Source of the DNA: Edaphochlamys debaryana
Lineage: Eukaryota > Chlorophyta > Chlorophyceae > Chlamydomonadales
Assembly (NCBI GenBank): GCA_016858145.1
Contig: JAEHOE010000003.1
Location: forward strand, 868,001-932,000
Reading direction: 5' to 3'
DNA: 64,000 bases
Shown: piece after piece, positions 1 to 64,000 of the stretch
Layout of the letters: each line of letters begins with the position of its first letter
Position numbering within the stretch: position 1 is the stretch's first letter
The notes under the pieces: model-generated
The model's input: only the letters and a program-made list of their open reading frames with translations
What the model was told of the DNA's origin: nothing
Database searches by the model: none
Position numbers and translations under genes: made by a program

Positions 1-353
1 AAAGAGGTAAAAGTCAAGGTCCCAATAGAGCTGCCGGGGACCAGCGGCGGGCTGCAAACGTCCGGCACGCGGCGGAACGGAGGGAGCTGTCGTCTTCGGC
101 ATTGCGCCCCTGCTGCTGCATGCTCCCTGCCATGCGGTGATGAACTCACTGGCGTTCTTGACCCAAAAGCAGTAGCCGCTGGCTGGGCTGTAACTCGCAT
201 TAGTCTTGTAGAACGAGTTGCTGTTGAAGGCCCGGCAGCTGGGGCTTGCGGCGCACAGGCGTGCCGCCTCGTCGATCGTGTTGGCCTGGGCGATGTCGTC
301 CCCATAGTGGTCCACGTCTTGAACGGCCGTGAAGCCAGCATAGGTGGTGCAAG
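1..353 (-). CDS. PAN/Apple-like secreted protein, partial exon
   Basis: This is an open frame on the minus strand with no start codon in the window. It begins after a plausible acceptor (TTCGCAG just above base 353) and runs off the left edge. The readable part starts CTTYAGFTAVQDVDHYGDDI, continues with a Cys-rich stretch (EAARLCAASPSCRAFN) and then YCFWVK. A spaced Asp/Tyr start, C-x6-C, an aromatic-Asn after the second Cys and a late C-[FW]-[VL]-K match the PAN/Apple fold. Such domains bind protein or carbohydrate in secreted and cell-wall proteins. I see no upstream exon in the next 1.4 kb, so the N-terminus and signal peptide are unknown. The last ~35 residues towards base 1 are low-complexity and may be intron. 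Family assignment is by motif only. Confidence 0.5.
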
Positions 354-1756
354 CTGCGAATGGGGCGGAGTGGGTGGTGGGGAACGGAAACGGGACGGCA
401 GGGGTAACAGGGTTGATGCCGGGGTGCCGCGCGAGGTCGGGTACGTGTCAGTCATGGCGCGCGGCCAACGAGAACGTGGTTCTGACCCGTCATTATGTTC
501 AGGCTGTGACGAGTAATAATGGGCTAATAACACGAGTAGTATTTGCGAACTCGCGCGACCGCCGATTACGCATGAGACGAGACGCCAAAACCCGCGACTT
601 TTATGCCGCCGAATGCAGCACCGATAAGCGTGCGAGCCAGAATGACTCGTGCACCGATGAGGCGCGCGCTGCAGGGGCTGGACAGTGATGGTTGACTCGC
701 CGTTACGCATACACCTCGCGCCTACCTCCACGGCCTGGCCGCGACACGCCTAGATACACGCCGCGAATTCAGCGGAAGACCCCGCCACACCTGATGTCGC
801 AGCTCGTAGGTGTGACACCAAGAGCACCACGACGATGGGCACCAGTTTCGGCGAGCGAAGCCGCCGCCGCAGCGAGTCCATCCTGCTGCCTCGCAGGGCC
901 TCTTAGCGCTAAGCAGAGAAGCTACAATGTATCGAGGTGGGTACCCACGCGGGGAGTGGAATAACGCATGAAACTTGTCGCGCCGACGTCCCGCCATACA
1001 ACGATTCGTGCTGCCCAGCCCAGCCTCGCTAGACCAGCGAGTGATGCACGCTATCACCTGTTGTGTGACCAAACGTTTTGGCTATGAACCCGGCCGGTCG
1101 GGTCAGGGGGCGCCAGAGAATGGCCCGTTTGGCTCGCTCCTGACGCTCCTGACACGACTGGTTCTGTCTGCGGGTTCTGAGGCAAGGGCAACGGAGAGGA
1201 GGATACGGTGTCGACAAAGGTAAGATAGCGGCAAGAGGAGAGCAAGCGACTTGGGCGCTGAATCAAAAAGAGTAGCGGCGGGCCAAAACCACTACCCCGC
1301 CCTGTACAGTCACGGTGCCGAAGCGCTTCGGCTTCGAAGCCGAAAGATCCCGCAAGAGCCGGTGGCGTCAGCCCCTTGCCTTCCTCTTGGCTCTCCGCTA
1401 ACCCCTGTTACCCTGCCTCGTCTCTCTTTGGCTCTCCGCTAAGGCCCAAGGGCCCCAAGGCAGGCCCTCGCTTGGATTTATCACCTAGACAAGCCTCCGA
1501 TGGGTACAGCCGCTTATGGCGCCCCAAGGCATGCATGGCCGTGCACGCAACCACACGCACGCGTCGATATCCTGGAGAGCGCTCGTGCACCCGCCCCGTC
1601 CAGTTTGCACTGCACTGCACGCATCCGCATCGAGGGAGATCCCACCACCGATGGAGGCTAGCAGGACACCGTGCAAAGCATTATATGTATCCTCGCGCAC
1701 CAGCCACGGCCATCACAGCCACGCCCTGCGCTAGGCGTGCTCTACGCCTGGCGCCT
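354..1756. other. intergenic region, no gene recognised
   Basis: No frame in this stretch resembles a protein family or has convincing splice context. It holds a 14-bp perfect palindrome at 1329-1342 and a 15-bp direct repeat (TTGGCTCTCCGCTAA) at 1387-1401 and 1428-1442. It lies between the 5' side of the PAN-like gene and the 3' end of the Gemin5-like gene, so part of it is probably 5' and 3' untranslated sequence. Confidence 0.5.
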
Positions 1757-4700
1757 TCATGCCATGTGAGCGCTGCTGCCCCCCTCGTCGCCCGGCTCGA
1801 TACACAGCAGCCCGTCCGCCAGCCGAGCAAGGAGCGCCGCCGCCAGGGCTCCGCTGAGGAAGCCTGCCGCGACCGAGCCTGAAGCCTCATCCTCCCGCCC
1901 GGCCCGGGCCTCCTCGTTCAGCACCCGCCGCCGTGCAGCAAGCAGCTCGTCCAGCCCGTACCGCCGCCGCCGGTCCCCGCCACAGCCGCCGCGCTGCACC
2001 CCGCCTCCCACCTCGCACACCTCCCAGCTCGGGGCCTCGGCCCGCCCGCTCCCTTCCTCGCCACACTCCTGCTCCGCGGACGTAACGGGCGTCACTGGTG
2101 CCTGCGAGGTCCCCGCCACCACAACAACTGAGTCCCTTGCAGGCGGGTCCGCTGCCACTGGGGCAACCTCCGCCAGGGCGCGCAGGCGGGCAAGGCTGGC
2201 TGCCGCTGCGCCCCGCGCACGGGCCAGACCTGCAACCCCCTTGGCGCCTCCGCAGGGGCTCGCCTCGGCCCCGGCAGCCGCGCCTCTGTCCCCGCCATCA
2301 GTTGCCTGCGCTCCCGCGCTGACACCCTCAGGCGGCGGCGACGGCGGAGGAGGAGGCGGTGCAGGGGACGAGCGGGTCGGGTCCAGGAGCTCATCGTCCT
2401 GGCTCTGCAGGGCGTCCAGGACCCGGAGGGCGGCCTCGCACACCACCACCGCTGTGTCAGCGGAACTCGAGCCCTTGCCTCCCGGCTTGCCGCCTCCCTC
2501 CCGCTTGCCCTTCCCGCGGGGGTTGGGCGGCTGCTCACTGGACCCCTCGAGGCCCGGCGGTTGCGCCTTGGCCCGAGGGCCTGGCGCTGGGGGCGGCAGG
2601 GAGCGAGGCGGCGGCGGCGGCGCGGGCAGGTGCGCCGCAAACCCGCGCGCCGCTGCCACGACGGCAGCGGCTTCCTCCATGAGCGAGCTGTCCGCTGGAG
2701 GCTCAGCCGCGGCAGCGGCGACGGCTGCCGCCTCCGCCAGCGCACAGACCGCCTCCGCCAGCGCTGCCGCCGCCTCTGAGACCGCCGCAGTCGCCGCGCG
2801 GCCGCTGCGGCGGCGGTTCTGACGGTGGCTCTGGCCACCGGCGCTGCTTGGGCCCAGAGAGCTGCCGGCGCCATCCGACAGGGCCCCGGCGTCAGGAGGG
2901 CCCGCGGCAGCCCCCTCCTCGGCACCCGCTGCCATGCCCTTCAGCCCTGCTCCATCGTCCATACCGTTCGGGGCACCACCCGAGCCGGCAGCCCCAGCGG
3001 TCCGGTCAGCAGCAGCGCAAGGCGCAGAGGAAGAGCCGTCACCCCCGCCCCCGCCGCCGCCCCCGGCGCCGCCAACGCCCCTGCGTGGCCGAAGTGCCGC
3101 CACAGCCACCGCCGCCGCCTCCCGCAGAGCAGCCCGCGCCACGCCCACTGCGCCCGAGTCAGCGGAGAGCACGCCGCACGCATCGCACGCGGCCGCCCAG
3201 CACGCCGCCGCGCGGCTCTTCAGCTTCTCCTCAGCCGCCGCATCGGCTTCCGCCCGCGACTGAACCCCTGCCGTCGCCACGCTGCTCGCCGCCGCCGCCG
3301 GCCGCCGCGAGGCCGTGACCTTTCGCCTTCCAGTCGGGCCGGCGGCGGCTGGGCCCACGTGGTCCCGGCCGAGGTACACGCGGTTCGCCGCCAGGAGCGC
3401 CATCATGTCCTCGTCATCGTCTGACTCATCCTGGTAACCCGCTTTGTTTGCCTGCGCCACCGCCGCCGCACCGTTGACGGGGGCGGTGGCGGCGCTCGAA
3501 GTGCTTGCCGCCGCCGGCCCCGCCATGCCAGCGGCGGCTGGGCCGCTGGCGGTGGCGGCGCCCTCGTCCACAACGGCCGCTCTCCACGCAGGGTCCCGAA
3601 GGAGCTCCCGTGCGCATCCGAGCAGGGAGGCACACGAGTGGACCGCCGCCGCCGCGCCGCCGCCGCCGCCCACCGCCGCCGCGGCGGCGGCGACGCGCGA
3701 GCAGCCGCCGTCCGAGCGAGGGAAGGCCGGGCCGCGGGGGGCACCGCCCGCGTCGGTTGGGCCAGCGCCGCCGGTGCCGCCGCGGCTGAGCTCCAACAGG
3801 GCGCTCCGCAGGAGGGCGGGCAGCGCCTGCGTGACACAGGTTCCGCCGGTGCACCAGAGCGCCTCCTGAAGGGTGCGGTGTGGTTGGGCGCAGGCGAGGT
3901 CGAGGCAAGGTCGAAGCCGTTTGAGCAGGGCAGCAGGGACCTAACATACCGGCTAGGCGGTCGGCAGACAACATCACGATAGCGTGAAACTGTGAGGTGT
4001 ATGCGTAGCCTTGGGCCCTTCCAAGGACCCCTTGTGGATATCAAGCGCCCCAACGCACCTGCTCGGCCTCCGCCTCCGCCTCCGGTGCTGCCCCCATCAC
4101 CGCCTTCGCCGCCGCCGCCCGGCCGGCCAGCAGTGCCGCAGTGCCCAGCGCCGCGCCCGTGCCCGCGGCCCTCAGCGCCTGAGCCGCGTGCAGGGGCCGC
4201 CCCTCCGCCAGCAGCTGAAGAGCCAGGGCCTCGGGGGGGACCAGCCGGGGCGCTGGGGGCGTGGGCTTGGCTTTGGGCTGCGATTGTGGTCGGGTGGGCG
4301 CAGGGTCGAGCACCGCTGCTGCCTCCGCCGCATGCAGTTCTGGTACGGCTGCTGCAGCTGCTTCGGAGTTGGCCTGTGCCTGCTGGCCCTGCTCGCCGCC
4401 CTCCGCCTCCCCCGCTCCATCGCCCGACACAGGCAGCTCCTCCACCCGCAGCTGCGCCTGCGCCTGCTGTGGTGGCTCCTGGACGAGCTTCTCCTGCACA
4501 TGCACCTGCTCCGCCACTTGCTCGTGACATTTCTCCGGCTGCTGTGCTGGCTGTTGTGCTGGCTGTTGCGGTGGCTGCGTCGCGGACTTCAGTAGCTGGG
4601 TCAGGAGCTGGGCGCAGGCGGGGTCGGCGGGGTGCAGGCGGCAGCGCGCCAGGCCCAGGGCCTCCCGGTGCAGGCCGTTGCGCCTGCGAAAGAGTGAGAA

Positions 4701-5269
4701 TGCGCAAGGCCTGAGTCGTGATGCGAGATCCACGGTTGATGAGAATATGTACTGACATGCACGAGGCCAAGGGCCAACCCCGAGCCGCGCCGGTCAGCCG
4801 CCGGCAGCTTACATGTACGCCTGCACCGCAGGCCAAACGTCGCCCACCGCCAGCCAGTAGCACACCGCCCAGTGCAGGTGCCCCGCAGTCTCCAAGCGGC
4901 AGGCGCGAGCGCGCATCGCCTCAGCCCACAGGTCGTAGCCTGGGAAGGGAGGGGGAGAGAGCCCGGGAGGCACGCGGGATGGATGGATGGGGATAGACCT
5001 GACCGGAGACCAGACAATCGATCGCGACGCTCGGCACATAGCTTGAGCTTGTGCTCCAGCGCCAAACATGCCGTTGCTGGCCTGTGTGTGATGGACCTAC
5101 AAAGCAGAGTGGCGCGATCGCGAGAGCTCGCACCTTGTGCAGGAGCCGCTGCTGCCAAGTGCGATGTCCAGCATCCTTCTCCTCTTAGAAGATTCCAGGC
5201 GGTCTGATCGCGCCCCGTGAAGACTAGGTGCACAGCCTGCGCTGCAGATGGTGGTGGCGGGGCCGCCAT
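1757..5269 (-). CDS. Gemin5-like helical-repeat protein, no WD40 half
   Basis: Four exons fit perfectly in phase: 5269-5134, 4939-4813, 4683-4059 and 3865-1757, giving 998 residues. Gemin5 recognises snRNA in the SMN complex and also contacts ribosomes. Its C-terminal half is a TPR-like helical dimerization module. The match lies across exons 2 and 3: GYDLWAEAMRARACRLE, then HWAVCYWLAVGDVWPAVQAY, then RNGLHREALGLARCRLHPAD. This is the Gemin5 pattern of a Gly-Tyr-x-x-W start, helical repeats, an R-N-G-x-x-R-E-A turn and an A-x-x-R-L-x-P-x-D ending. A second repeat-like stretch (ALALQLLAEGRPLHAAQAL) follows. The last 703-codon exon is mostly Ala/Gly/Pro-rich and ends in AHMA. No WD40 blades are encoded here or in the 1.9 kb upstream, so this is either a truncated or split Gemin5 or a separate protein sharing its C-terminal fold. 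Start chosen: the first ATG (5267-5269); the codon 18 bases further upstream in frame is GTG. Confidence 0.5.
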
Positions 5270-7141
5270 GCTCTCGGTCTTCGCCACCGGCTGTTGACGT
5301 TGATGTGTTAAGCAAGCGTTTTAGATGAGTAGGAATGCATGTCGTGTGCATTCGAGACAGCGTGCGGGTCACTCGCGTGCCCAAAACACAACGCCCCATC
5401 GCCGGCCCCCCGCCCCCCGCTCCCCCACGCCAATCGGTGTGCGGCGGTGAACCCCCTCGACGGCCACGACAGCCTCTGAAACCTGCTTCCCCGCAGCTCC
5501 ATGAGCGTTCGCTCAGCGGCCTGACGCCCGCCATGCTGGCCTCTCCCCGCCTCCTACCACCCGCCGTGCCCTAGCGCACTCCTTTCCCTTGCACTTCTGC
5601 TTTTACCCCCCCGGCTTGTACTTGTACCCACCCGGGCCTCGACACCAGGAGCCAGGTGAGCCAGGAAAGTACCGTTTGCGCGCGCGGCTGCCCCTAGGTT
5701 AGCCCCTGCGTCGGCGATGCGCATTGCTGGCACCCTGCCTTCTTCTCTCGCGTTGTGACGGCGCGCTCAGCTGCACCCCCCTTCGTCATCGTCCGGACTA
5801 CGCTGCACGGCCCCTGCGAGCACAGAAACCCCCGGCTTGTACCCTGCCCCCCCCCTGCTACTGTGCCGGGTCCCGGGTGGCAGTGTGCAAGGGCAATGGC
5901 GCACATAAAACACCAGAGACGAGGTGCCACGCCCCGCACACAGGCGGCCCTTGAAAGGATCAAAGCCAGGCCACCAAGTGCGAGAGAACCTTAGGGTAAA
6001 GCCCCGAATCGCGCTGGTGCGCCCAAAGGCCTGCGAAAGAGCGGATAACGCCCGCACAGAGACCTGCACGAGAAGCCGGGAGAACCGGAGACGACAACTT
6101 ACACCGCCCACAGCCGCGCAGAGCCAGCTAGGGCCCAGCCCCGCACCAGTGGTACCACCCAGCCAGCCACCTGGCGCCGGCACGGTCCGCAGCCCGGTCA
6201 GCTAGGGTCAGCTGCAGCCAGGACGGCGCATAGGGAAGCAACCACGCGCCGCCCGCAATGTGGTTAAGCTCCGCCAAGGCGTCCCAAAATGCCGCCGGAA
6301 CACACGTCGACTCTCTCCATCCGGCCCCTGAGTCCACGACCAAGAAGTGTCCACTCTGCTTCACCCTGCTGGTGGGTCGGTGGTGCCGGGCACCACGCTA
6401 CCTGCCCCACGATGACCCTTGTGCCCCCTTCCCACTTTTGGATACCTCTGCAGCTGGCCCCTGGTTCCCAGCCGCCGCCTCCCTATCTGCCTCACACGTC
6501 TCTCCTGTGTCCCCTTCGCTCCTCATCACTCCGCTCCCCGTCCACCTTACGCCTGCAACCTCTCTCACCGTTGCACGTTGAAGGTCCTTGTGCCCCCAGG
6601 CTGCCTTATACCGCAGACACGCCTGGTCCAATCTTCTCTCTTCCTCCCTCATCAAGAGCTAATCAAGGCTAGAAGTCACTTACAATCAACGCACGTACGC
6701 TAAACGCAAAGCACAGATGAAGCGATCCCCGCGGCTGGCCAATGACGGCTCACTCCCTAGGGGCTGCACCAACAAAAGATAAACAAGCAACGAGGCACGC
6801 GAAAGAATACGCAGACGATCGGACAGGCCAAGAGCCATCGAAACGAAGGGTCACGTGTCAGAGGGGTGAGAGGGGTCAGCGCATACCGGTAAACCACCAA
6901 CCACTTCACCCATGCTAATAGTGATGCACGCATCCCGGAAACAATGAACCATGAACCGAATCAGCGCAATGTGGCTGCCAAACAATCGACTGCATGGGCC
7001 AAATGCAGCCTAGCGACGTACTACAGCAGCTACCCCTCTTGGGACGGGGGTGCCAAGATGCGAGGCAAGCGAGCTCAGCATATCCGCCCTCCGCAACCAG
7101 CCCGGTCCCGCCTGCCCACCACCATTCGCGCACCGGTACCT
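5270..7141. other. intergenic region, no gene recognised
   Basis: This 1.9-kb region separates two minus-strand genes and should contain the Gemin5-like promoter and the 3' UTR of the TPR-SET gene. Frames on both strands lack family resemblance, WD40 motifs and coherent splice chains. A TGTAA on the minus strand near 6682 could be the TPR-SET poly(A) signal, but it is about 460 bases past the stop, so this is weak. Confidence 0.4.
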
Positions 7142-10100
7142 CTACCTGCTGGAGCCCTTGAGCCGCCGCAGCAGCGCCGCCGGCTCCCCGAACCGCGCCT
7201 CGAACAGTGCATCGCTCTGCGCCCCTGCGCCGCCGAAGCCGCGCCGCCAGTCGGCCCGCGCCGCCGCCTCCCAGCGCCGAGCCCGCGCCGACGCCTCGCG
7301 CCCGCTTGGCCCGCCGCTTCCCGCCGCCCGCGCGTACCCCACCGCCAGGCTCATAGCCAGCTGCGCGGGAGGGAGGGGAGCACAAGCGGAGGCACATGCG
7401 TCGGGGTCGCGCGGCGACAGGAGGGGTAGGGTTGGCAACATGCGGGCAGAGCACGGAAGGTCTACCCAGCGGCTTCCAGGCTGAGCCCAACGTGACTCAA
7501 TCGCTGCGGCTGCCTCCATCCTTCCAGTCTCCAGGGCCGCTGCAGGGCGCCTTGCTCCCTCGGGCCCTTCCCACCCTGCGGCCGCACCTGTGTGGCCATA
7601 GCCAGGGAGCAGCAGGGCCCCTCCCCCTCCCCCGAGCCGCCCCGCCACAGGCAGGCGTACAGCTGCTCGTAGGCAGAGGCGGCACCCGGCTCGTCCTGGT
7701 GGAATGGAGGGGCCGAAGCGGTGGTGAGGATTGAGGGGTAGGCAGATGGGGCAAGAAAAGGTGCAGCCGGGGGGCCTGAGGCAAGGCAAGCGTCTCGGTA
7801 ACTACGGGCGGCATCCCCTGCTGGGATTTCCTCCCGCCTCGGGCGGTGCCCCGTCACCCCCCCCCTCACCCCGGCCGCCTGCAGCAGGAAAGCTAGCATG
7901 CCGTACGGCTGCACCAGGGCCAGGCGCCAGCGGAGGCCCTGGGGGCACATGGGGGGTAATGGCGAGGGGTCATGGGAGGGCCGGGCGTTGTGTGCTAGGC
8001 GAGGGCGTGTGCATGAGGGGATCGGCTGCAAGTCCCGCCCAAGACTCCAACCTGCGATGCTGCCTCCAGCCGCGTCAGCAGCCCCTGGAGCCGGGCCGCC
8101 ACGGGCGCGACTACGGCGGCTGCACTGGTGCCCCCAAGCCCACGGCTTGCCGCCGCCGCCGCTGCCGCCGCCGCCGCTGCGTCCACGCCGGGCTGCAGCG
8201 CCGCCACCTCAGCCAGAGAGCCCTGCAGCTCCAGGGACTGGCGCGTGGGGGAAGGACAGGGAGGAGGGGACCGGGAGAAGGGAGGGAGGATAAGGGCGTG
8301 AAGGAAGGATCTCTGCATTCTACGAGGAGGGAGGAAGCACGGGAAGCGGGTGGAAGCACAGGTGAGGATGGAGTGTTGCTGGCTGGACAGCAGCAGAGGA
8401 CTCCGGTACTGGCCGGTGCAGGCAGCGGACCTCAGCAGACCCCGCGGGTTGTGGTGGAAACGTTGGTACAACAAGCACCTCCTAGAGTGTCCCCAGAGGC
8501 CCGCGCCGTGCTTCATTCCCTGCCCGCAGCTCCCACCTGATCTGGGTGCGCCTCAACCCAGGCCGCCTCCTCGGTGCACAGCTCGCAGGCGCACGCAAAA
8601 CCGTACTTGGCGAGCGTGCGGGCGCGGTCGTGGGCGGGGCTGAGGGCGTCGATGTACGGCATGGTGACCTGGCAGCCGTGGGTAAAGGGGAGGGATGGGC
8701 GAAAGGGGGGCTAAGGAAGGAATGGCGAGGCCCTGTAAGAAAGGAACGGGTGTGGCGGGTGCGGGCCAGTCAGGTCAGGAGCGTGGTGTTGGGTGCGTGG
8801 GTGGATGGTGGGGCGCTTGGGGGCGCGGGCGGTTTCGCTCCTGCGCCCACGCACCTCGGTGCTGGCGGGGATGTTCGTGGTGGCGCGGATGAAGATGAAG
8901 TCGCCGATGAAGTAGCTGGCGGGCGGACAGGCGGCGGGGAAGCGCAGGGAGGGGAGGAGGATCAAGGGTTTACGTGCGTGTGGATAGCGCCACAGTGCCA
9001 GCATAACCCCTTCATGCCACCCTGTCAATTAGACCAGAACCGCAGCGAGCCCGTGCTATCTGCTACACCAAACCTATGCAAGTGATGCACCCCCGTAGCC
9101 CTGGTGCCCCTACCCTACCGGTGTGCGTTGGCGATGCAGGCGTGGTTGATGTACGACGCCAGGCTCCAGATGCCGCGCGCCTGCATGTACCTCGCCTCGC
9201 CGCCGGCGCCAGGTGCGTCCCCAACCCTGGCCCCGCCAGCGTCACCGGCAGCGCCATTGCCTGTGACGTTGGATGCACGAGCACCGTTCTTCCCACTCCG
9301 ACTGCCGGACTTGCCGCCGCCGCTCTTGTTCATTCCGTGGGGCGGAGCTGACGCGGCAGCGACGGGTGCGGCGCGCAGCTCGGGCAGGGGAATGGGGGAG
9401 AAGGCGTTGAGGGAGGTAATGCGGGCAACGGCCGCCTCGTCGACGCTGACCAAGCCTTCGGGCGAGACCTGCACCAAAGGCAGGACAGATGCAAGCGTCA
9501 GCGCAGACTGCAAGGAGCGCCATGGCTTTGGGGTATAGTTTGAGGGCATGGGGGAGTATGCGTGTTTGGGAGTCCGCCCGCACCTTGAGCAGCCCGCTCT
9601 CGCTCAGCCAGCCCCAACCGGCGTCCTCGTCTGCCTCCTCGCAGCCGCCACACTTCGCTCCTGGAGGTGCCGCCACCGCCGTGCCGTAGCCACATGCAGG
9701 GCTCGGAAGCGGCGGCATCACCTCGACGCCTTCGCACCCGCCCCCTGCGCCGCTCCCCGCTCCCACAGCCCCAGCCATGTGGGACAACCGCAGGGCCAGG
9801 CGGGCCCGGGCCAGGACCGCGACGGCCAGGTCCCGGTCCAACTGCTCGTGCGTTGGGCCCCTCGGGGCCTCGCTGGGCCCACCGTCAAAGTACCCAGGTG
9901 CTGCGGTGGGTGCTGCTGCCGCGCTTGCGGGCGCCTGCACCTCCCCCAGAAAGCACACGGCGTCGGCCTTGCACGCCAGCAGCAGCTCCCCCGCAGCCAC
10001 GGCCCGGGTCGTCACCAGGCCCCGGCCCCGGCCCCTGCTGCGCTGCTGCCCGCCCGCAGCCTCCACGCCTTCCCCTGCTGCCGCTCCCCCCTGTTGCGTG

Positions 10101-11789
10101 TTGCCCTCCTTGCTGACTGCGACCGCCTCCGCCTCCGTGCCCGTGTGCCCGCCTGCGTCCATGTCCGCCATCGCCACCGGCCCCACGAAGTCCGCGGCCT
10201 CGAGGCGGGGCGCTGCGCTGCGGCCCGCCTCCCGGGCCATGCCCGCCTCATCGTACGCCCCCGCCTCCGCCTCCGAGCGCCGCTGCTGCAGGCGGGACAG
10301 GTGCAGGCGGCAGGAGGGGGCCTCGCGGGGGCCGGGGGGCGCTGCGGCCAGGAAGGAGCGGTATGCCTCGGCCGCCTCAGCGTACCTGGCGTGGCGGGGA
10401 GGAGGAGGGTTTGGTGGGGAGGAAGGAGGATTATCACATGACAGCCAGAAAGATCGACACGAGGCTTTGCCCATGCTATGCAGCCCCACAGCCCCCCTTA
10501 AGCCTTCCACCTTCCTCGCCCCACCGTCCCAGCTCCCAGGCCCCGACCCACCTGCCCGTCCCCGCCAGCGCTGCACTCCTGCGGCTGAGGGCCTTGGGGT
10601 GGGCGGGCTGCAGCGCCAGCACACGGTCCGCCCAGCGCAGGGCGGAGGCGGGGTCTCCGAAGCCCAGGCACGCGGCGGCGCAGTTGCTCAGAAGGGCCAG
10701 GCGCCGACGGAGCAGCTGCGGGAGGATGGCGCTGCCGAGTAGGCTGCTGCTGCTGCTACAGCCGCTGCTGGTGGTGGTGGGGCTGCGAGGGGAACCAGGA
10801 TCCTGCACGGCACCGTCCGCCCCCGGTCCGCCCTCCCCCGCCCCCAGCCGCGTCAGCAGCGGCCGCAAAGCCTCCAGGCCCTCCCGGTAGCAAGCGAGGG
10901 CGTCCACGTGAGCGCCTGCGCCGTACAGCCGATTGCCCTCCTCGTGCCACCGCGCCGCCGCCTCCGCTGCCACACGGTCAGCCTCCGCCAACTCTCCCTC
11001 TCCGTCTTCCCCGCCGCCGCTGCTGCTCTCTCCACCGCTCCCCGCCCCGCCGCCGACCGCCACCCCCGCCGCCTCCGCTGTCTCCGCCCTGCGCCGCCCG
11101 GCCGGGGACTCCGCCACGAGCTGAGCCCAGGCGGTCCCCGCCACGAGGGGGTGGTTGGGGTCGTCCAGGACGAGCAGATCCAGGGGCGAATCCACGCGGA
11201 TGCCGTACATGGGCCCAGCAGAGCCCCGCTTGAGCCACGGCTCCTTGATTGCGATGACGCTGCCGCGGGGCAGGAGGTGCGAGGACACGTCCGCGCTACA
11301 GCCCGGCGAGATCTCGGCTGGGTCCGTTGCGAGGTTGTAGACCGACAGGCGCTGTTGCGGCCCCGCCAGACCCTGCACCACCGTGAATACGGCGCGCAGC
11401 CTGAAGGGCGTCGCGGGGGTACGGCAGATGACGTACTTGCCCATGTGCAGGGCGCCGGGCCGGAGGTCAGACAGGGCGATGGGGGCGAGGGCGGAGAGGG
11501 GGAGGCGGCAGAAGCGGCTGACGGGCGCAAACCCTGGCGCCAGGCCGGGGTGGCGGGTGAGTAGGGACGCCAGCTCCGTTTGTTCAGCGATGTGCTGACG
11601 CAGGGGTGCGGGCTCGTTACTCTCGTTAGGTCCCGGAGCAGCTCGTGGGGTGGTGGCGGCTGGTCCGGCACGGCCGGGCTTGTCGGCTGCAGCGCTGCAG
11701 TTCATCATGGATGCCTTCAGGGCTCGACGCAGCTCGTCGATGTCCGGGCCCTCCATCCCAGGGAGCAGGACCAAGTTGTCTGTGTTCAT
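7142..11789 (-). CDS. TPR and SET-domain protein (putative protein lysine methyltransferase)
   Basis: Nine exons join in phase to 1,054 residues: 11789-10552, 10385-9584, 9468-9119, 8915-8855, 8668-8537, 8237-8052, 7938-7870, 7695-7588 and 7360-7142. Order: an N-terminal region (~1-280), TPR helices (~283-430; EEGNRLYGAGAHVDALACYREGL, then SNCAAACLGFGDPASALRWAD), then a SET domain beginning at GRGLVTTRAVAAGELLL (~530). Its core is interrupted by a Gly/Ala insert and resumes at IWSLASYINHACIANAHR, YFIGDFIFIRATTNI and the post-SET segment YGFACACELC. This layout matches plant TPR-SET proteins such as the Arabidopsis At1g33400 type, which lack the MYND finger of SMYD enzymes. The usual N-H-S-C-x-P-N signature reads N-H-A-C-I-A-N, so catalytic competence is uncertain. 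The C-terminal ~200 residues are helical and Ala-rich. Start: the ATG at 11787-11789; upstream in-frame codons are not ATG. Confidence 0.85.
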
Positions 11790-12511
11790 CTTCAAAACTC
11801 GACCGCCTGTCTCTCTCTCCGCCAAGGAGCAGCTGGGCGCGAATGCTCTACCCGGGTCGAGCTCCCAGCACAATATCAAGCGTTAACCAGGGCCCAGCTA
11901 TCGGGTCTACTAGATATGGGCGCAGTGGTTGGCTTTGCGAAACAAGACGACGGCGCGGAGCTGATGGATGTTTACGTGTTATATAGCCTTTCGACTTCGC
12001 CTAGGAGCGTGTGGACCGGCGAGAGCGATCGAGATGTAGCGTAATGTGCTATTCTGCGGTGAGCAGGGGTGACCTTAACAGCTGCGGGCCATTCCCGCGG
12101 GATGCGGAACAAGCAGGGGGATGCGCGCTCAGCGACGCCGCGCGCTCAGCTACCCGGGAATTCTTGCGTTTGAAGAAGACCTTCGCATCACAGAAACAGG
12201 CGGACTGAGCCCGGTCATCTTGCGCCAGCCGCACCGCGGATGTTGCAGGAATGTTACCTAAAGCCACGCCGCAAGCTTCAAACAGACAGACCTGATGCAG
12301 CCTTCGTCAGCTCCGCAGGGCTCGGCGCGCAATGCAGCTGCGCCGAGCCCCTGTCGGACGGAGTCGCGCCGCACCTTCGACCACTTCGACGCGCTCTCCC
12401 CCCCTCCTGCCCACACCATCCTCGGCCCTCCCGCACCCGCTCTGCCTTTCCCCATCCCCCAACCCCAAAACCACCCCCACACCCACAACCATCCCCTCCG
12501 CCTCCGGCCCA
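11790..12511. other. promoter side of TPR-SET gene and 3' flank of UTP11
   Basis: Both neighbours are on the minus strand, so this ~720 bp should hold the TPR-SET promoter and 5' UTR and the UTP11 3' UTR. A good TATA motif lies at 11979-11987. Nothing else coding is supported. Confidence 0.5.
11979..11987 (-). promoter_or_regulatory. candidate TATA box of the TPR-SET gene
   Basis: Read on the minus strand the sequence is GGCTATATAACACG, a strong TATA-like element about 190 bases upstream of the chosen ATG. A transcription start ~30 bases downstream would leave a 5' UTR of about 160 bases. It stands out in a very GC-rich region, but no start site is known. Confidence 0.4.
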
Positions 12512-15500
12512 CTACCGCTTCCGCTCGCGCTTCCATACAAACACCTTGGCCGAGGGCCCCTCGCCCGGCTCCACGCCCGCCTTGGCCAGCTCCTTGGCGC
12601 CCAGCTTGCGCTTGCGGCCCTTGCCCATGAGCAGCTTCTCGTAAGCCAGCCGCTCCGCCACCGCCGCCACCTTGCCGCGCCGCTCCTGTCGCTGGGCGAG
12701 CTCCTTGTAGGCGGCATACTTGCGCCTGCGGGGTATAGGGTGTGGATTGTTGGGGGGAAGGGTTTGGGATGGTGGAGGAGAGGGTGGGTGGGTGCAGGTG
12801 CGATGGGGCAGGGGCGGGGGCAGGCGGGGCTGACAGTTACCGTATCGACGGAAGGGCGGCGGGGCGGGTTGCGAGTTGGCTGCTGCAGGACCCATGCGCC
12901 TGGAGCGAGCTGCATGCCCGGCGCAAGCAAGCAAGCTCGCGAAGCTCGGGCCAGGGAGCCTGGCGTTGGGGCGGCATCCCCCGCATGCGCGTGCCCCTGT
13001 GCGCCCAAGACCGTCCCTCCACCAGCCCAGCCCCTGCCCTGCCCTGCACTTCCTCCCAGTAGGCCCCTGCCCCTGCCCCCAGTAGCCCCCTGCCCCTCCC
13101 CCTCCCCCTCTCCCTCCCCCCACCCACTTCTCCACGCTCTTGCTGGCGCTGCCCTGCACCGCCCTGCGGTCAGCCAGCTGCTCCTTGCGCGGGCGGTTGA
13201 AGGTGCGGTCCAGCAGCTCCGCGGGCGTGTCAAAGTACTGCAACGGGGGGGATCCGAGGGGGGAGGTGTGGGGAAGGCGTGCTTCACAGGAGCTCCTAAC
13301 CAAGTGGTGGCCCCAGAGCAGGGTGACCCATGCTGCCCCCATCCTGCCGCCACTGTCACCCCAACCCCTGCCTCCCGAGACGCTCACTACGCCCCGTTGG
13401 CCCCTACCCCCAAGGCGCTCAACAAGGGCCTCCCTGCCCCCCACACCCACCTGCGCCGGGTCGAAGCGCTGCGCCTCCGCCTCCGAGTCCACGAACACCG
13501 TGTGGCGGTGCCGGGGCAGGGAGGCATCGGTGGCGGCGCCGGCGCCCGAGGCGGCCGCGGCGGCGCCCGTGCGCTGCTTCTTGGCGGGGGGCGCGGGGGC
13601 GATGCCGCTGCCGCAGGTGGCGCCGATGAAGTGGAGGGACTCCTGTGGGTGTGTGCGAGCAGGGGGGCGTGGTGGAGAGGAGAGGTGACATGGAAGAACA
13701 AGTTACAGGCGCAAGGGAGGTGGCGGTTGTGCAGCACGAGCAGCGAGCCGCCATGCCACTCCATGCCAGGTGCACCCCCAACTCCATGCCCCTGCCCCGG
13801 CCCCAGCCTCAGGCCCCCAGGCCCCAGGCCCCCGCCCCCCCCCCACCTGCAGCCGCTCCGCCTTCTTTCCGTCCGTGGTGGCCTTCATTGACAGGTACTT
13901 GACGTCCTGGCTCTTCATCAGCCGCAGATCGTCCTGGCTGTACTTGTTGGCCTGGGTGAGCCTGGGGGTGGTGGTGGGGGTAAGGTGGGGAAGGGGGAGC
14001 GAAGGGGGGGATGGGTGGGTGAAGAGAGGGCGTAGGGGCCCAGCTACACACCCTCTTTCCACCCCCGATCGCCAGCCCTGTACCCCTGGTGAGGCCGGCG
14101 CAAGACCTCACCCCAACCTGCAGCCCCGCGGCTCCCCATCCGGCCCCCCTCCCATCCGACCCCCAACCCAAAGCTCCACCTCCGCCTCCCACCCTGCAGC
14201 CCCGCCCACGCGACCCCACCCACCTGCCGTCGTGCACCCCGTCCTTGGTCCGCTTCTTCTCCATCGCAAAGTAGAACTCATCGGGGTTGCGCTCCTCGGC
14301 CTTGCGCTTGAGCGTCTAGGGGGAGAGGGGGAGAGGCAGGGCGTGGGTTGGGCGGGAGAGGCTACAGCCGCATCCAGCCCAGCGCAGAGCACCCAAACCA
14401 AAGTGTGTGAGGGAAGCTGACCCGCTGGGCAAGCAGACCCGCTGGGGGTGCAGCCCCGACCGCCCTTGTAAGCGGCAAAGCCAGCGCTTGGGGCAAAAAC
14501 CGGACTGGCCTGCCCCGCAAACCCCGTGTCCCGGCCCCCAGACACGCAGGCAACAACCCCGGACTTTTGAGGCCAGCTGCATTTGACGGTTTCTCTCGTG
14601 GTCTCCCTCGCAGTCTCCCTCGCAGTCTCCCTCGCAGTCTCCCTCCCAGCCACAGCCACGCCCTGGGTGCGGGGCGCCGGGCGCCGGGCGCGGGGCGCGG
14701 GCCGCACCTTGAGGACCTTCTCCTTCTTGTGGAAGTTCTTTGCGCGCTCGACATAGTCCTTGTGCTTCTCGAGCAGGCCAAACTTCTGGCGTGCGGCTCT
14801 GTTGGGGGGTTGGGAGGGGACGGGCAGAACGAGAGCCGGGAGTGGGCTGACGTGGGCTCTTGCAGGCAAGGCACCCTGCCAACGGCCCGCCCCCTTGCCC
14901 CACTCCCCCAGGTTCCCCTGAGCCTTGCTCCCTGTCTGCCTGCAGACCCTCAAGCCCCACTATGGCGCTCCCGCCCTCTCACGCTGCCCGGCTGAGCATC
15001 TCTGGCCCCTAACCTCTCTTCAACGTCGCTCTGACACCCAGCCAAGAAACCCCCAAGCAAATCCCCAAGCAAACGGGGCATGGTCCGGGGCGCCCGTCCA
15101 CCCTAGAGGCCCTCACGCCCTGGGGCCCTACGCCCCCAGCCCGCATCCCTCGTAGGCCGCCGACCTTGCCCACTCCCCCCGCCGCATCTTCTGCCTGACC
15201 GCAGACCCTTGCCTCAGCCTTGCCACTTCCGCCTCACGCGACCCCTATCACCATGGGTCCCTGCCCCTCACCAAGCCGCATCAGCCCCCCCTTGAGCCCT
15301 ACAGCCCGGGCCGGCCCGGGTAGTCCCAGAAGGCAGACGGTATGCACCCTGCGGCCCGCACCCTTACCCCACTCTCCCAGGCCCCCCTGAGCCTCCAGAC
15401 CCTCAAGCTCCATCTTCTGCCCCCTCATGCTGACCCCATGAGCATATCGGGCCCCCAGCGCCCCGCCTTCCAAACCTCAAGGACGCAGGGCATGGTCCGG

Positions 15501-15618
15501 GCTGGCGGATGGCACCCTGCCCGTGTCCTCCCAGTTGAGCAGCCCATCAGCCATGAACTTACGGTTGAGAGCGCTCCTTGTGCGTCTTCCGCTTGATAGC
15601 ATTGGCTAGGGCCGTCAT
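12512..15618 (-). CDS. UTP11: UTP11, U3 snoRNA-associated SSU processome protein
   Basis: Seven exons join in phase to 289 residues: 15618-15563, 14798-14708, 14315-14224, 13961-13847, 13642-13451, 13237-13128 and 12725-12512. UTP11 is a nucleolar component of the small-subunit processome needed for 18S rRNA maturation. Conserved blocks in order: start MTALANAIKRKTHKERSQP; FGLLEKHKDYVERAKNFHKK; LKRKAEERNPDEFYFAMEKK with KDGVHDG; DLRLMKSQDVKYLSMKAT; HTVFVDSEAEAQRFD; FDTPAELLDRTFNRPRKEQL; and a basic C-terminus ending VFVWKRERKR. These match the yeast and human family throughout, and the length is near the usual 250-260. An algal Ala/Gly insert lies in exon 5. The donor of exon 6 must be the GAGAA|GTGGGT form, because only this keeps the frame into KYAAYKEL. 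The start ATG is at 15616-15618. Confidence 0.93.
14601..14650. repeat. 12-bp tandem repeat in a UTP11 intron
   Basis: A unit close to GTCTCCCTCGCA is repeated about four times head to tail within the intron between UTP11 exons 2 and 3. It has no coding role. Confidence 0.8.
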
Positions 15619-16007
15619 TTCTGCTAGTTTCCTGCGGCGCGCCCCCCACGGGGCCGCCTACGCACTTTTGTGGTCGACAAGTTCGTCTAGTTGCAGATAA
15701 GCAAAGGAGCGTGCTGCGCAGGAGTGCCGGGGTGTCGCGAAGTTTGGCGGACAGAGCGCCTCTCACGTTCGGGTGACTATATTGGTATGGTATAGACCCA
15801 AGCAGTGTCACGAGCTGAGGCCGAGAGCGCACAACCCGAGTGGGCCGAGCACCCGCATCGGCGTCGCTCGCGCTCAATCCCAGGGCGTTTAGCCTTACCC
15901 ACAGCCATATACACTTTGTCTGCTACTCGCATCAAGCCCCACTGGGCATATAACACCAGGCTGCGCCGCCGTTTCCGCGACAGCTGCGCGCGGAAGCAGA
16001 CGCAGCG
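15619..16007. promoter_or_regulatory. bidirectional promoter region, UTP11 / SET gene
   Basis: Only 389 bp separate the divergent start codons of UTP11 (-) and the LSMT-like SET gene (+), so both promoters and 5' UTRs must lie here. On the plus side a TATA-like CATATAAC at 15947-15954 is ~55 bases before the SET ATG. On the minus side only weaker AT-rich stretches (around 15778-15795) are visible. Confidence 0.5.
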
Positions 16008-19000
16008 ATGGCCAGCGCTGTGGTCAAAGCGCTGGTGGCTGCTCGGCAGAAATGCCTGACAGATGTAAGCGCGCAAGCGTCGGGAAATGGGGTTGATGCA
16101 ACTGCACAAGCCGCGTGTTGCGCGCCAATCCCACACAAGCTGGGTGATCAGGGCGCTCTGCGGCGAGTACATCTGGTCCGCAGACGCCCGCCCGCCCGCC
16201 CGCGCGAGCACACCACGCCAACCACCTATAGGCCCCACGCCCACGCTCCCCCTCCCCTCCTCCCCTCCCCTCCCCTGCATTCCCTTCGCCCTTTGCAGGA
16301 CGAGGCGTACTGGGACCCAAAGCCCGACTTCACGCGCCCCATCTCGGCCCGCAACGAGGCCGCGGCGCTGTCCTGGCTGCTGGACCACCAAGCGGGTGGG
16401 TCGGGGCGGTGCTGTCTCCAGAGCGGCAGGCAGGGGCGGGGCCGTCCCAACGCTTCACGGAGATGCGGAGTCGGCTCCGACCCCAGCCCCGGCCCCGCGA
16501 GACCTCTCTACCACCCGTTACCCCCACCTCCCTCCCACACCGCCCCCTCCCCCCCACCATTTCCCGCAGTGGTGTGTCGCGGCGGCCCCGCTGACGTGGC
16601 CGAGCTGCGGGCGCTGTGTGCCGCCTACTGCGCTGCCCAGGGCGCCCGAGCGCCCCCGGAGCAGGCGGGGGAGGCGGAGGCGGAGCGGGGGGCGGCGGCG
16701 GCGGTGGCCCCCGCTGCAGGAGCTGGGACAGGGGCTGGGGCGGGCGTTGGGGGTGCGGAGGCTCCGTCCACGTCTGGGCGGAGCTTCGAGGAGGCCTCGG
16801 CGGAGGCGGCACTGCAGCGGTGGGGCCCGGGGGGGCGGCGAGGAGGGGAGGGGGAAGCTGGAGGTGTTTGGGGGGAAGAAGATGTAGAGAGAAAGGCTAA
16901 GCGCGTGTGCTAGGGCGGGGTCTCAACCTGCGGCCGGGCTGGGCCCAGGGGCGAGAGCGGCGGGATATGGGAGCCGTGGGCCTGGCTCGGGGGCCGGGCC
17001 GTGTGCGGGGGCAGGGACGGTCGAGTTAGGGGCAGGGTCTAGCGCTGGACGTGGGGCGGCAGGGATGAGAGGCGGGCCCTTGAGCTGGATGTGGATGCCG
17101 AACAACTAGCAGCAGATTGCGCAGCCAGCCTCTGTCCCCTTGACGCCTCTCAGCCGTCGCCCTCCCTCTGCTTCCCCCCCGCAGGTGGTGCACGGACAAG
17201 GGCGTCAAGGGCCCCGCCTCGCCCGCCCTCTTCGGCGCCGCCCCCTCCCCCCTCCTCCCCCTCCTCCCCCTCCTCCCCCTCCTCCCCCTCCTCCCCCTCC
17301 TCCCCCTCCTCGCCGCCGCCCCTGCGCGGCCTCCGCGCCGATGCCCCCGTGGCCCCCGGGGACGTGGTGCTGGCGGTGCCCAGCGAGCTGCTCATCAGCT
17401 ACGAGTACGCCAAGGAGTCGGACCTGGTGGGCCCCGGGTAGCTACCGGTAGTGGGCCACGTGGGGGGTGTCGGTAGCTTGTGGCGGGTGTGTGGGCGTGC
17501 CCGCAGCCCACAGGGGCCGTGCACCGCCCAACACCCGATCACCGGGGCTGACGTCCGCCTTGCATCGCCAGCATCGGCCATGGCCCCACTGCTGCTCAAC
17601 CTTGCGGCCCCGCGCCACCCCGTCCTGCACCCTATGGCTGGTCTCCCTCCGCCGCCTTTCCCCTCAGTCCCCCCTCCCACCTTCCTCCTCTGATCACCAT
17701 GAATTCTCTCCCCTCCTTCGCCTCCATCTCCATTCCCTCCTCCCAGGGCAAGGTGCTGTGCGCGCTGCCCCTGGGCCTGGGCGACGACTCGGTGGCCCTC
17801 GTGTGGACCTGCGTGGAGCGCCACGAGCCCGAGGCGGCGCACGCACCCTTCTGGGGGGCGCTGCCGGAGCGCTTCGCGACGGGTGGGTGGGTGGGGCGCG
17901 GGAGAGGGGGCGAGCCATTCTTGAAAAGGATGAAGAATGAGTCTCCGGGTGCGTGGGTGTGATGAGGTGACCCGGGAGGGGGTGAGGACTACGCAAGGGC
18001 CAGCGGAGGGTGTGGCCGTAGCAGGCGCGCAGTCGTGTCCGCGGCCGTTTCCCGTTGCGTGGGTTCGTCCCGCCCACCCCGCCTGGTAGCGACACTGTGA
18101 CGCTGGACCTGGCCCTCCCGCATCCCCCGCGCCCCTCCCCCCGCCACCCCCCAGTGCTGAGCGCCGCCGAGGAGGACCTGGAGCTGCTGGAGGGCACACC
18201 GCTGGCGGGGGAGGCGGCCCGGGCGCGGCAGGTGGGGCCCCGGCGCCGGGCTGCGGAGGGCTGCGGGCCCCCGAGGGTGGCTGGGGCCCATGCAGCGCTC
18301 CCGGGGGGCCAGGCGAGCCGCATCCTGGGGCCAAGGGTGCAAGCGGCCTCGTCGCATTCCGTCCTTCCTCCCTGCATCTGTTCCCGCCACCTGCGCCCCG
18401 ACGCACGTGCTCGCCAGCCCATCCGCAACAGAGCACTCCTATGCCATCTTGTGGTGCCGGGGGGGTGGGGCCACCGAGAGAAAGACCGTACGGTACGGCG
18501 AACACGGTCTTCCTCACGAGCCACAGTTTGCTGTTGTCCAGCTGCGCTTGGACGCATGCACCAGACCTACAGCTTCCTATGACACTCGCCGGCGGTGCTC
18601 GCTTTATTAGGGTAGTCCGGGGCTTGCGCAAGCAACCAAGGATGGCCGACTCTGACGGCGAGCCACCTCGCAGGAGGCGCAGGCGTACCAAAGACTCGGG
18701 GTCTACGCGAGGCTCAGCAGCCGCAGGGGGCGCTGGAGGCCTGCGCGTCTTTAGCTCGCTCGTCGTTGAGCAGATACGCAGCCGACCAGTGACGACGTAC
18801 AACGCCGTGGCGGACGCTCTGTGCGCCCCACCCCTCCCGCACCCCTCCCGCACCCCTCCCACACCCCTCCCACACCCAATTCCACCCCTCCCGCACCCCA
18901 CCCCACCCCTCCCGGCTCCGCAGCACATCCGCGAGGCCTTCGACGCCTCCGCCCCCGCCTTCGCGTCCCTGCTCAAGGCCTACCCCGACTACTTCAAGCC

Positions 19001-21228
19001 CGAGTGGTTCACGTGGGAGGCCTACGTGTGGGCCGCGGAGCTGTGGTACTCGTACGGCATCCAGGTGCACCTTACGGGGCTGCCCGCGGGGCAGGAGGCG
19101 CCCACCCTCCGATCAGGGCAAGGGTACCCACCCACCCACATCCCAACCTTCCCTCGGAGACAACCATCAACGCGCCTGGCCGACACACCCCCACTCCACT
19201 CCACTCCTACTCACTCCCACCAGGTCCAGTTCCCCGGCGGCGACATCCGCACCTGCCTGGCCCCCTACCTGGGACTCATGAACCACCACCCCCTGCCCCA
19301 CGTGGTGCACTTCTCCAAGGTCGACCCCGCCACAGGCTGCCTCAGGTGCGGGGCCTGGGGATGGGGTGCGGGCGCGGGGACGGGGTGAGGGGGAGGACGG
19401 GTCGGGGGTGCGGGTGCGGGTGCGGTTACAGGCGCTGGCACGAGTGCGTGGGCGGGGGCTTTGGCGTAGGTCCTGGCTCGGGAGCGAAGGCGTGGGACGT
19501 AGGGCAGGGGCGTTAGGTGAGGAGGAGGGAGGGGGCGCGGTCGGACGGGGCCCTCCTCGTGCTGGTGCGGGTGCTAGAGAGGGCTGCAAGGGGTGGAGGG
19601 CGCACAGGAGGGCGCATGGCGGGGAGGGTGCAACAGGGATCAGTCGGATGGCCCCACACCGTGCACCCCGTATTAAGTATTCGCGCCCGTTCTCGCCCCG
19701 CAGGGTGCGCGCCTTCCGGCCCTGCGCCCCCGGTCGCCAGCTGTTCCTCTCCTACGGACCTTACCCCAATGGCAAGGTGAGCGCCCCCAGCCAGACCTGA
19801 CGAATGGCCGCGAGTTGCCGTACGCCAATTGGATCTAGAGTCATGTGCCGTGGTTTCAAGCCTAGTCCATCCCAAGGCACGATTCCAGGTACCCACGCAC
19901 CACGGCACTGCGCCCCGTTGCCTAAACAAACCCACACACCCGTCCGCCCCCAGCTGCTGCTCTTTTACGGCTTCGCGCTGGAGGACAACCCCGCGGACGA
20001 GGTGGAGCTCGTACTGCAGGTATGACGGTACGGCAGACGTGTACAACCAGCGATTTTTTTGCGTACTATAGTACACTTGCGTACTATTTAAATAGGACGG
20101 CTTCCGTGACGCGTACTATTAAATGCTCGAGGGGTCCTGGAAAGCGGTCCGAGAGTACGCCCGGTTCAGGTGGGTTTGACACGGTTGGGCCCTGTTGGGC
20201 CGGCCGTTTGTGGTACTAGGGTAGCTCCCACGGTCTCTCAGAAGCGCCACTTGGAAAGCAGCAGTCCTGCAGAGTTCTTCTGGCAAGTGGCTGCAGCCTC
20301 AGCGCGCCATTAAGGCTTCAAATGCGATCCGAGTGGGGCCTGGGGGTCAATGCAACGTGCAGCTAGCCGGGTCTGGCCGCCTGGGGGTGCGCACACTAGT
20401 GAAGTGCGTCCCTTGCTCTCTGCTAGAGCCCAGCGGTAGGTTCAATGGAGGGCATCGATTCTATGCAAATTTCTGCGTGTTTTTGAGCCCCATATTGCCA
20501 AAATTTCTTCCGGGGGGAGGGCCCCCCGGACCCCCCCGGTTGGGGGCGGCTTCGTCGTCATGCGTACTATATCAAGGCCTGGGAGGCCGGTGATAGTACG
20601 CACCGCGTAACGAGCATGGGGAGGGGGCAATCTGAAAAAAGAATCACTGTGTACAACTGTACACCTCAGCACGGCAAGGCCCTTGTCGCCTACCGTATGC
20701 ATCCCCGCTTGCACCGGCCTCCAATCTCACCTCCCCACCGCTCAACCCTCCTCCAAACATCTCCAGGTACCGACGGGGCCCTCCGCCACGGACCGCCGCG
20801 CCATGCTCACGGCCGCCAGTCTGACCTGCGAGCACCGCCTCCGCTCGTCAGACCGGCTGGCGCCGGCGCTGCTGGCGGCAGCGCGCGTGCTGGCGGCGCC
20901 GCCGCCCCACCTCAAGCGCCTCCGCGCGCTTCCGCCAGCGGACCTCAAGGCCAGACTGCACGCGGCGCCGGGTGCGGTCGGGAAGGAGGAGGCGGAGGTG
21001 GACGCGGCGGCGATGAGGCTGGTGGCGGCGGCGGTGGGGGCGCTGCTGGCGCCGGCGGAGGCGGCGGAGGTGCGGCTGGCGGAGGCGGCGCCGCAGGCCG
21101 CCGACAGCCCCGCGCGCAAGGAGCTGCGGCACTTCGCGCGGGTGTACGCGAATGGGGTGGTGAGGGTGCTGCGGGCGGCGAGCGGGGCGGTGGCGGCGGG
21201 GCTGGCGGCGGTGGAGGCGTTGGCGTAG
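16008..21228 (+). CDS. SET-domain protein, Rubisco LSMT/SETD3 type
   Basis: Eleven exons: 16008-16064, 16299-16395, 16570-16819, 17185-17426, 17747-17882, 18155-18231, 18924-19064, 19224-19345, 19704-19776, 19954-20019 and 20767-21228. That gives about 573 residues, allowing one frame correction. These enzymes methylate Lys or His in plastid or cytosolic proteins. Recognisable in order: RWCTDKGVKGPA (start of the split SET), GLRADAPVAPGDVVLAVP, GDDSVALVWTCVERH, AEEDLELLEGTPL, WFTWEAYVWAAELWYSYGIQ, PYLGLMNHHPLPHVVHF, LFLSYGPYPNGK and LLLFYGFALEDNPADE. A helical C-terminal domain of the LSMT substrate-binding type follows. The usual N-H-S reads N-H-H. All junctions are in phase, but exon 4 is one base too long: the WCTDKG and RGLRAD frames differ across a C-rich repeat. 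The intron before exon 7 contains a copy of DP exon 1, and the last intron contains a palindrome-bounded insertion. Confidence 0.82.
17240..17310. repeat. 9-bp CTCCTCCCC tandem tract inside SET exon 4
   Basis: About eight units of a 9-bp C/T-rich repeat lie between the WCTDKGVKGPA and RGLRADAPV coding blocks. The unit length preserves frame, but irregular C-runs at its left edge leave the exon with one base too many. It would encode either Leu/Pro or Pro/Ser repeats, depending on frame. Confidence 0.8.
18486..18826 (+). pseudogene. duplicate of DP promoter and first coding exon, inside a SET-gene intron
   Basis: This 341-bp block is nearly identical to 21621-21961. The 185 bp from the ATG (18642-18644) onward match perfectly, while the upstream part has a handful of substitutions and small indels. 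It carries the first 62 codons of DP (start MADSDGEPPRRRRRRTKD, up to YNAVADALCA) but stops before the donor site, the RRRCYD recognition helix and the rest of DP. It sits in the intron between SET exons 6 and 7, in the same orientation. The frame has no stop and continues through 18923 straight into SET exon 7 in the correct SET frame, so a transcript from this copy could encode a chimera. Whether it is expressed is unknown. Confidence 0.85.
20061..20601. mobile_element. candidate non-autonomous DNA element in last SET intron
   Basis: The last SET intron (20020-20766) is unusually long. Within it, GCGTACTAT occurs at 20061, 20079, 20111 and 20562, and its reverse complement ATAGTACGC ends the stretch at 20593-20601. 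The left end GCGTACTAT and right end ATAGTACGC could be terminal inverted repeats of a ~541-bp MITE-like insertion. The right-hand pair (20562-20601) also forms a hairpin by itself. No transposase or clear target-site duplication is visible, so the boundaries are tentative. Confidence 0.35.
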
Positions 21229-21776
21229 AGGCCTAGAGGGTGCTGGGTATGTGTGAGCAAATAGGCAGGTGCGAGAGACGGTGAGCCTAGTAAACATGCA
21301 TCTGGGCTGAACCACATTCAGAAACACGGCCAGAATGGTGGGTCCAAAGTCTGGACGTGGCCTCCCGGGCTGACGCCTGGTCGGCCAGAACACGAATTCC
21401 AACCGGCGCGGTCCGGCAGGCCACGGCAGGCCCATCCTCCCTGCCCCACCCCCACGCACTGGCACCCGACGGCGCTGCACCTGTCTGTGGAACTCAGTAA
21501 CGCACGACACGGTCATTTCCTTCAGCAGTAGCGCAAGCCCGCACAACGCGGGCAACGGGCTGAGTGTACAACGGGCTGAGCGCACGAAGAGACGGTTCAG
21601 GTGAGACGATTGAGGTGCGGCCGTATGGTACGGCAACACGGTCTTCCTCACGAGCCACAGTTTGCTGTTGTCCAGCTGCGCTTGGACGCATGCGACGGAC
21701 CTACAGCCACCTATGACACTCGCCGGCGGTGCTCGCTTTATTTAGGGCAGTCCGGGGCTTGCGCAAGCAACCAAGG
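21229..21776 (+). promoter_or_regulatory. DP upstream region, including duplicated promoter block
   Basis: This 548 bp lies between the SET stop codon and the DP start. Its right part (21621-21776) is the copy whose partner lies at 18486-18641. A TTTATTTA-like element at about 21737-21744 lies ~35 bases before the ATG and could act as a TATA box. No coding frame here looks real. Confidence 0.5.
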
Positions 21777-24700
21777 ATGGCCGACTCTGACGGCGAGCCA
21801 CCTCGCAGGAGGCGCAGGCGTACCAAAGACTCGGGGTCTACGCGAGGCTCAGCAGCCGCAGGGGGCGCTGGAGGCCTGCGCGTCTTTAGCTCGCTCGTCG
21901 TTGAGCAGATACGCAGCCGACCAGTGACGACGTACAACGCCGTGGCGGACGCTCTGTGCGCGGAGATGGGCGCGGCAGGGGGCCGCGACAACGGAAAGTC
22001 GATTAGGAGGTGAATCAGAATGCTCGCATTCTAGCCTGCGAAGGGGTGCCGCGTGCCCCGCAGAGCCGCACCGTGTGCCCCCGTGCTGTTCATGGGTCTT
22101 GAGGACGTTCGCGGAGGCTGGGGCCCGTCCTGCGCACGGGCCGCCCGCCCGAGCTGCCGAAAGCCTGAACGTCGCCTGGTTACCCTCATCGCGCATTCAG
22201 GAGATGCTACGATGCGATCAACGTCCTGCTAGCTTCAGGACTTTGTGAGAGGCGCGACAAGAAGAGCATCGTATGGCGAGGGCATGCGTCAGTGGAGCAG
22301 CAGCGCACCTCGGCGGAGCTGGACAGCAAGCGGCAGGCGCTGGAGGGCAAGACTGCAGAGCTTGATGTGAGGCAGGAGGGGAGAGCTCCAGACGAGCCCT
22401 GCCAGCCACGGCGTTGGACTGCACGCTGGCCCGACCCCAACCTCGACCCCAACCCCAACCCCGACCCCGACCCCGACCCCGACTTCCCCACAGGACCTTA
22501 ACCAGCGGCATGCTGCCCTCGAGGCCCTGGTCGCTCGCCGCGCCTCCCACGCGGGAGCAGCAGCGGGGCCAGGAGCAGCAGCAGGAGGCGGCGGCGGGGG
22601 CGAGGCCAGGCCCAGCGCCAGCTCGTCGGCTGGGTCCGACTCGGGGCGGCCGGAGCCGCTTCGGATCTCCCTGCCGTTCATGATCGTACAGGTACGACAC
22701 TCCTACCACCCTGTCGCACTGCGCTGCACGTCTGCTTCCCAGCGCGGCCGCTGCCAGCAGCCCCCCGCCCACGCACCATGCCAGGTCCCACCCCTGCGTA
22801 CCCCGACCCCCGGCACGCCCCACCTGCATCCTGATTCCGATACTGTGCCCACACGTGCGCCTCCCCTCTCGCCACTCCGGCGCGCAGGCCCGCGCCGGAG
22901 CCGAGCTGCACGTGCGCATCGCCAACGACCGGTCGCAGGTGGTCTTCGAGGCCTCGCAGTGAGCCGGGGGGCGCCCTGCTTTGGGGGCGGGACCTGGGGA
23001 CTAGGGACTGTGGACCGGGAACTGGGGACTGGGGCCGGGGCCCGGGGCGGCGGCGGGGCCTGACGGCGGAAGGGAGTCGTCGCGGCGTAGACTGAGTTGC
23101 AGGGCCTGGGGATTCCGCGGCTGAAGGTCGCGTTCCGCCCACTGCCACGCTGCCCCAGGTCCGACCTGCAGGTGCACTCGGACCACGGCGTGTTGCACCA
23201 GCTGCACCGCGCCTGGCAGCAGCCGCCTCCGCAGGCGCAGCACGCACCGCACGGGGCGCAGCACGGCGCTCAGGGGCCCCAGCACGCTGTTGGGATAGCG
23301 GCGGCGGGCGTGGGCGCGGGGCCAGGGCCCTCCTCGACAGCGGCGGCAGCAGCGGCGGTGACAGCGGCCAGGCCAGCGGAGCCAGGGCTCGATACGCGCG
23401 CGTCCGCTGCCGAGCGGCTCTCCGACGGGGGCCTGCCTCGGGCGTCGACGGGGGGCGGCACGGCTCCGCTGCCCACGGCGCCAGCGGCGGCGCACCCGGC
23501 GGAGACGCTGTCCACGGCGCAGCCGCCGCCTCCGCCGCCGCAGCCGCCCCTGCCGTCGGCGCACCTGATGCAGCGTCAGAGCTCGCATCCCTTGGGGGCC
23601 GCAGCACCGCTGCTCGGGCCCGCGCCGGCCGGTGCCGCAGCGGACGCCGGTCCCGCAGGCGCCGTGGCCCCAGGCGCGCTGCCCTCGGCGGGGTGTGCCT
23701 CGACGCTCAGCCAGGGCGCGCTGGCTCAGACCCAGCCCCTGCCGCTACCGCACCCGCTACCGCACCGCTCTCGCCACCCGCTGCAACGGCAGCTCTCGCT
23801 AGTCAACCCGCCGCTGCCACCGGACGGGGCAGGAGCTGGGGCAGGGCCGGCGGGAGCGGGGGCGGGGGCGCAGGCGTCCGCCGGCCTGCCCTGGCCCCCG
23901 CTGACCTCGCAGCCCCTCAACCTGCCGCCGCTCTCCCAGCCGCCCCCGCTGCCCCAGCTCCCGCCCCTTCCCTTCGTCCCCCACGCCCACGCCCACGGCC
24001 CGGCTCGCGGACGGACGCCCTCGCTCCCGCCAGGCGCCGGCACTGGGAGTGGCGGCACCGCCCTGCGCCCCCACGACTCCGCCTCCCTCGTGTGCAGCGA
24101 CGACATTGGGCAGCTGCTGGGTCTGACCGTGGCCGCGCCGCCGCCCGCGCCCTGCCCCAGCGTGGCCCTCGGCCCCGCCACCGCCTTCTTCCTGCCCTCG
24201 GGCCTCGAGGCCTCGGCCAAAGCCTCCGGCGCGGCGGCGCGGGCGGAGCCCGGGGCGGCGATCTGGGTCAAGGCGGAGACCAAGACGGAGCCGGAGGGAG
24301 CGGGGGCCGGCGTAGGGCCGATGGCGGGGTCCGCGGAGGGCGTGCAGCCGCACCCGTCCAGCGCGGGCTCGGGCGCGGCGGCAGTGGCGAGCTCCGCGCT
24401 CGGGGGGCCGGTGCCGGGCGAGCCCGCCACGCCCGGGCCCTTCCTGCTCAGCCCCCACGCCGGCCTGGGGCTGCCCGGGTCGCACCCGTTCGGCTCTGGC
24501 ACGCCCCACCATGGGCTGCTTGGAGGGCTGCTGCCGCCGCACTCGCCGCTGCCGTCCCTGTTCACGCCACACGCGGGCGCAGGCGGTGGGGTCGGGTCGC
24601 TGCCTTCGCTCTTCTCGCCGCACGCCGGGGCGGCGGGGGGCGGCGGGCCGGGCGTGCTGTCGCCGCTGTTCACGCCGCACGCGCTCAGCACGCCGCACGG

Positions 24701-25842
24701 TCCCGGGCACAGCGCGCACAGCACGCTGGCCAGCATGGTGGCGGAGGAGCTGCCGCAGCTGGGTGAGTTGAGGGAATGGGGCATGGGGAAGGGGGAAGGG
24801 GGTTGGGAGGGTGACAGGCAGGGGCCAGGCCGGCGCGGGAGGTATGGGTGGAATTGAGGGGACTGGATTGTGGGCTGCAACAGGCAAGGGGCCAGCACCC
24901 GTGGGAACGGGGGCGACGCAGGGCGAAGGTGCGGAGTGCGGCGGGCGCTGGTGCTGGTGCTAGATGCAGAGGCCGCTACAAGGGGTCGTGGGGTATGCAA
25001 GCAGCCCCCGTGTCCCCACACCCCAACTCCCGCCTTCACTCCCTTCCCGCCTCACCCCCAGCCGCCCTGCTGCCGCTCATCTCGGACGACCCCGACCCCC
25101 TGACTCCCTTCGGCCCCGCGGGGGGGCTGGGCTCCAGCAGCTTCGGCGAGGGCGTCCCCACGTACCTGGGATGGCCTTATGGAGCAGGTGTGGGGCGGGG
25201 AAGTGGGAGGGGAAGGCTGGCCCTAAGGAGCAGGTCGGAGGGGTAAGGATGGAGGGGGAGGGGCACGGGAGGGGCTTTGTCCTCAGGACCGGGTGGCAGA
25301 TGGAACGGGGGAAGGGAGGCCACCACGAGGCGCCACGGTTCTATGGGGGCCTGTGTGCTGGGGGAAGTGCGCAGTCAGCTGGGATCAACGTGGGACAGAG
25401 GCTGCACCCTCAATTGCAGCCTCGGTGGGCTGGGAACGGCCGAAGGGACTTGTGGGGCAGGGCGTCACCCTCGTCGGACTTGCCCGACTCTGTTTCGAAA
25501 GTCACGCTGACTCTTCCCGTCTGTCGCGCATCGTGACCTGCAGGCGTATTCGAGACCACGTCCCCGTCGGCCGCAACCCATGGCGGGGCGGGGGCCGGAG
25601 CAGCGGGCGCCGGTGCTGGCCCCTCCTCTGGCGCGCCCGCACCCGCCACCGTAGCCGCAGCCGGGGGCTCAGCGCCCGGGGCCGGGGCCTCAGGGACCGG
25701 AGCCGGTGGCAGCTGCGCCGGGGGCGGCGGGTTCGCGCCGGGGCAGTGCCGCGGTGTCACGTGCAAGGCGGACCCCGAGGGCCCGCTGCAGCCCACGGCG
25801 GCGCACGTGGGGGTGCACGTGGGCTCGGGTGCGCAGAACTGA
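21777..25842 (+). CDS. DP, dimerization partner of E2F transcription factor
   Basis: Seven exons in phase give 898 residues: 21777-22009, 22201-22366, 22494-22691, 22888-22958, 23159-24762, 25062-25187 and 25544-25842. DP pairs with E2F to bind cell-cycle promoters in the nucleus. A basic N-terminus precedes the winged helix: GLRVFSSLVVEQIRSRPVTT, YNAVADALCAEM, then across the first intron SIRRRCYDAINVLLASGLCE and KKSIVWRG. This is the DP signature (N-I-R-R-R-V-Y-D-A-L-N-V-L in animals). A coiled coil follows (EQQRTSAELDSKRQALEGKT, then DLNQRHAALEALVARR), then the DP dimerization domain (RISLPFMIVQ, AELHVRIANDRSQVVFEAS, SDLQVHSDHGVLHQL). The remaining ~600 residues are Pro/Ala/Gly-rich and unusually long for DP, which is normally 300-450 residues; they could be an activation or interaction tail. 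The first exon is duplicated 3.1 kb upstream. Confidence 0.9.
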
Positions 25843-27294
25843 TGGCGGCCTGGCGGCGGCTGGTCCGCCGAACGGTGCGCTGACGGTCTGTGACCACGTG
25901 TGGCGGCGGCTCAGGCGCTGACGGCGTTGGCGAAGGCGGGGAGCAGCATGCACCTGGTACGTACCCGCATAGCCCTCATCACCACCAAAGCAGTGGATGC
26001 GGGCGAGCGGCACCTGGGTACTCGAGGCGGCGCCTGCTATCACTGTCTCATGCCGGCAGCTTGCTGGCTTGAGCTGGAGCTTGCTTACAGAGCGCCCAGC
26101 CGCTGAGGAGGAAAGCCCACGCACGGCAGAGGGGTGCTGCTGAGGTGGGACACCCCGTGGCAATAATGACAGTGAGGTGGGTGGCTTGCGCTCTTTCTTA
26201 CTGGTATCTTGCCCCTCTTCTTTCTCTTGGCGGGTCCGCGTTTGGCCAGGTCGCATCACAGTGCGTAGCTAGCAAGCAGACAGGGCTGTAGGTTGCTCAG
26301 TGCCGCATCATAGAGAGAGCCAGGCCGTCATCAAGCAGGCTTGACGGGTCATTGGCCTCAGCTTCCTTGTGCATGCGCTGTGTGGTTGCGCGGGGCGCAT
26401 TGCAGAAGCAGAAGCACAGGTCGTCCTGGGCAGATCGACTGTTCGTACCTCCGGTCAAGGAATCAGGACAGTCACAGGTCATTCCTTTGTTGTGGTCAGG
26501 ACTGTGCAGACAGGTTCTAGTTTGCGCGCGGCCGGGCCTCGGACTTGACAAGAGAGGTATCTCGATGTGCGCGTGATATGTAGGTGTAGTCTGGCCGTCG
26601 CGTGCCGTTACTTGCCGTGTGCCGGCATGCACGCTTCGGTACATGGTGCTGAAGTGCAAAGATGATTGGTGCGGTTTCGTGCGACATAATCTGGCCGTGA
26701 GGCTTTCGCCGGCCGTACGTGTGTGCAGTTTTGCGGGGGGCACAGTCACGAGCCGATCTCGGTCGCATTGTACATGTGGGGTTGCACGGATGAATGCGCC
26801 TGTCAGGGCTTGGCGCTAGCTGGTGAACCGTTGAGTAGCGTTACCGTACAAGGCTGGTAGCTGCTTGGGCCACTGAGACATGGGGTCGCTAGGCGTGCAG
26901 ACAGCTGGGCGAAGCTGCTGCGCGGGATGGTGCGTGGAGTCCCGCATGGTCAACGGTGCAAGAGCAGAACAAGGTGCAGAAATGAGCTTAGAGGAACGTG
27001 TGGGAAGACAGGCTCGGAAAGGGCGACGAGAGGGCGTAAGGGTTATCCCGGCCGCCAGTGCCGCGGTGAAGAGGTTACTGCGTTGGCGTCAGGCGCATGT
27101 TAAGAGGGTTGATGAAAGCAAGCACAGCTTGGCGAGGTCACGCTTGGCTCCGGGCCCCCACTCACCGCGGTGGCCATGTCGGAGGGTTGAGGAGGGAACG
27201 ACGCTGCTGTGCGGCGAGAGTTTGGGCGAGGTCCGTCAGGGCACAGCTGGGAGAGGCATTGATGGATCTGGCTTGTATGTTAGAGGGGCCTAAG
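25843..27294. other. intergenic region, DP 3' flank and ECM gene 5' flank
   Basis: No gene is supported in this 1.45 kb. It should contain the missing first exon (start codon and signal peptide) of the extracellular protein downstream, but I could not identify an ATG followed by a hydrophobic signal and a donor. No nearby TGTAA follows the DP stop. Confidence 0.4.
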
Positions 27295-30200
27295 GACCGC
27301 CCTCGCCGCCGCCTTCCCCCTCGCCGCCGCCGTCCCCCCCGACTCTCGCAACTGCGGCCGCCAGGGCACGTGCCTCGACGTCGTTGTTGACTCAGCAGAG
27401 TGCTACTACGTCGGGCTGTTCTTGTACTGCCCCGTACAGCTGACGTACCCGCGCTTGGGCAGCTCGTGCTACTACGACTCGCCCAACCGTCTGCCTAGCA
27501 GCGACACGGACTACGTCTGCAGCGGAGATCGCGGCAGCGTGGTGCTCACCAATGTCGGCAGCAGCCTGCACCCTGGTGGCATAAACATCGAGCAGTTCTG
27601 GAATAACCCATCCAAGACCTACACGCAGTGGGCTCGCTGGTCGCGCATCAACAACGACTCGTCGACGGCGCTCTTCTCAATCATGTCGGGCTCGCAGAGC
27701 TGCGCTGCTTCTGGCCGCAGCCTGTCGCTGGAAATCAATGGGCTGGACGCAACTTGCACGGCGCCTCGCATCGACGCCACATCGGGCGAATACCTGGGCT
27801 GCAGCACCAAAAACGGTACCATCAACAACGAATGGTAAGCGTAGCGAACTGCCTAGCCCGCCCAGGCGTGAATGAACTCGATCGCAGCGTCCAGCTGTCA
27901 ACTCGCTGTTCCTTTCCGGACGCCTGCCCGCAGCCTGTGGAACATCACGGTGCAAAAGCCCGGCGGCCCCATGTGGAATGGCCAGAACTGCGTCCGCGAC
28001 GGCCCGTCCCGCCCGGACGCTCCCGGGCTGTCGGTGTTGATTTCGCCCGTGTACCTTGCGCGCCCTCCACCGCCACCTTCGGCCCTGTCGCCCCCACCGC
28101 CCCTGCCGCCGCCGCCATCCCCCTCTCAACCTCCGCCTCCGCCGCCGCCTCCTCCTCCTCCTCCTCCGCCCCACCCGCCGTCACTGCCACCTGCGCCCCC
28201 AGCGCCGCCACCACCCTGTCCACCAGGGTTTGGGTACTATCCTGAGAATATCTTAGGGCTGTGCGTAGCGTGCAGCAGCGGCGGGGCCGAGTACGGGGTC
28301 CGGTACTCCACAGGCAGTACGCCATGCTTGAGATGCCCTGAGGCTCCCTGGGCGCACTGTGCCACACCGCCACCCAGCCCCGTTCGGCATGAACTCAGTT
28401 TCTCTTATGTTTGCTACATTCAGACCGGCGTGTTTTACCAGTGCGCTCAAGGTTGCGAACCCGCCGGCGGCTGGGCAGACTGTAACCAGACGCCCTCCGA
28501 CGGCTGCGAGGTACGCGTTGCGTTGACAGCATCGAGCCAGGCTGCTCGTGAAGGCCATTTAGCCATCGTGCACCCGTGCTTGCAGTCGGACACGCGCTCG
28601 GACCCAAGCAATTGTGGAGGCTGCGGCAATGGTGAGTGAGGTCTCGCCCACTTGCATCAGCTAGGCGCAAGCTAGTATGCTTCCCGTCCGTGCCCTTTCC
28701 GCAACTGCCCACCGCGCCTGGACCCCGCCCCATCCTCTCACATGCCTTCCCAATCACAAGTCTGCAACCCGGGCTGGACCTGTGAGGCGGGAGTCTGCAC
28801 TGCGCCCCCTCCGCCGCCACCGTCACCACCTTCGCCATCGCCCCCGCCTTTCCCGCCGGCGCCGTGCTCACCAGGGTTTGGGTATTACCCCGATGACCCC
28901 GCGGGGCCGTGCAAAGCCTCCAACAGCGGGGCTGAATACGGTTTAACCTACTCTACAGGCAGTACGAAGTGCTTGGCATGCCCTTCCGCTTCCTGGGCGC
29001 ACTGCCGTAATCAGCCGGCCCCCGTAGCCCCCGGCCTCCCCGCTACTCCTGTTGGTGGCTCGCCATACTGCTACACAGAGACCGGCGTATTTTACCAGTG
29101 CGCTTATGGTTGTGCCGGCAGCTGGGCAGACTGTAACCTAACGCCCTCCGACGGCTGCGAGGTACGCGTTGCGTTGATTGACAGCATCGAGCCAGGCTGA
29201 TCGGTAAGGCCATGTAGCCATCGTGCATCCGAGCTTGCAGTCGGACACGCGCTCGGACCCCATGAATTGTGGAGCCTGCGGCAATGGTGGGTGAAGTCCC
29301 GGCGGCGGCACGCTGCCACCTACCACACCTGACAACATTGGCTCATCATCGCTTTCCGGTCCCATTCCCCGCCAGCCTGCTCCACAGCAATGGGTTGGAC
29401 CTGCGACATGGGAATCTGCACTCCCCCACAGCCCCCGCCCCCCATGCCATCTCCGCCCTCGCCCCCTCCAACCCCGTCGCCATCTCCGGACCCACCGCTA
29501 CCGCTTCCATCACCGTTACCCTCACCGGATCTCCCTACTCCTCCCTCGCCCCCACCTCCAAACCCTCCCCCTCCATCCCCAAGTCGTCCACCTCCGCTTC
29601 CACGCCCTCCGCTGCCCCTGCCGGGGGCAGTGCCGCCCCGGGCTCTCCCGCGATCCCCGCCACCGCGGCCACCTCCTCCATCCCCTCCCCCGCCATCCCC
29701 TCCCCCGCCATCCCCTCCCCCGCCATCCCCGCCTCCACCGCCGACTCCGGCCCCACCACCCCCGCCACCACCCTCGCCACCCCCAACACCGCCACCTCCG
29801 CCGCCCCCTCCGCCGCCCCCCCCGAGATCGCCCCCTCCGCCGCCACCCCCAGCATTGCCCCCTCCACCGTCATTCCCAAGACCGCCGCGGCGGCCGCCGC
29901 CGCTGCGACCCCCCTCACCGCCGCCATCTCCGGACCAACCGCTTGCCCTTTCCGTCACCGTTACCCTCACCGGATCTCCCTACTCCTCCCTCGCCCCCAC
30001 CTCCAAACCCTCCCCCTCCATCCCCAAGTCGTCCCACCTCCTCTTCCACGCCCTCCGCTGCCCCTGCCGGGGGCAGTGCCGCCCCGGGCTCTCCCGCGAT
30101 CCCCGCCACCGCGGCCACCTCCTCCATCCCCTCCCCCGCCATCCCCTCCCCCGCCATCCCCTCCCCCGCCATCCCCGCCTCCACCGCCGACTCCGGCCCC

Positions 30201-31407
30201 ACCACCCCCGCCACCACCCTCGCCACCCCCAACACCGCCACCTCCGCCGCCCCCTCCGCCGCCCCCCCCCGAGATCGCCCCCTCCGCCGCCACCCCCAGC
30301 ATTGCCCCCTCCACCGTCATTCCCAAGACCGCCGCGGCGGCCGCCGCCGCTGCGACCCCCCCTCACCGCCGCCATCTCCGGACCAACCGCTGCCCTTTCC
30401 GTCACCGTTACCCTCACCGGATCTCCCTACTCCTCCCTCGCCCCCACCTCCAAACCCTCCCCCTCCATCCCCAAGTCGTCCACCTCCTCTTCCACGCCCT
30501 CCGCTGCCCCTGCCGGGGGCAGTGCCGCCCCGGGCTCTCCCGCGATCCCCACCACCGCGGCCACCACCTCCATCCCCTCCCCCGCCATCCCCTCCCCCGC
30601 CATCCCCTCCTCCGCCACCCCCGCCTCCGCCATCCCCGCCTCCACCGCCGCCTCCGGCCCTACCACCCCCGCCACCCCCGCCGCCTCCACCTCGGCCGCC
30701 CCCACCCTCGCCACCACCTCCCCCACCTCGGCCGCCCCCACCTCGGCCACCGCCGTCGCCACTTTCGCCGCCAGCACCGCCGCCACCCTGTCCGCCTGGG
30801 TTGGGGTACTACCCCGGAGACCCTGCTGCTGGGCGATGCCAAGCATGCAACGGCGGGGCCGAGAACGGAACAACCTACTCCACAGGCAGTACTCCGTGCT
30901 TACCGTGCCCCGTCGTCAGCGGGAAGAACTGCCGGTCCGCCAACTGCTTCTCGGCGAACGGCATCTTCAACTTCTGCCAAACCTGTGACCCAGCCTACCA
31001 CGACTGCACGAACCCTTCTGACGGCACCAATGATGGATGCGAGGTATGTCGCTCGCTGCTCATAGCTGTGCACGGCCGCCAAGGCAACTCGGCTTTCCAC
31101 GCAGGCCCTCGAGTCCACTTACAACCGTTGCCCTGCTTCTGCCTGCCTCCGCAGTCTTACTGGCTCACCGACCGCAACAATTGTGGGCAATGCGGTAATG
31201 GTGAGTGGCAGGGTCCAGGGTCCCCCCCCCCCCGTAACCTTGTCCCTGATTCTCATTCTCCCCCCCCCCCCGCCCACTTCGTTCTTGTGCCCCCGCGCGC
31301 CAGCTTGCTGGAGTGGTTGGCCCTGCAATGCGGGAGCATGCTCTGCTCCGCCGCCGGCGGCCTACTTGCCGGCCCAGCCATCGCCAATGCAGCCTGTAAC
31401 GCCCTAA
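27295..31407 (+). CDS. modular Cys/Pro-rich secreted (extracellular matrix-type) protein, 5' end unresolved
   Basis: Exons: ~27295-27834, 27934-28510, 28586-28631, 28761-29161, 29241-29286, 29375-31043, 31155-31200 and 31304-31407. The N-terminal Cys-rich domain (RNCGRQGTCLDVVVDSAECY to GLSVLISPVY) is unlike a family I can name. Then come Pro-rich spacers (PPSPPP type, probable hydroxyproline glycosylation) alternating with three Cys modules: C-x-P-G-[FL]-G-Y-Y-P, YSTGSTxCLxCP, GVFYQCA, ending D-G-C-E. Each is followed by a 46-nt exon with N-C-G-x-C-G-N, then C-x4-[PT]C-x3-G-x-C. The spliced D-G-C-E...D-P-x-N-C-G-x-C-G string resembles Cys motifs repeated in some bacterial surface proteins. 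It is probably secreted to the cell wall or matrix. No signal peptide was found: the frame opens after a possible acceptor at 27294, and a C-run there may hide a frame error. The Pro-rich part of exon 6 changes frame within ~444-bp repeats, so its translation is uncertain. Confidence 0.7.
29483..30620. repeat. ~444-bp tandem repeat in the Pro-rich exon
   Basis: Units starting TCTCCGGACC lie at 29483, 29927 and 30375, so the spacings are 444 and 448 bp. The third copy is partial and degenerates into simple Pro codons after about 30620. The second copy has longer C-runs than the first: 3 vs 2 near 30027, 9 vs 8 near 30270 and 7 vs 6 near 30360. A T is also inserted near 29945. The Pro-rich frame therefore changes between copies. 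Confidence 0.85.
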
Positions 31408-32165
31408 TATCTGCGAGGATGCTGCTGAGTGCTGCCCGCAGAAATCCTCGGCAGGTACCTGCTTGTAACTTTGTGTGCAAGGCAGGGTGTCCCCGTGTTC
31501 CGCGTTGTCCTCGCGCGCAGTACACGCACGCATGCTCCTCATGCAATACCTCGCACAACTTGCCTATCGAGCCAGCGCAGTCCGCACGACAGCACTGGCC
31601 TCACCTAGCCACCATGCATGGAGCATCGACAGTTCCCCCGCCCACACCCATCACGGCAGCCGCCACCACTGGATAGCAGCCGTCCACATCTTCCCGGCTT
31701 CAACAACCTCCCCTCCAGCTCTTGGCCGCCACACAGCTAGACTGGACCCCTTGGCTGCAGGCGTCGGCAGGTCTATGCCGCCGCTGCCAGAGCCCCCTGC
31801 CTCCCTCAGGCCAGCCTCCCCCCATACACCAGACCAGCGTCGTCATCATCGGCCACAAAACGGGACGCGCTTTGCATGAGCCCAGCACGGAGCCACGCGT
31901 AGATCGGCATTCACAACGATGGCAAGAAGCGAGGTGGGACGACGACGGCAGGTGCGCGCCAGGGGGCCCGGGCCCCCAAAACATATCTTCCTCTTAGCAG
32001 CAGCCAGGGGGCCACGGATTGGCGTGCCGTAAGTCTCCGCCCCGGGCCTATGCCGCCGCCAAGAGCAGTTCGCTACCGCCTCGGCAGCTCCCAGCCTCCA
32101 TCGCCTCCCCAGTCCAAGGCTGGGAATCCCCCCAGTCAGGCGGTCGACGCGCCATGCCTAGCAGC
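31408..32165. other. 3' flanks of convergent ECM and oligopeptidase genes
   Basis: The ECM gene (+) and the oligopeptidase gene (-) converge here. I see no additional gene. The TGTAA at 31464-31468, 57 bases after the ECM stop, is a good poly(A) signal candidate. Confidence 0.5.
31464..31468 (+). terminator. TGTAA poly(A) signal candidate, ECM gene
   Basis: TGTAA is the usual polyadenylation signal in Chlamydomonas-type algae. This one lies 57 bases past the TAA stop of the extracellular protein. A five-base motif also occurs by chance, so support is positional only. Confidence 0.35.
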
Positions 32166-35100
32166 TCATGCCGTCGCCACGAGCAGCCCGTTGTGCTTGA
32201 GCAGCGGCGCCGTGGAGGGCTCGCGGCCGCGGAAGCGCTTGAACACCTCGGCGGGGGGCACCGAGCCGCCCAGTGCCAGGACCTGGGGGGGGGGAGGGGA
32301 GGACCGGCGGGACGAAGGATGGTTTGCAAGGGCTTGTATCGAGAAAAGCAAGAGGCGGGGTGCGTGACAGGGTGCAGGTGGCACTTGTTCGCTACCCCGC
32401 TCGACGAGTCCTGCCCCTGAAACTCTGGTTTGCCCGCCCCTGCCTGCCCCTCCCTCCCCCTCACCGTGTCCCGGAAGCGGGCGCCCGTTTCCCGCACCGC
32501 GGCATCATTGTCCAGGCCCACCTGGGGGGGAAGGACAGAGACGGAGGGGGGGAGGACAGGGATGAGCAGCAATGCAGGGTAGGTGGGCTGGTCGGTATGA
32601 GGAGAAGCGTGCACACACGGGCACGGCTGTGCTGCGCTCCAGCTGTACCGCCCTGCGTCACACGCCGGGCCCCTCTAGGGCTCCATCCATGCCACCAGCC
32701 CCCCTTTTCCCTTCCCGTCCCCTCACCTCCTCAAAGGCGTTGAACGCATCCGCCGACAGAACCTCAGCCCACTTGTAGCTGGGGGGGGGGCGGGAAGATG
32801 AGGGACGAGAGAGGCCGGTCGGTGAAATGAGCGGAGTCAGGGGCCTTAGCGCGGCGACACGGCGAGGACGACACCTCTGAGGCGCATGGCGGGATGCTCG
32901 TTCCCCAGCTCGTTCCCCAGTTACGAAGCCCACACCCTCTTTCTCTGCAAGCCCCGTTCAGCTCGTCCTCCCCATTCGACGTCAGTCCGCTCCGCCCCCA
33001 CCTGTAGTACCCCGCCGAGTACCCCCCCGCGAAGATATGTGAGAAGGAGCAGAGGAAGCGGTCCTCGGGCAGGGGGGCCATGACCAGGGTGCGCTGGGCC
33101 ACCTCCTGGTCGATGTCGAACACGGTTTTGCCCTGGCCTGGGGGGGGGGAGGACGCGTGGGTGGGGGGAGGGTTGTGAGGACAGATGGGGAGGGGAAGGT
33201 TCAGGGGCCGAAAAAGGTTGTCATGGGCCATGGGCATCACGAGCCCGTGCACTGCTGCGCTCCCCTCTCCGTGCTGCTCCGTCCCCACTGACCCCCGCCC
33301 CCTCCATCCCTCCACACCCCATCTGGCCTGAACCGCGCGTGCAGCTCCTTTCCCTTCCTCCCTTCTGCTGCCTCCCACCCATACCCTCTCCCTCCACTCC
33401 CTCTTCCCCCCACGCCCCCACCCACCTGGCCTGTACCGCGCGTGCAGCTCCAGGTCGATGCACGAGAAGTGCAGCTGCCGCAGCATCATGGTGCCGGAGC
33501 GGTAGTTCTTGGCGGCCTTGAGCCGGGCGTAGAGCTCCTCGGGGAGGGGCTCGCCTGGGGGGGGGTCGAGGAAGGGGAGGGAGTGAGAGGGATGGGGACA
33601 AGGCCGGATAGAGAGGCAGGTTCGAAGAGGAGTGGGACAGGTACCTGGTGGGCTGCTCGCCACCGCTCCGACACATCCCGCACCCCCTTCCTCACCCGAC
33701 TCGTAGTGCTTGGCGAAGGAGTAGAGGGTGTCCCGGTCGTAGCACCAGTTCTCCTGGGGGAGAGGGGGCGGGGGGACGTGGTCAGCATGGGATACCTGAA
33801 GCCAGGGTGATTCGTTTGATGCCACACGAGGGGTCGTGGGGGAGCAGTCCCACCGCGAGCTCCGTTGCGGACCCCCGCCCCCCCCCCCCCCACACCCTCC
33901 CCACCATGAACTGCGAGGGCAGCTCCACTGCGTCCCACTCAATGTTGCGGATGCCGCTGGCCATGCCCTCGCGAACCTGTGTGCGTGTGTGTGTGTGGGG
34001 GGGGGTCCGGGTGTGGGTAAAAGAAGGGGCAAGGCGTAGTTTCGAGGGAGGAAAGGTGGTGACGCGTCGGGGATGGCGGGGCAGCAAGGAGCGAGGACGG
34101 GACTCAGGGGGTGCAGCAGCGCAGCATGTGTGTGTACGGCACGTGTCGTACGCACCTCGGTGAGCATGTGCTGCAGCGCGTGCCCGAACTCGTGGAAGAG
34201 CGTCTCCACCTCCCGGAAGGTCATCAGGCTGGGCTTGGTGCCTTGGGGGGGGGGGAAGGGAGGGAGAGAGGGAGGGAGGGAGGGCGAGGTCAGTCTAGCG
34301 TTGTTCGACCGGTCGGGGGGATGTTATGCAATGGAGGTCACATGAGGGCGGGCGTCGGGCTTACTTCCTGTGACGTACGCCGGAGCGGGCGCAGTTGTGG
34401 TTCGGTTCGGTTGGGTACGGTGGGGTGCGGTGCGGTGCGGTACGGTGCGGCGTGGTGTGCAGTGCGAAGAAGGCCATTGAGATGCGGTGCAGAGGGGTCA
34501 GGCAGGTTCGGAGCGCATGCGTGAACAGGACACCCTCACCACCCCTTGCCCACCCCGCGTTCCCCATATCTGTCTCCACCCGCCTCCATGTTCTCTTCCC
34601 TGCGAAAACCTATCCCCCTCGCCCTCCCTCCCCCCCCCTCTCCACCCCCCGGCCCCCCTGCCTCACCCACGGGCTCCATCTGGTTGCACACCATGTGCGC
34701 CACCGGCAGCCGCACCGCCTGCCCCGGGGCCGCCAGCAGCGCCGACTGCCCCACCACCTCGGCCATCCAGGCGCCCCCGCGCTTCTCAGCGGGGCGGGAG
34801 TACGAGTCCAGGTAGAACGAGGCCTTGGGCTGGCCGTCGCGGAGGACCTTGGGGGAGGGGGCGAGGGAGAGGAGGAGGGAGGGGAGGGGGGTGGCAAGGC
34901 GAGTCGCTGTGCATCCTCCACCTTGGGGACCCTGCCCAGTCACGCACTCCTGCCAGCGCTTGGCAAGGGTTCGCAAGACAGCATCCCCGCACCTAGCCCA
35001 CAGCCCCACTCCTCCGACTCCTCTTCCCACACCCCCCCCCCTCCCACCCTCCCCGCACCCCACCCCCCCCCCACCCTCCCCCCACCTTGAAGAACCGCAC

Positions 35101-38100
35101 GTCCGTGTGCCACACGGGCGCCTCTCCGTCCGCCGGGACCACCTCCACGCCAAACAGCCGGTTGGCCAGCTGGGGTTGAGGGGGGAGGGGAGGGGGCACA
35201 GGAGCTCAGACCAGGAGGCAAAGTCACTATGTGGTCCGCTCGTGCGACCGCTACGTGCTGCCTCAAGGCCCCGTCATCCGTCGCCCCAGCGCTCCTCTCC
35301 ACCCCCTCCCTTCCCCCTGCACCCCCCGCCCCCCCTCACCCTGAACAGCCCCTCCAGCACGTTGGGCAGTGCGAAGTAGGGCCGCAGCTCCTCGTCGCTG
35401 ATGTTGTAGCGCGACTCGCGCAGCCGCTCGGCCCAGAAGGACACGTCCCACCTGGGGAGAGGGGGGGGGCAAGCGGTCATCGGGACGAGGGATCTGACAG
35501 CGTTCGACTTGCTTCCACAGGTCTCGATCCCCACCACGGCTCCCGACCCGGTAGGGGCCCTTTCCAAGACCCACTGCCCTTGAGTGCCGCTGTCCGCCCC
35601 GCCCCTCCGCATCTGGCAGCTGCAGCGCCCCCGCCTCGGGCCGTCTGATAGGCCCACCACACCCGTCCCCGCCCCGGTCTGTCCCCCTTCGCGCCCCTCC
35701 GCCGGGCCCACCCCTTGCCCCCAACGCGCCCACCCGCCTCCCACCCCGCCACCCACCACTCCAGCTTCCCCTCAAAGCCCTGGCTGTTGGCGAAGGCCTG
35801 CACCTCCTCCTTGTCCCGCCCCGCCGCCGCGTGGGAGGCGGAGCGCAGCTCCTCCAGCAGCGCCTCGGCCTTGTCCAGGTCAGCCATCTGGGGGGGTGGG
35901 TGGGAGGGGGGATAGGGAGGTTGGGAAGGGGTAGGGTCGAGCTAGCTACCTACACGCAGGCAGGCCCTTGGCTGTGCTGTAGCTGACGGTCCACAGCCCT
36001 GCGACCCCTCGCACCGCACCTCACGCACACGACAACACTCCTGTTTCCCCTAGCCAAGCATGCCAAAACACATACCGCGACCCGAGCCCCCCCCCTCCCC
36101 CAAAGCCCCACCTTTGATGCCATGGACAGGTGCGCGAAGGTGGGGAAGCCCAGCAGCTGCGCCTTCTCCTGGCGCAGACCCAGGATCTTGTCGATGAGGG
36201 GGCCGTTGTCCGAGTCACCCACAGAGGCGCGGCTGATGTAGGCCCTGGGGGGGGGGAGGGGGGAAGAGGAGGTAGGGGAGCGCGCGGTTGGGACGGAGGG
36301 CGAAAGGGCGAGGGGTATTGCCCGAGCTGGCATGGTTTTGCCCCGTCCCCCTCCCCGCTCCCTCTCCCTCCACTGCCTCCCTCTCCCCCCTCCCAGCCCC
36401 AACCTCCCTTTCCCCCCACCCCTCCCCACCTGTACACCTCCTCCCTCAGCGCGCGGCTCTTAGCGTGCGTCATGACGGGGAAGTAGGAGGGGAAGTCCAG
36501 CGTGATGAGCCAGGGGCCGGCCTCGGGGGTGGCCCCCGCGTGGCCTTCGCGCGCCGCCTGCTGCGCCGCCAGGCCCAGGGAGGTGGCGGGGAGGCCGGCC
36601 ACGTCAGCGGGGTCCGTCACCAGCTTCTTGAAGGCCTGGGGATGGGGGAGGGGGGAGGGGAGGGGAAGGGGAAGGGGAGAGGGAGGGGGCGGGGGGTTGC
36701 GGTCGTGGGTTGGAGGGAACGGGGGTTCCGTACGTCGGGGCACAGTCGTTGGTCAATGGGGGGCCCCAGTTCAAGTCCCTCACACCATCCCCACATTCCC
36801 CTCCCCTCTCCCTCCCTCTCGCCCCCACCTTGGTTGCGTCCAGCACGTTGTTGGAGAACTTGGTGGCCAGCTGAGTCAGCTCCTGCTGGATGGCGTTGAA
36901 CCGCTCCTTGGCCTCGCCCTGGGGGAGGGGAAGGGGGGGCCGGGAGGGGAGAGGCCCCAGGAAGGGACCACCTGGGGTCCCGGGGCATGACGGCGACCGG
37001 TCGCAGCCGGCAGCGGGGGGTCCGGATCGCGGGGGCCAACCCGACCTCCGCCCCTGATCCCTCAGCCCCCTCTCACACCACCGCTCTCCCCTTCTCCTCC
37101 CCCTCCACCGTCCTCCACGAGCGCCCCTTTTCGCCCCTTGTATCCTCTCTCCTCCCCTCTCCCCTCCTCTCGCCCTTCCATCCCCTCCCCTCCCCCCATC
37201 CCCCCCACCTCCCACCCCCCCACCTCCAGCGCCACGCCCCCCAGCACGAAGTCCCGCAGCTCGTTCTCCACGATGCGCCGCTGCGAGGGGGAGAGCGAGC
37301 CCCACTCGGGGCCGTCGCGGAGGGCGCGGAAGGCCTCGTAGAGCGGGCTGGGGGGAGGGGGGGGGGAGGGGAGGGGTGAGGGAGGCGAGCAGGATGGGTG
37401 GGGCGCGTGGGGAGGGGCTGTAATGGGCTGTTTCCCCCCCCCCTTTCACTCGCTGGACCCCGTCGAGCCTTCTGCCCCTACCAGCCTCCCCGCCCCCACC
37501 CCCTTGCAACCCATGCCACGGGTCCCCGTCGCTCCCCCTTCCCCCCTCCTCTCTGTGCTCCCCCTCCCCCACTCCCTCCCTTCACCCCCCACCCCCACCC
37601 ACCGGCTCTGGCTGAGCCTCAGCGACAGCTTCACGTTCTCCGGCTGCACCTCCTCCACCGCCGCACGCAGCTCGGGGGAGTCCTTGACGCCCTGGGGGAT
37701 GGGGGGGAGGAGTGGAGGGAAATGGAAGCGGGGTTTGAGGAGGGCAGCCAGGGTGTGAGAGAGCGGCGCAGTAGGGTCCGGCGTGGGAAACGGGGCGCGG
37801 GGGACGGGCGTTCCGGCGGTGCACCCAGGCCCAGCCAGACCCATCCGGGCCCACCAGCCCGATGCCGTACCTTGAGGTGCGACACGATGCCCCACACGCG
37901 CTGGTGGCGGTCCCCGATGCGCTCCAGGGGCTCAACCAGGCCCTGCCAGGTGGGGACCACGGAGGCCTGGGGGGGGAGGAAGGGGTGGAGGGGAGGGGGA
38001 GGGCACAGGGGCCAGGGGGGTGAGGTGCTTTTCGCTGATGAAAGAGCGCAGGGTGGCGCACTGCTCCGACGCACCTCCTGCCCTCCGACTCAAACCCCGT

Positions 38101-38795
38101 CACAACCCATTGACCCCGCCGCACTGGCCCCCACCTCACCCACCATCATCCAAATCCCCGTCCCCACAGCTTAACCCCCACACACACCATCACCCCTCCT
38201 TCACGTCCATATCACCCACCCCTCCCCTCCCCACCCACCTCCAGCTTGTCAATCTCCGCGTGCAGCTCCGACAGCAGCTGCCGTACGCCCGGGACCACGT
38301 GCTCGGGCTTGATGGCGTCGAAGAGGGGCAGGGACACGTCCTGTTGGGGGGAGGGGGGAGGGGGGAGGAGGGGGCAATGGAGGGAGGGTAGTGAGGATGG
38401 GGGGCAAGAGGGAGGGGTGGGGCAGGTGGCAGGATGAGGAGGCAGTGGGGGGGCTACGCAAGCTGGAAATCCCGGGGCAGGGGACGAAGGGATGGGCCTG
38501 AACCGGGCTTTGTTGGCAGAGTGCAGCCCAAAAGCACACATCGGGGACTGGTTCATACGGGACGCGTAAGCAGCAAGGGGAGCTTCTCAAGGCGTTGCTA
38601 CGATCGGTCTAAATCTGTCCCCCCCTTTCCAGGCTGCACAGTGCTGACAGGGCTGCCACAAGGGGTCTGACGAGATGGTACTGAGGGCGCGCCGGCGGGG
38701 CTGGGGTCACTCACCGCCAGCAGGGGGTTGGGGGTGGCGGTGGCCTTGGTGTCCACCACCGCCTCCACAGCGGCGGCCTCGGTGGAAGTGGTCAT
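32166..38795 (-). CDS. M3 family zinc oligopeptidase (oligopeptidase A / thimet type)
   Basis: Twenty exons join in phase to 711 residues, the usual size. On the minus strand, exon starts (first base): 38795, 38340, 37966, 37691, 37347, 36918, 36635, 36244, 35887, 35451, 35169, 34847, 34241, 33976, 33753, 33554, 33137, 32778, 32521 and 32282; the stop is at 32166. The enzyme cleaves short peptides, in plants including degraded transit peptides. The zinc site is in exon 13: TFREVETLFHEFGHALQHML (HEFGH). The third ligand is the Glu of EWDAVELPSQFMENW across exons 14-15. Other family blocks: [76 protein letters not shown] and a C-terminal FRGREPSTAPLLKHNGL. The chosen start (MTTSTEAAAVEA) gives a cytosolic-looking protein. 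The same frame stays open ~100 codons upstream to an Arg-rich ATG (39096-39098), which might add an organelle presequence. Confidence 0.95.
34399..34455. repeat. GGTTC/GGTGC-type short tandem repeat in oligopeptidase intron
   Basis: Degenerate 5-bp units (GGTTC, GGTGC, GGTAC) run for about 57 bp in the intron between oligopeptidase exons 12 and 13. It is intronic and has no coding role. Confidence 0.7.
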
Positions 38796-40403
38796 GGCGC
38801 GGCTGTGGCGGAGGAGGGCAGGAAGGGGGGAGAGATTGGGGGTGAGCGCGAGTGGGTATTGCGAGTGTGGGCGTTGGCGGGTGTTGCAAGGGATGTCGAG
38901 GTCGGCTGGAGCACAGCAAGTGGTTCGCGTCGCCCGCCGAGGGAGCACGACGCGTCCCTGGCATGCAATACAGACATTGCTGTAAGGGACCGGCGCCGCG
39001 TCGCGCGTTAGAGCATCCGGTGCTGTGGACGTCCGCTCCTCGGGCTCCACCACGCCGATTGAGAGCCGCCGGCAGCGAGTCGCATAGACGACTCGCAATG
39101 AGAGGGTTTAAGATGCTGAGAAAGCCGAGGGCCGGCCCCACGGAAAAGCCCTGGCCACAGATCCCCCTCCAGCAGACATTCGCTGATCAGCGGGTGCACC
39201 TGCGCGTTCGCCTACCTGCTAGAGAACAGGCGCTTTGGTCCGTACGCTGCGGGGCGATGCAGGCCGAGGACCGCGGATGCGACCTCCGGGTGAGTGGTGC
39301 TGGGCGCGTTCACCGACGAACGAGGGGTATGGGCCGCAACGGTGACGGAGCGAGCAGCACGAGCGGAGCGTTTGCTAGCGAAGCGAAACACGGTCTGAGA
39401 GCAGCGACCGAGCATGGCGAGCGGCAAGGGTGGCACGCAAGGCGTCGTGTACGCGGTGCTTAGTGTCTGTGAAGTGCAGGCGCACAGAGTAGCACTCGAG
39501 GTAGCAATTGGGAATGGTGGCCTCGCCGTGCTCCTGACCGCCTGCATCGCAACAACACGCAACCCAAGCCACACGCGCCTCGGCCAGCCCGCGACAGAGT
39601 CCGACCTGACATACGCCGACCGGCCTTGCGTTGCTGAGGCAGGCAAAGTTTAAATCCCAGCAACACGGCACAGATGACCGGGTGGGCCGGGTGCACGGTT
39701 TCGGGATTCCCGGCGACCATGGCGAATCTGACGTCGATGGACAGCTGCCCTCACCTCCCCCAGACCGCATCACAACGCTGCCGCAGCCCGGCTTCCACCT
39801 TGAACTTGCGGAGACTGGGCCCACAGGGTCGAAGGGGGCTTGGGCAGCTCAGCAGCCGTGCGGCAGTGGAAGGGGCAGGCCAGGGCAGGCCTTGGGTCAG
39901 CAGGGGGCGGGGCCAGCACACGCACCGGGCGGAGAACACTTGGGGCCGGCAGACTGAGCCGACAATCCGGACAGGGCTGAGAGGGATGGGCAGCCCCACG
40001 CATCCAGGGCTGGCACAGGCGGCGCGGGGACCTTGCGCGCATCGGCGTCCATTGCATCGACAGCTCCCCGCACTTCCCCCAGGCGACTTGTATTCTGCAG
40101 GGCCGCATCAGCACCGTCCGTCGACTAAAGACTGCGTGCACGTGTAGGAACACAGCGCCCAGGGCCCCTGCTGATGGGCGGCGGGAGGGCAACGCCGTGG
40201 ACCCGCGCGTCAGGGTATGGCACGCTTGGGGCCTCTCAAGGATTCGGCCCGCAGTGCACCCAATACTGCACATCCGCTTCCATACAAGTTGCTCCCACCC
40301 CAAACTTGGCTCTGCGCTTGGCTCACGTTGCAGGCGTTGTCTTCACATACCTCACACAGTTTCCGCTTCTCGGCATAGCTAGTGGCGCACATTTTATTCT
40401 ACG
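38796..40403. other. divergent intergenic region, oligopeptidase / F-box-ankyrin A
   Basis: This 1.6 kb should contain the oligopeptidase promoter on the left and that of the first F-box/ankyrin gene on the right. Up to 39098 it can be read in frame with oligopeptidase exon 1 on the minus strand. No other gene is supported. Confidence 0.4.
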
Positions 40404-42372
40404 ATGGATCAAGGCAGGCCACGAGGTCAAGTGGGAGAGCATAACGCTATGTCGCGGCCGTCGGCGGGATCGTCAGCCGCGCACGTCGACGCCTCGCCCG
40501 CCTGGGCGCCCGCGACGCTCGTGGGCATTGCAGCGCACCTTCGCCCCAACGAGGCAGCATGCCTGCGCTTTGTGAACAGCACAGCGGCCGAGACTCTCCG
40601 CGGGCGCTCCGATGTCCGCCTCTCGCAACCGGTGCCCGGCTGGGCGTTCACGGACTTCTGGTCCGCACCGCGTGCGACGAAGCACCTTACCTGGGCGCAG
40701 CGCCGCAAGCTCGTCGATCTGGTCGTGACCAGCGGCGACCTGCCGAACGTCCACCTGGCCCTGGCGGCAGCGGGCTTCAAGCCGCTGCCGCCTGTAGGCG
40801 AGGCGCCCTCCGACGACGTGCGGCGGTCCCTACTCGGACTGCGGCCCAAGACGGAGCTGCTCTGGCCCGACATCCTGAGCGCTGCAGCCCGGTGCGGGCA
40901 GCGGTCTGTGTGCGAGTGGGTGCTGGCCCACCAACCCAGCCTGGCGCAGGGCGGCAAGGGGAGCAGCGCCTTCTTGGCCGCATACCACGCCGCCCTCAAG
41001 TCCCACACCGAGCTCATGCACTGGCTAGCGGACAGGACGGTCAACACGGGATCCGTCGGCGGAACCCTGAGCCTAGCCGCGCTTAAGGGCTGCGACCTCC
41101 CCACCGTCAAAGCCCTCCGCGCTCGCTACGGCGAGCCGCCAGACGCCTGGAGCGACGACGGCTGGACCGAGTCCCCTGACTGGGCCTTTGGCAGCCGCAC
41201 CCCGGACTGGCTGGACAAGATGGAGTGGCTGGTCTCCAAGGGCTATCACCTGGAGGACCCATCTGTCTACACGTACGTAGACTTTAAGCGGCCGCGGGCC
41301 CTGGAGCAGCTCGCCTGGCTCAAAGCCAAGGGGGTGCCGCTGCACGTGGAGGGGTGGGAGTGGATGCACGGCTCCCTGCTTGGCGGTGCCCTGCGCAAGG
41401 GCAACACGGCCGCGCTGCAGTGGCTGCTGCGGAGGGTGTGGCGGCGATGCGGAGGGTGTGGCGGCGATGCCAGGGGAGCTGGCACAGTCGGCCCAGCAGG
41501 CGGCGGAGCGGGGGCACATCGGGGCCCTGGGGGCGCTCCAGCGGGCGGGGTTCGCGCTTGAGCTGGGGGGCCTTGCGGAGGGCGCCGCCGCGGGCGGCCA
41601 GGTCGCGGTGCTGGAGTGGGCGTGGAGCGAGCTGGGGCTGCGGGACCAGCCGGGCGCCCTGACACCGGCCGTGTTCGCGGCTGCGGCCAAGGTGCGTGTA
41701 CCGTGCATGCGGGCTGCCGGATGACTGAGCTGCATAGGACACGGTGCGTGGGCATCCATGGCGCATGCATTTCACGCCAACTCAATGGATTCGCCCCTGC
41801 AGGCCGGCAGCCTGGAGTGCATGCGGTGGCTCGCCAGCCAGGGATGCGGCATGGACGAGGGCGCATGGTCCGCTGCCGCGGAGTCGGGGTGCGAGGCGGC
41901 GGCGGAGCTGCTGGCGGAGCTGGGCTGCCCCATGCCGGTGAGCGCCTGGTGGTGGTCCTGTGCGCGAGCCGCCGGCCTGTAGCCTTGGCGTCTTGGCACG
42001 TGCTCCCAAACAAACCGTGCCGCAGCTCTGTGCTCCACCTCTCCCCATTCCTTGACCTGCCCGCAGGCCGGCGGACAGCCCTACCTGCCGGCTCTGCAGG
42101 AGCACGACTGGCGTGTGCTGCCCATGCTGCGGCAGCTGGGCGTGCCCTTGGACCCGGTCGAGCCACCCCGCGGCCCATTTGCGGATTTCGAGGAATTCGA
42201 TTCACCAGGCCCCGAGGACGCCGCGGCGTCACTCTTCGCACTGGCCTTGGAGGCGAAGGCTGGCGAGCGGGTCTCCGCCGATGCCGCAGAGGTGCTGGCA
42301 TGGGTGCGGGAGCAGCGGGTCGTTGCGGAGGCTGCGGCCGGGGGGGGGGGGGGGCAGGGGTCGGACGCGTGA
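40404..42372 (+). CDS. F-box-like/ankyrin-type repeat protein, copy A (frame break)
   Basis: Exons 40404-41691, 41803-41937 and 42067-42372, about 562 residues if a 40-bp duplication is discounted. The N-terminal block (ATLVGIAAHLRPNEAACLRF) looks like an F-box, which would bind Skp1. The rest is Trp/Leu helical repeats in degenerate ankyrin style (SVCEWVLAHQ, HTELMHWLAD, KMEWLVSKGYHLED, SLECMRWLASQGCGMDEGAW, AAELLAELGCPMP), a large family in green algae. It could be a substrate receptor for ubiquitin ligases, but this is inference. Exon 1 is open from the ATG, but the frame ending RRVWRRCGG does not continue the repeats. The repeats resume in another frame (GELAQSAQQAAERGHIGALG) right after two copies of a 20-bp repeat. 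Without those 40 bases the frame is continuous and exon 1 ends in phase. A later in-frame ATG at 40449 is an alternative start. Confidence 0.7.
41431..41470. repeat. 20-bp tandem duplication at the frame break of copy A
   Basis: GGAGGGTGTGGCGGCGATGC occurs twice head to tail (41431-41450 and 41451-41470). The total of 40 bp is one more than a multiple of three, which is exactly the excess in exon 1. Confidence 0.9.
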
Positions 42373-43207
42373 CGAGGTAACGGTACCGACCCGAGTACCT
42401 TGCGCTGTTGGCAGCACGAGCGACAGCTGAGGCTGCTTCGCGAGGCAAGCGCCGGAGGCCGTATCGAGAGGCGGGGATGCAAGCTCGTCACAGAGCCATC
42501 CTGAGCGCCGGGGCTGTTCGTCTCTACAGCGGGGCAGCGGGGCTGGGGGACGTGAGGGGAGCTCCGGGTGTTGCCGTGAACTGCTGGGCCCATCCGCTGG
42601 CTGTGTTGTGAGACACGCGCGGTGTCAGATTCATGCAGAGCGCAAGGTGTTGCGGCAGGCTGTGTTGCTGACAGTAAGCCTGGAGGCTTTGACGTTTAGG
42701 GTTGGACAGGGTACACGCTACCGCCTTGCAGGATTGGCATATTGCTAGGCATGTCACGGTATCCACGTAGGGCAGTTCATCAGGCGGTGGCGGAGGCAGG
42801 AGGCCTGGCATCTGGGTGCCCGGGCTGCTGGGTTGTAAGGTCGTCTGGTTGTGTGGTGCGTTCAACAAAGGGCCTCTGACCTGGGACGTGGGGAACTGTT
42901 TGGCCAACCGCGACTAGGTGGGGAAAATGGCGGGAAACCGTTGGCACGACTGGATCGCGGCCTCAGGACCCTTCGTGACTCGTTGCATGCGCGTAGCACG
43001 CAGCTCAACACTGTTCTAATACATAGGTTATTTCCCTCGCACCTCCACGCGTCCCGCCCGGGCGAAGGTCGGTACATGCAAACGTCCACAAGCGCTTCCG
43101 CAGTCAGAGCTTGACCCCGCATACTCATAACGATCCGCTGGTTCCTGTTTGAATCAACACTTCAGCTGGTGTGCAACAGCTCGGGAGTCGGACGGCATCG
43201 CCTGGCC
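42373..43207. other. intergenic region between the tandem F-box/ankyrin genes
   Basis: No gene is supported. It should contain the copy A 3' UTR and copy B promoter. A TGTAA at about 42834-42838 is a possible poly(A) signal for copy A, 460 bases past its stop. Confidence 0.4.
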
Positions 43208-45448
43208 ATGCGCGCGTGGAGGCGCCCAAAGCGGGAGCCGCTTGACGCAGAGCCAGCTCGCGCGCCTGAGCATGCAGGTCCTGAAGCTCCCACGGTGACA
43301 GGAGGGCCTTCGGACCCGTCCCAGGTGTGGATACCCGAGATCGTGGAGCGCATCGCAGCCAGCCTCAGCCCCAACGAGCTGGCTTGCCTCCGCCGTGTCA
43401 GCGTGGCTACAGCCAAGCTCTTTCCGCGGCACAGAGAGCTGCGACTGTCCCAGCCGAGCCCCCGGTGGGCCTTCGAGGAGCGGTGGGGCGCCCTCCGCTG
43501 CACCCGCAGCCTGAGCCGCACGCAGCGGCGGCTGGTTGTGACCCTCACGGCCCGCAGCAACGACCCCGGCAACCTGGAGGTCGCGCTGGCGGGCACAGGC
43601 CTCGAACCGACCCACGACAACCTCTGTACCGCGGCCGCGGCCGGTGCCTTGGCAACATGCCGCTGGCTAGCCGAGCCAGGGCAGCTGCCGGAGCCCGTGC
43701 GGTGGGCTGCTGTCCTCATCGCCGCCGCGGGGGCGGGGCAGCGGGCGGTGTGCGAGTGGTGCCTGGCGAGCCGGCCGGGCGAGGAGGCGCACGAGGGTCT
43801 GGACGAGGCGGCCCGGGAGGCAGCCGCAGCGGGGCACGAGGGGCTGATGGAGTGGCTGGTGCCGCTGGCGGAGGCGGAGGCCACCCTGCAGGGGCGCGAG
43901 CTGTGCGTGGCGGCGGTGTCGGGCTGCCGCCTGGTGACCGTGAAGCGGCTGTGCGCACAGTACGGCAGTCCGCAGGCGTGGGATGGGCCTGCTGGGTTTC
44001 CATTCTTCATCACGAGCGCCCTGCATGGCGCTCTGACCTCAGCAGTCGACTGGCAAGCCAAGGCGGAGTACCTTTTGGTGCGTGGCGCCTCAGTGGGCAG
44101 CCTGGATATGTACGGCTACGGCGGCGTCGCCACAGAGGTAGGCTCACTGGGGTTGCTGCGGCAGTAGGGAGCCGCTGCCACCTGACCCACATGCCGGGGG
44201 TAATTGCGGCAGGCAGAGGCGCGGCCGACCTACCCACATCGCAAACGCCACGGGTCCAGCAGACACAAGTCGACCGGCTCCGCTTCTGTGACGTCATTCA
44301 CCAGCCCGAACTTCACCGAATCCGTCTTCACCGTACGCAGGTCATTAGCGAGGAGCCCGCTGACGTCACGGAACGGTTTCTGTGGCTCTACGCGTGGGGC
44401 TGCCCACATCCCAGCCACCTCCCCACTCCCACGCGCATAGCCACTCTGGGCGCTGCGCTGTCAAGCGGCAACTTCTGGGCGGTGCTCTCTTTCCTTCATA
44501 GCGGGATGCAGCTGAGCTCACGAGAACTGCGGCCTCTGGTCGAGGATGCGGCGCAGAAGGGCCACGCCTTGGTCTTTGAGGCGCTGATTCAGGCGGGCCA
44601 GCACGTGGGTTGGGAGGGGGTGAGCGCGACTGGGCTCGCTGCCCGCGCCGCCTATGGCGGACACGCCGACCTCCTGCGGCAGTTTCTAGAGCTGGGGCCG
44701 CTGTTACCCCGTCCCGCGTACCTCACGAGGGCGGCCGAGGTGAGTGGGCCTGCGCAATGTGTCGCCGGGGCCTCGTGGAGGCTTGCATGTTGGATGGATC
44801 CCGTCTGCAACATTACATGCCTCGGTTTCAACAAGCTCCCCCGCCCTCTGCTGCTTCAGGGCGGCTCCGTTGAGTGCATGCGGATCCTCTCCGAACGAGG
44901 CTGCGCCCCCGAGGCCGGGGCCTGGTCCGCGGCAGTCACGGGCGGCTGCGAGGAGGCCGTGGAGTTGCTGGCGGAGCTGGGCTGCCCGATGCCGGTAAGC
45001 ATGCGTGTTGCCTCTGTGTCTCAGGCGCGCATCTTGCACTCGGTACCTCAAGGTACCTCGAGGACCCATCCATACTACCTCTTATACAACCCGTTCCAGC
45101 CAAGTGTCAAGTCAAGTCATGCTGTCGCCCTGTTGTTCTGTCCGCCCTCCCCAGGCGTCCGGAAGCCCCTACCTCCAGGCCCTCAACAAGGCGGATTGGC
45201 GCATGCTCCCGGCGCTGCGGCGGGCGGGCGTGCCGTTCAGCGCCCCGGGCCGTGAGAACCGGCTGTTCCTGCAGGCCGTGGAGGCCGGCGCGCCGCTGCC
45301 CACGCTGCATTGGCTGCTGGGCGAGGGCTGCCCCGTGCGGAGCTGGGCGCAGGCCCTGGAGGCGGCGGAGGAGCGGACGGACCGGGGCAGCGAGGCGGTG
45401 GTGATGTGGGTCGAGGCGCAGGCCCGGAGGCACGCGGCGGGAGGCTGA
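43208..45448 (+). CDS. F-box-like/ankyrin-type repeat protein, copy B
   Basis: Four exons in phase give 585 residues: 43208-44137, 44341-44739, 44860-44994 and 45155-45448. The F-box-like start is clear (WIPEIVERIAASLSPNELAC, then LRRVSVATAKLF), followed by degenerate ankyrin-style repeats (AVCEWCLASRPGEEA, HEGLMEWLVPLAEA, AEYLLVRGASVG, ECMRILSERGCAPEAGAW, AVELLAELGCPMP). It is a tandem paralogue of copy A. Shared features are the RLSQPxPxWAF block, order of repeats, a 135-nt penultimate exon ending ...AELGCPMP and the same flanking intron phases. Copy B has an extra intron (44138-44340) and no frame break. The start is the ATG at 43208, because the upstream in-frame candidate at 43169 is GTG. 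Function is inferred only from domain type. Confidence 0.75.
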
Positions 45449-47121
45449 GGGTGCGGGCGCTGGGGACCTTCAGGTTGGGGCCGTGACGGCCAGCGGCAGG
45501 CACTCTGCCAGGTCAAGGACATATAATTGGCTTGCGTGCGTACCATGCCTGGCCACGGACGGGGTGCATTGGTTGGGCGCACAATCTGTCGCATCAGCCT
45601 GCTGATCTTACCTGCAACATGGCCAACAGTTGACAGCAAGCCTGGAGGCCAAGGCTCTGAGGCCTGTATGGACGGGTGGGAACATGCGTGTCCTAAGCCG
45701 GGGGAGGCGGACGGAAGGGTTGGATGGAGGGCAGAGGCAGGGGTGGAAGGAAGAGCGCTATGGACTTAAGGCGTGCCGGGGAAGGTTCACAGGGCAAATG
45801 TGCAACAGAGTAGCAGAGGTGCGCTTGCACCATTGCGGCCTGCAAGCGTGCGGGCTGCGGGCCGTCCAGCTGACGCTCCCGCTTCGCCTAGCGCATCACG
45901 TGTTGCGGGCTGGCACAGGCAGGCTATCATTCGCGTGTATGCATGTGTGGTGGGGCCAGCAGCACACCCCTGCCACCACGCCCCTGGCAGATGGCAGAAC
46001 GGGCCAAGCGCACGTCACAGCACGGTGCATTATTCCGGCCCTTGGACAAACAGCCGGATCCATGTGTGCCAGCGTGGCAGTTCAAACAGCAGACTACCTC
46101 GAGGCTGGTCTCAGGGCCGCTGATGAGCCGTGCTTGCAAACTGGTGCGTGTGGCGACCTTGCGAATCGGTAAGTCCGCCTGGCCACTGGGTGAGGGCCAC
46201 CTGGACGCGGCCAAGCGTTTAACGTGTATGCAAGCCGACCGCGGCTGACGTTGGCGAATCAAGCACGGTAGGGGCACTGCCGTATCGATCACGGCCACCA
46301 CGATTAGAAGTCAAAGAGCGCTCCTGCCTGGGGTCGTCGTCCCTACCAACCGCTCGCTTGCTTGCTGGTTGCTGCAGCTGGCGCCACCAAGGGCAGGGCG
46401 TCCGCCACCCGGCCACCCCGGCACGCCCCTGGGCTGCATTGACCCTGCGAGAGTACGGTACCCCACCCGGCCTCCCCCCCCACGGCCGCACGCGTCAAGT
46501 CCGCCCGGGCTACACTGGAAACTCAATTGCCTCGCCAGGACAAGCGATTGCCTGCGGCCCATGCTTCCGCCATTTCTCAGTCTCCTGCCACGGCTGGCAC
46601 AGGGCCGTCTCCAAGGTCAGAAGGATTGCCATTTGCCCATAGTAGCCCCTTCCCTCTTCCATTACATATCCAATGCCTACAGCCGGATGACGCAAGGGCT
46701 GGGCGTGAATCGCAGGTTCATGCGTGACGCAGGCACACACGCACGCACGCACGCCGACACGGGGTAATCCCGGGGGGCTTCGCCGCCCGAAGAGCCTGAC
46801 GGCGGCGGCTCAGCCCAAAAAATGAAGGCTGAGCCCCCAACCCGATCTGCTACCGACCCATCCACCAATTTGTCGGGGGACTCGCACCCCTCGGTACAAA
46901 CTCAGCTGTCCGGTGCCGGAGTCCACGCAGACCTTCAGATACTGAGGATACTGCTGCCTGGACCAGAAGCCCAGTCGCCTCAGCGCGCACGCGCCCCTCC
47001 TAGGGCACGTCACTGCAGCACCCACATCGGCACATCACCGCCCAGCCCGGCCGCCCATAGCGTGGACCACATACCGCATCTCAGCCCACAGCCCGCGTGA
47101 GTCAAGCTCCACGCATCCGTA
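45449..47121. other. intergenic region, no gene recognised
   Basis: This 1.7 kb between convergent genes shows no family resemblance on either strand. It includes short CACGCACG-type repeats near 46736-46757. A minus-strand TGTAA near 46663 could serve the coiled-coil gene, but it is about 460 bases beyond its stop. Confidence 0.4.
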
Positions 47122-49147
47122 TCAGCGCGTCCCCGCGCCTCCTCCCTGCTGGCCCCTCGTGCCCCGCGGCGCAAGCAGGCCCCCGCCCGCCGGCCGCATC
47201 GGCGGCAGCCCCAGCCCCACGCCCTGACCCTGCCCTGGACCCGGCGTGGCCCCCGGGCCCTGGCCCGCTCCCCCAGGCCCATTCAGGACCAGCGCAGGCC
47301 GGCGCGAGCCCAGCGCTAATGCCGCAGACACACCGCCCGCCGGCGCCCGCGGCTGCAGCAGCTGCGGCGGCGGAGGCGTCTGGCCCTGGCCCTGGCCCTG
47401 ACCTGGGCCGTGGCTGTGACCGTAGGCCGATTGCGGCTGCTGAGGCTGCTGGTAGCTGGACTGGTTGTTGTTGGCGTGCAGCAGCTGCTGAGCGGGCTGG
47501 AACGTGTGGTGCTGATGCTGTTGCGGCGGTGGCTGTTGCGGCTGTTGCGCGTAGCCCTGCTGCTGGTGCGCCGGATGCGGCCGCTGCGGCTGCAGCAGCT
47601 GCTGCGGGGGCTGGAGCTGGGCCGGCGGCGGAGCCTGGCCGCCGTAGCCGCCGCGCGCTCCTGCCCCGCCACCTGCCACAGGCCCCTGCTGCCCCTGCCC
47701 CGAGGCCTGCCCCTGCCCCGGCGGCAGCTGCAGGCCCGCTGCGTGCAGGGCGTCCAGCGCTGCGTCCCGCTCCCGCCGCAGCGCCTCCGCCTCGCCCCGG
47801 GCTCGCATGAGCCGCGCCTTCCACGCCGCCTCCGCCTCGGCCGCTGCGCCCCCGGCCGCGGCAGCCGCCTGGGCCGCCGAGAGCTGTTGCTGCGCACACG
47901 GATAGGGCGGAAGTTGCGTTCAGCCCTGCCGCGTGCGGTGCTCGTGACGGTGTTCCCGCCCTTGCCTCAAAGTGCCGCCAAGCCACTCCGCCCAAACGCA
48001 CGCCCGAACCTCCCAGGGCCCCAGTGCAATGCCCGCGAGTACCCGTACAGATCCTGGCCTCGCGGCCTCCGCCCCTCCCACCTGCAGGCCGCTGCGCTCC
48101 CTGCCCCAGCGCTCCTCCGCCGCCTGCTTGTCCGCCAGCAGCGAGTTCTTGAAGTCCTCCAGCACCGACAGCCGGGAGCCGTCTGGGGGAGGGGATGACG
48201 ATTGGGGAGAAGATGGGGATGACGGTATGGTGAGTCAACGGCCCACGTTGACCACTGCCCTGTAGGGCCCTGGTGTGGTGGGCAGGCGGTAGCGGGCAGG
48301 GGCGTAGGACGGTCTACGGCCCGTTGCAGCGCTGCCCTATCGGTGGGGCTGGCCGTGCGGCGTCGTGGGGAAGCATTGGCATTATGGCATGTGCGCGCAG
48401 CTGACCACTCACAGCTCTCGTGCAGCGCCGTCGCTTGCGCCGCCGCCGCTGCCTCGGCCTCCGCCAGCCGCCGCCGCAGGTCCGCAGCCTCAGCGGCGCG
48501 CGCGGCCCGCTCTGCCGCCGCCTCCGCCGCGGCGGCAGCCGCCTGCTGCTGTGACTCGGCCAGCTGCCGCCGCAGCGCCGCTGATGCCTCCTGGTGTGCC
48601 TGTTGGGGACGGCAGGGGAGTGACGACCGGGTGCGTGGTGTACTTATGCCTGCCCTTGAGGCTTCACCACAGACCCCAAACCGCCCTCCTCCCCCTCCTC
48701 CCCCCACCTCCCCCCCCTGACCCACCGCCGTGTCCTCCAGCAGCCGCTGCTGCAGCCCCGCCAGCTCCAGCAGCGTCGCGGCGTGAGCGGCCGCCGCGCT
48801 CACCTGCGCGCGAGGTGGACGGCACAGGGCAGCACGCACGCAGCGAGCATCAGCGCACACCGCGAGCCCTACACGCAGCCGAGCAACAGCACGAAACAGC
48901 AGCTGCAGGGCAGGGCAGCAGGGCGCGAGATAAGCTGCATTACCGAAAGCTCGCTTACCTCTGCGGCCTGCGTGTTGCGCCTCGCCTCCAGCGCCTCCAG
49001 CAGGTGCGCCGAGGTGGCTGCCTCCCGCTCCAGCCGCGCCTCGGCCGCCTGGCGCCGCGAGGCCTCGGCGCCCGCGGCCAGGCGCCAGCAGTCCCGCTCC
49101 TCGCGGTCGCGCAGGCAGGCCTCCTGCAGCTGCCGAACGTCGTCCAT
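47122..49147 (-). CDS. coiled-coil protein with Gln/Pro-rich tail, function unknown
   Basis: Five exons in phase give 440 residues: 49147-48959, 48803-48726, 48599-48413, 48182-48082 and 47889-47122. I do not recognise the family. Residues 1 to ~225 are almost continuous Ala/Glu/Arg/Leu heptad-like sequence (MDDVRQLQEACLRDREERDC, LLELAGLQQRLLEDTA, ALRRQLAESQQQAAAAAAEA, LSVLEDFKNSLLADKQAAEE), so a long coiled coil is likely. The last ~200 residues are Gln, Pro, Gly and His-rich (QQPQQPPPQQHQHHTFQPAQ) and probably disordered. A structural, centrosomal/flagellar or RNA-granule role would fit this composition but is not shown. The ATG at 49145-49147 was chosen because it starts the coiled coil; another in-frame ATG 54 bases upstream is possible. 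Confidence 0.65.
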
Positions 49148-50219
49148 GGCGGCCACGGATGGAGCAACTGTTGGTGCTGTGAGGCTAGGAATGAGCTGCA
49201 TGAGGTGGCTGCAAAGCGATCGCGGTGGGACCGGGAGGCCGCTTCCCGCCAAAACGTAGCATGGCGGTCGCCTGTGTCCATTGCCCTCGGCAAGCGCTCC
49301 GCACCTATCCGCCCCTCTTCTGCCCTTCACTCCGCACAAGCTAGCACGGCTGGAAGGGGTCACCACTGGAACCGTTGTTAAGCTCACCCACCAACGTAGA
49401 GCACTACTGCGCGGCACAAATGCAAATCCGACCAGATGACAGATCAAACTATGGTAGGCCCTGTAGGCGTCAATCAAGGGCTTTTCAAACGACACGGCCG
49501 CGGTCTAGGCTCACCTCTCACTCCGCTCTCGTCTCGTCAGGCGCGCAGCCATCCGACAGTACAGACTCCTTCCGGTAGGCGCGTGCCCTTCGGCTCTCCG
49601 TACGCCTTGGCCTGCTGGCCTGCGTTGAGCTGTCTTGATTGTCCGCTCAGCTACTCCACAGACCCTGAATGTAAACCGGTAGTCGAGGGCGAGGTCTCAG
49701 CCAAGAAATGATTACGATGAGCCGCGATTGGAAACCACAAAAAGATCCGACATACCAATCAATTATACCCATGGCAGGCCCTGCAGGCCAAGCGCTACCC
49801 AGCACATGCGCGTTCTAAGCAGCTCACCCCCTCGCTCTGCAATCCTCTCGTCAAGCGCGTAGCCATTGGACAGCACAGACGCCTTCCGGTAGCGGTCTGC
49901 CTGTCGGCTTTCCACATGTCCTTAACGTCCTGAACTAAAGGTCCTGAACTGATTCGGTAGCACCATAGCATGTTCACTGTTGGCCGCACACGGCGGACCG
50001 CTCATGAATGGCCGCTGCTCTCACCACAGCCTCCGCTCGTTCAGCGCTATGCATCAATACTTCACAGCCACTCTTGCGCTGCTCCTCGCCCCTCCTGCTA
50101 CAACCCCCCCTGTCCAGCCGGTCCGCCGGTTGCCACGGCGGCAATGCGCCGCTCATATGGCCGCCAGGGCCCGCCAACGGAAGTGGTGCGCTGACACATC
50201 GCCCTGTAGTCCAGGCCGC
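49148..50219. other. intergenic region containing a diverged duplicate
   Basis: This 1.07 kb holds no recognised gene. It contains two related ~160-bp blocks (49450-49610 and 49770-49924). The left part should be the promoter of the coiled-coil gene, and the right part the 3' flank of the carrier gene. Confidence 0.45.
49450..49924. repeat. diverged direct repeat, two ~160-bp copies
   Basis: Copies at 49450-49610 and 49770-49924 share blocks in the same order: ATGGYAGGCCCTGYAGGC, GCTCACC...CTCGTC, GCGYAGCCATYSGACAG and CTTCCGGTAG. Read on the minus strand, both contain a similar short frame (YRKESVLSDG / YRKASVLSNG) that ends at a GTGAGC donor-like site, so they may be remnants of a duplicated exon. 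Confidence 0.6.
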
Positions 50220-52139
50220 TCACAGGTTGCCCTTGACGTCCAGGTAGCTCTTGAGCATGTCGTAGCTAGCAAAGCCTGCGAGGAACAGCAAAGGGCAGCA
50301 GCACATAAGCGAGGATCGGTGAGGCAGAGCAGTCCTCGAGTTCCCAACACCACATGAGGTCCCCAAGCAGCACCCGGCCGGCGCACCTATGGCCGTGGAG
50401 GGCACGACCTTGATGTAGTTGAGGCTGAGGCCGCGGAACAGTCCCCGCACGCCCCCCGCTTTCACGATGGCGGCGGCGGTACCGAAGGTGGTCAGCTCCG
50501 CCGAGGAGCCGTGCAGGCCAGCCACCTGCGGTCAAGGAGGGTGCACCAAGGGTCAGGGCGGAAAGTGTACAGCACAGCGCGCCAGGAACAGTAGGGAGTG
50601 GGCGCAGCACCCGTGGAGTTCCGGACAATGGGCTCAAGAGCCGCAGCTGCTATGGCCCAGAACGGCCAGAAGGCACCAGCGCCCGACCCACATCAAACAG
50701 CAGCGCCCATCCTCGAGAACCCCTTGCTTGCGTCCCCAGTTTTCCCCGACCCGCGCTCCCACCTGCATCTGCCGCCGCACCACGTCCAGAGGGAACGTGA
50801 GCGTCTGCGCCAGCAGCCCAGACACGCCGCCGAAGACCAGCATGTACGGCAGCGGCAGGCGCTGCTGCCCGTGCTCCCCGTGGCGGTTGTGGGCCGACCC
50901 AGATGGCTCCGTGCTGACGTGAGTAACGGTGTGGCCGAGTGAGGGCGCCAGCACGTCCTTGTACCACTGCTTGCTCAGCGCATAGAAATAGAACTTGAGC
51001 CCCGCGTACGGCAGGATGCCGTACAGCGTCGGCATGAGGCCGCGGTACAGCCCCGTGACGCCCTCCGTACGCAGCGTGTAGATGGCCATGTGGCTGATGC
51101 GCCGCTGCTGCGCCAGGTGCCCAGCCGACCCTGCGTTGCCCGCCGCCGCCAGCGCCGCCGACCCCGGCCCCATCCCCGCCGCCCCCAGCCCCGCCGTCGC
51201 GGCGGCGCTGCTCATGGCCCCGTGCCCCCCGTGCGTGCTGGCGCCTGTCACCACACCAGCGACTCGGCCCGAGGCACTGGAGGAAGCTGACGAGGTGCTA
51301 CAGCCCGAGGAGGACGAGGCGGAGGCGCCGGAGGCCGACCCACATCGCGTCTGCGCCGTCACCCAGGCCAGGCGCGTCCGTAGCGTGTCTAGAGGGTAGG
51401 TGAGGAGCGTGGCGGTTGCCCCCGAGGCTGCGCCCGCCAAGAGATCCCAGCCCGCGCTGAGCCGCTGCGTGCCCTTGCGGTGCCCCGCCGCGCTCAGCTG
51501 GCGCCGGAAGAACTCGTACGAGGAGAAGGCGATGGCAGAGTACGGCACGATGCGGACGCAGCAGGCCACGTTGCCGCGGTACAGGCCCGGCACGCCCTCG
51601 GTTTCGAGAATGTGCATTAGCGTGGCGCCCGGGCCGGCCCGCGCCTTGCCGGTCTGCGGTAGGGTCCAGCAGGGGGACGGGCCATGGGGTCATGAGGAGA
51701 GGGAAGGGGCGCTGGGACAGGCACAGACCCCGAGTACAGGTGGGGTGCCGGCTGCCTGGGCTTGGGAGGTACGTGGGCGCTGGGCTGGACTTGAGGGCCT
51801 AGGCTGGTCGACGCAAGGGGGGACGTGGAGGTTGACCTTGAGGGCCGATGTACCGGCTGCCCATCTCACCTGTATGAGGATTTTTGTCCGCTCCAACGGC
51901 GCCACGCTTGTCTTCCCTATCGCTCCCGCCAGGCCACCTGCCGTGAGCTCCTGCGGTTGGGCAGCGCGTTGCCGAAGGAAGGGTCGCGCGCATTGCCCCA
52001 GCGCCCAGACTAGACAGGCCCTGGTCAACTCTATGCTTCCAATAGGGCCAAGCGCCTTGCTCACCCGCGCGAAGTGGGGCAGGGAGCGCAGCTTGGCCTG
52101 CAGCGAGTCAACCCGCTCCTCAGCCGCGACCGCTTCCAT
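50220..52139 (-). CDS. mitochondrial carrier (SLC25), coenzyme A transporter-like
   Basis: Four exons in phase give 451 residues: 52139-51870, 51653-50763, 50525-50387 and 50275-50220. All three carrier repeats are present. Signature P-x-[DE]-x-x-[KR] motifs: SVAPLERTKILIQ, LTYPLDTLRTRLAW and LTFPLDVVRRQMQ. Repeat ends read GLYRGNVACCVRIVPYSAIA, GLYRGLMPTLYGILPYAGLK and GLFRGLSLNYIKVVPSTAIG. The combination T-Y-P-L-D-x-x-R-T-R-L-A, I-L-P-Y-A-G-L-K-F-Y and L-S-x-N-Y-I-K-x-V-P is typical of plant and yeast CoA carriers (Arabidopsis CoAc1/2, yeast Leu5, human SLC25A42), so CoA or a related nucleotide is the likely substrate in the inner mitochondrial membrane. A ~75-residue Ser/Ala/Gly insert in the second repeat (between TRLAWVTAQTRCG and RRISHMAIYTLRTEG) and a ~60-residue N-terminal extension make it longer than the usual 300-330. 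Confidence 0.88.
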
Positions 52140-52809
52140 GGCCGTGGCTACTGCTACTAGTCCTACTGGACTCGGCTGTCGGCTCGGAAGCGTGTTTGTT
52201 GGGCAGGGTAGGCAAAGTAAGTGCCGCGAAGCAACGTTGACAAGGAGCGGTAGGCGGTATTGATTGCTCGTGTGTATCTACAAGCTACTCTGTTGCCAAC
52301 TTATGGCACAGGGCCAGAACAACAAGTCGTGCCCCTGTCGCGTGTCGCCTCGACACGCCCTCGCTAACCCCCCGCCCCCCGGCCCCCTTCGCCGCCTTCC
52401 CGTCAGCCCGTTCACCGGTCCCGCTGGTCCGCCCCATGCTACCCCCGCACTCAGCTCTCCAAATGCTTTCCTCGGCAGCCTTTGGTGTTCTGCGTTATGC
52501 ATTCCGGCTGGCACCATGTCGGAACTGCATCGCGAATGCATGCACATGCCTTGGCGCAGCTGCGAGCGCCGCAGCTGCGGCTTGGCATAGCAGTTTCCCT
52601 TCTGCGACCTTAAGTGACACGCACAGGCGCGCGGAATCACACACGCGCTTGTTTCGACGCACTGTGCACGGCTGCATTCGCGTCGCAGCGCTGCGTGCTG
52701 CCTTGCCTACTAGCGTGACAATCTCAGCTGCATCACCTCTCGCGGCTAGAGCAATATATTAACACCAGCTTGCGCCGGCTGCGAGAGGATAAAGTTTATC
52801 GCCCGCGCA
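52140..52809. promoter_or_regulatory. bidirectional promoter region, CoA carrier / IGPS-like gene
   Basis: The start codons of the two divergent genes are 670 bp apart. A clear TATA-like AATATATTA at 52753-52761 precedes the plus-strand ATG by about 50 bases. No equally good element is seen for the carrier. Confidence 0.5.
52753..52761 (+). promoter_or_regulatory. candidate TATA box of the IGPS-like gene
   Basis: GCAATATATTAACACC is an AT-rich element in a GC-rich setting, about 50 bases upstream of the ATG at 52810. A start ~30 bases downstream would leave a very short 5' UTR. Confidence 0.4.
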
Positions 52810-55800
52810 ATGCGGACAGCGACGTGCAACGCGAGCAGCGCCTGCAGCTCTAGCTCGACGCACACGAGCATATGGCGGTGTGGGAGAGCGGCTGCGGGCG
52901 CAAGGCGAGCAACGGTGCTGCGGCGTGCTGGGCCGGGGCCGGGCGGCAAGCCAGACCCGGATGACCAGCCCCCGAAGACGCCCATGAACGCGCTGGAGGC
53001 CACCATCCGGTGAGGGGGCAGACAGGGGCCCTGGTGAAAGCCCCCTGAGGCGGCACGAGAACGGTGCAATTGCACTGGGGAAGGGAGAGGGCGGGGCCGG
53101 GGCTAGCTGTGCCGGGGCGCCATGCATGTGGGGCGACACGGGCCCGGCCCGACACCTGATGCATGGTGGGGCAGCACCGCATCCCCTGTACACATGTGAC
53201 GGCCGCAACGGCCCGCCTGCCCGTACGCCCCCCCTCACCCGCCCCCTCTCCTGAAGCCGCAAGCAGCGGCAGCTTGAGGCCACCATCAAGGAGCTGGGCA
53301 TGGAGGCGTTGGACGAGCGGCTGCAGTCGGCCACCTCCAGTGAGAGGGGGGGAGAGGGGGGCGCATGTGGTGCGGGAGGGGAGTGGGGGCGGGTTGGTGT
53401 GCAGACGGAGGAAGGGGACCCGGAGGGTGATCATCGACGGAGGAGGGAGTGCTTGAGGAGAGGCGGCGGATAGGCGAGGGGGAAGGGGATGGTTGCAGTA
53501 GGATGGTTGCAGTAGGATGGTTGCAGTAGGCCATGCGACGGGTCTTGTAGTGCTTTGTGGGGTTGAGGGCATAAAGGAGGTGGACGGTACTTGGCCGCAA
53601 GGTCGGGTTAGGATTCCAGTGGCGAGCACGCGAGCTTCGGCGCAGACCCTCAGGGGGCCAGAGAGCTGCCCCACATCCCTCCTCGTTCAACCCCCAGCCC
53701 TCTCTCCTGTCCCCTCCGTAGTGCCCGCCAACCCCCCCTACCGCCTGTCTACCCTCATTGCGGAGAATGTGCCGCAGGTGAGGGTGGGGAAAGGCGGGGC
53801 CTGGGTGCCGTGGGGCGAGCGGACGTGCGGACTGGGCCCTTTCGCAGGGAGTCGCATGAAGGGGGTGGGGGGGTGGCGACCTCCGTACAGGACGGATTGC
53901 GGCTCTGACGAATCGGCCACAGGTCCTCCAGTGCCGTTAGCTTCACCACTGCACAGTCGTCGGGGAGCTTAGTGGGGGAGTAGTACGGGACCCTGCCCGA
54001 GTTAAGGGCACCGTAGTCGCAACCTCCGGCAAGGGCAGAGCGGCTGAAGCACCCACGCGGGTTTGCGGAGCAGTTTCCAGCGGGCCTATGCCCTGATCGC
54101 CTGTAAGCTTTAGCACTCGGGGAACTTACCTATTCTCTCCGTGGACCGTGGATGAGCCCCTCCCGCGCCCACCCACCCCACCCCCGGGCCCCACCCCCAG
54201 GGCCGTGCGGTGTTGGTGTACGAGGTGGCCCGCGCCACCCCCGAGACCACCTCGGCGGAGCTGGCGGAGCTGGCCAAGGCCTACGTCAAGGTGGGCGCGG
54301 GGCCGCGCGATGGGCCCGGGATGGGCCTGTGAGGGTCCCGCGTTGGGCCTCGGTGGGGCCCGCTCGGGCCTCCATTGCCGCACGCATGGGAGCAATCCGT
54401 GGGAACAACCCCTGTCACGCTGCTCTCGACCCACATCCGCCCAGCCCGCCCTTCCCTGTGCTTCTCCTCCCCCCTTGCTCCCCACACCCTACCCACACCC
54501 CACCCCCTCACCTCCAGCTGGGCGGTGCCTCGGCCCTGGCGGTCCGCACCGACTCCGACTCCACCCCCTCGGGCCTGCGGGACCTCTTCAGCGTGCAGCA
54601 GGCGGTGCCGCGGGTGCCCGTGCTGGCGAGGGACTGGCTGCTGCACCCCCTGCAGGTGGGGGGGGAGGGGAGAGGGGGAGGGGAGGGGACAGGATGAGGG
54701 GTGTTGGAGGCGGGGCGGGAGTGCGCCGCCTCGTGCCAGTGAGGGCGCAGATTGATGGGGGACATCCGGGTACCCCCCATGGGGCCAGGGGGGGAGGTGC
54801 GAGGGTGGTGGGAGACGGGGATCATGGGCTCCTCCATTCCGCAGATCTTAACCCCCACCTGCACCCCCCCTTTACCCCCCTCCCTCCGGCCCGCAGGTGT
54901 GCGAGGTGAAGGAGGCGGGCGCTGCGGGCGCCATCGGCATCATCAACCAGGTGGGGTGGGGGCTATGGCAGCAGGGCAAAGGGTGGGTAGCGAGTGGGAA
55001 TTGTCGGCCTCCTTTCCTTCGGCTCCTGTCCAACCACCCGCCAACCACCCGCCAAATACCCCTCCTTTCCTCTGGCACCTGCCGTTTCGGGGGAGCCGAG
55101 TGGGGGCGGAACGTCTTTCTATCCCAACCAACCACCCGCCAACTACCCCCCAATCACCGCCAACCAACCACCCCTCCCTTCCACCCCCTCCCCCCCCCTC
55201 AGGTCACGGGCCGTGGCACGGGCGTCATGTCCTCCTTCTCCGCCGCCCTGGGCCTGGACGCCCCGGTGGAGGTGGTCAACGCGCAGGAGGTGGCGGCGCT
55301 GAGCAGGATGGTGAGGGGGGGGGGCTTACCGTAGGAGGGAGGGAGGGGGAGTCGTGTCGTGTCTTCCTACGGTTTCCCGGCCCTGCTCCACACCTCGGAC
55401 CCGGACGCACATCTCCCACCTCCCTCTCCTCTGCCCCGCCTTCACCTCTCCCTTTCCCTCCCCCACCCCTACCCTAACAACAACTAGACGCTCTCCCGCT
55501 TCAAACACCCCCCTACACACACACACCCCAGGGCGTGGTGTTCTTCTGCATCAACGTGGGCGTGGGCCTGTCCCTGGCCATCCCCGGGTTCGCCAACAAG
55601 ATCGCGCACGGGCTGCTGGGGGAGCTGCCGTTCGGGGCCATCAGCCTGGTGGGGGGGGAAGGAGGGTGCGGGGAGGGGAGGCGGGGAGGGGAGGGGAGGG
55701 GAGAGGAGAGGAGATGAGGGAGGGGAAGGGCAGTGCGACGGGAGAGCGAGCGCTTGAGGCTTGTGCGGAGCTGCCCGGAGCGGAGCATAGCTGGCCGTGG

Positions 55801-56039
55801 ACCGCTAGGCAACATCGAAGCCCTCGACCTAACCCCCTCCCACGCCCCTCCCCCCTGCTCCTCTTCCCCTCCACCCCCCTGACCCAAAGGTGGGTGTGCG
55901 GTCTCTGGAGGAGGCGGCCGCCGCGCGCCGCTCCGGGGCCGACGCGCTCCTGATCAAGGCCGAGATGCTGCAGTCGTACGGCACCGATGTACGGGCGCTG
56001 GGCGACGCGCTGCAGTACGCCGTGACGATGGATGACTAA
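52810..56039 (+). CDS. plastid-type TIM-barrel protein, IGPS-like, catalytic residues lost
   Basis: Nine exons in phase give 331 residues: 52810-53009, 53257-53339, 53722-53777, 54201-54290, 54518-54655, 54897-54950, 55203-55310, 55532-55648 and 55890-56039. The N-terminus (MRTATCNASSACSSSSTH, then Arg/Ala/Gly-rich) looks like an algal chloroplast transit peptide. The body follows indole-3-glycerol-phosphate synthase (tryptophan pathway) strand by strand: ALEATIRRKQRQLEATIKEL, AVLVYEVARATPETTS, GGASALAVRTDSDSTPSGL, RVPVLARDWLLHPLQVCEVK, GAAGAIGIINQV, LDAPVEVVNAQEVAAL, VVFFCINVGVGLS, GAISLVGVRSLEEAAAARRS and GADALLIKAEML. At the active site, the E-x-K of the AEVKRASPS block is E-x-A, the K-[DE]-F lysine is Arg (ARDW), I-N-N-R is I-N-V-G and G-E-S-G is G-V-R-S. 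It is therefore unlikely to make indole-glycerol phosphate. A regulatory or different catalytic role is possible. Intron 2 donor and acceptor were chosen by phase. Confidence 0.78.
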
Positions 56040-56664
56040 GCCGTGCATGGAGGAGCCTTGCGTGGAGGGGATCCAAGATGGTGGAGGGGGGCGTTGCCCC
56101 GGGCCGGCGGTGGAAGGTGGCGGAGAGGGCCGTTGCTTTGTGTAAGCGTGCTGCGCGGCTGTGCGGCGGGGGCGCAGCGCGGGAGGAAGAGGGCAAAGTG
56201 ACGGGCTAGGGCTGGGGTAAACAGGGGTCATAAGGAGGGCTCGAAATGCATCGCAACTGTGTGGCGCTCAGTGAGAGCCGCTGTTGCATGGTGCACATGC
56301 GGCATGTGCAGGGGTCCAGGGCTGTGTCGGCATGTGCAAGACAGTGCCTCAAGCGGGGGTGTGGACCGTGTGACCGGCATGTGTCCGTCGTCCAGGGACG
56401 GTGCTTGCACGTGCGTTGCAATGGCGCCAGGGGCTCCGGACCGTCGGCCGCGGCCTGCCTCGATCGAAGAATGAAAGCTCGCAATTCTGCAAGTCAGCCC
56501 TGTGATACGTGTAACGTCCAATTACTCAAAGGGAAGCCATCGACCCGCACACCGAACCCTTATGCGCGCTCACACTCGGTGCTCCCCCTCACTCCCCAGC
56601 CAATCCTTGTCCCCCCCTTGTAAGACCCTCCCTCAGGCGGGTCCCTAGCTCTCCTCAGCCCCTC
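56040..56664. other. 3' flanks of convergent IGPS-like and unknown genes
   Basis: The two genes converge on this 625 bp. Apart from a TGTAA at 56141-56145, I see no features, and no frame here is convincing. Confidence 0.45.
56141..56145 (+). terminator. TGTAA poly(A) signal candidate, IGPS-like gene
   Basis: TGTAA lies 102 bases after the TAA stop of the IGPS-like gene, a typical distance for Chlamydomonas-type algae. A second TGTAA lies near 56508. Confidence 0.35.
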
Positions 56665-58870
56665 TCAGCCTCCCCCCACCCGCCCCAGCTGCGCCTCTGC
56701 CTGTGCCTCCATGGCATCCCACACCGCCTCCACCCTGGACACCAGATCTGGGGGAGGGAGGGGAGAGGGCGTGGAGCAGAGACAACGCGGCGAGGGGGAA
56801 AGTAAAAGGATGCCGGGGAAGGAACGCTCCCCTACCCCTTAATTCACGGCCCCAAGAGCCAAGCGCCTTGCTCCGCTGCCCCCCCCCCCGCCCCCGTGCC
56901 CTACCCCTCCCCGGCCGCCAACCCTCTTGCCCCCTTCTCGCGACCCCCCTAGCCCCCAAACGCCACCCCCCGCACCCGCGAAGTCGGGCTCTAGCAGGAA
57001 GCGCTGCAGAGAGGGAGAGAGGGAGGGGGGAGATAGATAGATAGGTGGCGCAGGACAGGTTAGGGTAGACCAGGCCACAAGGGGGGAGGGAAGGCTAGAA
57101 AGGGATGCAAGCGCAGGGCAGGAGGGCCAGGTAAGTCAGTTGGAGGGCTCACGGGGCCCCCTGTCGAGCCGTCTTGCCGAGCCCCCACTCCCGCCTGCGC
57201 CCCTAGCCACTTCCCAGCGCACCTCGACCGCCGCCCGTATCTCCAGGTCCGTCAGGGCGCCTGCGGCCGCCGCCCCTTGGTGCCCCGGCCCCGGCCCCCC
57301 GGCCGCAACCGCTGCCCCAGGTCCCCAGGGCTCCGCCGCTGCGGCTTGTGTACGGGCCGCCTGCAAAGAGGAGTGTCAGGAAAGCTAAGCGCTGTCGAGG
57401 ACGGACCAGCCAATCAAACGCAAAGGCTTTGAGGGCAAGGAGCTGCTCTCGCAGCCCAGATTCACCCCGCCCGTAGTCTGCGGCGAACGCCCGACGCCAC
57501 ACAACCAAGCGCTTCGCTTCGTTGATGTTTTTTCTACCCCGGATGACCCTATGCATGCTGAACAGCTAGCGGCTAGTTCTCAGCCAACGCCCCCCCTCTG
57601 CACCGCCTACCCGCTCCCGCTCCGCCGCCGCCAGCTGCCGCCGCCGCCGCTCCGCCGCCGCCGCCGCCGCCGCCTGCTCCGCCGCCGCCGCCCTCCGGAT
57701 GACGCCCTCCCGCTCCCGCACCGCCGCCTCCAGAAGGGAGGCGAACGCACGGCCCTCACCCGGGCTGTTGAAGCGGAAGCACAGCGCCGGGGGCGGAGGG
57801 GGAGGGGGCGGCGTCGCCGGTTCGGCCCCTATTGCCGGTTGTGCTTGTGCGTCGGTTGAGGCCCGAGGTGCGGACTCGCTACTGGCAGCGGAGGTTGCGG
57901 CGGCGGCGGCGACTTCATCGCCGTCGGCTGGCCTGGCGGCGGGCAGTAGCAAGAGCAGCCAGGGCTGGCCTGGTACTGCTGGCGGCGCCGCCGGAGCCGC
58001 CGCCGGACCTGAGGCCGCCGCCGCCAGCGCCGCCGCCAGCGGCAGCGGCGGCGGCGGCGGCAGCAGGCGCACGAGGCCTCCGCCGCTGAAGAGGTCCTGG
58101 CGCCACAGCACCACACCGTCCAGGACCACCTGGCGGGAGGGGGCACGGAGGAGAGGGGGGAGGAGAGGGGTGTGTGTGGAAGCAGTCCGCAGGGCCAGGG
58201 CCACGAGCGGGAACCTGACCGCCTCCCGGGTGGCAGGGCCCTCCAGGGCCAGGGGCTAAGGCGGGAGCTCGAGCGCCTCCCCCCGTCCTCCGCCACCTTC
58301 TTGAGCCTTCTTCCGCTCGCCCGCGCCGGCCCTGTCAGCAGCGCCGCCCCGCACTGCCCTTTCAACTCCCAATACCCCTCACCCCACCCACAGCAAGCCG
58401 CAACCTCCTCCCCGCAATTCCCCGCCCCAACACCCGCCCTGCCCCCGTTCTTCTTCCTTCCATCTCACCCGCACACCCTATCAACTCCCAACCCCACAGA
58501 GCCATCACCCACCCACCTTGACCTCCAGCTCGCCCCCCCCCGCGCCACTGAGTGCCGCAGTGAGCGTAGCGGCGCCCCGGCTGCCCACCCACGTGCCCCG
58601 CAGACCGGCGCGGTTGGGCGCCGCCGGCAGCGCCTGCGGAGGCCCGCCCGCCCCGCCGCCGCCGCCACCGGCGCCGGTCCCTGCAGCGCCCTGGGTGGTG
58701 GAGGCAGCAGCACCCGGGGGTGGGGGAGGGGGGTAGAGGGCGGTGCGCGGGGGGCGGGGGAGGAAGGCCGCGACGGCGCCGGTCCAGCTCTGGTGCAGCG
58801 ACGTGGGTGGGGGCGGGGGCGGGGGCGCCGGGGCGGAGGCGGTGTGTGGCTGCGCCTGGTGCCCCGCCAT
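56665..58870 (-). CDS. unrecognised protein with Ala-rich helix, function unknown
   Basis: Five exons in phase give 373 residues: 58870-58517, 58129-57611, 57360-57223, 57003-56976 and 56747-56665. The fourth exon is only 28 nt. I do not recognise the family. A Pro/Ala-rich N-terminus contains a short SWTGAVAAFL and later GLRGTWVGSRGAATLTAAL, then ELEVKVVLDGVVLWRQDLFS, which reads like beta strands. A segment ALCFRFNSPGEGRAFASLLE may close a small PH-like barrel, as F-x-F-x-S-x-x-E-A-x-x-F is seen in some PH/EVH1 proteins. An Ala/Arg helix (EREGVIRRAAAAEQAAAAAA) follows, and the protein ends with RFLLEPDFADLVSRVEAVWD and an acidic/Ala helix. The PH-like idea is weak. The phase-perfect exon chain and ATG context support a real gene. 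Confidence 0.6.
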
Positions 58871-59293
58871 TGGTGAGAGTCTCCGTTGGGCAGGTGCAGG
58901 CTGTTGCGAAGGCTCCTAGCGAGGCGTAGCAAGCTCGGTGTGTCGCGGGATGGCTGTGACCCACGGACCGCGCGTCTGTCGAGCCGAGGCCGCAAACGCC
59001 CTTCCGACAGCGCGCACGGCCCAGTTTAAGTGAAGTTCAACGCAGTGGAGTGGTGAGTTGTGGAACTGGGCGCAGCGAGGGCTCATGTGCTCGATGCGAG
59101 TTCGCAGCAGCGGTTTGCACGGAGCTCGCGACTGCTCTCCCCGCCCATTGAACGCGCCCCCACTTATCTCGCCTACTATTTATGTTTACATAGACGTGCC
59201 GACACTCGCCGAAAGCAGCTGTCGCGTCTCGGACGCAGCAATTCTGCCGATACTCCCTACTCAACCCGACCCTCGCTACAAGCAGCCACCCGC
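58871..59293. promoter_or_regulatory. bidirectional promoter region, unknown gene / MBL-fold gene
   Basis: Divergent start codons lie 423 bp apart. An AT-rich CTATTTATGTTTACATA stretch at about 59174-59190 may serve the plus-strand gene. No clear element is seen for the minus-strand gene. Confidence 0.4.
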
Positions 59294-62200
59294 ATGCGTC
59301 TGCGACCTTTACTAGACTCCTCGAGCCGCTTCGCCCCCGTTAGCGTGCCGGACCTGCTCCCGCGGCCAGCAGTCCGAACCGCCCGGGCGCCATCCCAGCT
59401 CGCCCATCCCCACCCCGACCTCGTCCTCGTCCTCGCCCTGCCCACCTCACAAGCACAACCCACGCCTTCTAAGGCACCGCCTGCTGTCATGTCGACCGCA
59501 CAGCCCACCTCAGCCGGGGCCACCGCATCCGCTCCCGGTGCAGTCCCGGCTGCCGCGGCCCCGCCGGGGCCGGCACTGGTCCCGAATCCGGATCCGGCGG
59601 TTGCGGAGGCGGAGCTGGCGGCAGCAAGGGCCGCCTGGGCCGCGCTACGGGAAGTGGATCGCCTTACAGGTGGGCCTGAATGGGGGCCTTGGCGGGGCCT
59701 GTCCTGGGCTTGCCGGGGCCCAGCTAGGGTGGGCTGGCGGGGATGTTTGATGGCGGTCGTGGGGCCCTCCACGTCATTACGTAACCCCTAGGGACTAGCT
59801 TACGTTCATATGTTTAGACTTCTGTCAGTAACGGGATTGGATCTCGTGTAGAAGCCTCGTTCTTGCCCTGTGAACGGAGCCTCAGCTTGCACTACCCTTC
59901 CCGCCCTCCGTCCCTTCCCAACCGCCACAGTCCGGGTGATCGTGGACAACGAGACTGACGGGCTGTCCAGCCCCTGCCCCATGTGCGACCCCCAGCTGGG
60001 CCCCGAATGCCGTACGCCGTACGTCACGGAGTTCTCTGCGGGGGTGCAGGCGAGTCGGCGCTTGGGCGGGAACGTGGGAGAATGCTGAGCCGCAGGGAGG
60101 CTGCGTGAGGCTCCATGGGGACTGCAGGCGAGTCGGCGCTTGGCCGTGGGGAGGGCATGCGGCCAGGCGCAGCGAGGCATCGCCTGGCGGCGGGGACCAG
60201 GGCAAGGGCAGGGACACGAGCGCATAGACCCTGCCGCAAGTGGTCCCTACCTGCATGGCTACCTGCCGCACCCCTGCCGCCCCCTCCTCCGCCCCCCTCC
60301 CTCCCCCCCACAGAGGGTCCTGGCCGGAGTCGACCCCTGCCTGGACTTCCGCCGTGTGGCCATGGGGGGCCACGGCCTGTCCCTGCTCATAGAGGCGGAG
60401 GTGGCGCAGCCGCCCCAGGCCCAAGGCAAGGGCTCGGCCGCACAAGCTGGAGCCGCGGACGGTGCCGGTGCCGGGTCCGGTGCCGGGGCCGGGGGCGTGT
60501 TCCGGGTGCTGTTCGATGGCGGCCCCCGTGAGGAGCTGTGGCGCGCCAACGCCGAAAGCCTGGGCGTGGACCTGGGGGGCGTGGGGGGGGCCATGCTGAG
60601 CCACTGGTGAGGGGGGGAAGGGGGGAGGATGGCAAGGGCCAAGGGGGTGTGGGGTGATGGTGTGAGGGGCAGGGTGGGAGGAGTGGGGAGTGAGGAGTGA
60701 GGAGGGGGTGTAGCGGGTAGCAGTGCCAAGGAAACGATCCCGGCACTGGGCGGTGCCCTTTACCCTTTTGTGCCGCCAGCCACTCCCCCCGCCGCCCTCC
60801 CACCTCCCCCTCCCCACCATGCCCCCCACCCCCAGGCACATTGACCACTCGGTCGGTCTCATTGAGGTGGCCAAGGCGGCCGCCGCCACCCGCGCCGCCG
60901 CCCTGGGGCTGGCGGCCGAGAGCGCCGACGACTCCCTGCTGGCCCCGCCGCCGCCCTTCGTGTTCGACCTGCACCCCGACCGCCCCGTGCGGAGGGGCTT
61001 CATGCCGCTGCCGGGCAGGCCCGTGCCGCTGAACGAGGTGGGGGCCGTGAGGGGAGGGGGGAAGGGGGTGTGGGGTGGAGGGGAGGTGGTGGTGGTGGTG
61101 GGGTAAGGCAGCGGTGGGGTGGGTTGGGCAGGCTGGTGGGTTGGTTGGTCTGTGGGCTCCGAAGAGGGGGGCAAGGGGCAAGGGGTGGGGTTGGGAACGG
61201 GCTGGGGAGAGGCAGGGGTGGGGCGGGGCAAGCGGGCAGGTGCCACTCAATGAAGTGGGGCGTGGGCCGCACGGGACTCCAACCACTCCACACACTCCAC
61301 ACTTTGGCTCGCACCAATCCGCTTCAATCCTGCGTCCACCCCTTCGATCCCCATTCCCTCAACCCGACGTGACCCTACTGTGCTCATGTCCTCATCCCGT
61401 CGTTGCCCCTCCCCATCGACCCCACTCCCCTGTGAGCAGGACCCCACCTACGGGCAGCTCTCCCCCCCCGGGTGCGTCGTGGAGCTGCACGCGGAGCCCC
61501 ACGTGATGGGCGGGCCCGCACCAGGCCCAGGGCCCGCAGGCCCGGCTGGGCCCACGTCGGGCCCAGCCCTGGGCGGCGTGTTCTTCGTGTCTGGATCCAT
61601 CCCCCGCCGTACGGCATTCGAGCAGGGGCAGCCCGGTCACGTGCAGCTGGGGGTGAGGGGGGCAGGGGGGAAGGAGTTTTGCGGGCGGATGGATGCCCGG
61701 GGTGAAGACGCGGGTCCAGAGTGCGGACGGGCCGGGGAGGGTGCGTAGGGGAACAAGGGGGGAGGAACGGCCGCAGCAATCGGCAGTCTGTCCCGTACCA
61801 CCAAGCCGCTTCCCTTGGCTCCCTTGCCCTCCAACCCCGTGACCCCCAGTCCGACGGCACGTGGCGGCCCGACGTCTTCCTCATGGACGAGCGCTACATG
61901 GCGGTCAAAATCCGAGGTGCGCTGGTCAACGCCGTACGTACGGGAGTACGGTGGTCCTTAGCCCGGCTGCTTCGCTCGCGCGTCCGCACCTGCCCGTACG
62001 GGTCCTGTGCCGCCTCTGTACGATCTGTACTACCCCGTACGGCCGTGCTTGTCATCCGGTCCAGTCCGGTCCGATGCTCTGGTCCCGTCCTGAACTGTCC
62101 GATCTTGTCCGGTCCGGTCCGGCGCTGCCTCAGGCCGCGGCGCTGTGGTGTTCACGGCCTGCTCGCACGCGGGTGTGGTCAACGTGGTGGGTGGGGCGGG

Positions 62201-64000
62201 GGGTGGGGGGGTAAGGGCGGGCATGGAGGGAGCGTGTCCAGAGAGCAGTCCGGTAGCTTGTGGATGGAGGGCGGGCATGGAGGGAGTGTGAAGGGCTGCT
62301 CGCTTGAGCCAGGGAGTCGGAGGCGCGGTTAATAGCCGGCCAGCCTGGAGGAGTGTGTGGCCACCCAAGAGAGGAGATCGCTAGATCCCATACCCACGCG
62401 CCGTGAGTCCTGTGCTTGGCCCCTGCCTCCTTCCATTCAGCCCGCCGGTTTACATGCCAGCTTGCATCCGGCCCCACCCCCACCAACTCGGGCCGTCGGG
62501 CGGGTGCAGGCATGGAGGGTGCGTGCCCAGAGTGTTCTCCAGCCTCAGTGGGGACGCCGCTGTGAGCAGGCCGCGAGGTCCCAGGCCTACGGGGGGCGGG
62601 CCGAGGGGGGCGGGGGTACGGAAGGGGGTGAAAGAGTGCCAGGGGCAAAGGTAGGCCAGGGCCCGAGGGAGGGCGGAGTCACGCCCGGGGGGCGGGTGGC
62701 GAGTGTTGCCCTGCCGCAGGGGCCAGAAGAGCAGCGGGCACTCCACCGGGGCCGCCCGAGGGCGTTGAGAGCAGGCAGGCGTTACCCAGGGCTCCAGGGC
62801 ACTACTGTGGCACAGGACACGACCTGAAGGGGCCCTGGTGGCCATGGCCAAGACCCCGCTTCCTTGATCTTTAGCCCCCGCCCTGCCCATACGACGCCTT
62901 GAAGGGTGGCGAGGTGCGGCTGCTGGCTCCCTCGAGCCAGCCCGCGCCCATGCAGCCACCTCATCCCTCTCTTCCACTTCCCCACCCCCTGACCCCTGGC
63001 CCCAGGTGGAGAGCGTCGCGGAGGTGTCGCAGAGCCCCGTGGCAGCAGTCATGGGCGGTGAGGCGGGGGGGGGGGGGCTTATGGCCTAGGGGGGGGGGGT
63101 CCGTGGGGCCACCGGTCTTGAGCCTATTGCTTGCGCCGCCCCTTCGCCTGCACCCCCATGCCCCCCTTCGCCGCCTCCCACCTTTGCCCCAATCTCGCCT
63201 CCCTCAGCGTCCCCTCGTTGGCCCCCTTCCCCTTCCCCGGGCTTCCACCTGGCTTCTCGCGTCCCCTTCGGTGCCCTCTGCAGCGCCTCCGTTCACCTCC
63301 TACCTACGGCAGTCTCCCTCCTCTCCCTCTTACCTCCCTCCCCCTCCCTCCCCCCTCCCTCCCCTCCCCCCCAGGCTTCCACCTGGCCTCCCGGCCCATG
63401 GAGCAGCGAGTGCCCGAGACCGTGGCGGCGCTCCAGCGGCTGCTGCCGGGGGGCCTGGTGCTGGCGGGGCACTGCACGGGCTGGAGGGCCAAGGTGGGGC
63501 GGGGAGGAGGGAGGGAGGGAGGGAGGGGAAAGGGCGGGAGGGGGAGGAGGGAGGGAGGGGAAAGGGAGGGAGGGGAAAGGGGGGGAGGGGAGAACTTTGG
63601 GGTGAAGAGAGGGAGATAGTTGGCTCAGCAAGGGTGGTCCGTCCGACGTGTGCGGGTGAGGGGGGCCTTCCGAGCACCGCAGGGGAAGGACCTGCGCGAG
63701 GAAGGAACCGGCTCGGGCGGTGGGTGCTGCGGGGAGGGGCGGGGGCACAAGCGGGAGCACACACGGTGCGCCGTAATGTTTTGGCCGTATTTTGCGTAAT
63801 AGCAAGGATAGTAGGGCCATGGGCAGGCGCGTGGTGGCTTTGGAGAGCGGGTGTGACCCTTCTGCTCGTGGCCTCTGCCCCTGTCCCTTTCTTCCGCGCC
63901 CTCTGCCCATCTCCTCCTCCACCCCTGCCCCTCGGTCGTCCCCAGGCGGCCCTGGCGGGTGCGTTCGGCGACCGCTACCAGCCCTGCTTCGTGGGCGGAA
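59294..64000 (+). CDS. metallo-beta-lactamase-fold hydrolase, COG1237 type, 3' end outside window
   Basis: Ten exons are visible: 59294-59669, 59931-60049, 60314-60606, 60836-61037, 61440-61652, 61850-61916, 62134-62186, 63006-63057, 63375-63493 and 63946-64000 (continuing). The family is the MBL-fold hydrolases annotated in archaea and bacteria as dihydropterin-ribofuranosyl-aminobenzene-phosphate synthase-like; the true substrate is unknown. Blocks in order: VRVIVDNETDGLSSP, GGHGLSLLIEAEV, FRVLFDGGPREELWRANAES, LGVDLGGVGGAMLSHWHIDH (metal-binding H-x-H-x-D-H, split by an intron after the Trp), FFVSGSIPRRTAFE, FLMDERYMAVKIRG, AVVFTACSHAGVVNV (further His ligand), VAAVMGGFHLASRP and GLVLAGHCTGWRAKAALAGA. 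The first ~65 residues are Arg/Pro/Ser-rich and may be an organelle transit peptide; an internal ATG at 59489 would remove it. The intron after exon 2 appears to use a GC donor (CAG|GCGAGT). Confidence 0.85.
60045..60143. repeat. duplicated 21-bp segment covering the GC donor
   Basis: TGCAGGCGAGTCGGCGCTTGG occurs at 60045-60065 and again at 60123-60143, 78 bp apart. The first copy spans the exon 2 boundary of the MBL-fold gene, and the second lies within the following intron. Confidence 0.85.

What the first reader, a model, noticed from the sequence alone, without database searches (positions are those of the whole stretch)
18486..19064. DP first exon duplicated into a SET-gene intron and in frame with the next SET exon
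A 341-bp block with the promoter side and first 62 codons of DP lies in the intron between SET exons 6 and 7. The coding part is identical to the DP original. From its ATG (18642) the frame runs without a stop through 18923 and enters SET exon 7 (18924) in the correct SET frame, without any splicing. A transcript from the copied promoter could therefore make a chimera: half of a DP winged helix joined to the C-terminal SET/substrate-binding part. This may be a gene fusion forming between two adjacent genes. The same reading frame could also be chance (about one in three), with a pseudogene in an intron.
Basis: partly seen in the sequence, partly recalled or inferred. Interest (0 to 1): 0.75.

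Follow-up and report, generated by a model that had tools for sequence, protein, structure and literature searches.

The report
DP gene fragment in neighbour's intron
In a green alga, a short piece from the start of a cell-cycle gene (DP) has been copied into an intron of the gene next door; the copy is real but most likely an inert fragment, and its open reading frame into the neighbour is about what chance gives.

Summary
A 341-nt block (18486-18826) is a second, same-strand copy of 21621-21961: 156 nt upstream of the DP start codon plus 61 codons and 2 nt of DP exon 1. It lies in SET-gene intron 6 (18232-18923). The copies differ at 9 of 342 alignment columns, all within the first 129; the last 213 nt are identical. 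Only these two copies were found in the held genome. The frame from ATG 18642 is open into exon 7, as stated.

The fusion reading is not supported beyond chance. All three frames of the 97-nt intron tail after the block are open, so only phase matters: one in three. The chimera would keep about 30 of 73 residues of the DP winged helix, without the RRCYD stretch, and profile positions 62-105 of 105 of the SET domain; neither reaches its Pfam cut-off. The block leaves both splice sites of the intron in place.

Best reading: an ordinary, fairly recent local partial duplication, now an intronic pseudogene fragment, probably spliced out. No RNA data could be examined. Unexplained: why all differences lie in the 5' part. 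Also seen: an apparent 1-nt frameshift in SET exon 4.

The parts
18486..18826 (+). derived copy: 156 nt of DP upstream/5' leader plus 61 codons and 2 nt of DP exon 1
   Evidence: alignment to 21621-21961, 9 differences in 342 columns; only these two copies found in the genome
21621..21961 (+). source of the copy, 5' end of the intact DP gene
   Evidence: the source continues into an intact DP exon 1 (21777-22009); the DP model has E2F_TDP and DP domains
18614..18826 (+). 213 nt identical between the copies
18642..18923 (+). frame of 94 codons from the copied ATG, open into SET exon 7
18232..18923 (+). SET intron 6, 692 nt, host of the block (351 nt without it)
   Evidence: gene model by frame, splice signals and orthologues
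18827..18923 (+). C-rich intron tail, open in all three frames
   Evidence: similar low-complexity stretches at many places in the genome
18924..19064 (+). SET exon 7
   Evidence: conserved in Volvox and Chlamydomonas orthologues
16008..21228 (+). SET gene, 11 exons in my model (SETD3/Rubisco LSMT-like)
   Evidence: the exon 5 border (17881) is one base short of the GT splice site, 17882 is the likely end
17185..17426 (+). SET exon 4 with an apparent 1-nt frameshift inside a CTCCTCCCC repeat
   Evidence: (enters frame 1, leaves frame 2), both sides matched by eye to orthologues
21777..24761 (+). DP gene, first five exons of my model, last border approximate (the gene continues downstream)

Best explanation
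A DNA-level local duplication copied 341 nt from the 5' end of DP about 3.1 kb upstream, in the same orientation, into intron 6 of the adjacent SET gene. The copy is a truncated, promoter-proximal gene fragment (pseudogene). Most likely it is transcribed only as part of the SET pre-mRNA and removed with the intron; its open frame into exon 7 is a by-product of a GC-rich, stop-poor intron. Shown: the two copies, their differences, the borders, the intact source exon, the open frame. Inferred: direction DP to intron, splicing of the intron, lack of function.
For: Two and only two copies found, same strand, 3,135 nt apart. The source belongs to a DP gene with both DP domains; the copy stops inside exon 1 before its 5' splice site. 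No target-site duplication at the borders and its content (upstream sequence, no poly-A tract) speak against transposition or retrocopying. The tail is open in all 3 frames, so frame agreement has probability 1/3. Of the 14 SET and DP introns examined, 6, this one included, are fully open in the downstream exon's frame. The splice signals of intron 6 (GTGGGG at the start, CCGCAG at the end) lie outside the block.
Against: The 213-nt identical stretch beside 129 columns with 9 differences is uneven: a clean run of at least 213 columns anywhere has probability 0.0015 with 9 independent differences, 0.020 if neighbouring differences are merged to 6 events (simulation). A simple once-copied, neutrally decaying fragment does not predict this; later gene conversion, error-prone copying near one end, or a different donor haplotype would. 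The intron-6 open run (230 codons) is the longest of the 14 introns, though intron 6 is also the second longest of them.
Confidence: 0.86

Rival explanations
1. Nascent gene fusion: the copied DP promoter drives a transcript whose first exon runs from 18642 into SET exon 7 and gives a 381-residue DP-SET chimera.
For: ATG context identical to DP, open frame, spliced model of 381 residues without an internal stop; in the copy an upstream ATG (18579) has also come into the same frame through a 1-nt deletion.
Against: Frame agreement is 1 in 3 by chance. The chimera scores 18.7 bits for SET (cut-off 22.4, profile 62-105 of 105) and nothing for E2F_TDP at E<=1: both folds are cut. All 9 differences lie in the presumed promoter/leader part, so that part is the least preserved. 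No RNA evidence available.
Confidence: 0.04
2. The copied block acts as an alternative promoter or regulatory element inside SET (truncated or non-coding transcripts, or binding of regulators of DP), without a useful chimeric protein.
For: The block holds 156 nt upstream of the DP ATG at 94% identity.
Against: No E2F-type site (TTTSSCGC or WTTSSCSS, motifs recalled) on either strand of the block or of 21228-22009; all differences fall in this part; nothing shows that 156 nt is a whole promoter.
Confidence: 0.07
3. Assembly artefact: one locus assembled twice.
For: 213 nt are identical; an apparent frameshift in nearby SET exon 4 shows that the local sequence may hold errors.
Against: 9 differences, several of them clustered, and different flanks on both sides; both copies lie inside one 2.84-Mb contig.
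Confidence: 0.03

Closest known systems
Partial gene duplicates, including 'partial duplication with recruitment' (Katju 2012, PMC3449122; passages of sections 10, 11, 13 and 14 seen, not the whole text)
   Same: one ancestral genic source, truncated copy, new flanking sequence that extends the open frame
   Different: here no expressed gene is shown; the flanking sequence is an intron and exon 7 of a neighbour gene
Truncated duplicated pseudogene in an intron (general knowledge)
   Same: DNA-level copy with upstream sequence, lacking most of the gene
   Different: frame still open and the coding part identical, so decay is not yet visible there
DP subunit of E2F/DP (Pfam PF02319 and PF08781); volvocine proteins P0008-P0011
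   Same: the source gene has both domains
   Different: the copy has only about 30 of 73 residues of the winged-helix match
SETD3 / SETD6 / Rubisco LSMT-type SET methyltransferases
   Same: orthologue P0001 of the host gene matches chains of all three
   Different: host gene only; a chimera would lack the N-terminal half of the SET match

Membership tests
Partial gene duplicate | derived from one genic source, missing part of it | tested here: met
   341 nt of the DP 5' end only, stops inside exon 1
Partial gene duplicate | ancestral versus derived copy verified with an outgroup genome | not testable with these tools
   no DNA of related algae held (note: no relatives here); direction inferred from the intact DP gene
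Partial duplicate with recruitment / chimeric gene | open frame extended by neighbouring sequence | tested here: met
   not beyond chance
Partial duplicate with recruitment / chimeric gene | expressed as a transcript and protein | not testable with these tools
   no RNA or peptide data on hand
Retrocopy | mRNA-derived copy with poly-A tract and target-site duplication | tested here: not met
   carries 156 nt upstream of the ATG, stops in exon 1, no poly-A tract, no target-site duplication; longest shared word near both borders is CCACC
Transposable element | dispersed copies in the genome | tested here: not met
   two copies only
E2F/DP winged-helix protein (the copy) | PF02319 above cut-off | tested here: not met
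   62-residue copy: 0 Pfam families at E<=1; N-terminal 259 residues of DP: 47.4 bits
SET methyltransferase (the chimera) | PF00856 above cut-off over the whole domain | tested here: not met
   18.7 bits against 22.4, profile 62-105 of 105

The most novel reading that the evidence does not exclude
The copied DP 5' end is a working alternative first exon of the SET gene, so that a cell-cycle promoter now makes a 5'-truncated, DP-tagged SET protein, perhaps kept because the full-length SET frame is broken in exon 4; gene conversion with DP keeps the copied exon identical.
Probability: 0.03. Interest if true: 0.55.

Novelty: new member of a known kind. Interest (0 to 1): 0.17.

Why it matters
If a transcript were found, it would be a very young gene fusion caught with donor and copy side by side, of use for the study of how first exons and promoters are captured. 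As it stands it is a clear example of a recent local partial duplication and a reminder that open frames in GC-rich algal introns mean little.

Tried and rejected
Conserved fusion in relatives: of the 7 protein hits, 5 were fetched and 4 aligned (P0001-P0004); none of the 4 has a DP-like stretch at the exon 6/7 junction. Conserved SET-DP neighbourhood: two DP searches (4 distinct proteins, from Astrephomene, Volvox africanus, Gonium and Pleodorina) gave no DP from C. incerta, C. schloesseri or V. carteri, so gene order could not be compared by locus tag. No protein row marked as encoded by this window appeared, so published gene models of the locus could not be examined.

Bicistronic SET-DP transcript (suggested by the lack of TGTAA between SET stop and DP ATG): dropped. 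TGTAA is not enriched in 264 kb (128 seen, 124 expected), and the next plus-strand TGTAA after the DP start lies at 28481, about 2.6 kb beyond a possible DP stop that I read by eye near 25840 (not modelled), so its absence says nothing here. A paper search on polycistronic green-algal genes was seen as a listing only.

Background rate of local duplications: in 264 contiguous kb, 3 pairs of at least 100 nt, at least 90% identity, more than 200 nt and less than 10 kb apart and of high complexity (a fourth pair within 10 kb, the repeat at 29453-30703, was dropped as tandem and low in complexity). One is this block; one (C3:862781/864474) has only its two copies and, from neighbouring matches, seems part of a larger older tandem duplication; one (C3:827858) is a repeat family with at least 40 places. 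The sample is too small for a rate.

Other E2F/DP genes as donor: the E2F_TDP family gave 4 matches in the genome, on C38, C18 (two) and here; the DNA searches point to the adjacent DP alone.

A small intron in SET exon 4 that would restore the frame: no AG occurs between the repeat and the conserved LRGLRAD stretch (positions listed).

Papers: listings only for (other than PMC8226300; other than PMC3449122); passages of PMC8226300 and PMC3449122. I made no search on whether this locus is in print.

Full report
What is there. The block 18486-18826 is a second copy of 21621-21961, same strand, 3,135 nt upstream. The alignment has 342 columns with 7 mismatches and two 1-nt indels. All 9 lie at or before 18613; the remaining 213 nt, from 28 nt before the ATG to the end of the block, are identical. 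A search of the held genome (141,892,200 bases, 502 contigs) found the block only at these two places; the other 55 of 57 matches of that search cover the low-complexity intron tail. The SET-DP intergenic region as query again gave only these two places.

Where it is. I built gene models from frames, GT-AG borders and orthologues. SET: 11 exons, 16008-21228; proteins from Volvox carteri, Chlamydomonas incerta and C. schloesseri were the best of 7 hits among 7986 scored candidates and align along the model, except over exons 4-5 where my translation is out of frame. The model ends exon 5 at 17881, one base before its GT splice site; with the likely end 17882 the whole model is one base out of frame, which is the exon-4 frameshift. 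Orthologue P0001 carries the SET domain (PF00856, residues 193-403) and resembles SETD3, SETD6 and Rubisco LSMT chains (13 distinct PDB sequences). DP: ATG 21777, five exons modelled to about 24761; its first 259 residues carry E2F_TDP (47.4 bits) and DP (45.4 bits) domains, with volvocine relatives. The block sits in SET intron 6, 254 nt after its start and 97 nt before its end. Without it the intron would measure 351 nt; the other nine SET introns measure 159-747 nt.

Which copy is derived. The DP side continues into an intact, conserved exon and gene, and the intron side stops within exon 1 before its splice site. That the intron copy is derived is therefore inferred, not tested with an outgroup. 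Borders show no target-site duplication and no long shared word. The copy contains upstream sequence and no poly-A tract, so it is not a retrocopy. A template-switch or end-joining insertion is my inference.

The frame. From 18642 the frame is open to 18923 and enters exon 7 in the SET frame. This needs little: the DP part is open by descent, the 97-nt tail is open in all three frames, so the only requirement is phase, one in three. Before the block too the intron is open in this frame: all 230 codons of the intron are. Six of the 14 SET and DP introns examined are fully open in their downstream exon's frame, including this one, which has the longest run. Intron retention would not join exon 6 to this frame, as 692 is not a multiple of 3.

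What a chimera would be. 381 residues: 62 of DP origin (the last completed by a host base), 32 of proline-rich intron sequence, then SET exons 7-11. It keeps about 30 of the 73 residues matched by E2F_TDP in DP and lacks the RRCYDAINVLLA stretch, which is invariant, but for the S/C/A position that follows it, in the 4 DP proteins aligned. Of SET it keeps profile positions 62-105 of 105, 18.7 bits against a cut-off of 22.4. Exon 7 corresponds to residue 298 onward of P0001, so 105 of the 211 residues of its SET match are missing. Neither half is a plausible working domain; this is inference, as no structure was predicted.

What does not fit neatly. The differences are unevenly spread. If 9 differences were independent, a clean run of 213 or more columns somewhere would occur in 0.15% of cases; with neighbouring differences merged to 6 events, in 2.0%. 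Later gene conversion over the coding part, error-prone synthesis towards one end of the copy, or a donor haplotype with a different upstream region could each do this. Constraint on a chimeric protein would not by itself keep synonymous sites and the 28-nt leader identical.

Organism. Size, contig number and base composition (67.5% G+C in 264 kb) fit Edaphochlamys debaryana (142.14 Mb, 527 contigs, 67.1%; Table 1 of PMC8226300, passages seen). This is an inference.

Verdict. The fusion idea rests on a frame agreement that chance gives one time in three, and nothing else examined supports it. It is filed as a partial gene duplicate in an intron, a known kind (PMC3449122, passages seen). Expression was not testable here.

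Noticed in passing
window 17185-17426: SET exon 4 enters in one frame (WCTDKGVKGPASPALFG) and leaves in another (LRGLRADAPVAPGD), both resembling orthologues: an apparent 1-nt frameshift inside a CTCCTCCCC repeat, either a sequencing error or a broken gene.
   Followed up: partly
window 18579 and 21713: An upstream ATG of DP opens a 10-codon reading frame in the original; in the copy a 1-nt deletion puts it in frame with the DP ATG, giving an unspliced frame of 269 codons.
   Followed up: partly
window 9905-11525: Inverted match (90-94% identity) to C3:829209-830847, about 47 kb away, at a minus-strand reading frame that looks SET- or TPR-related by eye.
   Followed up: no
window 29453-30703: Tandem duplication with a spacing of about 444 nt, 94% identical, in a proline-rich coding-looking region that may be a secreted or wall protein (by eye).
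   Followed up: no
C3:668001-932000 (L013-L032 and window): The pentamer TGTAA, recalled as the usual poly-A signal of green algae, is not enriched over base composition in these 264 kb (128 seen, 124 expected).
   Followed up: partly
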